A stretch of DNA of 64,000 nt from Holothuria scabra. Its lineage: Eukaryota; Echinodermata; Holothuroidea; Aspidochirotida; Holothuriidae. The first letter of the stretch is position 1. Every line of letters starts with the position of its first letter. The translations under genes and the position numbers were made by a program. The notes beneath the pieces are model-generated. The model saw nothing but the letters and a program-made list of their open reading frames with translations, had not been told where the DNA came from and searched no databases. Below are positions 1 through 64,000 of this stretch, piece after piece. Location of the stretch: assembly GCA_037179385.1 (NCBI GenBank), contig CM074194.1, positions 2,497,001 through 2,561,000 of the forward strand. Direction: 5' to 3'.

Positions 1-550
1 ATGCGTTATGGTCAGGAAGTGGTTCCTTTTGTTTGTGGCAGAGGTTAAAGGTCATCTGAGGTCACCAGGGGGCCAAAGTTTGACATTTTAATGCGATATC
101 TCAAGGTAGGAAACTTGAATAGAATTCGTATTTTGAAAATGGTATGTGGATGGGTTACGGTCAAGAAATAGTCTAGGCTATGTTGTTTTTGGCGGAGGTC
201 AAAGGCAGAGATGTCAAATATCTCAATTTAGGCGAAATAATTGCGATTTTCCATGCTCGATTCATCCCCATTGTTTTTGGCAGAAACGAAAGGTCATGTG
301 GGGTCTCCAGGGGTCAAAGTCTAGGAACCTTTTTAAGTAGCCTACAATCTTTCAAGATAGTTGTTTGTCCATCTGTCTGTCTGTTGTTTGCCTGTCTAGT
401 TATGTTTGGCTTTTATTGAGGTCAAAAGGTTATCAGGAATGACAAAATTATTTTTTGAACATGCTAGTATAACATTTGAATGAGAAGGTAATGGTGCATG
501 ATGGTACTCTTTTAAAACATTTATGTATCATCGAAACCTCAATGCATTTT
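1..550 (+). repeat. DR1-bearing dispersed repeat, copy 1 (left-truncated by the window)
   Basis: This is degenerate tandem monomers of about 150 bp, each reading roughly 'ATATCTCAAGATAGGAA ... GTTTTTGGTGGAGGTCAAAGGTCA ... GGGGTCACCAGGGGTCAAAG' with gaps. They are followed by a shared 3' tail that ends near AATGCATTTTTGCATTCTGG. The same tail closes the copies at 4438-5369 and 32826-36048, so 5'-to-3' orientation is the same in all three. The monomers here are diverged: AGGTTAAAGGTCA near 45 and AGGTCAAAGGCAG near 197. The repeat is noncoding; the short frames across it are incidental. Confidence 0.75.
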
Positions 551-867
551 TGCATTCTGGTTTTTATCCTCAAAATTCATGAATATTCTGGTCTAGTGTC
601 AGTTAAATGGGAATGTCCTTGCCCTAATTTTGAGTTGGGTATACTGATTGCTTTCTGTGACAAAGCTAGGGATTTTGGGTTGGAGGGGTGAGAATGGCCT
701 GCAGAGATGTGTTTAGGTAGGCTTTTTAACAAATAAAAAGGGCTGTGTAGGCAATTTTGGTCCATCAGGGTGGAGAGGGGTTGTCCCCTGACCATATGGA
801 TCATCTAGCACTGTTTTCTGTGGTTTTATTGCAGGGAGCAAGGGCACTCTCGTAAAGAGGGCCGTAT
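551..867. other. Unassigned intronic/intergenic DNA
   Basis: I see no gene, splice-supported exon or recognisable repeat boundary between the end of the first dispersed repeat and the start of the LINE. The short frames on both strands here are not supported by any motif. Confidence 0.4.
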
Positions 868-2500
868 TAAGTTTGGGGACCAAACATTGTGACTTATATC
901 CCATACCAACGTGGCTACTAAAGAAATGCATAGATGAAATTGTCCCACTAATCACCGAAATTGCCAATAAGTCTATGCAAAATGGTGAATTTTCCGGATT
1001 GTGGAAACTATCAACAGTAAAGCCCCTAATAAAGAAACCGGGAATGGAGTTGCAGTACGGTAACTATCGATCCATCAGTAATTTGTCATTTCTCTCGAAA
1101 GTGATCGAGAAATTGGTCCTACAACAGTATAATAATCATATCATGACTCATACTCTTCTGCCAGGTTATCAATCTGCATACCGCCAAAACTACAGATGCG
1201 AAACCGCTCTTGTCAGATTGTTCAATGACGCTCTCTGGTCAATGGAGAAAAAACGGGTAACTACACTGTGCAATTGATCTTAGCGCAGCGTTCGACACCG
1301 TTGACCATGATGTTTTGCTGACACTGTTGAAAAATCGATTTGGCATCTCTGGCAACGTTTTCTCATGGTTCCGAGCATACCTCAGACCAAGGCAATTCCG
1401 AGTGCGTGTTGGTGAGACATACTCCGAACCTTGTGCGGTGGTTTATTCTGTGCCGCAAGGTTCGGTGGTCGGTCCGCAATTATTTTCAGCGTATGCTAGC
1501 ACATTAGGTGATGTCGTCATGTCGGGGCATAACATCAGCCTCTATGGGTTTGCGGATGATCACGTCTTGAGTGATGAAATTGATTTGAATGATCCACTTG
1601 CAGAAAGAAGAAGTATCTCCGGTTTAGAGAAGTGCCTAAACTGTGTAAAAGAATGGATGGATTGTAACAGACCAAAAAATGAACATTGACAAAACAGAGT
1701 TTATTATTTTAGGGTCAAAAGTTCAAATTTCTAAATGTATTACAAAAGATCTGCATGTAAATGGAACACATGTTAAGAGAAGTGGGCGTATTAAATATCT
1801 TGGGGCGCATATTGATGAAAACTTATCTCTGAAAGAACACATAACTATCAAAGCACAAATTGCATCACTTAATCTTCATGGAATTCGCATTATTAGAAAT
1901 TATTTAGATCATGATACCTGTCGTACTATTTTACATGCTCTTGTCATCTCACACTTAGATTATGCTAATGCAATATTAATGGGATTACCGGCATGTGATA
2001 TAAACACATTACAACGTGTTCAAAATCGTGCCGCCAAATTAGTACTTCGTGAGGGTAAATACGCCAGTGCTAAGGACTGTTTAAAATCTTTGCACTGGCT
2101 TCCAATTAATCAACGTATTAAGCATAAGGTACTATCTTTGGTATTCAAATCTCTCAATGGTGACGCTCCACAGTACTTAAAGAATTTACTGCGTGAAGTC
2201 CCTGAATCAAAGTACAGATTACGATCTAGAAACCAGGAGTCAATAACCCTTACTGTGCCCTTCACACGTAATTCCACATTTGCTGACAGATCTTTCTCCG
2301 TTTATGGTCCTAAGTTGTGGAATGCCCTTCCTGACAGCATTAAACGTAGTTCAAGTATTTCAATATTTAAAGCTAGGTTGAAAACGCACCTGTTTAAGGA
2401 AGCATTTGGTACTTAGTAAATTCTCTTTTTATTGTAAAGCGCCTCAGAAAACCTTTGGTTCTGGAGTGCGCTATATTAAGTATTATTTACATTACATTAC
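868..2500 (+). mobile_element. 5'-truncated L2/CR1-like non-LTR retrotransposon (LINE)
   Basis: The element starts abruptly inside the reverse-transcriptase reading frame, as expected from 5' truncation during target-primed reverse transcription. It ends with an L2/CR1-type 3' signature: a short inverted motif around AAGCGCCTCAGAAAACC and GAGTGCGCTATATTAAG, then a microsatellite-like tail (TTTACATTACATTAC). No endonuclease domain is present. The only coding part is the RT and C-terminal region, which is broken by frameshifts and described separately. It lies upstream of the first recognised RGS-gene exon. Confidence 0.85.
873..2416 (+). pseudogene. Frameshifted LINE reverse transcriptase (L2/CR1-like)
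   Basis: Three frames continue one protein. At 873-1277 there is a YPIPTWLLKK start, then KKPG, NYRSISNLSFLSKVIEK and YQSAYR, which are RT blocks 1-3. At about 1273-1689 there is LSAAFDTVDHDVLL, SVPQGSVVGPQLF and a catalytic-box variant FADD (1549-1560; the usual form is YADD). At 1679-2416 there is DKTEFIILGS, then the LINE C-terminal region with LHWLPINQRIKHK and GPKLWNALPDSIK. A frameshift lies near 1262-1275 and a second at the A-run near 1672-1680. The canonical family protein also has an N-terminal endonuclease, which is absent here. The copy is dead; the 245-residue third segment is open only by chance preservation. Confidence 0.88.
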
Positions 2501-3102
2501 TCTCACTCTCTAATGTTAGTTTACAAAGGTAAGTTGCGGGGAAGTGTGGATTACACAGGTGAATAGAAGGTAAATATTGGAGCTCATAGATTCCCAATCC
2601 AGGGAGTCATTTGGGTACCAATGGTTCATTTCCCTTGGTCTGCCAACGTGCAATGTTCATATTCTAAAACAACATGACCATGGATGGGAAAAGTTGTAGA
2701 GGGGAGGGGGATGAGAGGGTTCTCTGTCCCGAGGAAGGGACTTCAAAAGGAACGAGGGGTTTGAAGGGAACATTTTATAGTCAGAGGAAAATTGACCTCT
2801 TTGGGAAAATGGAAACAAATAAATAAGTGGAAAAATTTTGCTTCCTGTCTGGAAAATTGAAGTTTTTTCAAACCTAGTCACGACTTTCTTGAGAAACGAT
2901 GGAATTAATGACCCCATACTTCTGTACAACTTACTCATCATGCATTAAAATCAGTAAGATTTGTCTTTTCTTTAAGCCAGGTTGCTCACTCTAATTGTAG
3001 CCACCCAATTTAGATGAGTGCATAGTAGCTATAGCCTGGTATCATATTTCAAAAGTGGTTCTCCAGTACCGTGTTGTTTTTACTGATTTTTTTAAATCAA
3101 CC
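2501..3102. other. Unassigned DNA between LINE and SINE fragment
   Basis: No exon was found. A short piece near 2578-2630 (CTCATAGATTCCCAATCCAGGGAG) resembles pieces near 43008 and 61265, so a low-copy dispersed repeat fragment is likely here. The 94-residue minus-strand frame at 2657-2941 has no recognisable domain. Confidence 0.35.
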
Positions 3103-3186
3103 CGGTGAGCCACAACTGGAAAAAAGGTTGTAGCCTGCTTGACTTGAACAATTGGTTGGAAACACGGCTGTAAAACTCCATCTAAC
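3103..3186 (+). repeat. SINE 3'-half fragment
   Basis: This matches the 3' part of the tRNA-headed SINE at 60014-60260: GGTGAGCCACAACTGGAAAAAAGG, then a GACTTGAA block, GGTTGGAAAC, and a TCCATCTAAC end. The tRNA-like head is missing from this copy. It indicates that the body is a dispersed family rather than a single-copy sequence. Confidence 0.7.
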
Positions 3187-3221
3187 ATAAATTAACCCTG
3201 TGTTTAATCCTTGATTAATTA

Positions 3222-3330
3222 TGTAGTTTGATGGTCTGAAATTTTGCAAAATTTATAGGGAGAGGATAGTTGTAAGATTTACAGCACTTAGCTGTCGTTT
3301 CAAAATAAGTTTGGGGTAACTTTTTGAATG
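3222..3330 (+). repeat. MITE family B, 3' fragment
   Basis: It resembles the right half of family B (see 31196-31449). The segment ends with AAGTTTGGGGTAACTTTTTGAATGCCCTTT, which parallels the family right terminus (TTTGGGGGACTGCT...CCTTTA). The left end is not recognisable. Confidence 0.4.
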
Positions 3331-3530
3331 CCCTTTCCTTCAGAGGGAAGAGAGTGTACTGTATCCTCAATCTTTACCCTCTCATCAGAAGCTGATTGGT
3401 GATCCCTGCCTTAATCATTCTTTTACTGGCTGAAGGGACAAAGAAGTGAAACAGACAACTTGATGAATTTAATGTGTTTTTTTTTTGTATGTGATGTCAT
3501 TTTTAGTTGCTCTTCCATTTACCTTTGCAG

Positions 3531-3650
3531 GACAAGATGAGGAGAGGCAGTGATTGCTCTGAATACAGTTCATCTCATATAGCAGCAAAGAAAGCCCTCT
3601 TGAAGGTACAGAGCAGAAAACTACAGAATGTACAAAGGCATGATACAGAG
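3531..3650 (+). CDS. RGS12/14-like gene, upstream internal coding exon (40 codons)
   Basis: This is an internal exon of 120 nt with an acceptor (tttacctttgcag) at 3530 and a donor (GAG|gtaaag) at 3651. It is open in phase 0 at both ends and encodes 40 residues starting DKMRRGSDCSEYSSSH and ending VQRHDTE. The composition is charged and serine-rich, with a helix-prone middle (AAKKALLKVQSRKLQ), as expected of a linker between folded domains. Its phase-0 end is compatible with the 22-nt microexon at 47625. Assignment to the RGS gene rests on strand, phase and order, because I could not match the protein segment to a family by eye. A weaker internal donor (AAG|gtacag, near 3604) exists. It could instead belong to another plus-strand gene. 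Confidence 0.55.
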
Positions 3651-4180
3651 GTAAAGGTTATTCAATCAATGTCATTTTCCCAGATTCATGACAATATTTG
3701 AATGTAGGCTCAAGTTGAAAATATCCGCAAGAGGGGGGGGGGAGGGGAGGTGCAAGGTGTCTGCATAGGAAATTGCAGTTGGTGGGAGGGTACTATCTAG
3801 TACTAGCAGTAATAACTCATTTGTGTATTGGTGCTGCCTCTTTACAAGGCTGGAAGAAAACATAAAATTTCCAGGAAAAGTGTAGGATGTTATGATTTTT
3901 TCCTATTTCCAAGAACAATATGGCCTGTTACCTCCATTTACACATGTAATTGCCCTACTTGCCTTCAAGTCAGACTTCACAAATTTTGGGAACAGACTTT
4001 CCATTTCTCTGATTTTTGTCATGCTTCCAGGCTAGTGTGATACCTGCCTGCTTCAATTTTTCATGCTAGCAAGATAAATAAACCCTACAGTATTTATAAT
4101 TGGCACAAAAAACAAACATGTACTCCTTTTCACTAAAATTAAGAAGTTTACAGCCTGGACTTTTACTAGAATGGTGTTAA

Positions 4181-4430
4181 CCCTTTACCGTTGTGCTCCG
4201 ATCAGGGCATATTTGCTTGCCCTGGGAGTGGGCGGAAAAGCAGACGTAGCACGCCTGCATCAGCTTCCGTAGGCCATTGACCCAGTGACCTTAAACTATT
4301 GTCTCTCTCGTTGTTGTGGCCAAATTTTCAGGTAGCTACTCGCATTTTCGAGCTCCGCGTAAAACAGTAAAGATGGATGACAGCCGAGCTCTCCGTACGG
4401 GTCCAAAAGGACCCAAACAATGGTAAAGGG
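4181..4430. mobile_element. piggyBac-like MITE (TTAA target site)
   Basis: A 250-bp element is flanked on both sides by TTAA (4177-4180 and 4431-4434). It has inverted termini CCCTTTACCGTTG and CAATGGTAAAGGG, with one mismatch. A TTAA duplication plus CCC-starting termini is the established signature of the piggyBac superfamily. The interior is clearly more GC-rich than its surroundings (TCCGATCAGGGC..., CGAGCTCCGCGT...) and has no coding capacity. A related 5' terminus (AACCCTTTACCATGGTGCTTAG) occurs near 62038. Confidence 0.8.
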
Positions 4431-4437
4431 TTAACTT

Positions 4438-5369
4438 AATTTTTGGTTTCGATGATTAGAGAAACCAATGCAATCATGATGGCATGCTTGTGTATGTATG
4501 TATGTATGTGTGTGTGTGCGGGTGTGTGTATGTGTGTATGTGTTTGTCACACTTTGCTTGTTAACACGATATCTCAAGATAGGAATGTCTGACAGTTTTC
4601 AAACTTGGTACATAGATGTGCCATATTGAGAGAAAGAACCCTATTGTTTTTGGTGGAGGTCAAAGGTAACCTGGGGTCACCAGGGGTCAAAGTCTGAAAA
4701 CCTTGTTCATACAATATCTCAAGATAGGAAGCTTGGATAGATTTCATATTTGGTATGTGGATGCATTATAGTCAGTAGATAGTCCCTGTTGTTTTTGGTG
4801 TAGGTCAAAGGTCATCTGGGGTCACCAGGGGTCTACGTCTGAAAATCTCGTTAACACAATATCTCAAGGTAGAAAGCTTGAATAGATTTCATATTTAGTA
4901 TGTGAATGTGTTATGGTCAGGAGATGGTCCCTATCGTTTTTGGTGGAGGTCAAAGGTCATTTGGGGTCACCAGGGGTCAAAGTATGAAAACCTTGTTTAT
5001 GCAGTATCTCAAGATAGGAAACTTGGATAGGTTTCATATTTGGGTGTGTGGATGCATTGTGGTCAGAAGATGGTACCCATAGTTTTTGGCAGAGATGAAA
5101 GGTCATTTGGGTCTCCACGGGTCAAAGCCTGGAAACCTTTTTAAATGTGATCTCTCAAGATAGCTTTTTGTCCATTTGTCTGTCTGTTGTTTGTCATTCT
5201 AGCTATGTATGGCTTTTATGGAGGTCAAAAGGTCATCTGGAATGACAAAATTATTTTTTGAACATGCTAGTATAACAGTTGAATGAGAAGATAATGGAGC
5301 ATGATGGCACTCTTTGAAATGGAACATTTATGCAGCATCAAAACCTCAATGCATTTTTGCATTCTGGTT
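4438..5369 (+). mobile_element. DR1-bearing dispersed repeat, copy 2 (apparently complete)
   Basis: It begins with TTTTTGGTTTCGATGAT and GAAACCAATGCAATCATG, then a (TG/TATG)n tract (4490-4550). Next come about four tandem monomers of roughly 150 bp carrying AGGTCAAAGGTCA-type motifs, with perfect copies at 4802-4814 and 4947-4959. The constant 3' tail holds a DR2 (AGGTCA-aa-AGGTCA, 5222-5235) and ends in AATGCATTTTTGCATTCTGGTT. The first bases and the inverted tail share GGTTTCGATGAT. The tail has a 6-bp stem (AATGCA/TGCATT) followed by CTGG, reminiscent of a Helitron 3' end (hairpin then CTRR), but that class is uncertain. Confidence 0.7.
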
Positions 5370-5454
5370 TTTTGGTGCAGGTTGTCTATGTAATGGAATT
5401 TTCTGATATCTATGCACTATGGTTGTAGAATTCTAGCAGATGATAGTTGAGCCA

Positions 5455-6123
5455 TGTTCTCACTAACCCCAGCTCCCGGGTCCCTGACGCACGAGTTCGA
5501 CTCGAGATGCTTGAAACAAAATCCTGTGCGTCCCTGGGACGCACAGGATTTGCTTGCAAAACACATGTTAAATTTTGGCAAGGATGCATACAGAAAGTTT
5601 TGTGTTGAAAAGTTCACATGAACCCATTGCCTTGAAATGTTCATTGTCGATGTCACTTTACAAAATCCATGTAGGAAATCTGCCTACTGAAGTTTCTTAT
5701 CACTGCAGTTCATATTTGACTCCGACCAGAGCACTTTCTCCAACTGGACCAATATTAGTAATGTGGCCCAGCTCTGCGATATGGCCAGTGCTATGTACGT
5801 ACTAGATCATCTGTCACGCTGTTGTCCAGCTTAGTCAGAGTAACATCACTTGTCAATGCCAGACCAGTTTTATGCGGCGGCTTGTTGTAAATATCAGGAC
5901 AGAACATCTCAATGGAAATTGTGGAGCGTCACTGATTATTCGCCAGGAGTGATTTTTGCCACATGCAGGGAACTTTCATCCATATCCAGATTACAGTCGT
6001 GTCGGCAATACCCGTTCTTGGGACTCTTCCAAAACATATGGAACCCTCAGAAATTTGATGGGACTCTTGGAAAAAAAAGTTGAGGGTTCAGGGACTCTTG
6101 GGATTGGGGGCCTAGTGAGAACA
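5455..6123. mobile_element. Non-autonomous DNA transposon with TGTTCTCACTA termini
   Basis: The left end reads TGTTCTCACTAACCCC and the inverted right end reads TGTTCTCACTAGGCCCCC, giving an 11-bp perfect core and a longer degenerate terminal repeat. 'GGTCCCTGA' is near the left end and the inverse 'CAGGGACTC' is near the right. The interior holds a perfect 16-bp inverted repeat (5519-5551). There is no clear target duplication and no transposase frame. The termini resemble those of hAT-type elements (CAGTGTTC...), but this is not decisive. Confidence 0.6.
5519..5551. repeat. Perfect 16-bp hairpin with a one-base spacer
   Basis: AAATCCTGTGCGTCCC is followed by a single T and its exact inverse GGGACGCACAGGATTT. 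The hairpin sits inside the element at 5455-6123 and is likely a subterminal structure of that element. Confidence 0.85.
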
Positions 6124-6173
6124 CTGCTTGTTTGCATTTTCTACCTGGTTAGTAAGAGATTTGTGTTCAATCT

Positions 6174-6472
6174 TGAAGGGCCAATCCTCTCATCCAAAAC
6201 TACAATTCTTGTAGGGGTTTACAGAAGTTCTCAATTGGCTCAGCTCTTTGATTGACAGCTAATTCAAACAATGCAAAGTACAAAAGCTTACATTACACAG
6301 CATGAACTATACTGTGTTTTGATTGCGCACATTGAGCTTTTTTATACTTACCCTGAAGCAATAAACTGAGATTGTGTCTGGATGAGGATGAATTTCAGAC
6401 AGTTGTGGGAGGGGCTTAAGTAAGAAGGTTAGGAGAATTGATACTGTTTGGGGTAAGAGAATTGGGCCTTAA
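6174..6472 (+). mobile_element. MITE family A, copy 1
   Basis: This is a copy of about 300 bp with termini AAGGGCCAATCCTCTCATCC (left) and GGGGTAAGAGAATTGGGCCTT (right, inverse-related). The internal landmarks are shared with the copies at 15862-16164 and 21650-21904: CAATTGGCTCAGCTCTTTG, ATTGACAGCTAATTC, AATAAACTGAGATTGTGTC and GGGAGGGGCTTAAGTAAG. It has no coding capacity. TA target use for the family is supported by the nested copies at 21650 and 31196. Confidence 0.8.
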
Positions 6473-6518
6473 AGATATTTCTTTTAGTGCTATAAACTTT
6501 ACTGCTGTTTCATTGTTT

Positions 6519-6730
6519 GGTTCCTTATACCACGAAGGAACCTATGTAGTCACCTTGGCATGTGCGTGTGCGTGTATATGACAAATTGGAATGTGAGGTA
6601 TGTCGTATGGTAACAGAGATAAAATTTTTCTCAAACTTGATTTGTACATGAATGCTATTTAGTAAATGTGCTCTATTGTTTTGGTGGAGGTCAAAGGTCA
6701 CCGTGGATCACCAGAGGCCAAAAAGTGAAT
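6519..6730 (+). repeat. DR1-bearing repeat, GGTTCCTT-headed subfamily, fragment
   Basis: It starts with a hairpin head (GGTTCCTTATACC...GAAGGAACC) and then CTATGTAGTCACC and a TG-rich tract, the same order as at 45641. It includes a perfect AGGTCAAAGGTCA at 6688-6700. Only one monomer is recognisable. Confidence 0.6.
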
Positions 6731-6897
6731 TTCTATTAGTAGCTGTTAGTCAAAATCCATTGCTAAAATTGCAACATAGTTTTAGGATAAGATAGATTGG
6801 TTGTAGGTGGAAATATTGTAACATTAACCCAAATAATGTGAAAGGGTAAAAAGGTTAGAAAGTAATGTTTTCTTAATATCTGCCTATTTAAACATTT

Positions 6898-8215
6898 TTA
6901 GGGGGGTGTGTGGTGTGATGGAAAGATGTGTTCATCTGAGTGAAGTACATGTGATGACCTACTTTGCCCTCAGTTGACTTCGGTATGTGGGTACTGGTAT
7001 GCCATGAGATAACTCAACAAGTAACATAGGGGTAGGGGTATGCCATAATGGAAAGTTGTGTCTATCTAAGTGAAGTGCATGTGTTGACCTACTGCAACTA
7101 GTGTTTGCACCGGGTACCAGACAGACGGTTTTACTACCCGGGTAGCGTTTTCCTATTTCTTTTTGATCTTTGCAAAATAACATGGTTATTGAAACTAACA
7201 AAATGTATTTACCCACATCTCATTCACAATGAAATGAAGTTTCTTTTGTTTGTTTCTGTAACGTGCTTTTGATAAATTGCATTTTTCCAGAAACAATTCC
7301 CGCGATGGGTGTTTCTAACATCAATCCACTCCTGTACCAAATAACAAAACAGCAATAGGCCTACAGTATATTGTGCATAGCCTATAGCCTATCCCTTTGA
7401 TAAATGATTGTCAAAAGTCAGCTCATAAATAATTTTCAGGCATTGCGTGTGAATCAACAACGTTCCTAAACTAACGCCCAAAAAATGCCTGAAAGACCAC
7501 CTGTAAGAAATTTAATACTTATGATGCCATATAAACACACCCAAATGGATATGCGATGCCTGGATCGACTTTCGATGTTTCTAGATTTCATACTTTGTAT
7601 TATTGTATTGTTATTGTCAAATCGATCCAATCAGAGATAAGGGACCGATGGGTCAAGTCATGAATTGTATGTGCATATCATGCACTTAAGTAAGATGTTG
7701 CAATGTTTACGGTCAGGTACTCGAACCTCATTACCCGTTGGGTACCCGGGTACGAATTTCCTACCCGGTGCAAACACTGACTTCAACCTCACATGACCTT
7801 ATTTGACCTTTTGCCCATTTATGACTTTGAAATGCCCAGATTTGTCTTTTTGAGATGAACAAAAGAGACAATTACACTACCACACTTTCCTCAATACGAT
7901 GTTTCTAAGTTGAGTTTTAGTCAAAAGATAGTACTGTGTGCTTTTGTATATTGGAATGCAAGGTATATGGTGCAATAATTTAACACCCACTGGGGGTTCA
8001 CATAAGCAACAATTTTGTTCATGCAAAGTGCACATTGTGACCTATTTTGACCTCATTTGACTTTTTAACCTTTGTCCCTTTTTTTGTGAGGTCTGAATTT
8101 GACTTGTTGAGAGTGACCAAAAAAGGCAATTAATCTACCTCCTTATGATGCTCTAAACTTAAGTATTTATGACATTTTAGTGAAAGGTCATGAGTGTATG
8201 TATTTGACATTTGGA
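6898..8215. repeat. TGACCT-rich degenerate repeat region, interrupted by a transposon
   Basis: The region repeats a motif order: GTGGTGTGAT(G/A)..., GTGCATGTG(A/T)TGACCTA, then several TGACCT/TTGACCTT half-sites (around 6955, 7085, 7790-7812 and 8040-8075). It is split by the hAT-like element at 7099-7779. The half-sites match the nuclear-receptor half-site AGGTCA on the other strand. There is no coding evidence. Confidence 0.45.
7099..7779. mobile_element. hAT-like non-autonomous element
   Basis: The terminal inverted repeat is TAGTGTTTGCACCGGGTA on the left; the right end reads TACCCGGTGCAAACACTG. Flanking octamers are ACTGCAAC (7091-7098) and ACTTCAAC (7780-7787), a 7/8 match consistent with an aged 8-bp target duplication, which is the hAT signature. 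A second inverted motif (TACCCGGGTA) occurs just inside each end. At 681 bp with no transposase frame it is non-autonomous. It interrupts a TGACCT-rich repeat. Confidence 0.75.
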
Positions 8216-8235
8216 AATGGGAGGTATGTGGTGTG

Positions 8236-8442
8236 ATAATATGACAGTCATGCACATGGCAATATTTTTCTCACTAAATTATGAAATTTAGGAGATCAAC
8301 TTTTTGAATTACCTTGAATATGCAATGTTTTAAGTCCTGACATTTCATGAAAGATGCTTGGAAATGAAATTAAAAGAAATCTGTGGTATCTCGCTGGTGT
8401 TTTAAAGTAAATTTTGAGCAACTGCTTTTGCCCTTTAAACAA
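8236..8442 (+). repeat. MITE family B, 3' fragment
   Basis: It shares TTGAATATGCAATGTTTTAAGTCC and the right end TTTTGAGCAACTGCTTTTGCCCTTTAA with the family B copy at 9778-10037. The left terminus is lost or diverged. Confidence 0.55.
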
Positions 8443-9777
8443 AGAGGACCCTTCTAGTGAGTATGTGAATGAGCTGAAGTACCCATGTTACTTTTTCAAA
8501 CTGTTAAGAAGTCCCCCTTAAACTTTCACACTGTAATCCACACCTACTTTGTTTGACTGACACCCAGGATTCCCTGCTGATGTTTTCGAACACCTTGAAT
8601 GCTGTAACAGTAGATGTTGAATGCTGTAATAATAGATGCAAGGTCATGGACAAGAACTTTGGAGCATTCTCTTTCATGAAAACCCATAATCATTTGAAAG
8701 TCCATTTTCCTTCCATCATTCAAGTTATGTTATTATACTGAATAGCTTTTAGTTTGCACTGTTGTGGGAAAGTGATCCACTGATTGATAAGTCTTCTACC
8801 AATTCCCAACCTTTCCATGGACCAAGGGGATGGCACTGCGTGACTCATCTCTATAGAATAGTTCCTTGGCTTAACATACCACCAGTTCTTTGGAAGGTTT
8901 AATGTGGAACTACAGAGAATATATAACAAGAGGAAGTCTTGGTAAATGAATTCACTTGCCTCCAAGGTGCTCTCCATTACAGAAATTGATCCTTCCTTGC
9001 GCAAACCTTGTCCTTACTTTAAAAAACTTAAGCTTTGCCCGTTTTATTTCCTGGTGGACAAATTGAAAAAGCTCCTATGTGACAATTGCACAGTAGCAGG
9101 TTTTTTTTTTTTTTTGAGAAGATTACACATTCAGGGGGCTAGTAATCACTCTAAACTGCTTTCAGGTTTCAAAAGACTTTTTTTCATCAGGGAATGTTCC
9201 TTTGCTACTGGGGTCTTTTGTAGTTAAGTATTTAAGACACATTGATCCATCATGTAGAAGCTTTGAAATCTAGTCAGCACAACCCCATTGTGAATGGAGA
9301 CAATTAAAGGGACTAACAAGCTCAGTACTTTGCAAGGACTTAAACTGTAGAGTATGTTCTGTGCTTGCCTAATAGATCAGAGTTTTTTTCACTCCACACA
9401 ATGGTGTTGGTTTATCCATCAGTATGTGGCCAAAATCAATATCTAACTGCACCATTTGAATAAGAATGCCAGCCTCTTTGGTTTCATGGGGCTTTGGTAT
9501 TTGGTGGTTTTGTGCAGTGACAAAACTATCAAAATGAGAAATCTGGAATGTGATCATGGTGTCAGTGTATTTAGTGATTTATTTAGAAGTGAGGAGCTTT
9601 AAAAACTGTATGAAAGTGTCATTCCAAGAGTGTATAAAACTGTTGTTACCACTGTGTCAATCTATGCTGTTGTTGTTAGGTTATAGCAAGTGACCCACAT
9701 CAGCATGAGTTGACACTGAATTTGGCAGCCTTCAGTTGCTAAAAGAGGCACAGGCTACATGTAGACCTTATTTAGTT
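8443..9777. other. Unassigned intronic DNA
   Basis: No splice-supported exon was found. A poly-T tract lies at 9102-9116. Frames of 62-94 residues on both strands have no recognisable motif and no convincing splice sites. Nothing else stands out. Confidence 0.4.
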
Positions 9778-10037
9778 AAAGGGCAAGAGCAGTCACCCCA
9801 ACTCTAAATCAGTGTAGTAGACTATCCTATTTCATGATTGGCTCTTGGGAGTCATGTGACAATATTTTTCACCCTCAAATGTGAAATTTACTAGTATTAA
9901 CTCCTTGGTTTATTATGAATATGCAATTTTTAAGTCCTAAAATAAATATGAAAGTTACTTAGAAGGGAAAAGGAACAAAATTTGTGAGATTTAGATCTTG
10001 CTTCAAAAAACTTTGGGGTAACTGCTCATGCCCTTTA
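9778..10037 (+). mobile_element. MITE family B, copy
   Basis: The left terminus is AAGGGCAAGAGCAGTCACCCC and the right is TTTGGGGTAACTGCTCATGCCCTT, flanked by TA. Internal landmarks are CATGATTGGCT, GTCATGTGACAATATTTTTC and TATGCAATTTTTAAGTCC. The length of about 260 bp matches the copies at 31196, 56444 and 63629. Noncoding. Confidence 0.75.
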
Positions 10038-10115
10038 GTGTACAACACCCCACTTGGAACTTGAAAATGCAGTTGCTCCACATTGAATGAGTTTAGTAGA
10101 GTTACTATGCAATTC

Positions 10116-10662
10116 GGTTACCGGTCGTTTCGCCCCCTAGCCAGTTCGCCCCCTAGCCAGTTCGCCCCCTACCAGTTCGCCCCGGTCCTTTCGTCCCCTT
10201 GCCAGTTCGCCCCTTGAAGGAAGTCATTTCGCCCCCCAAGTGGAAGTCGTTTCGCCCCCAGAATACGAGTTTGACATGGAATTAACTGCCCGTAAAATAG
10301 AGTTGTTATGGTTGTCATAACCGTTTAGACAAGTAACGGCAGTGTATCGTGGAAAGATTGTGACAAAAAAGATGCCAAATTCTAGAATACCTCCACCATT
10401 TATGAAAAATGCTCATTGTAACTTCGAAAAAGTGAGTTGCAAAAAAAAAAAAAAAAAAATTGTAGCTCCGAAAAAGAGAGTTGCAAAAGAAAAGAGTTGG
10501 AAAGAAAACTGCTTTGAAAAGATTAGGGGGCGAACTGGTAGGTCGAAGGGGGCGAACTGGCACGTCTTAGGGGGCGAACTGGTAATTGCTTGGGGGCGAA
10601 CTGGCATTTAGGGGGCGAACTGGTAGGGGTGAACTGTCAAGGGGGCGAAACGACCGGCTACC
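10116..10662. mobile_element. TU-like foldback transposon with CCAGTTCGCCCC subrepeats and 9-bp target duplication
   Basis: The termini are GGTTACCGGTCGTTTCGCC and the inverse of GGCGAAACGACCGGCTACC. The outer arms are built of short tandem units of CCAGTTCGCCCCCTA type (10130-10260), mirrored as GGGGGCGAACTGG units (10524-10650). The inner part is unique and AT-rich with an A-run. The exact 9-bp sequence ATGCAATTC flanks both ends (10107-10115 and 10663-10671). Long inverted ends made of tandem short repeats are the known organisation of the sea urchin TU foldback elements. A 9-bp duplication also fits Mutator-like elements. No transposase is present; the frames through it simply read the repeats. 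Confidence 0.85.
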
Positions 10663-10684
10663 ATGCAATTCCATAATGGCCTTT

Positions 10685-10865
10685 AAACATTTATGTGACA
10701 ATATTTTTCTTCGTCAATTGTGAAATTTACTTTTCATGCAACTGCTTTTATACCTGGAATGTAGGCAATATTTAAGTCCTGTTATAGCATGAAATATACA
10801 TGAAAGGGTAATAAGGAGAAAATGGTTAGATTAAGCTCAGGATGAATGCTTATCACCTTTTAACT
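10685..10865 (+). repeat. MITE family B, degenerate copy
   Basis: It shares ATGTGACAATATTTTTCTTCGTCAA...GTGAAATTTAC, then GCAATATTTAAGTCCTGTTAT and a weak right end with the family. Both termini are poorly preserved. It directly follows the foldback element, which apparently inserted next to or into it. Confidence 0.5.
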
Positions 10866-11464
10866 TCTTTCTTTTAGAGTGTCCTGTGGGTAGAAATCAA
10901 TTTTCAGTGCTGTTAATAGCTGATCCCAGAAATTTCTTTAAAGTTGGGTTTTACATGTGGCAGTTAAAGGGGTAGGGAGGGAGTGGGGAGACTCTTGTCA
11001 TTACTATGCCTCCATTTTCTAATTTTGGCTTAAAAACACCAAAACCACACTGTGTTTCAAAACAGTCTGCAGCACAAGGGTAGGGAATTACTGAAGGTAC
11101 CATATTTGTATTTATTAGTCAAATAATTTGTTTGGCCAAGATAGTTTAATCTTGAATGAAAAAAAATAAAAAGACATTTGTTGTATTAAAGGGGGTTTTG
11201 CCAAAAACTGAAGGGAGGGGGGCATGGATTTATTACTGCCAAACTCTATTTCAAAACTGATGGTGCCCTCAGCTAAAGCTACAAGTGGGTTCAGAGGGGA
11301 CAGAGGCTTGCTTCAAGGTCTCCCTCCCCATAAGGTGTAATCTGAAGCATTTTGAAAGCTATTTATTCATGTAAATTCAAACATTGAAAAGGTGCCCTCA
11401 TCTTAAAGTGCACCTCAAGTAAAAAAAAAATCCCAAAATATACACAGTTACACACACTAAAACT
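10866..11464. other. Unassigned intronic DNA
   Basis: Only low-complexity patches are visible (G-rich runs near 10970 and 11205, A-runs near 11160). No exon or clear element boundary was found. Confidence 0.35.
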
Positions 11465-11740
11465 CAGGAGCTTGGAGGTTTGCCCTTTGGACCCTCACTG
11501 GGGCTTTGCCCCTTGACACCACCAGGGGCCCTAATGCGGGCCCCTGGACCCCACCTGTTGAGCTTTGCACTTCACGCTCGGTGTCACCTTCGGTGCCATG
11601 AGTGGAGTATACCAGTGCCTCCCTGCAAAATTGTTGTGCCTCCCAGTGCCCCCCTAGAATGAAAAGACCTTGTTTCTTTATTTAACTTGGTGACACTACA
11701 TAACACATTTGTGTTGGTGTGTTGTTAAACCTTATCTTAC
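11465..11740. repeat. GC-rich dispersed repeat patch
   Basis: A GC-rich block (GGGGCTTTGCCCCTTGA, CAGGGGCCC, GCGGGCCCCTGGACCCC) contrasts with the AT-rich surroundings. It is followed by GGTGACACTACATAACACATTTGTGTTGGTGT, a stretch found again near 18542-18570 (GGTGACACTATATAACACATTCGTATTGGTGT). It is therefore part of a dispersed repeat, class unknown. Confidence 0.5.
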
Positions 11741-12719
11741 TAACTGACGCCACTGGTGCTGGGTAGGAATATGGAGTGCTGGATGCTACCCAGTGCCACC
11801 CACTGTAGCTACATCTGTGGTTTTGACAGGAAGTATATGGAGGCTTTAATGTTTATGTTTTTTATGTATACATGTAATCCCAACATAACTTTCCCAGTTG
11901 CTGTTGCAATATGCCTGCAACCTCTTCAGAACTATGCTCCAAAGCGGGCATCTTGACAGTGGTATATATTCATCTTGTACCAAATGTAATAGAACATGAC
12001 TGCAATGTGACAGCTAACAAAACTAAAATTTATAAACACATTTACTCCAAAGTTTACAGCAAATTTGTTTCAAGTTTACAACAATGTTGCAATATTGGTG
12101 GCTGAATACCATCAAAATATGACCTCTCTGTAACAAAGATGTGCAAATTTTTCACTCAGAGGTAAAAGCTGCAGTCATGTTAACTGGCCTTTGGTTCAAG
12201 TGGTTTTCTCCTACAACACAAACCCATTGGAAAGGAACCTTTGTTACTGAAAAATTTACTGCTGTTATGGAATGTTTTTGTAAGGCTTTGCCTGTATTCT
12301 TGAGTCACAAAAGGTCACATCTTAAAATTCTACTGTGAGAACACAGGTTTCCCCTAATGGATATAAATCAAATAGAAACTAAATTCCCATATTTTTGGAG
12401 TGTTTATAATGTTGGTAGATGCAGGGACTTGCCATTGTCTTGGTAGATGTTTTTGCAGAAGAGCTGTACCAACTTGATGACAGTTTGGTGGCTTAGGATG
12501 GCATTCAAGAGAGAAAATTCTTAATTATGAATCTGAAAAGCCAGGGGTCACAGATTTTAAATTTGTTTAGCCATTGCAGGTAGAAAGCTTACCTCAGGCT
12601 AATATAGAAACATGTCATTTAGCTATGAGGTGAACACTGGAATAGGATTGGTGTCCCTTTTATGTGAGGATGATGAAGCAGAAGATTTTTTATAACATTT
12701 TCCCTCTTATGTTCCTTGA
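11741..12719. other. Unassigned intronic DNA
   Basis: Several frames of 64-66 residues occur, none with a recognisable motif, and no convincing exon was seen. Confidence 0.35.
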
Positions 12720-13375
12720 GATCTTGAAGAAGTACTTTTTAGGCTGGTTTGCGAAAATTCACCAACTTTTTCTCCATTTCTTCAGTTTTCTTCACACACT
12801 TTTGACAAATGGTCAAACTTTTGCAATCGTTTCATGAGCGAATAATTAATAGTGCAGTTCAAAATTTTAAAATATGTGACCAGACACTTTTTCAAATAAT
12901 TCACAAATCCATTACAACCCAGGATACAGACAAGCAGTGTTGTCACCACACCGAGCGCTGTGGGGCAGTGCTACCTAGCTCTGAAATTCTCCCCATGGTA
13001 CTCGCCATCAATTTCAGCATCACCCCCTGGCACAAGTTTTTTACCCTAACTTCTGAATAAAATTCTTAGATATCTTTAGAATTGAGTGATAATCCCATGT
13101 TTTTTTGTAAGCACTCTCCAATCTGCAATAATTTGTCAAAGGGGAGGGGGACACTCCCTACCCCTTAGACAGCTCCCCCAGGATGGTGATCAAAATTTAC
13201 ATGGCTCTCAAAATGGTCTTGTGAGAACCCTGCAGACAAGTTAAGAAAGTGTAATTTTTGTTTTTTTTAAGTTCTAGATGTGAAACTTGACATTATGCTT
13301 ACAATAAGTATTTTCATGGTGTAGCACCTTGTCATGTTATTGATATCAACTCAGTATGCAAGCTGTAAACTGTAT
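12720..13375. repeat. Dispersed repeat C, copy 1 (interrupted)
   Basis: It shares with 13790-14145 the ordered blocks GACAAATGGTCAA, GTGACCAGACACTTTTTCAAAT, CAGGA(T/C)A, GATGTGAAACTTGACATTATGCTT and TTATTGATATCAACTCA. Relative to copy 2, about 320 extra bases (12930-13250) lie in the middle, suggesting an insertion that carries CACACCGAGCGCTGTGGGG. Confidence 0.55.
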
Positions 13376-13482
13376 TGCTATCTTTTGAACTGGCATTGAA
13401 AATTGAGAAAGCAGTGGATCTTTGCCCTCACATGCCTTGCCAATGACTTCACCATGAAAGGCTAGTATATTTCAGAAGTGGT

Positions 13483-13742
13483 TAACCAATTCTCCTAACC
13501 TACTACATATTAGGTCCCTCCCACAACCATCTAAACCTCATCCTCATCCAAACACAATTTCAGTTCAGTGCTTCAGGGTGAATATATGCAATATCCAATG
13601 TTTTATCAATGCACTCTCAGTACAGTTCATGCTGTGTGTGTAATGTGAGCTAAAGTTGTCAATCAAAGAGCTGTGCCAATTGAGAATTTCTGTAGACTAC
13701 TATAAAAATTGTAGTTTGGGGTGAGAGTTGATTGCCTTTAAA
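13483..13742 (-). mobile_element. MITE family A, copy 2 (inverted)
   Basis: Read on the minus strand it has the family landmarks: GTAGTTTGGGGTGAGAG at the 13740 end, AATTGGCACAGCTCTTTGATTG, and GGGAGGGACCTAATATGTAG near 13505. The distal terminus near 13483 is diverged. It sits between the two copies of repeat C. Confidence 0.7.
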
Positions 13743-13789
13743 ATGCAGACATCACTCTCTTGTCACAGGTGACAGGAGATGTTAAAGCG

Positions 13790-14145
13790 GCTCATTGAGT
13801 TGGTGCATAAAATTCCACAAATTTTTCCAAACCTGGTAAGTTTTTTCACATACCAATGACAAATGGTCAATCTTAGACAGTCCCCATATCCTATAAACAA
13901 ACAACTGTTTTATGTGTGAGTTCTTAACGGTTCAGTTCGCTTCTCAAAAATTCGTGACCAGACACTTTTTCAAATTGTGCTTAAAACCGTTGCAAGTCAG
14001 GACATTACAAAATTCAAAATTTTAGCTTTTTTCCCGTAACTATTGGATATGAAACCGGACTGATTATGCTTTCTATAAGCATTGTCATCTTTATAGTGAC
14101 CCTTTATCACTCTCATTAAGTTATCGATATCAACTCAAGGAGCCC
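13790..14145. repeat. Dispersed repeat C, copy 2
   Basis: This is an uninterrupted copy of the sequence described at 12720-13375, with GTGACCAGACACTTTTTCAAAT at about 13960 and TTATCGATATCAACTCAAGG at the end. Class unknown. Confidence 0.55.
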
Positions 14146-15861
14146 CTTCAAAGTAAAAAGGTTCTTTGGCTAAAAAAAGTCTTCCTTCATTTAAAACAAT
14201 GACCTGCTGGTGCAGAATGACAGGCAGAGTTTTCTTGAAATACAATTTTTGAAGAGAGAAATGGAGTTACAGCCCCAAACTAATTTGTTGGCCCAAAATT
14301 GCAAATTTGATGCATCCCCAACTCTTGTTATTAATTACATTTTGTGAAGATGAAGCTTTTGCCTGAGTTTACTTGTTAGACTTAGCATATTTTATAATAA
14401 TTGCAGCTCTCCTTTTGTTGTGTGTCACTTTTGTCTTTGTTGAATGCAATGTTTCCCTTTGAAGGAAATCATCAATCTCCTGGATGAAAGTATAATTATC
14501 TAAGTCAAATCACAGATTTCCATTGAATTCATTTTTGAAGGCTGCCCTCACATTGTCACTTGTTCTGAACTAGTGGAATGTAACACATATTGTACTGCAT
14601 TTACATCTGCACCCAACTCTTCCCTCAGTCAGCATAAGGGTAAAATGTCTCTTCAGACTTAGGCTTTCTGTGTAGCAAAAAAAAATTTGTAGAACCTACA
14701 GCTTTAAAGTCTGTGATTTTACTTTTTGTCCTGGGGTGATGGAAAAGTGGAATGCAACATTTACACAGAACTTCATGGATCTCAGTAAAAATGGAAATTA
14801 AATCTCAGAAAACTTTCTAATAAAGAAAAGCTAGGAAAGAAGTCATGTTTCCTGAATTTTTGCTCATTTTTTCTTGGTTTAGGAGCTAAATTTTTCCTCT
14901 CTGGTGCCAAATGTATTCCTCCAATCACCACAATTTCTCTTTTAGGAACCTTTCAACTTTAAAACTTTTTCCAAACATTTTTGCCAAGGGTGCATATTTG
15001 GCCAAATGTGAGGTCAGTCTGTTGTTGAAAGTATTCTAGTACATAGTTAACGTGGAATGAACAAACATGGTCTTTATCCAAAATATGAAAAAATGAAGTC
15101 ATATCAAATTGAATCTTTCAATTCATCAAATTCCAAATTGTTTGTTTATATTGGGTACTGCAGGTAAGGTGATCATGATTTATGTGCATTATTATATGCA
15201 CTTTGTATAGGAATGTTAATGCTTGAAGACGTGCAACTTAATCTTATCTTTTGGCTTACTCTCTAGCATGAAATGTTCAAATCACATTTCTGCTTACCTA
15301 TACCACTGAGAAAAGTAGTGGCGCTATTCATAAATTCCACTGCTGACAAGAAGTAAATCAAAAGAATGACACAGATTTTTCAATGATTGAAACTTAGTAT
15401 CATATGCATCAGCATTGCATTTTTCCTCAAAATAGAGCAGTAAAAAGATACATTTATCTGTAGCTTTTGGTTCTGTAAATGTGGAATGTAACTGTGATCC
15501 AGCTACTTTTCACAGGACCACGGTCTCAATTATAGTTGTTGCCATATAAAGTAGAAGTTTAGAAGGCTATGGAAAGATTGATCAAGCTGGAAGTTGTAAA
15601 ATGCTGCCATCACTTATGGACTGAATCTCCATGTTCAGGGCAACACTTCATGCGGCTGGCAGGAAGTTACTTGGAATAACATGTTAGGTCTACTTCATTC
15701 TAAAATGTTTGTTGAAAATTGGTGACAAGATAGTGGTGACAACATTAGTCACACAGCTACATTAGTCTCTTTTAAATTCCAACTACTTCAGTACTGCAGT
15801 TTATAATGATCTGTCTACATGATTTGGTTACCAATCACGGTGAAATTGTTGATACACTTAA
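14146..15861. other. Unassigned intronic DNA (about 1.7 kb)
   Basis: AT-rich sequence without long frames, exons or repeats that I could pair within the window. Confidence 0.4.
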
Positions 15862-16164
15862 AAAGGCCCAATCCTCTCACCCCAAACTGCAATTTTGGTA
15901 GGGGTGTATCCAAATTCTCAATTGGCTCAGCTTTTTGATTGACAGCTAATTCAAACAATGCAAAGTGCCACAGCTTGTATTGCACAGCATGAAGTATACT
16001 GAGAGTGTTTTGATTATACACATTGAACCTTTTAATACTCACTCTGACATAATAAACTCAGACTATGTCTGGATGAGGAGGAATTTCAGACAATTGTGGG
16101 AGGGGCTTAAGTAAGAAGATTAGGAGAAATGGCACTGTTTGGGATGAGAGAATTGGGCCTTTAA
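15862..16164 (+). mobile_element. MITE family A, copy 3
   Basis: The termini are AAAGGCCCAATCCTCTCACC and GGGATGAGAGAATTGGGCCTT, a long and nearly complete terminal inverted repeat. The interior matches the 6174 copy: CAATTGGCTCAGCTTTTTG, ATTGACAGCTAATTC, AATAAACTCAGACTATGTC, GGGAGGGGCTTAAGTAAG. This is the best-preserved copy for defining the family. Confidence 0.85.
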
Positions 16165-17087
16165 AGGACGGTTGTTTTACAACCATAAACAGCCATGGAT
16201 TGTTTTTCTTTTTTTTTTTTGGAGGGGGGGGGGGGGAGAGGGGAGTAATGGTAACTTTTGATCAGTAAGGGACACAAAACTGTTTCAATGGCCTTCACCC
16301 TTTGCCTTGGCAACCCATGGCTATAAGCTTAGGAAAGGCCCTGGCCTCCATGGCTATGCATGGGCTTAGGGAAAGGCTGTGTGGCTTATAAATTTCAAGT
16401 TCACATTAGATGGCCAACCAACTTCAAATTTAGATCAAAACCAGTTTCTTTTGAAAGGCTGTTTGACGAAAATCAAAGAATTTTCACCCATCCAGAAGTG
16501 AAATTTTCCTCCTGGTTGCTGAGCTTCATCTCTTCAAATGACACAACCATTATCCTTTTGGCCACAACACCACTGTTCATCTCCAGCAACTCCCTGTTTC
16601 ATCCAAATAATCCATAGTCTATTTCCCTGAAAAGAACAGCACAATAGGATTCATTGAATCTGTTACATATATCATCACTCATTCCATGGAACCTGAATAT
16701 CCATTGTATCCATGAGATCATGAATATTCATTATCGTGATGTATTTTCTGTTATCACCAGTAGAGTGATATGATTGGTACTTGATGACAAGTAGCTCATA
16801 GGAGCTGGTGATAAAATATGTGGAGGCTATTTCTCCTGGAAGGCCACAAAAAAAAAAAAAAAAAAAAAAAAAAAACGGAAGAATTTTCATGTAAATGCTG
16901 GTTTATGTTTTAAATCTATTTTCCTCACTATGTTCATTTAAACTTTCCCCATTGAGAATATTGTGTATTGTCAGTAAACTTTACCGTTGCTATTCTTTAA
17001 CAAGTAAATGATTGCATGAAATTAAAAAAAAAAACCTTAAAAGAGCTTGGCTTCCCAAGTCACACATAGTTTGAATCAACATGACAG
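16165..17087. other. Unassigned intronic DNA with homopolymer tracts
   Basis: It holds a T-run plus G-run at about 16205-16236 and a long A-run at 16849-16875. No supported exon or element boundary was found. Confidence 0.4.
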
Positions 17088-18240
17088 TGAGTATGTCTGT
17101 GTCACAAGGTTAGACCCTGCGCAGAGGAAGTCGAGGACATAGGCGCGGTGAGGTGAGTTAGGCAGACAAGTGTAAAGAGAAAGATAAACCTCGTTTTAAG
17201 TTCAGAATTGTGAGTTTTGCACAACTCAAATATACATTTATAAGCTATCAAAATACATACAAAAATATATTCAACTTTCATTACAAAATACATCAAAATA
17301 CATATATTCAAGGCAAAAAAGAAATATAAATGTTAAGGCAACAGTACACTACTTCTGCAATCACATAAATTTCACCTTAAGCTCTCCTGACCTGATGACT
17401 ACCCCTACTAACACTGCTGCACAGTACCCCTACATATATCAGCTCTCGCTCTACGGTAGTCTACTCGGAATACAGTGCGACCCTCGGGGTAATAACGTTG
17501 GCGTTTGGAAGGAGGACCATCAAGGTAGAGTAATCTCTGGCTCGAGGCTTTCCTCACAGCCTAAATCCTGTTACGGAGACGTGGGTGGTGGGCGTCGTGG
17601 GTTACTCAGTGGATAAGAACGGATGGCCAGGGTACTCCAAAAGTCGGACCAGATAAACACGACACAACATCAGGACTCTTAAATTCCAATAAAACTTCCT
17701 GCTGGATTACAGTACATCAGTTGTGACATGAATATATAGTCCTGTCACTAAAATTATTGGGCTAGAAACGGAGCCTCATTTACACTATAATTTCACTGAC
17801 TTGAAAACGGAGTCAACTTTCCTTTTTAAAGGCTAGGAACCAGCCTTTTACAATTTTTGGCTAGAAAACGGAGCCATTTCAATATACGCTTGGGCTAGAA
17901 ACGGAGCCCTCTCCAGGAACACAGTTAGTGTACAGGCTAGAAACGGAGCCTTTTCACGTCTTGAGTTCGGCGTGGCAACTAACTTGCTTCCTTTACGTAT
18001 AATACCAACGCACCCTAGGCCATCCTTTACCAACACTAAATAATGAACTAATTCAACACCTGGAATGCCTTTTCTATTGCTACCCAGAAACCTTACTTAA
18101 ATCCCTGCATACCCACAATACTATTTGCATTTCTGCCAAGTAACAATTACCTAGACACGTGCCCATACGATGACAGAGAAATACCGACAAGGATTAACGA
18201 CAAGCTATCCTGTAGACCCTGAATATTTATGAACACGTGT
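17088..18240. mobile_element. Candidate LTR-like or other element bounded by GACAG
   Basis: This block of about 1.15 kb is more GC-rich than its surroundings. GACAG occurs at both edges (17083-17087 and 18241-18245), compatible with a 5-bp target duplication. It has an AATAAA (17687-17692) and a cluster of short hairpin repeats GGCTAGAAACGGAGCC (17760-17950). The ends are not the TG...CA expected of an LTR, and no primer-binding site or gene is visible, so the class is unresolved and the bounds may be wrong. Confidence 0.3.
17760..17950. repeat. Spaced GGCTAGAAACGGAGCC hairpin repeats
   Basis: Full copies lie at 17760-17775, 17859-17875 (one extra A), 17893-17908 and 17935-17950. Degenerate ones lie near 17800 (TGAAAACGGAGTC) and at 17831-17845 (GGCTAGGAACCAGCC). 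Each copy can pair GGCT with AGCC around an 8-9-nt loop. The spacing is irregular, so this is not a simple minisatellite. Confidence 0.75.
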
Positions 18241-19752
18241 GACAGTCTGTCTGTTCTGGGTCTGTCCCCCCCTCCAAAAAAAAAAAGAAAGTGGGGAAAA
18301 AAAAAGGGGGGCATAAAGATCGAATGCCCAAACTGTAGTCTAGAGACATTAATTTTTCTTTTTTTTGTAAAAAATTCAAATTCCATATTGAGATTTCATT
18401 TTGCACAAACTTTTATGAAAATGGTGTTGCAACAAAACTTCAAATTCAATTTCCTCATTTTAAAAAATGTAAAACTATTGTCTCTGGGGACAACCTTGGT
18501 GTGCAAATTGTTGACTTTTTATGTGAGACTTTTTTTTCCCTTGGTGACACTATATAACACATTCGTATTGGTGTCTTCAAATTCCATCTAAGAAACTGTT
18601 TACATAAAATTGCAAACATTGATAATGCATTGGCACATCATGCTGTAGTGAAGTGAAACTACAATACTCTTACACATTCAAATAAACTGAAGGGATGCAG
18701 TATAAGAATTGCTTCTAAATTTACATTTTTGTGGCTTTTAATGCCAAAGCAAAAGATTTCCTGTATGTTTCATTTGTGCTTTTTTGCAGTAACTAAATTT
18801 TTTTCTTCCTTAAAGACTGAAGTGGATCGTAAAATTAGTTAATACTTATGCACTATGGAAAAGACCTGTGCTCACTCTGAATTTTATTTTGTTCTTTGTT
18901 GTATAGCTGTTTCATCCTGTTTTAATATTCTTCTCCAGTTGTTTAAGAGTCCTTGATCAAGTATGTATAAAGCTTACTTGCCAATAATAGAAACCCTTGT
19001 TAAATTGGGAAGTATTGCTGAAAATGTAAAGGACTTACATTTTTGTATCATTGACCTTGTGGGTTGTTCCCATTCTGTCCTGTCAAGTGGAAATATCTAC
19101 AGAACTGCTGTAATCAAATAGAACCTGAGCCTGGAGAGGGTCATAGATTATACAATAGGGAATCCACACAGTATCAGTGGAATCTAGAATTGCGTGGGTT
19201 GGTGTGGAGGTTATTTGTTGAGAAACAAGGAAGCTACTCACTTCACTGGTACAACACACACCAACAAGACACAAGTCTCTTGCAAACTTATTCAGCCAGG
19301 CACGTAAAAGGAACAGCACTCAGTGTATCGACTGAGGGTTATTCATGCATGCATGGGAACTGGCAGTCTACCAGTTTGGTGTTGCTGTGCTCTGGTGGTA
19401 TAGTCATGTAAACTGTGGCACTGCCATACATATGTGTGTGATTGATCTGTGGCAGGAAGGTCTCTCCAGGGGTTTGAATATATTCCTTTAGAGGAATACC
19501 TCATCTAGGACTGAACTCAACCTAGACAGGAATTTTATTTGGAGATGTTCAAAAGTTGATTTTGCTTTCTTTGGGTCAGAGCTGTCTTTCATGGTCTGGA
19601 GTTGCATTGTTATATTTGTATCTTCATTGTAATAGACACAGGAACAGCTAGACAGTCATTTCATTGCCAAGTGTCATAAACAGTGTATGATAGTGATAGT
19701 GTATGGTAGTGACAGTGAACGCTAGTGAGAAGGTACGATAGTGACTGATAGA
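18241..19752. other. Intronic DNA upstream of the alternative first exon
   Basis: It contains C- and A-runs near 18270-18310 and a dispersed-repeat piece near 18542-18590. The sequence immediately upstream of 19753 may hold a promoter and 5' untranslated region. I see no clear TATA box or CpG-rich island. The 115-residue frame at 19064-19411 has no recognisable domain. Confidence 0.35.
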
Positions 19753-19854
19753 ATGGAGGAAAGATGCCCCAAAAGTGGAGATGGTTCTGTGGAACTGGTG
19801 CGGGTTAGGAGAAGAACCTCTAGGGCACATCAAAGCAAACTTCTGGCGAGTAAG
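19753..19854 (+). CDS. RGS12/14-like gene, alternative first coding exon
   Basis: An ATG in strong context (A at -3, G at +4) opens 34 codons, MEERCPKSGDGSVELVRV and then a basic RRRTSRAHQSKLLASK stretch. It ends at a consensus donor (AAG|gtaagt, 19855). An in-frame TGA at 19726-19728 and the lack of a credible acceptor show the frame cannot extend upstream, so this is a first coding exon. Its phase-0 end joins the 22-nt microexon at 47625 (phase 0) and continues in frame into the RGS exon. This implies a short isoform with its own promoter, lacking exon 3531-3650 and anything upstream. R12-group genes are known to use alternative promoters. Joining to 47625 is inferred. Confidence 0.6.
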
Positions 19855-21490
19855 GTAAGTGGTAATGGTTTGCTGCTTCCAGTAGAAGATTTAAACTTAG
19901 TAAAGATGTGGCACAGTTGTTCAGGATTTGAGTTTTGAATTTTGCAAAATAAGCTACAAATCACACTCCTTAGGAAATTTAATTTAATAAAGAGTGTGAT
20001 AGGTGTACTTATTTATGAAACTTTATCAGATAAAGTTCTTTATCAAGGTGTAAAAATACAATCACAGGCATTTGAGGCTAGTGTTTGTGTGTGATTATGC
20101 TAGCAATAGCATACTACAAAATTCAAGGACTGTTGGTGGCACAGTATAAGTATGGTCATTGTGATAAACCATAGAAGTAGTGTTGTGCATGCATATATAA
20201 GGAAGGGACTTGTGAGGTTTACTTGTCGATGCTGTACAAATGTTAATTTTCCTGTGTAGGTTGAATACAGGAAGTCAAGGTACCTCATTACAACTGAGTT
20301 TTATATGTAATGGTGTATTAAATGGAGAATTAACTTTACACTGCAGACCTGTGCTATAACTTCTGAGTGAAATGCTGCAAGTAGCAAAAGTACCAAGCAG
20401 AGGTTTGTGAAGAAACAGTGAGGGGTGGGCATGTGGGGATAAAGAGCCCTGAAAGCTGCGCTTTTCCATTCTTGTAGCTAGGCTAGATTAATGGAAACAT
20501 CTTTTAATGGTTGGGAGACCTGTACAATTCCCTCTGGTGATTTCCGTGTGGAGGTGATTAATAGTTCATGTGCGTAAACAAATCTTTACTACAGTTTGTA
20601 ATTCATTAGGACTGTCAGTTACAGTTACCATGCATTCATAGACAAGATAAGAAATTGTGTAAATAAATTGTGCAAGCTAGTAGCTAAGTGGTGTTGATGA
20701 CATGTGTTCACAGTCAAGAGGGAATGTAACTACAACTAAAGTAACCCAAATTGTTTGTGAACAATTTCACTTCCTCAAAATATCACAATAAGACTCTACT
20801 GTGGTCAAAGTCCTGTATACTGTCCTTGACTAGTAATTGAAAAGACTGCATCAGTAGTGTGCCAGGGATGGTACATTATATAAAACAACTGAACTTTTAC
20901 AAGTCTAAAGTTTATTAGTCTAAACCTTTCCATGGCGATCAAAGACAAATTGGTAACGTCCCCTCCCCACCTGTCCCCATATTGTCCCACCCCTCTCCTT
21001 CCTTCCACCCAAAGAAATAGGTCTATGCTGTATGTACATTTGCAAAATGGATTAGACCCTACATGTGGGTGCAGAGTGCAGAGTGCAGAGTGCAGAGAGA
21101 AGCAACGTTTTTCTGGTATCCTCATCTCATCCATTGCTTACTTGAAACATTTTTTAGAGGTATCAAGACTTGAATATAGGAAAAGTAGTATGTGTATATT
21201 CTTTGCCAGGGATTAGTGTGTTTGCCCTAGTAACAGTAGTTCTACAGTACCTTGCAGTATTGATAGCCATGTCTACAATTTGGAATAAACCTTTGATAAA
21301 AAAAACCTTTGAAAAGAGGAAGTGCTGTGTTAATAAGCTTTCAAGTACTTTTCTTTTCACTCAATAATGATAGCTTGGATATTTATGAGCTACAGTAATA
21401 TTCTGTTAATCACTGCACTGTAGCATTTCATATCGTGATGGCTGACTATCTATTCTGTTGCCTTAGAAAATATTCCAGGGAAGGACAGTC
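19855..21490. other. Unassigned intronic DNA
   Basis: No exon is supported. A short tandem of GTGCAGA units lies at about 21070-21100. The frames of 94-109 residues at 20805-21216 overlap on opposite strands and carry no motif. Confidence 0.35.
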
Positions 21491-22087
21491 TTAATTACGG
21501 TCAACTTTCACCTGAAAGCACAATTTTTTTTTATAGTTGTGTGCCGAAATTTTCAATTGGCACAGCTCTTTCATTGACAGCAAGTTCAAAAATTGCAGAG
21601 TAGTGTAGCTAATATTACATAGCATATAGTACTGTACTGGGAGTGCTTAAAGGGCCAGTCCTCTCATCCCCTCTTTGATTGACAGCTAATTCAAACAATG
21701 CAGAGTACCAAAGCTTATATTACACAGCATGAACTGTACTGAGAGTGTTTTGACTATACACATTGAGCTTTCCTATTCTCACCTTGAAGCAATAAACTGA
21801 AATTGTGTCTGGATGAGGATGAATCTTAGACAATTGTGGGAGGGGCTTAAGTAAGTAAGAAGACTAGAGAATTGGTCCTGCTTGGGATGAGGGAATTGGG
21901 CCTTTAATCAGGGAGTTGGTTTAATTACTCACAGTTGGGGTCTTGTATACTCACAATGAAACAATTTACTGAGATCTAGATGAGGATGAGTTTAAGGAAG
22001 TTGGGGGGGGGGGGGTGGGGGTGGGGAGTGAAGCAAGTAGGTTAGGAGAATTGGAACTGTTTGGGATGAGAGAATTAAATCTTTAGG
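21491..22087 (+). mobile_element. MITE family A, copy 4 (old, split by a younger copy)
   Basis: The left part (21491-21649) holds diverged family landmarks: TTTTCAATTGGCACAGCTC, CATTGACAGCAAGTTC, ATAGTACTGTACTGGGAGTGCTT. The right part (21905-22087) resumes at ACTCACAATGAAACAATTTACTGAG and ends GGGATGAGAGAATTAAATC. The family sequence continues across the insertion point, which shows this older copy was interrupted by the copy at 21650-21904. Confidence 0.65.
21650..21904 (+). mobile_element. MITE family A, copy 5 (nested, TA target duplication)
   Basis: The termini are AAGGGCCAGTCCTCTCATCC and GGGATGAGGGAATTGGGCCTT, with TA on each side (21648-21649 and 21905-21906). It lacks about 45 bp just inside the left end relative to the 6174 copy. 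Because the host is another family A copy whose sequence is restored when this element is removed, the TA duplication can be read directly. TA target use points to a Tc1/mariner-type mobiliser. Confidence 0.8.
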
Positions 22088-22813
22088 ATCAGTACCCAGT
22101 AGAGCTTAGCTATATACTGTATGTATCTTGAACTCAAACCTGGCTTCAATATTTTACAAATGTGGGAACTGGGAGACCTCACTGATCATGTTGTTTAAGC
22201 TAGACATGGGACAGTTTATATATAGCCAGACACATCAGTGTATGTTACCACAGAAAGTGAACCAATTGTTACTTTCCTTTTGCCTTATAAAGCAATAAGC
22301 AGTCACTCTCAAGTTTCAAGGCAGTATAACCATAGCCTGAATTAAATTTTCAGCCTGCAAATAATATTATGAATTTCATCTTGTGTAATTAAATATCCTG
22401 CCTTGCAAATATGATGAAATTAACATTTATCATACCCTACCAGTACTTGGAGTTTCACATTTCAGTTCTTAACAAATATTTTTGAAGTATGTACAGCCCA
22501 ATATTTCTGTTTATGTATGCCAATGTGTAGAGCTCTGCATATTGTTCATGCATGTTTTTGTGGGTCAAAGTGATTATTCTATCAGGAATAGGAATTAGCC
22601 TGCACTGAAAATTACAGCTGTTTTCAAGTTGAAACTTGAAAGTTTTCACACATAGCTCTACACATAGCAGATAAAATCAGAGCTAACCATTTGTCTAGCA
22701 TTTGGGAGGAGACTTGGCTGTAAGCTAATTAGGAATACATAGGTAATACTCTACTAGAGAATGGTGTTTAATTTACAGTACATGATAAATAATAAGGACT
22801 GCCAGAATGTTTT

Positions 22814-23111
22814 AAGGCCCTATTCTCTCACTCCCAACAGTACCAATTCTCCTAACCTTCTTACTTAGGCCCCTCCCACAATTGTCTGAAATTCATCCTC
22901 ATCTAGACAATCTCAGTTTATTGCTCCTGGGAAGGTATAGAAAAGCTCAATGTGTATATGATAAAAACACTCGTAGTACAGTTATGCTGCGTTAGATAAG
23001 ATGTGGTACTCTGCATTGTTTGAACTAGCTGCCAATCAAAGAGCTGAGCTAGTTGTGAATTTTTGCAAACCCCTACAAGAATTGTAGTTTGGGGTGAGAG
23101 GATTGACCCTT
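22814..23111 (-). mobile_element. MITE family A, copy 6 (inverted, in tandem unit 1)
   Basis: The right terminus appears first (AAGGCCCTATTCTCTCACTCCC) and the left terminus last (GTTTGGGGTGAGAGGATTGACCCTT). Landmarks are present in inverted order: GCCCCTCCCACAATTGTCTG, AGACAATCTCAGTTTATTG, GCCAATCAAAGAGCTGAGC. Confidence 0.8.
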
Positions 23112-23430
23112 TAAAACGCTACCAAACAACCAAAACAACAAAGCACTGAACTAGCAGTGGGGTGTAGCATTCCCAGTCCTTGAGGTAGCACTGTGTTACC
23201 TCAAGCTCTAGTGACATCAGAACTTAGGTACGGTATATGTAGGAGCAGTGTTTGAATTTTGATCCATCTCACATCGCCGAGTATAGCTGAAAATACTATG
23301 TTTCGAGTAGTCAGTCAAGGCCACAGATGTTTACTGTGCTGATGGCCTGTACTCTCTACCATATTTACCGTGATTTGTTTGTGAAATATTAAAATTCTGA
23401 ACTGTGGTAGCACATTCAACAGAATGTTTT

Positions 23431-23731
23431 AAGGCCCTATTCTCTTACTCCCAACAGTACCAATTCTCATTACCTTCTTACTTAGGCCCCTCCCACAATT
23501 GTCTGAAATTCATCCTCATCTAGACAATCTCAGTTTATTGCTCCTGGGAAGGTATAGAAAAGCTCAATGTGTATATGATAAAAACACTCATAGTACAGTT
23601 ATGCTGCGTTAGATAAGATGTGGTACTCTGCATTGTTTGAATTAGCTGCCAATCAAAGAGCTGAGCTAGTTGTGAATTTCTGCAAACCGGCCTACAAGAA
23701 TTGTAGTTTGGGGTGAGAGGATTGACCCTTT
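23431..23731 (-). mobile_element. MITE family A, copy 7 (inverted, in tandem unit 2)
   Basis: This is the duplicate of the copy at 22814-23111, nearly identical to it. It carries a few extra bases near 23686 (ACCGGCCTAC against ACCCCTAC). Confidence 0.8.
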
Positions 23732-24271
23732 AAAACGCTACCAAACAACCAAAACAACAAGGCACTGAACTAGCAGTGGGGTGTAGCATTCCCAGTCCTT
23801 GAGGTAGCACTGTGTTACCTCAAGCTCTAGTGACATCAGAACTCAGGTACGGTATATTCAGGAGCAGTGTTTGAATTTTGATCCATCTCACATCGCCGAG
23901 TATAGCTGAAAATACTATGTTTCGAGTAGTCAGTCAAGGCCACAGATGTTTACTGTGCTGATGGCCTGTACTCTCTACCATATTTACCATGATTTGTTTG
24001 TGAAATATTTAAATTCTGAACTGTGGTAGCACGTACGACCCTTTCCACTCATCCCAAGAGTATGTGAGAACTCTGGCCAAAAAACACAGTGTTAACCTGC
24101 GCTGCGATTTTGCCTTACAGTACACCTGAGGTAACACTGAGTGTCATGTGAGACCAAGACTTAGTTGACTGCTAGAATGTTATAGCTGTGTGCTCCTGGC
24201 GTCTTGGACTATATGTAGATTAACTGTTTTACTTACTGTAGTTTTGAAGAATGTGCTGACAGTGGGTTGGA

Positions 24272-24668
24272 ACCACAGACTTATATACATGGACAGATCA
24301 TGTAACTTGTAGTACATCCTATCCATAGATTGTCACCACTGACTGGGAACAAAAAAGGTGCACCAGGATGGCTGCCATGAAGCTATAAATCGTCTGATTT
24401 GACGATGACTCTGTTATGTTTTAGACAAAAGTTAAACTTGAGTGGGAAACAATATCACATCCCTGTAAAATATGTTAAGTGATTTTGACCGTACCTTGCC
24501 ATATGTCAAAAATATTTCAACTTTCATGCAAAACCTGGGAATTGACTTGAGCAAGTCCAAACTTTTACACAGAATCATAGCAGGCAGCCATCTTGGTGTG
24601 CTCTTTCTCACACGTACGGTAGGGACAATCTACCGTGCAGTATGCTCTGTCCATGTATAGGAAGTCCG
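24272..24668. mobile_element. Non-autonomous transposon with CATGGACAGA termini
   Basis: The left end reads ACAGACTTATATACATGGAC and the inverted right end reads ACGGACTTCCTATACATGGAC, with matching CAGA beyond. TTGGAA occurs just outside both ends but is not a clean duplication. Related pieces recur at 28212-28250 and 28585-28655 (GTAGATTGTC...CTG block). The 62-residue frame inside is not recognisable as a transposase. Confidence 0.6.
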
Positions 24669-25280
24669 TGTTTGGAATGCATTTGTGAAGATAAGCATAT
24701 CCCCACCCCCTTTTTTCATGTCCAGGCAAAACTTGTTTTCTGTAGGATAATTTACTTGAAAGAAATGTAGGCTAAAAGGTTTCATGCGCTCATGCTGTAA
24801 GCCTATCCATGAGGAGTGACTGATGAAGACTTCAATACTGGGGAGGGGGGGGGGGTGGATATGTCAATCAAGAGTGAGAAAGTTTGCTCAATTAAATTGC
24901 AAAGAGTGGCAAAGTAAGTTTAGTCCTTATCTGGAGAGATTTTTCTCAAGATTAATAAATTTAGATTAGGTTTACAGAATGATGTTTTTTCCACTCCAAT
25001 GAAAGTATTGTGATCATGGTGCAGAAAGCATACCTTTACTGTTGTGGTTATACGTTGGCATATTACATAGAATTTTGAAATGTTTCTCATCGGGGAAAAT
25101 GTCATTGAATGCCAGCCATAATAGCATAACACAGATGACATCACGAAACTACTTGCCTGGTATGCTTGTCTATATATGAGACACTCAATCCTTACAGCAT
25201 ATCATGTAAAATAACAAGTCTCAAGAAATTATAACTTAAACCTAACCTCATCTCTTTTACTCAACATTACCTATTATTCA
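24669..25280. other. Unassigned intronic DNA
   Basis: A G-run occurs near 24843-24854. No exon or paired repeat was recognised. Confidence 0.35.
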
Positions 25281-25770
25281 TGATGTCAGGTATGATATGT
25301 CTTCAGACATGTTGTCAGGTATGATATACATGTCTACATGTCTTGAGATATGTAATCAGGTATGATATATATATCTTGAGACATGACGTCAGGTACGATA
25401 CACATGTCTACATGTCTTGAGATATGTAATCAGGTATGATATATATATCTTGAGACATGACGTCAGGTACGATACACATGTCTCGAGACATGTCAAGTAT
25501 GATATGTCTGGAGACATAATGTCAGGTATGATATACCTGTCTTGAGACATGATGTCAGGTATGATAAACATGCCTTGAGACATGGTATCAGGTATGATAC
25601 ATATGTCTTGAGACATAATATCAGGTATGATATACATGTCTTGAGACATAATATGAGGTATGATATGCATGTCTTGAGACAAGTTGTCAGGCATGATATT
25701 CATGTCTTGAGACATGATGTCAGGTATAATACACATCTTTTGAGACATGTCAGGTATGGTACACATGAAT
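25281..25770. repeat. 33-bp self-complementary minisatellite (about 15 units)
   Basis: The unit is roughly ATGTCTTGAGACATGATG then TCAGGTATGATATAC. It includes the near-palindrome ATGTCT-TG-AGACAT, so every unit can fold. The first part shows a higher-order arrangement in which a double unit (CATGTCTACATGTCTTGAGATATGTAATC...) is repeated. Because the period is a multiple of three, both strands read as long open frames of 11-residue repeats (for example MSQDMYIIPDI on the minus strand). These are consequences of the repeat, not evidence of a protein. Confidence 0.92.
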
Positions 25771-28211
25771 GTGACACCTCAAAAACCAAAATGTGAGGAT
25801 TTGGTGCATGAGACACAGGTCTGTTAATCATACTACTTTTCCATTTGATACAAACAAATTCTTAATGTACCTTCCCTTAGCCTTCCAGTAGATCCCTTTC
25901 TGAGGAAAGCAGCCAACTTTCACTCAGAAAGCCTTGGGTATAAATTCCTTGAGCAGGATGGCTGCAGTCAAATTTTCTAGGCAGTAATCAAAGTGTATCT
26001 TTTATACATAGTGCCACCCTAGAGCTTTTTAGAGTTTCAAAAGTGCAGTGTATTTTCCTAAAGTAAACCAGTGCTTGCTTGTTGTGAATAGATCTGTTAA
26101 AAACTGAAACTAAATGAAGGGAAGCAAAGAATCAGCATCGTATGACTAACATGTATAGCCTACTGTATTTAATAATATGAACTCTGAATAGAGAGCATAA
26201 CACTAGAGAGGTAATTACAGTTAAATCGTAGGTTACAAATCATTAACCTTTTAGTGTTATGCAGTGAAGGGTACATTATGGCTTGTAGAAAAATGTTATT
26301 CAATTCAGTAACAGACATAGGGTTAATTTGACTGGTGATGTCATTATGTATTGGTAGTATAAATGTGGATGTATGATGTCATTCATATACATCAGGCATC
26401 CAACAAAATGGCCTCTTCCAAAAAAGATTTGACTGAGGTTGTTCTGGGTTGTACTTCCATTGTATTTGACCAGAATACAATTCTGTAGCTACTTATATGA
26501 TCAAATTTTTGGCAGTGGAAGGTTGTAAAATGTAAAATCATGCATCCAACTGTAAGTAAAGACTTTCCAGTTTTGGCGCTTAGTGCTATTTCCTCACTCT
26601 TTTGTCAACCAATAAATCCTGAAAACAAAATACTTATCTCTGGGAATATTCTGAACTGCCTCTGCCCTCTTATGTACTTTCTGACATTCCACCCAAAAAA
26701 TTGTGTAAGGGGATAAGCTCCCACACATGTTTTGAGCTCTAGCACCAAAGGAAGTTGGAAACATGTTTGAAAAGGCATAAGTGCAATAAATACAAGCAGT
26801 ATGTGAAACTTATTCCAGTGTAAAAGAATTTACTGTTGGAGAGGTTTCCATGCATGTGACATACCTTCAGTTCGACTTCATGACAAACACAAAACAAAAA
26901 AGTCTTGGGTGTTGGGTCGAAAGGTTAACTGAAAAAATAGCACTAGTTAGCACCTCCGTAGTCGCAGCAGCTGAAAGCTCTGCCTCCCTTTAGGTTCCTG
27001 ACTGGGCCTAAATTCATTCTTTTCCTCTTGTACCATATTTATTCTGCTTCAATCTTTTGTGTCGCACATAACTTGAGTTTTTTCTTTGTTTCCCCACATC
27101 CCCAATCTTGGCTTGTCCTTTGCCTGACAGGATCCACGCTATTGTAAAGATTCTATTATTGTTGTTACACATTAATTAGTATTCACTCTCTAGCCCATGT
27201 AAAGCTTTTTTTGTAGTGCAATTTTACTAATTTCAAAGTACCCATACAAAAAGTTGGCGTATGGTTTGCTTTCTTGTTACTTTTGTTTGAGGAACTAACT
27301 GCTTCTTTACCAGAGATGCTCCCTAATGTTATGTCCTGCAGTAGCTTGGTATTGAGTAGTAATTTTGGTTTTCCTTGGAATCAACTCCTAACAAAACTAG
27401 AAATGTGGTTACGAAAATCGTAACCACTTACTGTCCATGATTGTTTCTGTGCCAATGAAAACCGGGGACGTACTAAAGCTTGGAATATCGTCCTTATACG
27501 TTTTGGGGCAGATGTGATATACCTGAACATAATGCAGTGCTGTGTTGGTTGCTTGTTGTAAATATCAACCGTTTTTTACTTTTCGGCTTGGAATCTCGTG
27601 ATGCACATGAATGATGCAGGACTGCACTATTTCTCATAATGCTTATCAGGCTATAATTGAAGAATCACCATCTAGGCCTTTAGGCTATTCATGCAATGCT
27701 GATGTAACTGCATTGATCAACCGGAAGTTGCAAAGTATGCCTACAGTGCTCACAGTGGCACTGCAGGTAGGGTTATCAGACGGGAGATCGGTTTTACCAT
27801 GACACGTCCTGTTTTATGTTCCGTGCTGGTGTCCGGGCAGTTTTGTAAAATTACCGCCACCATGAGTGTCCGGATTTCATTTATTTAATAATCTGACAGG
27901 TTTTCCCTAATTTTGCTTCAATCAAGTTAGAGGAAACTCTAGTAAAAGCAACAACTTATGCCACCATCTTTTGCATATAGACACCATTGCGGAAAATCAA
28001 CAAAGTTTCCAAACTCCCCACCCCGCCCCTACTCTTCACCAGGGTGGCCATGCATGTCTTCCTTGCGAGAAAATAAATAGACCTATGGTAACCATAAGTG
28101 CAGACAAAAAGAAAAGTATAGACCCCTATGCTAATTCTGAGAATGACCATCATTCTGAGAATGATAAAATACACAAACAGCCGTCGGTCTTTGGGCGAAT
28201 GTTATGCCCAC
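25771..28211. other. Unassigned intronic DNA (about 2.4 kb)
   Basis: No repeat with partners in the window is evident. A plus-strand frame at 27611-27802 begins with ATG and reaches a plausible donor (CTGCAG|gtaggg, near 27767). It has no recognisable domain and no other support, so I do not call it a gene. Confidence 0.35.
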
Positions 28212-28655
28212 GGACTTCCTATATAAAGGGCCTACATGTACAGAGGATCATGGGAAAATTGGTCGCCACCGCTCCAACCAAAAGACAGCACGACCGGCGA
28301 GAAACTAACTTTTTGCGTGATTTGACGACGAACTTCCGAGTCCTGCAATATTTCACACAAACTTTGGGCGTGAATGGGGATCAATATCATATCTTTCAAT
28401 TCGTTTGGTAATTTTGATCTAAACGTACTACATTATTTCCAAAATGTAAGAACTTAAATTTTACTTGCATAATTTGTCGATTTAAGTCACTAACAAAGTC
28501 CAAATTCTTATACAAAACCATGGGTGATAATGTATTGTCACCAACTGCCAGTGCTAGACCCAACAAAAGCTAAGTGTAACTCAGACTTCCTACATACATT
28601 GACAGAGCAGACTGCACTAACGTCCTATTCGTAGATTGTCGCTCCTGTACATGTT
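28212..28655 (+). repeat. Fragments related to the CATGGACAGA-terminus element
   Basis: ACGGACTTCCTATATAAAG...GTACAGAGGATCATG (from 28212) and CAGACTTCCTACATACATTGACAGAG (from 28584) both resemble the left end of the element at 24272. The following CGTCCTATTCGTAGATTGTCGCTCCTG parallels CATCCTATCCATAGATTGTCACCACTG. The copies are partial and diverged. Confidence 0.4.
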
Positions 28656-31046
28656 ATTACAGCGAGATGACTGCCTGCTGTGGTTTTGTGCGTAGAGAAG
28701 GATAAGTTCTTACTACTTCTCAAGATTACACTTAGCATTTTGGCAACCACAAGCCTAAGTCAAGCCTTACATAACTACTTCCAAAAGAGGAATATAACAC
28801 TGAAGAAAGCTAACGTCAAATGCTAACATTAACCATTAAACCTAGATGCGAACATAAATGTCAAGGTTCTTCTCCGAACTCCAAGCACTTGCGAGATACA
28901 ATAGTACAGTGTGTGTGCACTGTGCAGTGTGCACTGTGTCACAATACTACAATGCTCTTAAGCTTGTTCGTTTGTGCGTTTGTGCATTTAGCGACACTGT
29001 GCGCGATATACTACAGGTACAATGCTGGAAAGCGGCCGTTGTGTGATGAGCAAGCATACTGTATACAAATTTGACTTACTCAAGCATTCTTTTACAAAAC
29101 AATAAAATACATAAATGCCTAAATAAAACTTGCTTTTTTTTTGACCATATCATAACCAAAAGTGACCATGAAGTCTCGTTCCCATCTACATGACTCACTC
29201 TACATAATGAACTCAATTGAGGAGCAAAGAACTCACTGAGAATCAAGAAACATTGAATGAAAGAAGTGTTCCTCGAAAATGAGAAGCCTGCCTAAGGTAC
29301 TGTCCAATCATTCTGCTTCATGTATTAGACTTCGATTTTAAATTTTTTTCCTTTAAAGACTGAACCCTCTGCATTGAGATCTCACTGCTTTTTGGTCTTC
29401 CCTAATATTTTACATACACTGACTTTGATAAAGGGCATTAAAAGCAGGCAGTTGGTTTTAGAGGTGAAAGGTGGGGAACTAAGTTCATCTTATAGGTGGG
29501 GTCAAGTCTAAGGTTAATTTGAGTGTAACTCTCTCCCCCACCCCTCCCTTCCCCCATCCCTCCCTTCCCCCTCCCTCTGAAAATGCAAACAACATGATCA
29601 GGAAAAAAATCTAGGATTAAAAGGGACTTGTAATCAGGGATATGTAGGTCATAATATAATGTTTACTTAACTAAATGTGAAAATTAGGAGAGTTCAAAAG
29701 TCTGGGGAATTTATTTGTTGTTTTGACAACTCATGAATCATGCCTATATAAGCACAAATGTTTTTTTCATTCTTGATTAGTATTTCCAGTGCACTTTTTG
29801 TAAACTTGATCCAAGCCAGCTATAACAGCAAATTTTGTTTATCATCAGAAATCATAAAGTTGTTGAGAAGCAGAGAGAAAAATACAGTCATCAAGGTCTC
29901 ATGGTTTGCAGTTCTGTTAGTGGTTTCAACTATTACTTTGACTTTCGTAGAAGTTAATAATAGTGACCTTGAGTTTTTCTCATCTGGATGTAGTAAGGAT
30001 GTCCTGTTTGGTTAATTTGAAGTAATGCACAAACCTGTGTAAAAAGTGCTGTTGCTATGTGTAGCAGTATCTGTGGACAACTGGAAAAGCAGGACACTTC
30101 CAAACAGGAACTCTAGGAGCCATTTATACAGGCCTGCCACAAGCATACACAGTTACTGATAATTGTATACAGGAAGGTGTTCTTCATTAAGTGTGAAAAA
30201 CTTACAAGCTCTGTCACTGATAAGCTGAATGTTGGGCTTGTCTAGCCAGCTTGGAATATCATGAAGGCAGTCGGTGACTATCAGTCAAATAGACCAATGA
30301 ATATTTTGACACGGACCAGATCGTTGGTATGTTTATCATTCTCTAAACTTATTTGAATTACGGCCAGAAAGTTTTCTCAAATTTTTGTTTTGTTAGTTAT
30401 GGTAAGGCTAAATGCTTAGTTATATTAAAAGACCATTTGACAATATTGGAGAAGCAGTAAAGTAACAAAATAAATAAGCTAATAGATAGAAGTATGATGT
30501 CTTTCAGTCTGAGTTTATGTATTTCATAATCATGTAAGACTGTTTGGTGTGAGGTTAGGCATGTCAATGCAACACTTGCCTTGACGTGAAGTTTTAGGAA
30601 AGTTTAATTCCGGTTGGATCAAGACTTTTGTTACATTGTTTGGCATTCAGTTGGTTCAGGATCGGATCAGGATCATGATCAGTTAAGGATACTGTACACT
30701 GCCCCACCTCAACTACAACTCAATTTAAAACTTCTAGAGACTACTTATCAGGGGCATTTCAGTCACCTGTGTAATTGGGCATAGATATCAGCTCATTTAT
30801 TTTTCCTTCATTTATTCATGAGATTTTATCGTATTATAGTTTCAAGGAACAAGCTTTGTCAGCACTATATACAATAATTACAATAAAGTTCCATTTTGCT
30901 AAATCCTGGGCATAATACAATATAATGACAATCTTTCGTAGCCATAAAAAATACGCTTCCAGTCCCGTTAAAGGAAATACTTAAGATTTTATAGTGTGAG
31001 GTCCACAGCCATTTCCAACTTAACTGCAAACCCATTGTTCATAAAT
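28656..31046. other. Unassigned intronic DNA (about 2.4 kb)
   Basis: It contains a CT-rich tract at about 29528-29580 and a short palindromic GTGCACTGTGCAGTGTGCAC patch at about 28912-28935. No exon is supported; the frames are short and motif-free. Confidence 0.35.
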
Positions 31047-31604
31047 GCCCAATTGGCTCACCCCAAACAGTACCAATTCTCAAAAAATGTGTTTCACTCA
31101 AGCCCCCCCCCCCCCCACAACTGTCCGAAATTTATCTTCAGACAATCTCAGATTAAGATGCCCCAGGGTGAGCACAGAAAAGCTCAATATATTTAAAGGG
31201 CAGGAGCAGTCATCCCAAATTGAAGAAGTGTGGTAGACTGTCCAGTTTCATGATTGGCTGTTGGGAGTCATGTGACAATGTTTTTCTTCTTCAAATGTGA
31301 AATTTACCAGAAATGACTGCTTGGTTTACCTTGAATATGCAATAGTAAAGTCTTTAAATGTAAAGAGATACTTTGAAGAGAAATAAGATGAAAATTGTGT
31401 TATTTAGCTTTTTCTTCAGAATAAGTTTTGGGGGACTGCTCTTTACCTTTAATCACAACACTCTCAGTCCAGTTCACGCAATGTAATATAAGCCCGGCAC
31501 TCGGCATTGTCAGAATTAGCAGGCAGTCAAAAAGTTGAGCCAATTGAGAGTTTCTGTGACCTTTTACAAGAAGTGTAGTTTGCGGTGAGACGATTGGCCC
31601 TTTA
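31047..31604 (-). mobile_element. MITE family A, copy 8 (inverted, split by a family B element)
   Basis: The part at 31047-31195 reads GCCCAATTGGCTCACCCCAAAC..., GACAATCTCAGATTAAG, AAAGCTCAATATATT. The part at 31450-31604 resumes with ATCACAACACTCTCAGTCC and ends GTTTGCGGTGAGACGATTGGCCCTTT. Removing the family B insert restores the family A order, so this copy is older than the insert. Confidence 0.8.
31196..31449 (+). mobile_element. MITE family B, nested copy with TA target duplication
   Basis: The termini are AAGGGCAGGAGCAGTCATCCC and TTTTGGGGGACTGCTCTTTACCTT, flanked by TA at 31194-31195 and 31450-31451. The internal landmarks are CATGATTGGCTGTTGGGAG, TCATGTGACAATGTTTTTC and TTGAATATGCAATAGT. 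The nesting shows that families A and B use the same TA target type and were active at different times. Confidence 0.85.
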
Positions 31605-32825
31605 ACTAGGAAAATGGATCGTGGCATTTACCAAAGGCATTATATTTATCAGCTCATTATGGAAAATACTCCGAAGCAATCTGACAGAACAACAGGCGTG
31701 TTTTCCTTCTTTGAGTGTGTTTCAATATCCTTACAAATGTGTCAAAAACACTATTTCGCATCTCATTGATCTTACAAAAGCAAACATTGTCCAAAGGGGG
31801 AGGGGTAAAACCCTTTTTGGACACCCCCACTTACTTGCTATAAGTTCCTTCCAAGTTTTAGGGATTTTGTCTTCATAACTGAAATGCACTTGATACAGAA
31901 AAAAAAAGAGAAAAAAATATGCTGACCTACTTGTCCCTGAGATCTTTGTGTTACAACTCCCATTGTTTTTTGCAAAGGCTGAGAGACACCACAGGTCTCC
32001 TGACAGTATGCAGAAAGTTCAAGGATGTTATTTTTGATTGCCTATTATTTGTTCCCTTTCTTTTGACTTTGCAAGGAAACAAGTTAAACCAATGCATTTT
32101 TCTAGCATTGGGTTTCATGACCATGTTTTAAGATAGATATTCCAGATTAATTATTCTTGGATAAAATTACAACTTAGAAGAAAGGATTTCTTTCAAGGAG
32201 TTGAACATCATCCCATCCATCTTTGTTATCAAGTGTGATAACAAAAAACACTTCTTTTGTTACCATGCAAAGATAACACGCAGTCAGTGCAAATGCACAT
32301 GGTTGTGCTCTGAGGGCGTCTTCCACCCTGAATGGAAGTGTCTTTTTTCAAGGAAACAGTGCATTTTAAAACTGTGGAGACATGTCTCCTGTACATGAAC
32401 TTACTTCAAACCATTTTGCATTTTGACATGGATGAATTTGCTAATTGCCTTTAGGTCAAATTTGAGTTTGGAAATCCATGTTCTGCTCACTCCCATCGTC
32501 TCTTTGTGTCACACGTTCCATTTCCCTACCCGTCCCTCTCTACCTTATGCCCCCCCTCCTCAATGCTAAGTCATATTTTTGTTTTCATACAGAGAGTCTT
32601 GTCACACCCTTCCATAGTGCACATGGTGTGTAATGCATAATAGATGCATTTGTCATATACCAACTTTCTGTTGAATGTAAGCATCTTATTTCCAGTCTTG
32701 TGACTATATATTTTGTTCACCGATTCATTGAAAGTTCTTGCTCCTTGTTGTAACCATGGAGCTACCAACAGGTGCTGTCAGATTTTGGGGGTGGGAGATG
32801 GCAGGTTGCTACACACACTAAAATC
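31605..32825. other. Unassigned intronic DNA
   Basis: Frames of 65-85 residues have no recognisable motif or splice support. No paired repeats were seen. Confidence 0.35.
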
Positions 32826-33659
32826 ATTTTTGGTTTCGATGATAAGAGAAACCAATGCAATCAAGATGGCGTGCGTGTGTATATATGTATGTATGTGTGT
32901 GTGTGTGTTTGTGACACTTTGCTTGTTAACACGATATCTCAAGATAGGAATGTGTGACAGTTTTCAAACTTGGTACACAGATGCGCCATATTGAGAGGAA
33001 GAACCCTATTGTTTTTGGTGGAGGTCAAAGGTCACCTGGGGCAGGGTTCGTACGGGGCCTTGAAAACCTGGAAAGTCCTTGAATTTAAATCATTCATTTT
33101 CAAGGCCTTGGAAGTGCTTGAATTTTGTACTTTTGCATCATAGTCCTTGAAAAGTGCTTGAATTTTACAAAACCACATTTACCAAACACATGTACACAGA
33201 CATCTTATCATCTAAAATAATGGCAAATTCACCTTAAAACCATCTAAACCCATTGATTTTATGATCAGAAAACGATCAGGCACTGAACAAAAATCGGCAA
33301 AATTTTCCGTGTATAGGCTCCACTTTGCCTATCATATAGTGTGTTAGGCTAAGTTGCTTGTGTGAAACAAGGGCAATGATGCCTTCAGGATCGTTGCTGG
33401 ACAAGTGCAACACTTGTTTTGCACATAATAAGCACAGAAGATGATGAATCTGACAGGAAGGGCTTTTCTATTACAAAATATAGTTAAAATCTGAAGAGTG
33501 TGACACCATTAGCCCTGGGTGAGCTATGTAATGCCTGGGCCCAGGAATACCTTTCCTTAAAAATAAAGCTCATGCTGATCAGGCACCATCACTCATTCCA
33601 CCTATCTGTCCACACTTGTTTTTTTTCTTCCAATGTGCTGTCATGAATGTGATTGATAT

Positions 33660-34830
33660 TTAGGCACAGTGTTCCTTGGGTGGTGGGGCTCATGTGGGGT
33701 GCTAAGGAATTTTGGACCCAGGTCCCATGTGGCCCAGTTTATGATAATCTGCAAAATGCTTCTCCTCCAGCAGTTCTCCTGTACAATGCTGATGATTTCT
33801 CATAGTGATACTCTATAACTAGTACCTGCAGGGTGTTCAGGAATTTTAGGTCCAAAGGCCAATATGGTCTGTGGGGTCCATGTTGTAAAGTAATACACGA
33901 TAATTTTTTTCTTTTAATTTTTAAAACAGTTTACAGCCTGAAATAAAGATGCTTGTCTGATGAATTATTTACGACATTCTTGAATTTTTGTCCAGGTTCC
34001 ATATGGGCCCGGGCCAATAGGGTCCATTCCATGAAAGTTTGCAAAATTCTTTTCCTCCTACAAATTTTGTTTCACAATGTTGATGATTTGTCATACTGAT
34101 CTAGTGATCCTCTGTTTATAGTTCTTTTGGGTGTGTAGAAAGTTTCTGTCTAATGCCCAAAATGTGCCCTATGGTCCATATTGTGAAATATTGCAAAATG
34201 GTCAGTCCTTCCTCAACTTTATGTTAGACAGAGCTGCCAGCCTGATATAGTGGTACTTGATTAGTGATCATACAGTGTTCTGGAAGCTTAGGTCTAAGTT
34301 CCCATGTGGGCCTTTGTGACCCTTTTTTGTAAAATTCTGTGAATTGCTTATATAATTACCACTTTAGATTGTCTTGTACAATGTTGATGGTTTGTTACAA
34401 TGATCATGATTTCACTTAGTGGCACCTTCAGGTTAATTATTCCTAGTCCTTGAACAGGACTGTGTACTATGCTTAACAGTGGGAACTACTGTAGTGTGGA
34501 GTAGAACGAAGTGGACATAGCATAGAGTCCTGTTCAAGGACTAGTTATACCTGACTCCTGAGGTGTTTGGAGTCCAAGGCCCAAGGTGGACCATAGGGTC
34601 CATTTTGTGAAGTATTGCAAGTGATTAACTTTTCCTCCAGGTAATTTTGAATAGAGTTGAAGGCCTTTGGTAGTGATGCTTGGTTAGTGATCAGTTTACA
34701 TTTTGGTCCAAGGTTTCATGTGGGCCCTATATAGTACTTTTTATGAATATCTGCAAAATGTCCCTTCAGCTACAGATTGCCTTGTACAATGTTGATGGTT
34801 TGCCTAAATGATACTTGTTCAGTGGTTCTT
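33660..34830 (+). repeat. Diverged internal tandem repeats (about 150-bp units, about 300-bp higher order)
   Basis: Alternating blocks recur. One runs TGTACAATG(C/T)TGATG(A/G)TTT...GATC, near 33781, 34073, 34376 and 34784. The other runs AGCCTG(A/)...TG(G/A)TACTTG(A/G)TTAGTGATC, near 33930, 34230 and 34655. Between them are phrases such as CCCATGTGGGCC and TGTGAA(A/G)TATTGCAA. The period is roughly 150 bp, with alternate units more alike. Confidence 0.6.
34428..34554. mobile_element. 127-bp hairpin MITE nested in the 33042-35069 element
   Basis: The perfect 19-bp inverted pair CTAGTCCTTGAACAGGACT (34443-34461) and its inverse (34526-34544) lie within outer inverted bases TCAGGT (34428) and ACCTGA (34554). 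No target duplication is obvious. It is too short to encode anything. Confidence 0.75.
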
Positions 34831-36064
34831 TAAGATGATAGTGTTTGCATAACATGGAAGTTCATTTTGATTATTGAAAAAGTGCTGTCATCCTTAATAA
34901 GGATTTTTTCCCTGAAAACCTCAAAGTGTGCTGAAGTATTTCATACTAGGAAAAAATTTGGGAGTGCTCTGTAAAAGAGCAATTTGATGGTCTTGAAAAA
35001 CCAAGTTATACCTTGAAAAGTCCTGGAAAAGTGCTTGAATTTTATCTTGAAAAAAGAGTACGAACCCTGTGGGGTCACCTGGGGTCAAAGTCTAAAAATC
35101 TTGTTAACATGATATCTCAAGATAGGAAGCTTGGATAGATTTCATATGTGGTATGTGGATGCGTTATAGTCAGTAGATGGTCCCTTTTGTTTTTGGCGGA
35201 GGTCAAAGGTCATCTGGGGTCACCAGGGGTCAAAGTATGAAGATCTGGTTAACACGATATCTCAAGGTAGAAAGCTTGAATAGGATTTGGATGTATTATG
35301 GTCAGGAGGTTGTACCTATTGTTTTTGGTGGAGGTCAAAGGTCATCTGGGGTTATCAGGGGTCAAAGTATGAAAACATTGTTAATGGGATATCTCAAGGT
35401 AGGAAACTTGGATAGATTTCATATTTGGTATGTGGATGCGTCATAGTCAGTAAATGATCCCTATTGCTCTTGTGGGAGGTCAAAGGTCATCTCGGGTCAC
35501 CAGGGGTCAAAGCCTGAAAACATTGTTTATGTGATATCTCAGGTTAAGTAGCTTTGATAGATGTCAAATTTGTTATGTGGATGGGTTGTGGTCAGGAAAT
35601 GGTACGTAATGTTTTTGATGGAGTTCAAAGGTCATCTGGGGTCACTGCTGGCCCAAGTATGAAAATCCTGCTTATGCAATATCTCAAGATAGGAAACTTG
35701 GATAGATCTCATATTTGGGTATGTGGATGCATTGTGGTTAGAAGATGGTCCCCATAGTTTTTGGCAAAGATGAAAGATCATCTGCAGGGGTCTCCAGGGG
35801 TCAAAGCCTGGAAACCTTTTTAAATGTGATCTCTCAAGAAAGCTGTTTGTCCATTTGTCTGTCTGTTGTTTGTCATTCTAGCTATGTATGGCTTTTATGG
35901 AGGTCAAAAGGTCATCTGGAATGACAAAATTATTTTTTGAACATGCTAGTATAACATTTGAATGAGAAGATAATGGTGCATGATGGCACTCTTTGAAATG
36001 GAACATTTATGTATCATCGAAACCTCAATGCATTTTTGCATTCTGGTTAATTTGAAGGAGTCAA

Positions 36065-36150
36065 GTCTAAAAACTACCAAAAGTTTCTAAAAACTACCAA
36101 AAGATTTTAAAAACTACCAAAAGTTCCTAAAAAAAATACCAAAATACTAG
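36065..36150 (+). repeat. Short tandem repeat CTAAAAACTACCAAAAGTT
   Basis: About four units of 19-21 bp reading CTAAAAACTACCAAAAGTT with small changes lie just after the DR1-bearing repeat. Confidence 0.8.
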
Positions 36151-37389
36151 AGTTGAATAGCTTCCCATCCCAGCAAAATTCTCTGTCGTAAAATGGGCGT
36201 GTCAACCATGTCAAAATAGTTACATGATATATGAAACACTTTTGGAAAGGTTTAGCTCTTAGTAGTTTAATTTAGTTGAATTTGTAGTCAATGTGGCCAT
36301 TTGTTCTTACTGTATGTCCAATAGACATGAACATAAAGTTTAATAATTCAATAGCTGCTATTAATTCTACTGTTGTGAGACTTTAAGGACAGGCAAAGCT
36401 CATTTAAGACTAATAAATGAAACTTATAATTGACATTTCAGAGACTATTCTGTTTGTTCATCAAACACTGTCATTCTTTACATATTTTGTGTAAACAAAC
36501 TATCCAAACAGGGAAATAGAAGCAAGGTATAGAACTTGTTGCAATATGTCCTTGCAACAAAATATGACAACTTGCTGGTATATTTGAGTAACATTTAAGT
36601 TTAGTTTAGGGAGATAACATTTATAGATGACTCTTAATAAGGTAAAAGTTTCATTGTATGGTTTCAAAAGCGCTTGTTAACACTGACAGTAGTGCAATAA
36701 CTATATCCCTAATATTGTAAAAACTTTATTTTTTTTAATTTTGTTACTTCCCACATAGCTTTAAAACAGGCCTTGAATTTTGAGGCATGGGACTGCGATT
36801 GCACACCATCACTTGCCTAAAATTACTGTGAGGAGTGTGATTTTTTGCTCACCTATATGAAGATGGGAATTCATATAAATCTATTACAGTTTAATAAAAC
36901 AACACACCTACCACACTCCTTACTTCTGTGAAGAGTGAGATTGGTAACACATCTGGAAAATCTAAATATAATTTGCCCCTCTACTTACCTCCTATTCACA
37001 CATGTAATCCCCACTTACCCGCAACCAACCCTGGTAAACCAATAGCACCGCAGGGGAGGGCGCCCTTCCTCCTGTTTAGAACCTACACCCATGCAGTGGC
37101 TGAGGAACCTACACCTACTCATAAATTTCTGTTGACATTTACATTATATTTCTACTTCATACTGAAACAATAAGATGTAAGTAAGCAAAGGGTGACTATT
37201 GACATCACTCCTCTCTTACCTCTGTTTTACATAATTATTCATTTCCCTAATTGCCCACATTTCCTATTGAGATTGACTTACTACAATAGAGCAGGCATCT
37301 GTACTATGAGGTAAAGGTTCTGTCTGCATTATCCTCTTTGTGTTCTGGATGTGCAGAATGTTGTTGCAAATCCTCAAAGATTTGGATGA
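36151..37389. other. Unassigned AT-rich intronic DNA
   Basis: No exon is supported. The 81-residue frame at 36928-37173 has no recognisable domain. Confidence 0.35.
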
Positions 37390-37397
37390 GTTAAAAG

Positions 37398-40300
37398 TAG
37401 GGCTGTGAACATTTAGCAAATTAACTAAACGTTTAACCTCACAAATTTGTGATCGTTTAGAGGTTAATCGCGATTACCTTATGGCAAAAAAAAAAAAGGA
37501 CAGTTTCAGTATGTAGTGGTTGATACTGAATGTAAAGCAGAAATAATAATAGTTCTTATCTTGCATGGCAAAATGAAATTATTCTGAATTTTAGAAGCCT
37601 ACAAGGTTTGAATATATCCAGAGTGTTCCATTTAACAAAATCAGGTATACAAATAGATACAAGACGAACGTCTAGACGAGTTGCGGTGCCGACAAACCAA
37701 GTCGTCTTGTACTTTAAAGGTGACTTTATATTTTAGGGGAACAAAAATACCATTCCAAAATACTTGTATTGTGTTTTGCCCAATAGCAGCTAAGTTAACT
37801 TCCACACTTGTAATCCAGGAACATTGTTCATTCACTTTAGAAATGTGGTTGAGGTGGAACGTGTAACACACCAAAGAAATACTCGATTGCCGGTATAATG
37901 AGGTTTGCTCATTTTGAACTCAAAGTTGACAGTAAATCAGGAAAAGATGATACAGCAGTTGATTTAGAACTGTAGAAAGAGTAAAACGTCACATCAGATA
38001 ACATTTCAAGCGTCCTTTACAAGCTGTTGCTTGTGCATTCAATATAAGGTATCCCTAATGTCCCGGCTTCTTAGTAACTCCTTGTACAGCATGAGGGTTT
38101 CTGATAAAAGATGGTAAAGAGCCAAAGGCTCAAGACAGACCATTCGACCAAACAGACATTAGTCAAAATTGTATTTTAAGTAGTGCAGTTAATAAGGAAA
38201 AAAATGCCATTTGTTTAGCTGTTTAGTGAATACAGGTGGAGTACACTGTTATGACGTAATGTTGGAAACGATAATGAGTCTGTATATACATGACAGTAAC
38301 GTTGTAGTCACTTGGTTGAAGATGGATTTATGTTAATGAACAAAAGGAAAAAATTTCCAATGTTGAACATAAAGAATTTTTAAAGATTAATTGTTTTTTA
38401 AATGTTCTGTACGCTCCGCACCAAGTTTACTCTCAGCTTTCCTAATAAAAAATTGTTGTAAGTAACATGTAATAACAAGTTAACGAGAATCAAAAGAAAT
38501 GTCGATATCTCGGATTTACCATAATCTTTACAAATGATGAAATAAAATAAAAAAATATATATAAAACAGCAAAGTAAAAATTCCTTTGTCAGCGTTACTT
38601 ACACCTACATTCTCTCAACATAAATGTTAATATGATGATATTTCACTCTAGCCTTAGGCCTATTAATTGTCACTGTTTCTCCAATTTATATTAATCCCGC
38701 ACACATACGTCACTACTAACCCTTCGCCAGTAACTTCTTAGTTCAGTAATGTATAGACACTTGAACGACGTTGACCTCCACAAATCAGAGAGCCGAATCA
38801 ATCACTTACAAATCATAAAAGATAAATTGCAACATCTGTACGTCCCTTCATGAAACCCGAATACCAAAAATATCGATGTCCCTAGTTTATAACTATAAGC
38901 GGCGATTCGTCTGTCATCACATCATTAAACAGTCTCGCTTCTTCCTACACTCTATATCAAGAACTTGTTGTCGCCTTTCTGACAGTGACTTCTTACTAAG
39001 GAACAAAACTGTTGCCATTGCACTATATAAAAATTGTTTTAATAATTTCCATGCATTTCTTTTTCTTATAAAAATAATAATATAGCAAGTTTATGTATGG
39101 CCACGACTCGCAACTGATCAAACGATAACCTAAAATATGTAAAAGCAATAAGAAAGCCAGGTCTATGAATAAGACTGCACTGTCCAGTAAAAAACTCCGT
39201 AAAAGACAAATTTTATCATTCCAACCACCCATATGCAATAGCTCAACAAACCACTTTCAAAAAAAAAACGGACTTCATGAAAAATAAACAGCCAGTGACA
39301 TTACAAAAAAAAAGCGTAACTAGCTTATAAATAAGTGTCTTGCTACTTTACCATTTACGAAATGAACCACCTGGCTAAAAATTTACAATTGCGAATTTTC
39401 GTGTACCTGTTCAAAACTTCGTTGTGTAAGCTAACAATCTAAACCCTCTACAAACGTTCCAAATTTAATGTTTACGTACGTTTAACATAAATATAAAAAA
39501 ATGATAAGGCAATCATTTTTAATTGTTTCACAGTGACGTAAATCCCGGAGAAGGCAAGGGATGTCTTTGCTTCCTCAAGTAAAAAAAGGAAAGCCAAACT
39601 GTCATATGGCCCCCTCAAAATTTTAAATAAACATTTCAAAATCAACACATTTTTGACAAGAGATGAACTATCCATGGCCTTTAAAAAGACCAAATCAGTT
39701 GGTTTTCAAGGGCTTCTCCCCCAACAGAAGACCCAAAGCAGTCCCTGAATGATTGTGCAAAACCTTCATTCATGCAGACCTCTTCCCAATATCTCAAACA
39801 GATCACCGCCCAGCGTAATAAAAAATGGTTGCTCTCATCACATACAAATATAAAACGAGATATGAATGAACATGTTAAAACCCTACCGTGACTACTCTTT
39901 ACATTAAACTATGTGTTCATGTTAACACTTCTTCATCTTATGATGCGCTCTTCTCCGTAAATGTATAAATATCCCCAAGAACATTCCCTCTGAATTTGGT
40001 TTTTTAAGCATTCTTCTTTAGTGGAGCTTCTGAGCAATGGCAGCTCGTGGTGTAAATATGTGGAGGGATACATAATGAACTTACAATGACTTGTCTTAAA
40101 TAAAGATGATCATCTTCCCTGTAACCAATAATGCCAAACACCGAAAAAAACAATTACCACCCACAACAACGAACAAATAAAATGTACATGTAGATCTTTC
40201 GGAACGTATAAATAATACATCACGATCGTCATGTTCCCTACTTTCCCCATCATCACACCTTTGACTCTTTTCATATCCACTAGAGCCTTTTTTTTGTTTG

Positions 40301-41177
40301 ATCCCAACTCTGACATCATCATTTTTCTCCCCTTCATAACTTTTATCTTGAAATTCACCCCCATACTTTCCTTTTCTTTGTTGCCAATCTTTCCTTTCTA
40401 CAAAAAAAAATCTTTGAAAGGCCCTTCTTGGGCATTGTTATATTCTCCACATAATTTTAAACTTTAAAATAACAAGTTTACCATAACCAGACACCTTGAT
40501 ATAACACAAATATTAATACTCGCCAACTCATACAAATAATATTTACCTACCAATAACAATGTTTCCCTCCAACAGAAACTTACTTTATGAAAAAACAGTG
40601 AACAAAACTCCTCTAAACTATCAAACTTTTTACTCCACAGCAACCCCGACCATGTCACTTGAAAAGAATAAATCTCTACAAAGAAATCCTCATATAAACA
40701 CTCAAAATTCACTAAGCACCTCGATGAATTAAAAAAAAACAACCAAAATGACGGCGCTGTGTTAAATTAAACAACATATTATTCCCCAGAGTACACACGG
40801 ACCTGGTTTTTCCGCAAGATTGTTACTAAAAATAGAACACGTTTGCAAATTTGACGTGAAAAAACCCCCAATTTTACACTCTTACGAAAATCATATTTCC
40901 ACCAAAACTTAAAAACACGAAAGAGAAGTACCATCCCTACAAATTGCACTAAACCGTATTTCGATACCACAAAGCATCTAGAAGGAGATAGAAATAAAGT
41001 GCCAGAAAAGTCAGAAATTGACATCGCGATAGTAACTGCATTAGTTGCGGTTGCCTGCAAGGCAGGCACCGCAACTAAAAAACTGTCAAAGACCGGTTAT
41101 ACGATTGTAGCTTTGTTCTAAACGTTTACTCCACATGGAATCATTTAACAATTAATCGCTGCACTTTCACAGCTCTA
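37398..41177. mobile_element. 3.8-kb hAT-like element with perfect 8-bp target duplication
   Basis: The termini are TAGGGCTGTGAA (left) and the inverse of TTCACAGCTCTA (right). Further inside, AAACGTTTAA-type motifs and a GTTGCGGTGCC motif (about 37680) face an inverted counterpart at the other end. The octamer GTTAAAAG flanks both sides exactly (37390-37397 and 41178-41185). TAGGG-type termini and an 8-bp duplication are diagnostic of hAT. The interior has only short frames, none recognisable as a hAT transposase (no BED finger or RW motif), so it is non-autonomous or badly decayed. From about 38.4 to 41.0 kb the plus strand is strikingly poor in G. Confidence 0.85.
41039..41077. repeat. Subterminal hairpin of the hAT-like element
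   Basis: TTAGTTGCGG(T)TGCCTGC faces GGCAGGCACCGCAACTAA across a two-base centre, forming a stem of about 17 bp with one bulge. AGTTGCGGTGCC recurs near 37678 in the other subterminal region, so it is probably a transposase-binding or replication-blocking motif of this element. Confidence 0.75.
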
Positions 41178-41216
41178 GTTAAAAGTTGCCATGGCTCAGT
41201 GTGATTCGGTGTGGTT

Positions 41217-41400
41217 ATGACAAAGTGTACTTTGGTGCCGACAAAAATGTACTTAGGCGCCAATAAAAATGTACTTTGGTACTGACAAAGTGTATTTGGG
41301 CATAGACAAAACTAAACTTTGGCACTGACAATAATGTACTTTGGCTTGATGAAAACGTACTTTGGCGCCGAAAAAGTATACTTTGGGGCCATTTTGTCGG
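41217..41400 (+). repeat. Minisatellite, GACAAAAATGTACTTTGGCGCC units
   Basis: About seven to eight units of 22-27 bp vary around TGACAAA(A/G)TGTACTTTGG(T/C)(G/A)C. They begin 40 bp beyond the hAT-like element. The minus-strand frame through them is a by-product. Confidence 0.8.
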
Positions 41401-42050
41401 AACATAGAGATGTCGGAACATAAGAGATGCAACCAAATATAATAGCTCAGTATAGTGAGATGGACCCCTTTAGCAGCAAAAGGTTGAAATGATCACGGTA
41501 TGGTGCTCAAGATCAAGTGGTCATTGATAATGACAACACAATAGTTCTTCATTGAGATTTCTTATAATGAGAGATAGAAAGTTTGCAAGACTGCATTATA
41601 CCTTTGATAGTTTTGTGCAAGATTGGAGACATTGAATGAATAGAAGAACTGTATTGTTTGTATTGTGTGTGGTTCTTGTACCATGAAAGATGTGTCTTTG
41701 AGGGTAACCACTTCAGACAGAAAGAATGTCTGTTGGAAATGTCTGTAACCTGTGTAATCATCACTCTTTATCGAAACTTATGAAGCAATGGTTCACTGGC
41801 CTGGTCAAAATTGACTTCTTTAATAAGTTGCTTTAAATCATATGCTGACTAATGTGGTTTTGAAAATATAGGGTGACTATTTAAATCAAGTCAGGTTTGT
41901 AAATTCTAAGAAAAGACTTGCCTCGCCCACAGTTTGTGATTCTTGTGGAGCTGTCTATCAAAAAACCTTGTAAGTGCTACAATAGTGAGTGTTACAGACA
42001 ACAGTATTCATGCAGGAATATACCTAAAATTTTCCTACTTTTACCTGAAC

Positions 42051-42056
42051 TTTATT
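42051..42056 (-). terminator. Polyadenylation signal for the minus-strand gene
   Basis: AATAAA on the minus strand lies about 32 bases past the stop codon at 42088. This fits a short 3' untranslated region for the two-exon gene described next. Confidence 0.55.
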
Positions 42057-42087
42057 AGGTGGTGTGTGGGGTACTGCATAATCAAAA

Positions 42088-42237
42088 TTATTGTCTAAAA
42101 GCATCACCAAAATTATCAGTGTTGTCTTCTCCATTCCTCACTGCTGGATTGCAGATCTCACATTTAATTTTATCATTTTGAGTCTGATTCCAGACAAATT
42201 CATTTCTAAGTTCTAATTTTTTGTGGAGTTTGAAATC
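42088..42237 (-). CDS. Unrecognised gene, last coding exon
   Basis: On the minus strand an acceptor (GTGATATTACAG|G) at 42238 opens 49 codons and a TAA stop. The segment starts DFKLHKKLELRNEFVWNQ and contains IKCEICNP, a lone CxxC pair, then an acidic/asparagine-rich end (NGEDNTDNFGDAFRQ). The entry phase 0 matches the exit phase of the upstream exon (42395-42585), and an AATAAA follows the stop closely. I do not recognise the family. The single CxxC could be half of a zinc site. It lies antisense inside an intron of the RGS-like gene. Confidence 0.5.
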   Translation of the reverse strand, partial: DFKLHKKLELRNEFVWNQTQNDKIKCEICNPAVRNGEDNTDNFGDAFRQ

Positions 42238-42394
42238 CTGTAATATCACCAGTAAGGTGTGTGTGTGTGTGGGGGTAGGGGGGAGGGGGGAGAAAAAACA
42301 AGAAAAAGATGTTTCAAGATTCAAGAAGGATAAGCCTACTTCTTGCCTCATTACCCCACCTATGTATGTAATCCTGCTTACCAGTAGTACTTAC

Positions 42395-42585
42395 CTGACA
42401 AGCTTTTAGTACTGTAGCACCTTGCAACACTAGGGTGGCCTCTAATAGAGGATGCCTGGTGTAGTCCTCTTCTATGATTGCTCGTCCGAAGGACCCAAGG
42501 CAGTTTGGTACCTGACTTTTTTCTCTGCAAGTAATTATTTTATGTAGATCTGTATCCCAGTCTACTATTAAGTCATCGACTCCAG
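42395..42585 (-). CDS. Unrecognised gene, penultimate coding exon
   Basis: This minus-strand exon of 191 nt runs from an acceptor (TTGCTACTAG|CTGG) to a consensus donor (TGTCAG|gtaagt). It encodes about 63 residues beginning GVDDLIVDWDTDLHKI, continuing with SQVPNCLGSFGRAI and ending VLQGATVLKACQ. The donor is phase 0, matching the next exon. A stronger polypyrimidine acceptor (CACCTCAG, near 42614) lies upstream but would bring in an in-frame TGA, so the nearer TAG was chosen. Further upstream exons were not found. The product is unknown; the mix of hydrophobic and charged residues looks like a folded domain rather than chance sequence. Confidence 0.5.
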
Positions 42586-43333
42586 CTAGTAGCAAGAATC
42601 AAGCCTGAGGTGGTTTAGGGAAGGGGAGGGGGAGCGAGAGAACAACTAAAATATGATTTATCAAGAAAGACAAATTTGAGGTTGAACTCCTCTGCACCTA
42701 AGCATTTCGTTGTGGCAAGGGATCACAAAGATCGCTTTCATACTTACAAGTTGACCTCAAATTGGCGATCAGATATGGATACTGTCCTCTCTTGGAGATC
42801 AAAGGTTTTGCTCTCACTCTGTACTCCCCTCAGTGAATCAAGCCTCGATCAAGTGATAAACAAAAAGATGTTAACATCATGAAACCTGCAGTCTATTTCG
42901 CTCCTCCCTACCTCATTAGGTAGGGGTTACCATGGTGTTATTAGGTTTTTGTCAGACAGTTATTGCTGGCAATAACGATATACATAGGTCGAGTAGGTAG
43001 GTATCGGAGCTCAGTGACTCCCAAACCAGGGAGTTTTGGGGAATTGTTGACTGTACTTCTCCTTCCGCTATGTTTGTTTAAGTTGTGTTTTACAGGAAGG
43101 ACACAACTGTTGATTCATAGGTCATGTAAATCTCAGGCCACATTGATTCTCCAAGCATTCACACAGTTTTTTTTTTGGGGGGGGGGGCTACATGCTCAAG
43201 ATTTGCATTGTCCCCGTGGGTCAAAATCTCCGGATCTTATCCTGAATGCAAGAGTTTTCAATCTGCAAAGTTGATCCTGAGGGGTAGGATCAAGTCAGGA
43301 TGGCATCCCCTCCTGAAGATCCAAGTCTGAAAT
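42586..43333. repeat. Low-copy dispersed repeat pieces
   Basis: GTCTATTTCGCTCCTCCCTACCTC (42892-42915) recurs at 61047-61070, and the following CCAGGGAG/CTAGGGAG...CTTCTCC order recurs at about 43010-43090 and 61265-61345. So two diverged copies of an unclassified repeat are present. A T/G homopolymer junction lies at about 43169-43188. Confidence 0.5.
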
Positions 43334-45688
43334 GGGCAATTCTATGCAAAAGTGGACATGGGTGCTGAAATTAAAAATTTGTCTGACCCTTACAAGTTTG
43401 GTATCATAGGAAAGCTTAGAGATTGAAGTGTCAGGATTTGAACCATTCTTTTCAATTGTAAGACCCAAAAGAGGTTAAATTAGCAATAGTAATTAGTGTA
43501 AATTAAAACAAGTTATTTACATGAAAAATGGAATAAAAATGGCAACTTTAATAAACACTTCAAAACTGGTGAGTGTGATGGCTTATGTTTATCACAAGTA
43601 AGTATGACCTAATATTGCATAATTGAGGAGGTATTTTGACATTATGTGCTTTGTTAAGCTACAGTGACTCCACAAAAATGGCTGATAAAAATGTCACGCT
43701 GTTACCAAAAAAGAGTGTTTTTTTACCATATTTTCAAAAGTGAACCTACCAAAAAATTTTAAAGTGTGATGCAAATCATGTTTATAGAGGTTAATAAAAT
43801 GCATCTGAAACAATGGGTGAATTTCTTTTATTTTAGCTGTAATTATGATTTGAAATATGTCACGCTGTTACTTTTTTGGTAACAGCGTGACGGTAACAGC
43901 GTGACATCCTATTGAATAGCATAGGAATAGTAAAAGCACTTGGCTCTAACACTGTGGGCACCCAAATGAAGATAGTGCATGTTCACAGGCCATGGTTAAA
44001 CAGTATCTACCTTTTAAATTTTAATGAAAATGAGTTTGTGATCTATTTTAGAGCTCAATGTTTTAGATCCATTAGTTTACAGAAAACAAATTTTAAGTGC
44101 TGTACCAGCAATAGATTGGCAGCTTAATTTCATTCTGAGTAAAACTTGCAAACAGTTTGAAAAGTAAAGAAAGGACCTTTAATTCACAAATATGTGTAAA
44201 AATAGTTGAGAAAATAGTTTGGACTGTAAGGAAAATAGCAAAGCTTTCTTCATGAATGGAGTATGTTTGCTGTGATACAGCAGTTGGCCTCAAAATGGAA
44301 TTGACAAGTTTTTCTGTACAGTTAACATTGAAAATGGTAGTGTATACTGAACTATAGGGGAACTTAAAGTGCAGTAAAATTTATAAGTGCAATTTTAGCC
44401 TCAATTCTGAATTCAAAAGGATTCAGAGTAAGAATACCATACTAAGAATTACAGTATCTGTAACAAGCAGCTTTATAAAGAGGGGAAGAATAGTTCCTAC
44501 TCTTGTAAATAAACAGAACAACACCTACTTCATGGCAATGTTATATGCTGTACCGCATTGCAACTTATGTAGTACAGTAGCTGTCTTGTAACTGTTCATG
44601 CTTCCTGATAGTGTTTAAGATTTCTTTCTCCACGTTTACATTGACAAGTATCCATCCCACCAAAACCTGAGATATTTTAAAACAGAATTTGTACTTATTG
44701 CCCACAGATATTAAGGTATTTGAATACAGGGATTACTGTAATACACATTCTGTTGCTCCACAGTACTTGTAAAGGGCTTGCAACATGCCTGTCACAAGTT
44801 TATGGGGTCTAAAATGAACAAAATATAGTCACTGCTACAATTCTTTAGTCCAGTACTGGTACTCTTCTGCAGTTACAGTAGTTCACCATGGAATGAATTT
44901 TTTGGAAGTTTGTACTCTTTAATCACAAACTTTGTTCACAACCCCAGGATACTGTAGAAAAGGAAATTTTTAGCACATTACTTTGTCTTAATATTTTGAT
45001 TTACTGTACCTTCACCCCTCACTAGAATATTGACAAGCAATTATTTTATTGTTGTCCAGAAATGATACAGTTCCATACTCAAAAGATAGACTGACCTACA
45101 ATAGTTGATTTCAATGATTTGGCCACATTCTACAGATCAGTACATTTCTACTGGCACAATGAAACCCTGTATATTTGTTTTTGTACACTAGAGCTATGCT
45201 GTCACACTGTTACTGTCACGCTGTTACCATGCAAATTTCCTTATAATGCCACAAGGTATCAAATGTAAAAAAATTGTTAATGATTTGTACCACAATGAAA
45301 CTTTGGGGTAGGAATAATCTACAGAATCACCCAGATTAATATTTTTAATTCCCCATGAATGTACCTTAAGTTTTTTTGTTAATCACACTTTTTACCAGGT
45401 CATTCACCTTTTTACACCAGACACTAATCCCATTTTCCCAATGCACTGAATTTTTGCACACTGGTTTGCTTTTCCCTTCATTTACAATGAGAAAATTATA
45501 CAGTTGGGGCAAAATTGACAAATGTCTGTAATAAAATCCATCTTTCTTATGAAATATGTTTCAATTATACCTTTTGTCACGCTGTTACCGCTGTTACCGT
45601 CACGCTGTTACCACATAAAATTTCATTAATGATCTCATAATTGGTTCCTTGCGGTAGCAAAGGAACCTATGTAGTCAGGTTGGTGTGT

Positions 45689-45724
<36 letters not shown>

Positions 45725-47225
45725 CACTTGCTTCGGTATGCTCTAACTCAACAAGGGAAGGTTGGATGGAACTTTGATTTGGAACATAGATTCGTCATAG
45801 GGAGAAGGTGTGCCCTATCGTTTTTGGTGGAGGTCAAAGGTCATTTGGGGTCGCCAGAGGTCAAAAACTAAAAACCTTCTCAACACGATATCTCTAGATA
45901 GGAAACTTGGATAAATGTCATACTAGGTGTGTGGATGTGTTATGGTATAAGGATGAAATTGGATATGATTGGTGAAGGTCAAGGGGTCATCTGGGGTCAC
46001 CAGGGGTCATACACTGAAAAAGGTTTTAACACAGTATTTTAAGTTAGAAAGGACATATATCAAATCAATCTGTGTTTGGTTAAGGTCAAAGGTCATCAAG
46101 GTCACAGGAGGTCAACCGCTGGAAATGTTATTTAGAAAATCTTGTAAGCTAGGTAAAGATAGGTTCAATATATTTTTTATCTCACCTGGTTTTGCATGCT
46201 TATACACCCAAACACCTTAGAAATTTGGTCGTTGCATTTGTTCAGTAATGATTCCTTTGGGTTGTACACATATTTTGGATCATTCAAAGTTTTAAGATGG
46301 CAATAACTGAAATCTGTAGATTTCACTGAACACAGGTCACTCTGCATTAAACTGGTCTCTCTGCCAGTGGAAGCAATGCATGGATTATACAGTATATCTC
46401 TTTAATACTGCTGTGCTCTGTGGGGGTAACCTTATCCTCATTCTATTATCACACCCCATTAACCACTTGCTTTCTGCTTAACTGCTGAATAAACACTGTT
46501 TTCTGTGTAGAGGTAGCAAGCAGGACAAATGGTAGATTGTCTTAAAGTAATAGCAAGTTTCATTTGAGAGCAGGTAAAAATAAATTGTGAGAGAAATACA
46601 AGGGGTGTTTTTTTTTCACTCTCTCTGACCACATTGTGTATTGTTTATTGATGATAATATCAAGTTTGATTACAAGCATAAATACGTACATATGGAAATG
46701 AGGAAATAATTTTGAAGGATCACCAAGCATTACAAGACCACAATCATGTAATATAAGTAATAAAATATCCCTTGTGAAGATGTTGCAAACATTGAGTATT
46801 AGCTTTTGCTTAGCTCTATTTCAGAGACTGGCTGTACATTCTTATAATATCCAGCAAGGAACCACAGTGCCCATTGGGCTCTTGTTACTATTGGCATAAA
46901 AAAAAATTTTAATAATTGGTATCATGCTACAGCATACTAAACCCTCTTTGCAACCATATTAAAATCAAGTACTTACTCCTTTCAACTTCACAGAGTTTGA
47001 AACATTTGTAAAATGGATAAAAAGTCATGTCCATTTTACCGTCACGTTGTTACCAGAGTCGTTTGATTTCATAATTCATAAATGCAAATGCAGATTGAAA
47101 AGAAAATTGGTGTAAAGCAGGACAGACAAGCTTTGCTTGATTCTCCTCAATTAAGTCTTTCTGTTATAAACACCTAATGATGAAATTTTCTCTCTGACTG
47201 TCACGCTGTTACTGTGGAACTGCCC
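43334..47225. mobile_element. 3.9-kb non-autonomous element with scattered GTCACGCTGTTACC motifs
   Basis: The candidate termini are GGGCAATTCTATGC (left) and the inverse of GTGGAACTGCCC (right, GGGCAGTTCCAC). AAAT flanks both sides (43330-43333 and 47226-47229). Ten or so copies of GTCACGCTGTTACC, in both orientations, lie only between these points: 43693, 43859, 43878(-), 43892(-), 45201, 45215, 45576, 45599, 47041 and 47200. They concentrate near the ends and the middle. Subterminal repeated motifs are known transposase-binding sites in several DNA transposon superfamilies. No transposase was seen. A DR1-bearing repeat (45641-46215) is nested in it. The superfamily and the exact duplication length are unsure. 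Confidence 0.6.
45641..46215 (+). mobile_element. DR1-bearing repeat, GGTTCCTT-headed subfamily, copy
   Basis: The hairpin head GGTTCCTTGCGG...CAAAGGAACC is followed by CTATGTAGTCAGG, a (GT)n tract (45684-45722) and about three monomers. Perfect AGGTCAAAGGTCA is at 45831-45843 and 46083-46095, and a spaced variant (AGGTCAAGGGGTCA) is near 45976. The tail differs from copies 1-3 and the right boundary is approximate. It interrupts the element at 43334-47225. Confidence 0.65.
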
Positions 47226-47624
47226 AAATCAATATTATGCCTTTCCACTTACTGGTGCTTAAACTGATTTAATTCAGTTTGGATGGCAAGGTAGATCCAT
47301 ATAAGCATTTTATAACATGGTATTTTTACTTTCTTATTTCAGTAATTTGGCAGTAGAAGTCTTGTATAGAATTAGATTTTTTCTTTGGAGGGAATGTGTA
47401 ATGCCAAACGGATTTATAAACACGTAATTTAAAATTAAACACATCACATGTTGTATGACTTTTTCTTCAAATTGACAAATGCAGCTTGTTGTGTGTAGTA
47501 TGTGGCCATGGATTTGTCATCGACTAGTTTGAGCTGGCCATGATTATTTATCTTTTTGTTGTTCAATGGAATGGTTTTGATATCTTGTGGAATTAACTTT
47601 TCCTATTTTCCTTTTTCTTTACAG

Positions 47625-47646
47625 TCTTTAACTGCATCTGATGGAG
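47625..47646 (+). CDS. RGS12/14-like gene, 22-nt microexon
   Basis: It is bounded by a strong acceptor (pyrimidine tract ...TTTCTTTACAG) and a donor (GGAG|gtgaga). It enters in phase 0 and leaves after one base of the next codon. Joined to the exon at 57863 it reads SLTASDG-E-LPTIDD, restoring a glutamate codon across the junction. A short SDGEL-like motif precedes the RGS domain in vertebrate RGS14, which supports homology. Both upstream candidates (3650 and 19854) end in phase 0 and could splice to it. The downstream intron is 10.2 kb and holds the palindrome, whose left edge is only 127 bp away. Confidence 0.7.
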
Positions 47647-47767
47647 GTGAGACACTTCTTCTTGGTTTTTTGTTTTAAACATTTAAGCATGTTTTCATGT
47701 TTTATTATAGACAGTTCTCAGGTGACGACATTGGTGCGTTTCATGTGGCGTATTTTAGCCATGTTTG

Positions 47768-47773
47768 TGCGCA
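47768..47773. repeat. Target-site duplication, left (TGCGCA)
   Basis: This 6-bp sequence is identical to 55625-55630 at the other edge of the palindromic element. Six base pairs is the duplication length of Polinton/Maverick insertions. Confidence 0.65.
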
Positions 47774-47960
47774 AGTAGTGTAGAGATACCCCGGACACCC
47801 CCCCCCAGGGGGCCGATAGGCCCCCAAAGAAGGAGCCTAAAATGGAGCCGATGCTCTTTCGGTGATGGGAGCCTATGTGGGCTACCCGAAAAAGAGGGCG
47901 CTATTTGGAAATCAATAATTGCGCAATAATACGATTGTGTTGCATGAGAATATATGAATT

Positions 47961-48008
<48 letters not shown>

Positions 48009-48213
48009 CTTTGTATTGTTTACTAAAGCGAACAGGTCGTACCATATTGTAATATCGTCATCTTTTCGTATAGGACTATATTTAAAAAGGTTTGATCGGC
48101 TGTATTCGGCATTAGTCTATATAGTCACATTGGGTGAATTGGTACTAAAAATCGCACGAGAACTTGGAAGAAATTTTTAAATGACCAGTTAAACCCTCAC
48201 CCGTCCCCCTTTC

Positions 48214-48596
48214 ATGAAAACCCTTAACCGTGTGGGAAATGAAATTGATGAGAGGTTCGAAACTTCGCTAAATGATATAGCAAAGCATGTTACGTATTTG
48301 TCAGAAAATGAGCCCAACGATATCCCGAACAAGGAGAGGATAAACATACGATTGAAAAACTCGCACAGTCTGCTGGAGAATACGTTGAAGACCGTTGCAC
48401 TCAGTGGATCGAACAACGGGGAGGTTGGGTAAGTATAGGATCATAAGTCTGGTTTATGAGGGGTGAAAAAATCTAACCGGTGTTTTAATCGGTCCATGTA
48501 TTCTTTGGTTTTATCAGGATAACTTTTGTGAAACATTTACGAAAAAAAATCACACAACAGCAGAGTAACTGCGATCAAGATGATGGTGATAGCTAA
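48214..48596 (+). CDS. Palindrome arm gene, unrecognised (two-exon model, left copy)
   Basis: ATG at 48214 opens MKTLNRVGNEIDERFETS, a charged, helix-prone stretch (SLNDIAKHVTYL, NKERINIRLKNSHSLLENTL), up to a consensus donor (TTGG|gtaagt) at 48429. An acceptor (GTTTTATCAG|G, 48517) can continue the frame for 26 codons to a TAA at 48596, with end residues KKITQQQSNCDQDDGDS. Total is about 97 residues. Without splicing it stops at 48432 after 72 residues. In the right arm an extra G before the VGNEID region and a shorter A-run shift the frame, so at least one copy is broken. No family was recognised. Confidence 0.35.
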
Positions 48597-49005
48597 GCTT
48601 GGTGATCCTGACTCTTACTTACAAATGGATGCCCTTGCTTTGAAAGACGAACAAGCACAGGTGAGGATGTATGGTATAAGAAGACCCAATAAAAATAAAA
48701 ACAAGGACTTACTGTGCATGAGATGTTTAAAAGAAAAATGAAGCATATCCCGACAAGAAAAACCAGCAGGCTAGTTCCACAAGGATACACACACAAACAG
48801 GTGAAATATACACAAAATTGCTACGTTTCCAAAGATTTACGGGGTTGACTACATGTTACCTAGCTACACCCCATTAACTAACACGTAAAATGGAACACAT
48901 CATCATGAAGTCGTGGAATCTAGATTGTTGACCAAATTGCAAACAATGCATCTTTGAAAGAATAATTCAAACTCTTGTAATATGGTTCAAGCGCAAAAAC
49001 TCGTC

Positions 49006-49450
49006 CGATAAAGTCCTTCTGGACAGGAAAAATAAACGACTTTGGTTGAGAAGAGCTAAGCATCATCTGAAAGGAAAACAAATTGCTGGTATGGGGAGCA
49101 AACGTGGTTGATAAGGCCCTACTGCACAGGAAAAATAAGCAACTTTGGTTGAAAAGAGCCAAGATATCGTGTAAGAAGTGCGTCCCCGAAGGAAAACAGA
49201 ATGGCAGTACAGGAAGCAAAAAGTAGTCGATAAGGTCTTAGGACAGGAAAATACGCGGCTGTGGGTTAAAAAAAACAACAACTTAGATATAGTAAAAGCT
49301 GTGCATCCTCTAAAAGGAAAACTAAGAGCTGATAGGAAGAACCAAAAAGCTTTCGACAAAACCCTACTGGGCAGGAAAAATAAGCGCATTTTGAGAAAAG
49401 ACAAAGATATCATTAATGAGCGGCTACCCCACAATGTACGAGCATTCTGA
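49006..49450 (+). pseudogene. Palindrome arm lysine-rich tandem-repeat frame (left copy, interrupted)
   Basis: Four diverged DNA units of about 100-125 bp each encode a phrase like VDKALLGRKNKRLWLKRAK, followed by a variable K/R/G-rich stretch. The starts are near 49006, 49102, 49228 and 49342. The last two units lie in one open frame (49178-49450, ending NERLPHNVRAF). Stops and frame changes separate them from the first two. The protein would be highly basic, suggesting a nucleic-acid-binding role by composition only. In complete DNA-virus-like elements such proteins are often virion or nucleoid components, which is a guess here. Confidence 0.4.
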
Positions 49451-50084
49451 TTCAGATTCTGACAGAAAACCTTACTGTACACGTAGTGTCAGCCATTTTA
49501 CTTAGGTCTCTGTCTACGGTGAGGAGGAAGGGTTCACAGTGTTGTACCCCATTCTTGGCGGTGCTCACCAACGCAGTTTGTGAGTGTGAAGAGAAAGGGG
49601 CCAGGGAAGTTGGCCGAATAACTCACGTGTACGTGAGCGTCGTGTCATAAGGACGGGTTTTGCTCACTACTGATGAGTCACTCTCAATCGATAAAACACA
49701 AAGAAAAACAGGGAAATTTCCCGAGTGGCCTGTAGAGGGTGCAACGCATTAAAAACCATCTCTCAAAGCCCTCATATTCGACGAGGTAAATGGGTGTATT
49801 GCTTCTGAGGGCGCATTTGTATCCATGAAATTCTTCCCTCATGGGTTCGCTTAGACTCGAGTCATTACAGCACGGAGAGAAATGAATTAGCGTACTGCTT
49901 GTTTAGCAGAGGACATGTTGAGTGGAAATTGAAGTAATGCTTTGGGTTTGGGGGATTGCACACCATTTCTCTTTCATTTAAGGTCGGCTTTGAAACTTCT
50001 CAGCCAAAAGGTGTAAGTTTGTTCTGGCTGTAAGAATTGAATACGGTACAGTTACTCATCTCAAGAAAAACAGTTTACACTTAT

Positions 50085-50279
50085 TTAGGTTTTGCTGTAT
50101 ACGTGACGAATGGAATATAACTTTGAGAAAATTGACAGATATACGATAAACATTGAGAGGCTCTCAGTGTGCTCATAGTCGTGCTGCACTTGCTCTAACT
50201 GCTCAGTATGCACCAAGTCATGCTCGTCAGCTGCACTGGCAAGGCTCTGTACTGCTCGTGAGTGCACCCCTGTTGCCAT
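50085..50279 (-). CDS. Small frame MATGVHSRAVQSL (left arm copy)
   Basis: A 64-residue frame begins MATGVHSRAVQSLASAADE and contains VHTEQLEQVQHDYEHT. After HDYEHT the two arms diverge in frame because of a one-base difference (ACTGAGAG here, ACTGGAGAG at 53240). The first 37 residues are shared. The DNA is rich in GAGCA/TGCTC pentamers and the frame could be an accident of that. No family was recognised. Confidence 0.25.
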   Translation of the reverse strand: MATGVHSRAVQSLASAADEHDLVHTEQLEQVQHDYEHTESLSMFIVYLSIFSKLYSIRHVYSKT

Positions 50280-50672
50280 CTCCGCTAGGAGCTACGATCA
50301 TGTTGATAGGGGCAATGCTCATGTGCTCTTAAACGTGCTCCAAGAGCGCAAGGCAATGTCTGTCGATACACTTCACAGACAGTTGAACCAATCAAATTGG
50401 TTTGTCATATGACATCATCAACATGTCCAGACGCACTCAGTGTTCCCCGGACCGGTGGGTATGCGATGTTGCAAGAGTTTCTCTTTATTGTAATCGTAAT
50501 ATTGGAAAAGTGAACTATGACACCATGAACTAAATAACGACACAAAAATTCGTTTGCATATATTTTTTTTCGATTTTGCTTGGTTTATTTAACTTTCAGA
50601 ACGTCAACTTTTATAATTATCATTCATAATCCTCCACCAAAAATTTCCAGCGACCATTTATTCTAGGTTGTA

Positions 50673-51146
50673 TTAAAATATGGATGTAGGATCACATCCT
50701 CTGTAAGGTGCGTTTAAAATGTTTCCAATCGCTTTGTTTATTTCGGTCAGTGCTGCCAATGTTTCCGTGGTGCCAGGATCATAGCCACTGTAGCCACGGC
50801 CCTCGTCTTCTTCAACGTCACTACCGGTCTCTTTCTCATCGGATTCCTCTTCGCTGCTGTTGACTTCTTCAGGGTCACTGTCGGTGTTATCCGTGTCGTC
50901 TCTGTCACTCTCAGTATCTCCATCCATGGGGTCAGAGGCACTCTCGTTAGTGTCACTCTCGGAGTTACCAGCGTGGTAACTCTCCTTGGAACTCCTAGTG
51001 TCGCTAGCTTGTTTACCACCGCCATCACGAGCAAAAGAGTTCTTGTCTGGGTTTCTTGTATGGCGGTCATGGACCCTCTCTACATGGCGACGGAGATTAA
51101 AGCTTCGGGTAAACGTGGACGGGCAAACAGGACAGCGATGCGACAT
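50673..51146 (-). CDS. C2H2 zinc-finger protein with acidic tail (left arm copy)
   Basis: This 157-residue frame starts MSHRCPVCPSTFTRSFNLRR and has one C2H2 finger (C5, C8, H21, H26: C-x2-C-x12-H-x4-H) at the very N terminus. A linker (RHTRNPDKNSF) follows, then a long Ser/Asp/Glu-rich acidic segment (about residues 55-120, with SEEESDEKETGSD) and a short conserved-looking end (TLAALTEINKAIGNIL). A single finger plus acidic tail suggests a DNA-binding regulator or transcription activator, but this is inference. The start is the first ATG, right at the finger. The C terminus (NAPYRGCDPTSIF) differs from the right-arm copy because of one A in a short run. An AATAAA lies about 40 bp past the shorter stop in the mirror copy. 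Confidence 0.7.
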   Translation of the reverse strand: MSHRCPVCPSTFTRSFNLRRHVERVHDRHTRNPDKNSFARDGGGKQASDTRSSKESYHAGNSESDTNESASDPMDGDTESDRDDTDNTDSDPEEVNSSEEESDEKETGSDVEEDEGRGYSGYDPGTTETLAALTEINKAIGNILNAPYRGCDPTSIF

Positions 51147-51503
51147 CCTGAAAGGGGTTACGTAGTTTGCCGTGGTTCGTTTTAGAGTGAGAAACTAGCG
51201 GGTCATGGAGCAAGTTAAATATCATTTTATCCCGGAGAGGAGCATCGCAGTGGAGCACATGCTCCTGCGCGTGGGGCGTGCTGAGCAAAATATGGGACCC
51301 TTTTGCTGGCTATAACGAACGTTTAGGCTGTGTAGACACCTAAAAAGAGTAACTTTCTCTCTTCACTCTTTGCCAATACCATGCTGCATATAGTATCAAA
51401 CTGCTAAAGCGTGTTTTCCCTTTAACCCTAATGGCATGATGAGTTAACCGTCACCCGATGCGTCCGATTCGTACTGGTTCTGGATGGGGCGTAAATGAAC
51501 AAC

Positions 51504-51908
51504 TGTGGAAATTTTGGTTCTGTGATGTGTATGATACTTATGTGTTGCATCACTATTCTGCATAAAAAAGTCGGGATGTCTCAAGAAATGTCAGAAACAT
51601 CAATGCAAGTAACATGTTACAGTGATTCGCATATATTAGCAGAATTTTTTATGTTTCATAAATATTTCTTAATGTTTTCTTCTGTAATTCTACATTATGT
51701 CTGTGACATCATTCTTGCAGTGTGTGGCTGCTTTTACAAAAAGGTACACCTTGAGATGACGAAGTTGTCTTTAAAGAATTTTGTGTAAGCACGCCTTTGT
51801 ATAGATTACCATCTCGAGAGGGAAATGAATGCTTATAGTCCATTTTTCGTGCTCAACACTTATCAAAAAGACATGCTATTTACATAACCCTTGCCACTAT
51901 GTCTTCAT
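51504..51908. other. Unique loop at the palindrome centre
   Basis: 405 bp of AT-rich sequence is not shared with either arm. A 97-residue frame (51495-51788) starts within the arm edge and is hydrophobic (FFMFHKYFLMFSSVILHYV). It has no homologue I recognise and may be chance. Transcription of the arm zinc-finger genes would start near the two loop edges, so the loop could act as a bidirectional promoter region. Confidence 0.5.
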
Positions 51909-52265
51909 GTTGTTCATTTACGCCCCATCCAGAACCAGTACGAATCGGACGCATCGGGTGACGGTTAACTCATCATGCCATTAGGGTTAAAGGGAAAACA
52001 CGCTTTAGCAGTTTGATACTATATGCAGCATGGTATTGGCAAAGAGTGAAGAGAGAAAGTTACTCTTTTTAGGTGTCTACACAGCCTAAACGTTCGTTAT
52101 AGCCAGCAAAAGGGTCCCATATTTTGCTCAGCACGCCCCCCGCGCAGGAGCATGTGCTCCACTGCGATGCTCCTCTCCGGGATAAAATGATATTTAACTT
52201 GCTCCATGACCCGCTAGTTTCTCACTCTAAAACAAACCACGGCAAACTACGTAACCCCTTTCAGG

Positions 52266-52721
52266 ATGTCGCATCGCTGTCCTGTTTGCCCGTCCACGTT
52301 TACCCGAAGCTTTAATCTCCGTCGCCATGTAGAGAGGGTCCATGACCGCCATACAAGAAACCCAGACAAGAACTCTTTTGCTCGTGATGGCGGTGGTAAA
52401 CAAGCTAGCGACACTAGGAGTTCCAAGGAGAGTTACCACGCTGGTAACTCCGAGAGTGACACTAACGAGAGTGCCTCTGACCCCATGGATGGAGATACTG
52501 AGAGTGACAGAGGCGACACGGATAACACCGACAGTGACCCTGAAGAAGTCAACAGCAGCGAAGAGGAATCCGATGAGAAAGAGACCGGTAGTGACGTTGA
52601 AGAAGACGAGGGCCGTGGCTACAGTGGCTATGATCCTGGCACCACGGAAACATTGGCAGCACTGACCGAAATAAACAAAGCGATTGGAAACATTTTAAAA
52701 CGCACCTTACAGAGGATGTGA
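52266..52721 (+). CDS. C2H2 zinc-finger protein with acidic tail (right arm copy)
   Basis: This 151-residue copy is identical to the left-arm protein except for a Gly in place of Asp in the acidic segment (ESDRGDTDN) and a different end (KRTLQRM) after GNIL, caused by AAAA against AAA. AATAAA follows at 52751-52756. Both copies are transcribed away from the palindrome centre. Preservation of a 140-residue frame in both arms implies recent duplication, continuing conversion or selection. I do not recognise the family beyond the finger. Confidence 0.7.
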   Translation: MSHRCPVCPSTFTRSFNLRRHVERVHDRHTRNPDKNSFARDGGGKQASDTRSSKESYHAGNSESDTNESASDPMDGDTESDRGDTDNTDSDPEEVNSSEEESDEKETGSDVEEDEGRGYSGYDPGTTETLAALTEINKAIGNILKRTLQRM

Positions 52722-53130
52722 TCCTACATCCATATTTTAATACAACCTAGAATAAATGGTCGCTGGAAATTTTTGGTGGAGGATTATGAATGATAATTAT
52801 AAAAGTTGACGTTCTGAAAGTTAAATAAACCAAGCAAAATCGAAAAAATATATGCAAACGAATTTTTGTGTCGTTATTTAGTTCATGGTGTCATAGTTCA
52901 CTTTTCCAATATTACGATTACAATAAAGAGAAACTCTTGCAACATCGTACCCGTGCGGTCCGGGAACACTGAGTGCGTCTGGACATGTTGATGATGTCAT
53001 ATGACAAACCAATTTGATTGGTTCAACCGTCTGTGAAGTGTATCGACAGACATTGCCTTGCGCTCTTGGAGCACGTTTAAGAGCAATATGAGCATTGCCC
53101 CTATCAACATGATCGTAGCTCCTAGCGGAG

Positions 53131-53349
53131 ATGGCAACAGGGGTGCACTCACGAGCAGTACAGAGCCTTGCCAGTGCAGCTGACGAGCATGACTTGGTGC
53201 ATACTGAGCAGTTAGAGCAAGTGCAGCACGACTATGAGCACACTGGAGAGCCTCTCAATGTTTATCGTATATCTGTCAATTTTCTCAAAGTTATATTCCA
53301 TTCGTCACGTATACAGCAAAACCTAAATAAGTGTAAACTGTTTTCTTGA
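53131..53349 (+). CDS. Small frame MATGVHSRAVQSL (right arm copy)
   Basis: This is the counterpart of 50085-50279, 72 residues. It has the same N-terminal part and a different C-terminal reading (HTGEPLNVYRISVNF). It lies about 410 bp downstream of the zinc-finger gene on the same strand. Low confidence that it is a real protein. Confidence 0.25.
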   Translation: MATGVHSRAVQSLASAADEHDLVHTEQLEQVQHDYEHTGEPLNVYRISVNFLKVIFHSSRIQQNLNKCKLFS

Positions 53350-53959
53350 GATGAGTAACTGTACCGTATTCAATTCTTACAGCCAGAACAAACTTACACC
53401 TTTTGGCTGAGAAGTTTCAAAGCCGACCTTAAATGAAAGAGAAATGGTGTGCAATCCCCCAAACCCAAAGCATTACTTCAATTTCCACTCAACATGTCCT
53501 CTGCTAAACAAGCAGTACGCTAATTCATTTCTCTCCGTGCTGTAATGACTCGAGTCTAAGCGAACCCATGAGGGAAGAATTTCATGGATACAAATGCGCC
53601 CTCAGAAGCAATACACCCATTTACCTCGTCGAATATGAGGGCTTTGAGAGATGGTTTTTAATGCGTTGCACCCTCTACAGGCCACTCGGGAAATTTCCCT
53701 GTTTTTCTTTGTGTTTTATCGATTGAGAGTGACTCATCAGTAGTGAGCAAAACCCGTCCTTATGACACGACGCTCACGTACCGTGAGTTATTCGCCAACC
53801 CCCTAGCCCCTTCTCTTCACACTCACAAACTGCGTTGGTGACACCGCCAAGAATGGGGTACAACACTGTGAACCCTTCCTCCTCACCGTAGACAGAGACC
53901 TAAGTAAAATTTTATTGACACTACGTGTACAGTAAGGTTTTCTGTCAGAATCTGAATCA

Positions 53960-54408
53960 GAATGCTCGTACATTGTGGGGTAGCCGCTCATTAATGATAT
54001 CTTTGTCTTTTCTCAAAATAAACATTTTTCCTGCCCAGTAGGGTTTTGTCGAAAGCTTTTTGGTTCTTCCTATCAGCTCTTAGTTTTCCTTTTAGAGGAT
54101 GCACAGCTTTTACTATATCTAAGTTGTTGTTTTTTTTAACCCACAGCCGCGTATTTTCCCTGTCCTAAGACCTTATCGACTACTTTTTGCTTCCTGTACT
54201 GCCATTCTGTTTTCCTTCGGGGACGCACTTCTTACACGATATCTTGGCTCTTTTCAACCAAAGTTGCTTATTTTTCCTGTGCAGTAGGGCCTTATCAACC
54301 ACGTTTGCTCCCCATACCAGCAATTTGTTTTCCTTTCAGATGATGCTTAGCTCTTCTCAACCAAAGTCGTTTATTTTTCCTGTCCAGAAGGACTTTATCG
54401 GACGAGTT
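53960..54408 (-). pseudogene. Palindrome arm lysine-rich tandem-repeat frame (right copy)
   Basis: This is the inverted counterpart of 49006-49450 with the same repeat organisation. Here the unit at about 54020-54040 reads GAAAAATGTTTATTTTGAG instead of GAAAAATAAGCGCATTTTGAG, one of the clearer arm-to-arm differences. The open frame is shorter than in the left arm. Confidence 0.35.
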
Positions 54409-54812
54409 TTGCGCTTGAACCATATTACAAGAGTTTGAATTATTCTTTCAAAGATGCATTGTTTGCAATTTGGTCAACAATCTAGATTCCACGACTTCAT
54501 GATGATGTGTTCCATTTTACGTGTTAGTTAATGGGGTGTAGCTAGGTAACATGTAGTCAACCCCGTAAATCTTTGGAAACGTAGCAATTTTGTGTATATT
54601 TCACCTGTTTGTGTGTGTATCCTTGTGGAACTAGCCTGCTGGTTTTTCTTGTCGGGATATGCTTCATTTTTCTTTTAAACATCTCATGCACAGTAAGTCC
54701 TTGTTTTTATTTTTATTGGGTCTTCTTATACCATACATCCTCACCTGTGCTTGTTCGTCTTTCAAAGCAAGGGCATCCATTTGTAAGTAAGAGTCAGGAT
54801 CACCAAGCTTAG

Positions 54813-55197
54813 CTATCACCATCATCTTGATCGCAGTTACTCTGCTGTTGTGTGATTTTTTCGTAAATGTTTCACAAAAGTTATCCTGATAAAACCAAAG
54901 AATACATGGACCGATTAAAACACCGGTTAGATTTTTTCACCCCTCATAAACCAGACTTATGATCCTATACTTACCCAACCTCCCCGTTGTTCGATCCACT
55001 GAGTGCAACGGTCTTCAACGTATTCTCCAGCAGACTGTGCGAGTTTTTCAATCGTATGTTTATCCTCTCCTTGTTCGGGATATCGTTGGGCTCATTTTCT
55101 GACAAATACGTAACATGCTTTGCTATATCATTTAGCGAAGTTTCGAACCTCTCATCAATTTCATTTCCCCACACGGTTAAGGGTTTTCATGAAAGGG
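54813..55197 (-). pseudogene. Palindrome arm gene, right copy (frameshifted)
   Basis: This is the counterpart of 48214-48596. The core frame (GNEIDERFETSLND to SNNGEVG) is intact at 54971-55168. One extra G separates it from the ATG, and the A-run in the downstream part is two bases shorter, giving a different ending. I therefore treat this copy as disrupted. Confidence 0.4.
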
Positions 55198-55397
55198 GAC
55201 GGGTGAGGGTTTAACTGGTCATTTAAAAACTTTCTTCCAAGTTCTCGTGCGATTTTTAGTACCAATTTCACCCAATGTGACTATATAGACTAATGCCGAA
55301 TACAGCCGATCAAACCTTTTTAAATATAGTCCTATACGAAAAGATGACGATATTACAATATGGTACGACCTGTTCGCTTTAGTAAACAATACAAAGA

Positions 55398-55437
<40 letters not shown>

Positions 55438-55624
55438 AATTCATATATTCTCATGCAACACAATCGTATTATTGCGCAATTATTGATTTCCAAATAGCGC
55501 CCTCTTTTTCGGGTAGCCCACATAGGCTCCCATCACCGAAAGAGCATCGGCTCCATTTTAGGCTCCTTCTTTGGGGGCCTATCGGCCCCCTGGGGGGGGG
55601 TGTCCGGGGTATCTCTACACTACT

Positions 55625-55630
55625 TGCGCA
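55625..55630. repeat. Target-site duplication, right (TGCGCA)
   Basis: Partner of 47768-47773. Beyond it the sequence (CCCCCCATAAG) is unrelated to the left flank on either strand. Confidence 0.65.
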
Positions 55631-56443
55631 CCCCCCATAAGTGTTCATAAAGGCATGCCTTAAAAGGTGGTGGTTGCTAATGCCATACAGATAGTTGTGA
55701 TGTCCCTGAGAACTATCTATAGAGAAAGGGTTTCATTTCTTGAATTAATTATAAACTCAGAAGAATGTTTCTTATGTATAATGAGGTGTAAAGGGTAAAA
55801 ATATGTGGTTTCAGTTTTTAAATGGAATCAATAATACTGGAGGTCAAATATTTGTGGGAAATGTGGGAAGCAACTATCATATCAATAGTGAACTTTCAGC
55901 TTCACATATTTTAAAAGTGGTGAATTATTGAATGGTCCAATGTTGCGTGACTTTTGATGGAATGTCAGGTCGTTAATAGGGTTGGTTCTGTGCTAACAGA
56001 AGGCCAACAGTTCGCGATTTAACAGTTTTGGGAGGTGTTAATGAGATAATGTGAAAAGCAATGAGAGAAATGAAAAATTGTTGGGAAATGAAAAATTTTT
56101 GGTTGCTGCTTTTGGAATTGTCAACCAGTGCTTTGGAAAGTGGATTATGCATCTCTGCATGTATGAGTGGAGCAGGGTATCTTTCCAGCATGGCAATCTA
56201 TCTGAACTGAACAAAATTGTAGATTGGGCAAAAAATCAATCATTTCCTGTGGAAATATCATGTTTGACCAATTCCAAGCAGGGAAAAGTTATGGGAGACA
56301 TCCCTGCTCCTGTTAAATGACATCCTCTACTCATGTTCTGTTCCTATGGTTGGTCATGGAGAAGATCCTACGCCTAAAGCCACACTTTTTCATACTTTGT
56401 CACACCTTTCCCCAGTTGCCCCTCTCTCATGTGCCCATGGTTA
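55631..56443. other. Intronic DNA right of the palindrome
   Basis: No exon or paired repeat was recognised. The plus-strand frame at 56051-56320 has no known domain. Confidence 0.35.
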
Positions 56444-56700
56444 AAGGTCAAGAGCAGTCCCCCAAAAATTATTTTGAGACAACTACTAAATTTTGCTATT
56501 ATTCTGTCCTTTTTCTTCCAAGAAGCTTTCAGAATATTTTAAGGCATTAAACATTCAACATTCAAGGCCAGCCAAGATATTACTTCTTGTAAATTTCACA
56601 GTTCAGTGAAAAACACATTGTCACATGATTGTCAAGAGCCATTCACAAACTAGTATAGACTACTATCCTTGTTCAAATTGGGGTGAGTGCATTTGCCCTT
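56444..56700 (-). mobile_element. MITE family B, inverted copy
   Basis: It begins with the inverted right terminus (AAGGTCAAGAGCAGTCCCCC) and ends with the inverted left terminus (GGGGTGAGTGCATTTGCCCTT), with TA on both sides (56442-56443 and 56701-56702). TCACATGATTGTCAAGAGCC matches the inverted landmark. Noncoding. Confidence 0.75.
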
Positions 56701-56702
56701 TA

Positions 56703-57862
56703 AACTGACTGTACTGTATCAAATCTCAAGGTGACAAAAAAGAAGAAAAGAGTGTGCTTCTTTTTGTATGTTGTAGAGTTAAGTTCAACCTACAGTAGTT
56801 ATTTTATTTTCTTTTTGCCTTTCATCTATTTTAACATCTTTTCAAATTTATTGAAATTCTTTTAAGTAGCAAAGTAAAAAGTTTGTTAACCTTCCCTTAC
56901 CCTGTGGTTTAAGGAATTCACTTCACAGGCGTACTTAATTTGTGGGTAGTTTTATTGAATTTACCTATTAAATATTGTGAAAGGTAGTTTATAATTTGGA
57001 CTTACATTAACCTTGAAATGGAAATCGAAACGGGTAGGTGCTACCCAGACATAGTAGGTTATTATACCAAGAATGCACTTTTTATAGTATCTTTCCATTA
57101 TAGCTGTTTACTAATGATTGATTTAGATAAAGCCGTCCATTGTTTCATAGACAGGGTAATAAGTTGACAATTAATTCATTATTTTTCGTTTCTAAACAGT
57201 TTCCCACAATTTTGTGCAAAAAATTGAACTTGATTTTAGTTTAAGGGTTGACAGCAGAAGGACAAAAAAGCATTTCTCTTACGCTGTTCCTATCTATAAC
57301 CACTGTGGATTTATTAAGGTCTTATAAAACAGGAAGATTAAGGTGGAAGGGTTTCGCAAATACCTCAGGACAAGGCAGACAATTTTAAGTAGTTTTGGAA
57401 TCATTTGAACAATTGAAGCCACTTCCCACTTCAGTTTGAAGAAGGGTGGGTGTGGCAACAAAGTATTGACTGTGTGTGAGTGTACAGCAGTATATCATAA
57501 AGCACTATGATGGGGACAAAGTTTCTATACAGAGGGTTCAATCAGTATGGTAGAAGTATTTCATATGATGACTTTCTGGAGCTTAGGATGAGTACTGCCT
57601 TTGAAGGTAAAATATGCTATCCATTCAGTCTTGTAGATGTGTTTTTATGGGACTATCTCACTCCTCTTTACCTCCTATTTTTTTGTGTGTATCATAGAAA
57701 GTGGAAGGCTAAGTTTTATTTACCTTTGCTATACTTTTGTAAGGTCAAAAGTCTAAATGATGATAGAAGAAGCATTATGTTTTCGTGATAATTGCAAAAT
57801 CATCAGTTAAATGTTGCAATCTTCAAATTTATTTGAATATGAGTTGGATTTTTCTTTTACAG
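56703..57862. other. Intronic DNA upstream of the RGS exon
   Basis: AT-rich without a recognised repeat. The acceptor of the next exon (GGATTTTTCTTTTACAG) is at 57846-57862. The 93-residue frame at 57507-57788 has no supporting splice sites or motif. Confidence 0.4.
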
Positions 57863-58020
57863 AGTTACCAACAATTGATGACCCACAAAGACAAGATGGA
57901 ACCAGAGGAAGTCATGCAGACCTAGCTGATGAGAGACCGCCTGAGATTGGCAGGGTCTCAGGATGGGCAGTAAGCTTTGAAAGATTATTGAAAGATGAAC
58001 TAGGTTTAGCATATTTCACA
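57863..58020 (+). CDS. RGS12/14-like gene, exon with the start of the RGS domain
   Basis: This exon of 158 nt has an acceptor TTTTCTTTTACAG (57862) and a donor ACA|gtaagt (58021). With the last base of the microexon it encodes E-LPTIDDPQRQDG, then an acidic/basic linker, then GWAVSFERLLKDELGLAYFT. That last segment is the N-terminal helix of an RGS domain and fits the R12 group (RGS10/12/14), whose domain begins with a similar W(A)xSFERLL...G(x)xYF motif. It exits in phase 0 into the exon at 59382. RGS proteins accelerate GTP hydrolysis by Galpha subunits at the plasma membrane. R12 members act on Gi/o and can carry RBD and GoLoco domains downstream, which are not in this window. Confidence 0.88.
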
Positions 58021-59381
58021 GTAAGTTCCAAGTTTTAAATTTGCAACTTTGTTGCACCACTTATTTGGGGGGAGGGGGGGAGGGGTGTACAGGTTTATGA
58101 GGGTGGTAGTGATGGAAGTGAAGGTAGAGAGAACCACTTTATGTATGAGACCTGTCAAAACTGCTGTACGCACTTCCCAAGTTCATTCTCACAAACCTGT
58201 CATGCATCACAATAGTTAGAGCTCAATGTTTAAAAAGTAAGTATAGACGAATCCGATCTGCGCTTGTTTTTAGTGACTGTGGGCAGCCATCAGCCTTGAA
58301 TCATCTTTATATATCATCTACATGAGTTTCAAAACCTCATATTCAGTGAAATTGAAGGAATCAAGATACAATTTAGTGTACAACCATCCATGATACAGGT
58401 AAGCAAGGAAATTGAAAGATTAAACTGTAATGGACTCCAGTTATGGCCAACTGAAATCAGACCATCACTTGCTGTCCAGGTTCGTCTATAGTATTGTGGT
58501 AGATATAACTGTGGCCTGCATGAAGATATTTATATACCACATTCTTCTAACAGGGAGTTATGACCTCAGTGTGATTAAAATAGACTGAATGAAAAGGTGG
58601 GCTTCCTAACACTGAGTAAGTCGTGTTACATCCTGCTATTACTTTTCCCATGTTAATTAAACAAGTTTGGAGGTATATATAGCATAGGAATATTTATAGA
58701 AAGTAAATGAATAATTATACTCAGTTGAATTAACCTGTTTTGCTCACTTTAATATCAAAGGGGATGAACCTGTAGAAACTTGCTGTCAATAATGTTATCA
58801 AAATTGTTTGAGTAGTTTGACATGAGTGCCAGTTTTCATAAGGTTTTTGAACTTTTCGACTGACCCAGACATTTTAGGTTTTGAAATTAAGAAGGAAAAT
58901 TGAGTGAGCCAAGTGACTACATAAGCATCTGTCCTTGTCTGAGTTTTTCCTTTCCCCAGTGAGATATTTGCATCAGTGGTTAACATGACTCGGGGCAACT
59001 GCTTAGGGCACACAATGCCAAGATAGTTACTCGTTATTAAAATTTTTAACATGTTGAATTATGTATTGGTTCACATCACTGACATATACCTGCCCCTTGC
59101 TACATCTAAATTGAAAATCACTCATCCACCGCTTGCTACTCATCCACCCCTTACCCCTTACTTGGGGCAAAGTGGGGGCGCAGTTTTCGCACCGCATCCC
59201 CACTTTGTCCCAGTTGACCAGTAGATTTCCCTCATTTCTCAAAGTTGTAAACACCTGTCCATAACATTTCATCATACATGTTTATCAATTACAAGAGTCA
59301 TTTTATTGATCTTATTTCATTTATTGTTTTTTATGCATTAAGCAAAGGGTATTCCAATCTTATCTTCTCTTCTGCCAACAG
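58021..59381. other. Intron between RGS-domain exons
   Basis: It contains a G-rich run near 58066-58085 and AT-rich DNA. No repeat with partners in the window was recognised. The minus-strand frames at 58798-59275 lack motifs. Confidence 0.5.
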
Positions 59382-59468
59382 GATTTTCTGAAGCAAGAAT
59401 TTAGTGAAGAAAATATTTTGTTTTGGATAGCATGTGAACAACTCAGTAAAGTTACTAACAAGGCAGAG
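59382..59468 (+). CDS. RGS12/14-like gene, second RGS-domain exon
   Basis: This 87-nt exon has an acceptor CTTCTGCCAACAG (59381) and a donor GAG|gtaaga (59469). Phase 0 at both ends gives 29 residues, DFLKQEFSEENILFWIACEQ and then LSKVTNKAE. FSEENILFW is the most conserved RGS block; the Asn in EEN is the residue that contacts the Galpha switch regions in characterised RGS proteins, and it is present, so the domain should be catalytically competent. Together with the previous exon about 50 of about 120 RGS residues are covered. The remaining helices must lie in later exons. I searched the last 4.5 kb by eye and found no convincing next exon. Confidence 0.9.
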
Positions 59469-60013
59469 GTAAGAAAGAGACTGATTTTGGTAAAAGAAAA
59501 ACTTCTTTTTTCTTCTTCTGTTTGTAGACTTGTAAGAAATCTACATTGTTCATATTTATGCTTGGTACTTGGTACACTGTATTTTTGTCACAAGACTCAC
59601 CTGAACATTCTTGAAGGTGGGATCGTTAGTGTTTCACAGAAGTTTTGAAGTGTGGTTCATTCAGTACCACCTTAAATTGAATGATTGGGGGTTGTGCCTT
59701 TAAAACACTGTTCAATGCAGACCTGTAGCCCGACAAGGCAAAGAAGGAGGGCCAAAACTTTCCAAGGGGGGAGAAAATTTTTCCAAGGGTTGGGGCAAAT
59801 GTATTAAGTCAGTGGCAAACTTGGAAGTCGCTAGGGGGGCAAAAAATCTTGGGGGGATAGGTGTGAAGTCCCCTTGGCCCCCTTTGGCTATAGGCCTTGT
59901 TCAGTGAGTTGTTCATTGCCACCCTATGGGTTTGGAAACATACTGTTTTACTTTGGATGCTTTAGACTAGTCCTTTGCATAGAAGTACATAACTTCCTGC
60001 CAACCTTTACTTA
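59469..60013. other. Intronic DNA with a G-rich repeat-like patch
   Basis: The stretch at 59715-59905 (CCAAGGGGGG, GGGGCAAA, GGCCCCCTTTGGC...AGGCC) looks like a diverged dispersed repeat. No partner was found in this window and there is no exon evidence. Confidence 0.35.
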
Positions 60014-60089
60014 GACTGGGTGTTTGGTCTAACGGTAAGAGCATCCGCCTCTCACGCAGAAGGCCCGGGTTCGCTCCCCAGGTCCAGTC
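60014..60089 (+). tRNA. tRNA-like (Glu-type, anticodon CTC) head of the SINE; probably not a functional tRNA
   Basis: GACTGGG pairs with TCCAGTC to form a 7-bp acceptor stem. The D-arm reads TTTGGTCTAACGGTAAGAG, the anticodon loop CTCTCAC gives anticodon CTC, and the T-arm is CCGGGTTCGCTCCCCAG. A C-A mismatch in the anticodon stem, another in the T-stem and an extra base before the 3' acceptor strand indicate decay. The A and B boxes are recognisable, which is consistent with the internal Pol III promoter of a SINE. Confidence 0.6.
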
Positions 60090-60260
60090 AGGTCCAGTCA
60101 TTCCAAAGATTCTAAAAGGAACTTACTGCAGTTGTGTGTGATGCTCCACAAGGCAATGGAGAAGGGAAAACAATCCAGTGAGCCACAACTAGAAAAAAGG
60201 CTGTGGTCGGCTCGACTTGAATCAATAGGTTGGAAACTGGGCCATTAAACTCCATCTAAC
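60014..60260 (+). mobile_element. tRNA-derived SINE
   Basis: A tRNA-like head is followed by a short duplicated GGTCCAGTCA and a body ending GTGAGCCACAACTAG, then a GACTTGAATC block, GGTTGGAAAC and TCCATCTAAC. The body recurs at 3103-3186, so this is a dispersed family. No flanking duplication is evident. SINEs are mobilised by LINE machinery. Whether the LINE at 868-2500 is the partner cannot be judged, because their 3' ends do not clearly match. Confidence 0.78.
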
Positions 60261-63200
60261 TAATGAACTAGCCACCCTGATACACTAAAACATCTTTTCA
60301 AGGTGTATCCTAACTCCAATGACCAGAGCTTACTAAACTGCTAACAAAACACTCAACTAAAGTGTGTGGAGTAAGCTTAGGTGTACATAGATCTGTTTTG
60401 ATGTACAGTACTCTCGTAAATGATGCATGAGGAAAGAGTTCATTCACTACAATACTGCCTACCAACACTTCAAGCTGATGTCTTACGTAGCACCTGTGTG
60501 CCAGGTGTGTGTCTTGTACCATAGAGACAACATCATCATTGTACATCCTTTAATATAAATTTCTCTTTGCTGTTTTTTGTTCCTTGAAATCTTTGTGTTT
60601 TTCACATCAGTTACGCCTAAGATATCACTTTGTGTTTCCTCCTGTTCTTTTTTTGACAATCTTGACACAAATGAGAAACCAACATGTCTAACAAATAACT
60701 ACTGTGTCCACCTGTAGACCACACCATTGTTTGATAATTATTAGACTGTATTGTGGTCAGAAACAATCTGACCTTGTTTGAATTTGAATTACAGTTAAAG
60801 ACACTGACATAACAGTTTAATCAGTGTATCCAACACACTTGTTAAATATTACAAATGAAATGCAATACACTGGAGCCCACTGTGACACTTCATAGTACCT
60901 CTGCACATATACACCTGAGAAACAGGAGTTTACTGTTTGTGAGATCAGTAAACAGAATTTGAATTTTTTGTGGTACACTATTTCAGTGGAATTTGTGCAA
61001 AATGACAAATTACAAAATGGAATTTGATTTTTAGAACACTAAAAGTCTATTTCGCTCCTCCCTACCTCCTATTGACCTATGTACACTAAAAATTCCTGTC
61101 CTTAACAAGACACCATGATTGCCAAGGTTTTGTGCAGAATTGATAAGAAGTAACAAAACTATGTGTGATGTCCCTGAGTGACCTTTAAAAAAATATTTAT
61201 TTCTAGCACTAATTTTTTTGTTAAAGATATTTACAAAGATGCTAAATCAGGGGTATCACCGGCCATAAATCCAAACTAGGGAGCTTTTGATGGCTCTTTA
61301 CTTATCTGACTTTGCCCTTCTCCCTGCCTCTGCTTAAATTGTGTGGTCCCAACCCATTGCTAGAATTCCCAATTTCACTCCAAGACCCAATCTGTGGCAT
61401 GGCTCATTCATTGATAAACCAGGGAGTTGTCTGTGAAAACTCTCCACATTAACTGGATAGACACCTATGTGCACATATTGTTCATTATGTTGTGGGAATT
61501 ACATCATTATAACTTAGCTACCCAATTGTAACCTATTCTTGAATTTTCTGTCTTTGCCATTTTGATAATTAGGATCCCAACCCTTTTCTGGGAAAAATGA
61601 AGGAAGCTAGGGGTGCAAAAGTTTCAGTTGAATCCATAGATCAGTCAGGAAGAAATTCTTCATTTTTCCAGTAACTATCATCTGATGTGTGGCCTAATAT
61701 GTGATCTAAGTTCCTGTTGCTGTGTTCGGTCTTCTTGGAACTTGATACTATCGTAGGCATATCAGAGGAAGTTGAAAGAAAAGACAGCAGCAGCTGTTTA
61801 ATCTATCAGTTCTATCAATCTGATTTCTTGCTATTTTGTTCATTTCATGGTTTCTTCTATACATGCTGTACATACTAGCCTTCTTTTGAACATTTAGACA
61901 GCTGAATGTATAGTAAACTACTGAATATATTCTCTGTAGATTTGCATCATCACCTGTACCTCACCCATTCCCAAGTTTGTGTATTTTTCAAAATCTTCCA
62001 TTCACTTTGCTGACATACACTTTTGGATTTGTTCTTAACCCTTTACCATGGTGCTTAGTGGCCCCAGTTTGATTCTTGGCCCTCAGTGACAGCTCATGTG
62101 ACACACTGTACCTGTGACCCAAGTGAGATAACTTGCTCTCTAAGCAAGTCACTCCCATTTATTTTAATAAAAAATTTGGCAATCACTTTTCTTCTGAATC
62201 CTTTTTGAGACCCTCTGAAATTTTTCACAACCCCTAGTTTGCCTATCTTAATGATAGAATAACACACATATTGCAACACTTTCAGTGATCAATTCTAAAA
62301 TGGCAGTTACATGTTATTTAAATTAAAGTCAAAAGTATGAAAATTTTGAAAATTAATCTAGTTGCAGGGTGCTTAGGATACTTTGGTTATTTTAAAGTAC
62401 TGCATAATTTCTTTAAATTCCAATGCTTTGCAGCTACCAAGAATTTTGGGAAGGAGGGAAAAAAGGGAAAACGTACAGGAAATTCAGAAAACACAATACC
62501 GAGTCTGTTTCTCAGGAAGGGGTGTTAATTTCTGGGGAAGGGACTAAAATTTTCCACAATTATTTCAGTATTTTCATGAACAAGAAAGAAAAGTTTTAGT
62601 CCAGTTGCCTGAATGTCCCTCCAGATACCCAAATTTTCCAGTCCGGACATTCCCAGCTTCTTTACAACTTTTTCCACAAACTCTCTTTCAGAAAGGACAT
62701 GGGGAAAGTAGGCCAACAAAATTGACCAAATCTACTGTAGATGCTGGGAGTCCTAGTATAGTGTGTTTTATTTCCCATGCTTAGCAGTTATGTGTGTGTA
62801 CATGATATTTTAATTAGTCTCTGACCATGGTGGGAATGCTGGAAGGCCTAAGAAAAATGGGTATTGGAGGAAAGTTTGTCTGTTAGGGAGGAATTTTTCA
62901 TTGTACATTCAGAGTAAGGCATTGTGAAACTAACTCTAAATGGAAGATGATGCCCAGGAAGGACCCAGTTCAACCCTATGCACAAGTAATGTTGCTATAC
63001 CTGTAATAGGAAGGATATCTTGTGTTATGTTTAAATATGTACATAACAGTTAAAATAAATACATGTCTTAGAGTTTATTTTTAGAACAGTGTAAGTTTGA
63101 CAGATTTGGCTTACTTACCTCATGCTGTGGGAATGGTTTGGCCCATGTGTAATTATCAGTTTTCCATAGAAAGGACCTTTCACCAGTTGAAAAGGTTTTT

Positions 63201-63628
63201 ATAGAGCTTTCAGTCCTTTATGTGAATATTCCAGTAAGATCTTTCTAAAGGTCGGCTGTTGTTTGGTCTTCATTGATGCATGAAGGATTCTGTTGCTGAG
63301 ATAGGTTTGTAGGTGTGAAGAAAAAAATTACAATATTACTGGCTGTCGCAGACTTGCATTTGTCAAGGATATTTCTTGCCAAGCAGCATTTTTAGTTAAA
63401 TAGTTTGTATAAACTGTCACCCCTTCAGCAGGAGTATGCACGGCAAATGGTACATGTAGCTCTTTCACTCTATGCTTACTTCATATCACCCTATGTATAC
63501 CATTAACTTTCATACTTCCTGTCTAATGAACTTTATAGTACTGTGGTAATTGGTTACCCTACCAGCAGAGGGAATCCAACACTCTCTAGCTTGGTGCTGC
63601 ATTTCACTGATGTCAAAGCTAGGTTTTA
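60261..63628. other. Unassigned intronic DNA (about 3.4 kb)
   Basis: It holds a second copy of the unclassified repeat described at 42892-43090 (about 61047-61345) and a fragment of the TTAA-MITE terminus (about 62035-62060). I looked for the next RGS exon and found none that was convincing. CATATCAG|AGGAAGTTGAAAG near 61757 reads RKLKEKTAAAV and then meets a stop. The short frames at 60310-62719 are motif-free. Confidence 0.4.
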
Positions 63629-63885
63629 ATGGGCAGGAGCAGTCATCTCAAATTGAAGTAGTGTAGTAGACTGTCCAGTTTCATGATTGGCTGTTGGAAG
63701 TCACGTGACAATGTTTTTTCTCTTTAAATGTGAAATTTATTAGAAACAACTGCTTGGTTTACCTCGAATATGCAATAGTTAAATCATAAAATGTAATGAA
63801 AGACACTTTGAAGAGAAATAAGATGATAATTGTGCTATTTAGCTTTTTCTTCAAAGTAAGTTTGGGGGGGACTGCTTTTTACCTT
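63629..63885 (+). mobile_element. MITE family B, copy
   Basis: The left end is ATGGGCAGGAGCAGTCATCTC and the right end is TTTGGGGGGGACTGCTTTTTACCTT, followed by TA. The interior is close to the 31196 copy (CCAGTTTCATGATTGGCTG, GTCACGTGACAATGTTTTTT, AATATGCAATAGTT). Just past it, near 63899, AAAGGCAAAAGCAGTTGCC looks like the start of another, inverted family member cut off by the window edge. Confidence 0.75.
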
Positions 63886-64000
63886 TAAATTTATATTTCA
63901 AAGGCAAAAGCAGTTGCCTGCCTTAACTGAAATGACCAGATTCCACAGATTACTTGTTACTCTATCTCCAAGCATCTTTCATGATATTTTCTGGACTAAA

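What the first reader, a model, noticed from the sequence alone, without database searches (positions are those of the whole stretch)
47768..55630. 7.85-kb near-perfect palindrome with Polinton-type ends and 6-bp duplication
Seen: inverted arms of 3730 and 3716 bp, a 405-bp loop, AG...CT termini and TGCGCA on both sides with unrelated flanks. Known: Polintons/Mavericks have AG...CT ends, 6-bp duplications and terminal inverted repeats usually of hundreds of bp to about 1 kb. Inferred: this is a defective derivative in which nearly the whole element is inverted repeat. It might have formed by snap-back synthesis during protein-primed replication (as in palindromic defective genomes of protein-primed DNA viruses) or by internal deletion of an element with exceptional inverted repeats. 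I know of no described element quite like it.
Basis: partly seen in the sequence, partly recalled or inferred. Interest (0 to 1): 0.93.

Follow-up and report, generated by a model that had tools for sequence, protein, structure and literature searches.

The report
Near-total palindromic Polinton transposon family
In what is probably a sea cucumber genome, a virus-like jumping element has shrunk to two mirror-image copies of one of its own ends, inserted at many sites, and the two halves of a copy are often more alike to each other than to other copies, which hints at hairpin-based copying.

Summary
It is not a one-off. The arm end found 24 loci, all read: 20 have both ends around inverted arms, 19 of those 20 with a perfect 6-bp duplication (shifted control 0 of 200). 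A genome scan for the end gives 29 convergent pairs of 3.0-8.4 kb (20 read), one of 11.9 kb and four of about 16 kb. The one 16-kb pair read is a Polinton-type element (integrase, packaging-type ATPase, capsid-family protein, Bcl-2 gene, inverted repeat of about 185 bp, 6-bp duplication). Its right end matches the outer 1.65 kb of the arm; the terminal 140 bp are 97.9% identical. Both arms carry the same 88-bp scar in that Bcl-2 gene, so both descend from one end. At C1 (0.5 kb read), and by position at two more loci, the spacer adjoins a Polinton left-end gene, as expected of a linear precursor. Arms of one copy share private changes (114 sites, against 3 between copies). Best reading: a non-autonomous Polinton lineage made by copy-back of the right end and spread in trans as a palindrome; the replication steps are inferred.

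The parts
47768..47773 (.). left target-site duplication TGCGCA
47774..51503 (+). left arm, 3730 bp, an inverted copy of a Polinton right end (outer 1.65 kb) plus inner sequence with a zinc-finger ORF
47774..47913 (+). terminal 140 bp, 97.9% identical to both ends of the 16-kb element at C16:8616855-8632886
48214..48435 (+). remnant of a Bcl-2-like gene with an internal 88-bp deletion (junction about 48291; limits approximate); its relative at the right end of the 16-kb element scores Pfam Bcl-2 E 4.7e-20
49007..49413 (+). degenerate short tandem units inside the arm (about 67-75% alike; limits approximate)
50673..51146 (-). C2H2 zinc-finger ORF of the left arm, 157 aa, last residues altered by a 1-bp difference from the right arm
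51504..51908 (.). 405-bp spacer between the arms, shared by other copies; at C1, and by position at C15 and C22, it lies next to a Polinton left-end gene
51909..55624 (-). right arm, 3716 bp
52266..52721 (+). C2H2 zinc-finger ORF of the right arm, 151 aa; 52% identical to HOLleu_25313 of Holothuria leucospilota
54960..55185 (-). Bcl-2-like remnant of the right arm with the same deletion (approximate limits)
55485..55624 (-). terminal 140 bp of the right end (approximate inner limit)
55625..55630 (.). right target-site duplication TGCGCA

Best explanation
The feature is one copy of a non-autonomous Polinton/Maverick family whose genome is a near-complete palindrome. Shown: the family, its ends and duplications, its kinship to a full-size Polinton-type element in the same genome, and the descent of both arms from one (right) end. 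Inferred: an ancestor with a left-end gene, the spacer, a zinc-finger gene and the right end underwent copy-back during protein-primed replication. The strand growing from the right end switched to the opposite strand, jumped over the spacer and copied back to the same end, so the left end was replaced by a second right end. The palindrome was then replicated and integrated in trans by Polinton polymerase, terminal protein and integrase, which see normal ends. Each displaced single strand can fold into a hairpin in which the two arms pair and can correct each other, keeping arms alike within a copy while copies diverge.
For: Family: 24 loci read of 24 found by the arm end (a lower bound), 20 with both ends, 19 of 20 with perfect 6-bp duplications, shifted control 0 of 200. 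Polinton kinship: 16.03-kb element with 6-bp duplication GAAATT, TIR of about 185 bp (99%), rve 1.4e-11, Pox_A32 8e-5 (just under its cut-off), Bcl-2 4.7e-20, PC4 7.6e-6, capsid-family piece with 2,833 relatives. One-end origin: terminal 140 bp 97.9%, outer arm homologous beyond that only to the right end, the same 88-bp scar in 40 arms at 22 of 23 loci examined. Precursor: spacer next to the left-end gene at C1 (read) and, by position, at C15 and C22, plus a 77-bp remnant of that gene between arm and spacer at C17. Concerted arms: bases found in exactly two arms lie in the same copy 114 times, in different copies 3 times; a second subfamily has arms identical over 398 of 398 bp but 89-93% to this one.
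Against: No replication or transposition was observed. The inner 2 kb of the arm, with the zinc finger, is absent from the one 16-kb element read, so the exact parent is not in hand. At C1 only 0.5 kb left of the spacer was read, at C15 and C22 only positions are known, and at C17 only the left side of the spacer was read; C1, C15 and C22 could still be palindromes with a longer spacer. Only 11 of 19 copies have arms closer to each other than to any other copy for both arms. Of the 8 others, 3 have one gap-ridden arm (L016, L021, L023), L027 has a short right arm so that the slice compared runs into other sequence, and 4 (L017, L019, L020, the window copy) simply fail or tie. The four odd arms were dropped before the 114:3 count, and 65 of the 114 come from one copy, L022. 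The terminal 140 bp are not less variable among palindromes than the rest of the arm, so no special constraint on the ends is shown. The polymerase of the 16-kb copy is in pieces and its Pfam/PHROG scores are weak.
Confidence: 0.72

Rival explanations
1. Same origin, but the arms are kept alike by gene conversion between arms after insertion, as in chromosomal palindromes, not by hairpin pairing during replication.
For: In L018 the palindrome extends into the spacer: the left edge of the spacer reads, by eye, as a reversed copy of its right edge. L014 and L023 are palindromic through the centre. Such inward growth fits conversion in place.
Against: L022 has 65 private changes in both arms and 1 in one arm, which suggests that its arms were already alike when it inserted. 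Many copies keep differences private to one arm (99 sites in 15 copies; some may be read errors), so conversion after insertion is not fast.
Confidence: 0.2
2. The palindrome arose on the chromosome by an inverted duplication during break repair of an inserted short Polinton derivative, and was later amplified by Polinton enzymes.
For: The same anatomy would result. One-arm loci L024 and L026, with arms ending at or near the centre and unrelated DNA beyond, suggest that the palindrome centre breaks on the chromosome.
Against: The spacer-left junction differs between L041 (arm position 2862) and the window type (3693), with the same left-end gene beyond. Repeated events of one polarity fit replication of the element better; inward growth of the arms could explain it too.
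Confidence: 0.15
3. Assembly artefact: two inverted copies joined by error.
For: Inverted repeats are hard to read and the arm differences look like read errors (PMC7229812 as seen in the listing).
Against: 20 loci with different flanks, 19 with matching private 6-bp duplications, different central deletions, and a reproducible 405-bp spacer.
Confidence: 0.02
4. An unrelated fold-back superfamily that happens to have AG...CT ends and 6-bp duplications.
For: No integrase, polymerase or capsid protein was recognised among the ORFs of the palindrome.
Against: 140 bp of end at 97.9% identity and about 1.5 kb of further homology to a Polinton-type element in the same genome.
Confidence: 0.02

Closest known systems
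Polinton/Maverick (Polintovirus, adintovirus-like) elements
   Same: 6-bp duplication, AG...CT ends, matching terminal sequence, homology to the right end of a full-size member in the same genome
   Different: 7.85 kb, not 15-20 kb (size range recalled; 16.0 kb for the partner read); no integrase, polymerase, ATPase or capsid gene recognised in it; about 95% of its length is inverted repeat, against a TIR of about 185 bp in the full-size element
Palindromic defective genomes of protein-primed replicons (adenovirus incomplete-particle DNA; hairpin and palindromic derivatives of the yeast linear killer plasmid) - recalled, not read here
   Same: one end duplicated in inverted orientation, presumably by copy-back during protein-primed synthesis
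   Different: those are extrachromosomal forms; this one is integrated at many sites, has a second subfamily and shows concerted evolution of arms
Fold-back elements (FB, Galileo, sea urchin TU) - recalled
   Same: long inverted arms, short spacer, asymmetric copies
   Different: 6-bp duplications and Polinton homology here; those families are recalled to make 7-9 bp duplications

Membership tests
Polinton/Maverick | 6-bp target-site duplication | tested here: met
   19 of 20 copies 6/6, one 5/6; shifted control 0 of 200. 6 bp for Polinton: PMC10045372, passages
Polinton/Maverick | AG...CT termini (recalled) | tested here: met
   window copy AGTAGT...ACTACT; in the genome scan 59 of 80 ends are exact over 18 bases and 21 have one mismatch
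Polinton/Maverick | terminal inverted repeats shared with a full-size member | tested here: met
   140 bp at 97.9% to both ends of C16:8616855-8632886
Polinton/Maverick | own protein-primed PolB, integrase, ATPase, protease and capsid genes (autonomous member) | tested here: not met
   none recognised: ORF list and Pfam on five of its ORFs; it can only be a non-autonomous derivative
Polinton/Maverick (the 16-kb partner) | retroviral-like integrase, packaging ATPase, capsid protein | tested here: met
   rve 1.4e-11; Pox_A32 8e-5 (22.7 bits, cut-off 22.8); 401-aa piece matches a family named F54H12.2-like and, in one case, Capsid protein
Polinton/Maverick (the 16-kb partner) | family B DNA polymerase | tested here: inconclusive
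   PHROG DNA polymerase E 0.008, Pfam DNA_pol_B_2 E 0.061 for one piece; other pieces show motifs recognised by eye only
Polinton/Maverick | replication by protein priming and integration in trans | not testable with these tools
   inferred
Fold-back elements (FB/Galileo/TU) | duplication length of 7-9 bp (recalled) | tested here: not met
   6 bp
Ginger1/Ginger2 (same integrase class) | 4-5 bp duplications and TGT-type ends | tested here: not met
   6 bp and AGT ends; features from passages of PMC10045372 and PMC2836005

The most novel reading that the evidence does not exclude
A satellite lineage of Polintons that has given up a two-ended genome: it lives as a self-complementary hairpin/palindrome, is copied by the polymerase and integrase of full-size Polintons, and proof-reads one arm against the other in each replication cycle. 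Its zinc-finger gene, present twice and reading outward from the centre, would be its only own function. It would be a germline counterpart of copy-back defective genomes.
Probability: 0.5. Interest if true: 0.87.

Novelty: new variant of a known kind. Interest (0 to 1): 0.8.

Why it matters
How Polintons copy themselves in animals is inferred from their genes, as far as I know. A germline family that carries one end twice, in the form expected of copy-back by a protein-primed polymerase, is sequence evidence for that mode of replication and leaves testable junctions. The concerted arms would give a natural record of hairpin pairing per transposition cycle. The family also shows that an animal genome can hold at least 20 multi-kilobase palindromes of one kind, with central deletions and half-copies that record how such palindromes decay.

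Tried and rejected
Tried without result: zinc-finger ORF in viral contigs (none); capsid piece and an alignment of capsid proteins in viral contigs (none); Pfam on five ORFs of the palindrome (only the zinc finger of note); Pfam on short polymerase pieces (nothing beyond the weak match already seen). Literature on this kind of element: nine searches; two returned nothing and several listings were cut (25 of 44, 25 of 128, 15 of 20, 12 of 525 papers). I saw titles and starts of abstracts only, except passages of PMC10045372, PMC6431247, PMC2836005 and PMC2871265. No palindromic Polinton family was among the papers listed; the library holds open-licence PMC papers only.

Considered and dropped: that six loci with one inner-arm hit and one spacer hit in the capped lists (C4, C20, C3, C22:31.9 Mb, C14, C7) are the linear parent. 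One of the six, C4 (L039), was read and is a second palindromic subfamily with a central deletion of about 219 bp; the other five were not read. Also dropped: that one-arm copies L024 and L026 are full-size elements. About 25 kb beyond each arm shows no second end, and in the part of the output seen the main blocks shared between the two are tandem repeats.

Not settled: positions of capsid, polymerase and zinc-finger genes in the whole genome. Those searches did not complete (last tries).
Full report
What is there. The window lies at C16:2497001-2561000 of a 1.19-Gb genome in 31 contigs. The element runs 47774-55624: left arm 3,730 bp, spacer 405 bp, right arm 3,716 bp, ends AGTAGT...ACTACT, TGCGCA on both sides. 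Identity of the arms is 98.6% with gaps counted. Many of the differences are one-base homopolymer indels or tight clusters, and in the most different arms of other copies gap positions outnumber mismatches (L016: 21 mismatches, 137 gap positions; L021: 55 and 94; L023: 83 and 167). This looks like read error in inverted repeats, an effect described for nanopore data (PMC7229812, title and start of abstract seen in the listing), so I treat the identities as lower bounds.

It is a family. A search with 401 bp of the arm end gave 44 matches at 24 loci (only the best candidates are scored, so a lower bound). All 24 were read (and the window). Twenty have both ends around inverted arms (one of them, L033, with a right arm of only about 0.75 kb), two are single arms (L024, L026), and two have one end only within the stretch read (L034, L035). 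Of the 20, 19 have a perfect 6-bp duplication and one has 5 of 6; the same test shifted outward by 10-55 bp gave 0 of 200. A scan of the whole genome for the first 18 bases with up to one mismatch gave 80 matches against 1 for the reversed pattern. They pair into 34 convergent pairs: 29 of 2.98-8.38 kb, of which 20 were read, one of 11.9 kb, four of 16.00-16.15 kb; 12 are unpaired. Different loci have different central and arm deletions. This speaks strongly against an assembly join as the origin of the palindrome.

The full-size partner. One 16-kb pair was read in two separate pieces, L037 and L038 (C16:8616855-8632886). It has GAAATT on both sides and a terminal inverted repeat of about 185 bp (a 191-column alignment at 98.95% that takes in a few flanking bases). 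It has an integrase core (Pfam rve, E 1.4e-11), a packaging-type ATPase (Pox_A32, E 8e-5; Adeno_IVa2, E 0.0012, for its neighbouring piece; both under the curated cut-offs, the first by 0.1 bit), a Bcl-2 gene at the right end (E 4.7e-20) and a PC4-domain ORF at the left end (E 7.6e-6). A 401-aa piece has 2,833 relatives, the best in Holothuria leucospilota (86%) and Apostichopus japonicus (71%), with names such as F54H12.2-like and, in one case among the 120 listed, Capsid protein. Polymerase evidence is weak because that gene is in pieces in this copy. I take this as a Polinton, whose published traits include a retroviral-like integrase, a protein-primed polymerase, a packaging ATPase and jelly-roll capsid proteins (PMC6431247, passages) and a 6-bp duplication (PMC10045372, passages). 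The host is therefore probably a sea cucumber near Holothuria; this is inferred from best matches only.

How the palindrome relates to it. The first 140 bp of the arm are 97.9% identical to both ends of the 16-kb element. The next stretches match only its right end, at 71-96% per 140 bp as far as arm position about 1120, falling to 63-77% at positions 1121-1680. In the arm the Bcl-2 gene has lost 88 bp. With up to two edits allowed, the deletion junction was found in 40 arms at 22 of 23 loci examined (L035 was left out); 18 of the 20 palindromic copies show it in both arms, L021 and L023 in one. The exception, L034, has lost that stretch. The missing 88 bp were found at none of the 23. So the two arms descend from one end and not from the two ends of a normal element.

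The spacer and the precursor. The 405-bp spacer gave 42 matches and the arm next to it 40 (in both searches only the best 40 candidates were scored). Four kinds of locus give a series. (1) Window type: arm to position 3730, spacer, arm. (2) L039 at C4: a second palindromic subfamily, 89-93% to the window type, with a central deletion of about 219 bp (by subtraction) and arms identical over the 398 bp that were read of both. (3) L041 at C17, of which only 281 bp on the left of the spacer were read: arm to position 2862 joined to 77 bp that encode the end of a Polinton left-end gene, then the spacer edge. (4) L040 at C1: about 0.5 kb with that left-end gene (tblastn E 2.8e-9 to the ORF at L037:1109-1585), then the last 37 bp of the arm, the spacer and the right arm with the zinc finger, but no left arm in the stretch read. 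A genome search with the gene-spacer junction found four places: C1, C15 and C22 with the gene beside a spacer match, and C17 with its end only (C15 and C22 known by position alone). I read the polarity as gene-spacer-right arm first, second right arm later. At the window-type junction the arm and the left-end sequence share CGATT (by eye), the kind of short match at which a growing strand can switch template.

Concerted evolution. Over the first 2.1 kb, 11 of 19 copies have arms closer to each other than to any other copy for both arms. Of the 8 others, L016, L021 and L023 have one gap-ridden arm, L027 has a short right arm, and L017, L019, L020 and the window copy fail or tie. After leaving out those four odd arms, bases present in exactly two arms lie in the same copy 114 times and in different copies 3 times; if arms were independent about 3 of these 117 would be expected in the same copy (by hand). 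L022 alone gives 65 of the 114, so 49 against 3 without it. L022 has 65 changes private to both arms and 1 private to one arm, which suggests that its arms were alike when it inserted. This fits pairing of the arms in a hairpin form before insertion better than slow conversion afterwards, though L018 (spacer edge copied inward, by eye) and L014 and L023 (palindromic through the centre) show that centres also change.

The zinc-finger ORF. Arms that reach far enough carry a C2H2 ORF reading outward from the centre. Of 27 near-full-length matches, 15 are intact at 151 aa (13 different sequences); of the other 12, three are within three residues of that length and the rest are shortened or altered. 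Among the 13 there are 15 replacement and 8 silent variants (ratio 0.48), too few to prove selection. Two relatives were found in the protein collection; the only named one is HOLleu_25313 of Holothuria leucospilota (52%). It was not found in the 16-kb element that was read. Its source and role are open.

How it most likely works. Shown: inserted family, duplications, Polinton ends, descent from one end, a second subfamily, concerted arms. Inferred: copy-back during protein-primed replication from the right end made the palindrome. Full-size Polintons supply polymerase, terminal protein and integrase. A displaced strand of the palindrome folds into a hairpin whose paired end is a regular origin, so one initiation copies the whole element. 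Mismatches between arms can be corrected in the hairpin. Analogues recalled, not read here, are palindromic incomplete adenovirus genomes and the hairpin and palindromic derivatives of the yeast linear killer plasmid.

Limits. Only one of four 16-kb pairs was read. Whole-genome searches for capsid, polymerase and zinc-finger genes did not complete. The terminal 140 bp vary among palindromes about as much as the rest of the arm (mean pairwise difference 0.022, against 0.010-0.039 for other 140-bp stretches), so their match to the full-size element may reflect recent exchange as well as constraint. Novelty rests on nine searches of open-licence papers with partly cut listings, which showed no such family; subscription papers and repeat databases were not searched.

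Noticed in passing
L038:7431-7955 (-): The full-size Polinton-type element carries a Bcl-2 family gene at its right end (Pfam E 4.7e-20), an apoptosis regulator in a virus-like transposon.
   Followed up: partly
L024, L026: Solo arms ending near the palindrome centre (positions 3682 and 3729) with unrelated DNA beyond. The left arm of L033 and the unread C18:41619664 also end at 3682.
   Followed up: partly
L014, L023: Copies whose palindrome runs through the centre without a unique spacer.
   Followed up: partly
L018 centre: The left edge of the spacer looks, by eye, like a reversed copy of its right edge, as if the palindrome had grown inward.
   Followed up: partly
L016, L021, L023: One arm of the copy is riddled with small gaps while the other is clean; probably read errors in inverted repeats.
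   Followed up: partly
window 59310-59645 (+): Exon with an RGS domain (Pfam E 1.2e-6), consistent with the insertion lying in or near an RGS gene.
   Followed up: partly
window 792-2413 (+): Adjacent open frames that read like a non-LTR retrotransposon reverse transcriptase in pieces (by eye; the one piece scanned, 1649-2413, had no Pfam match).
   Followed up: no
C1 about 61.805-61.808 Mb and C7 about 33.504-33.515 Mb: Similar tandem arrays with units of about 145 bp beyond two solo arms.
   Followed up: no
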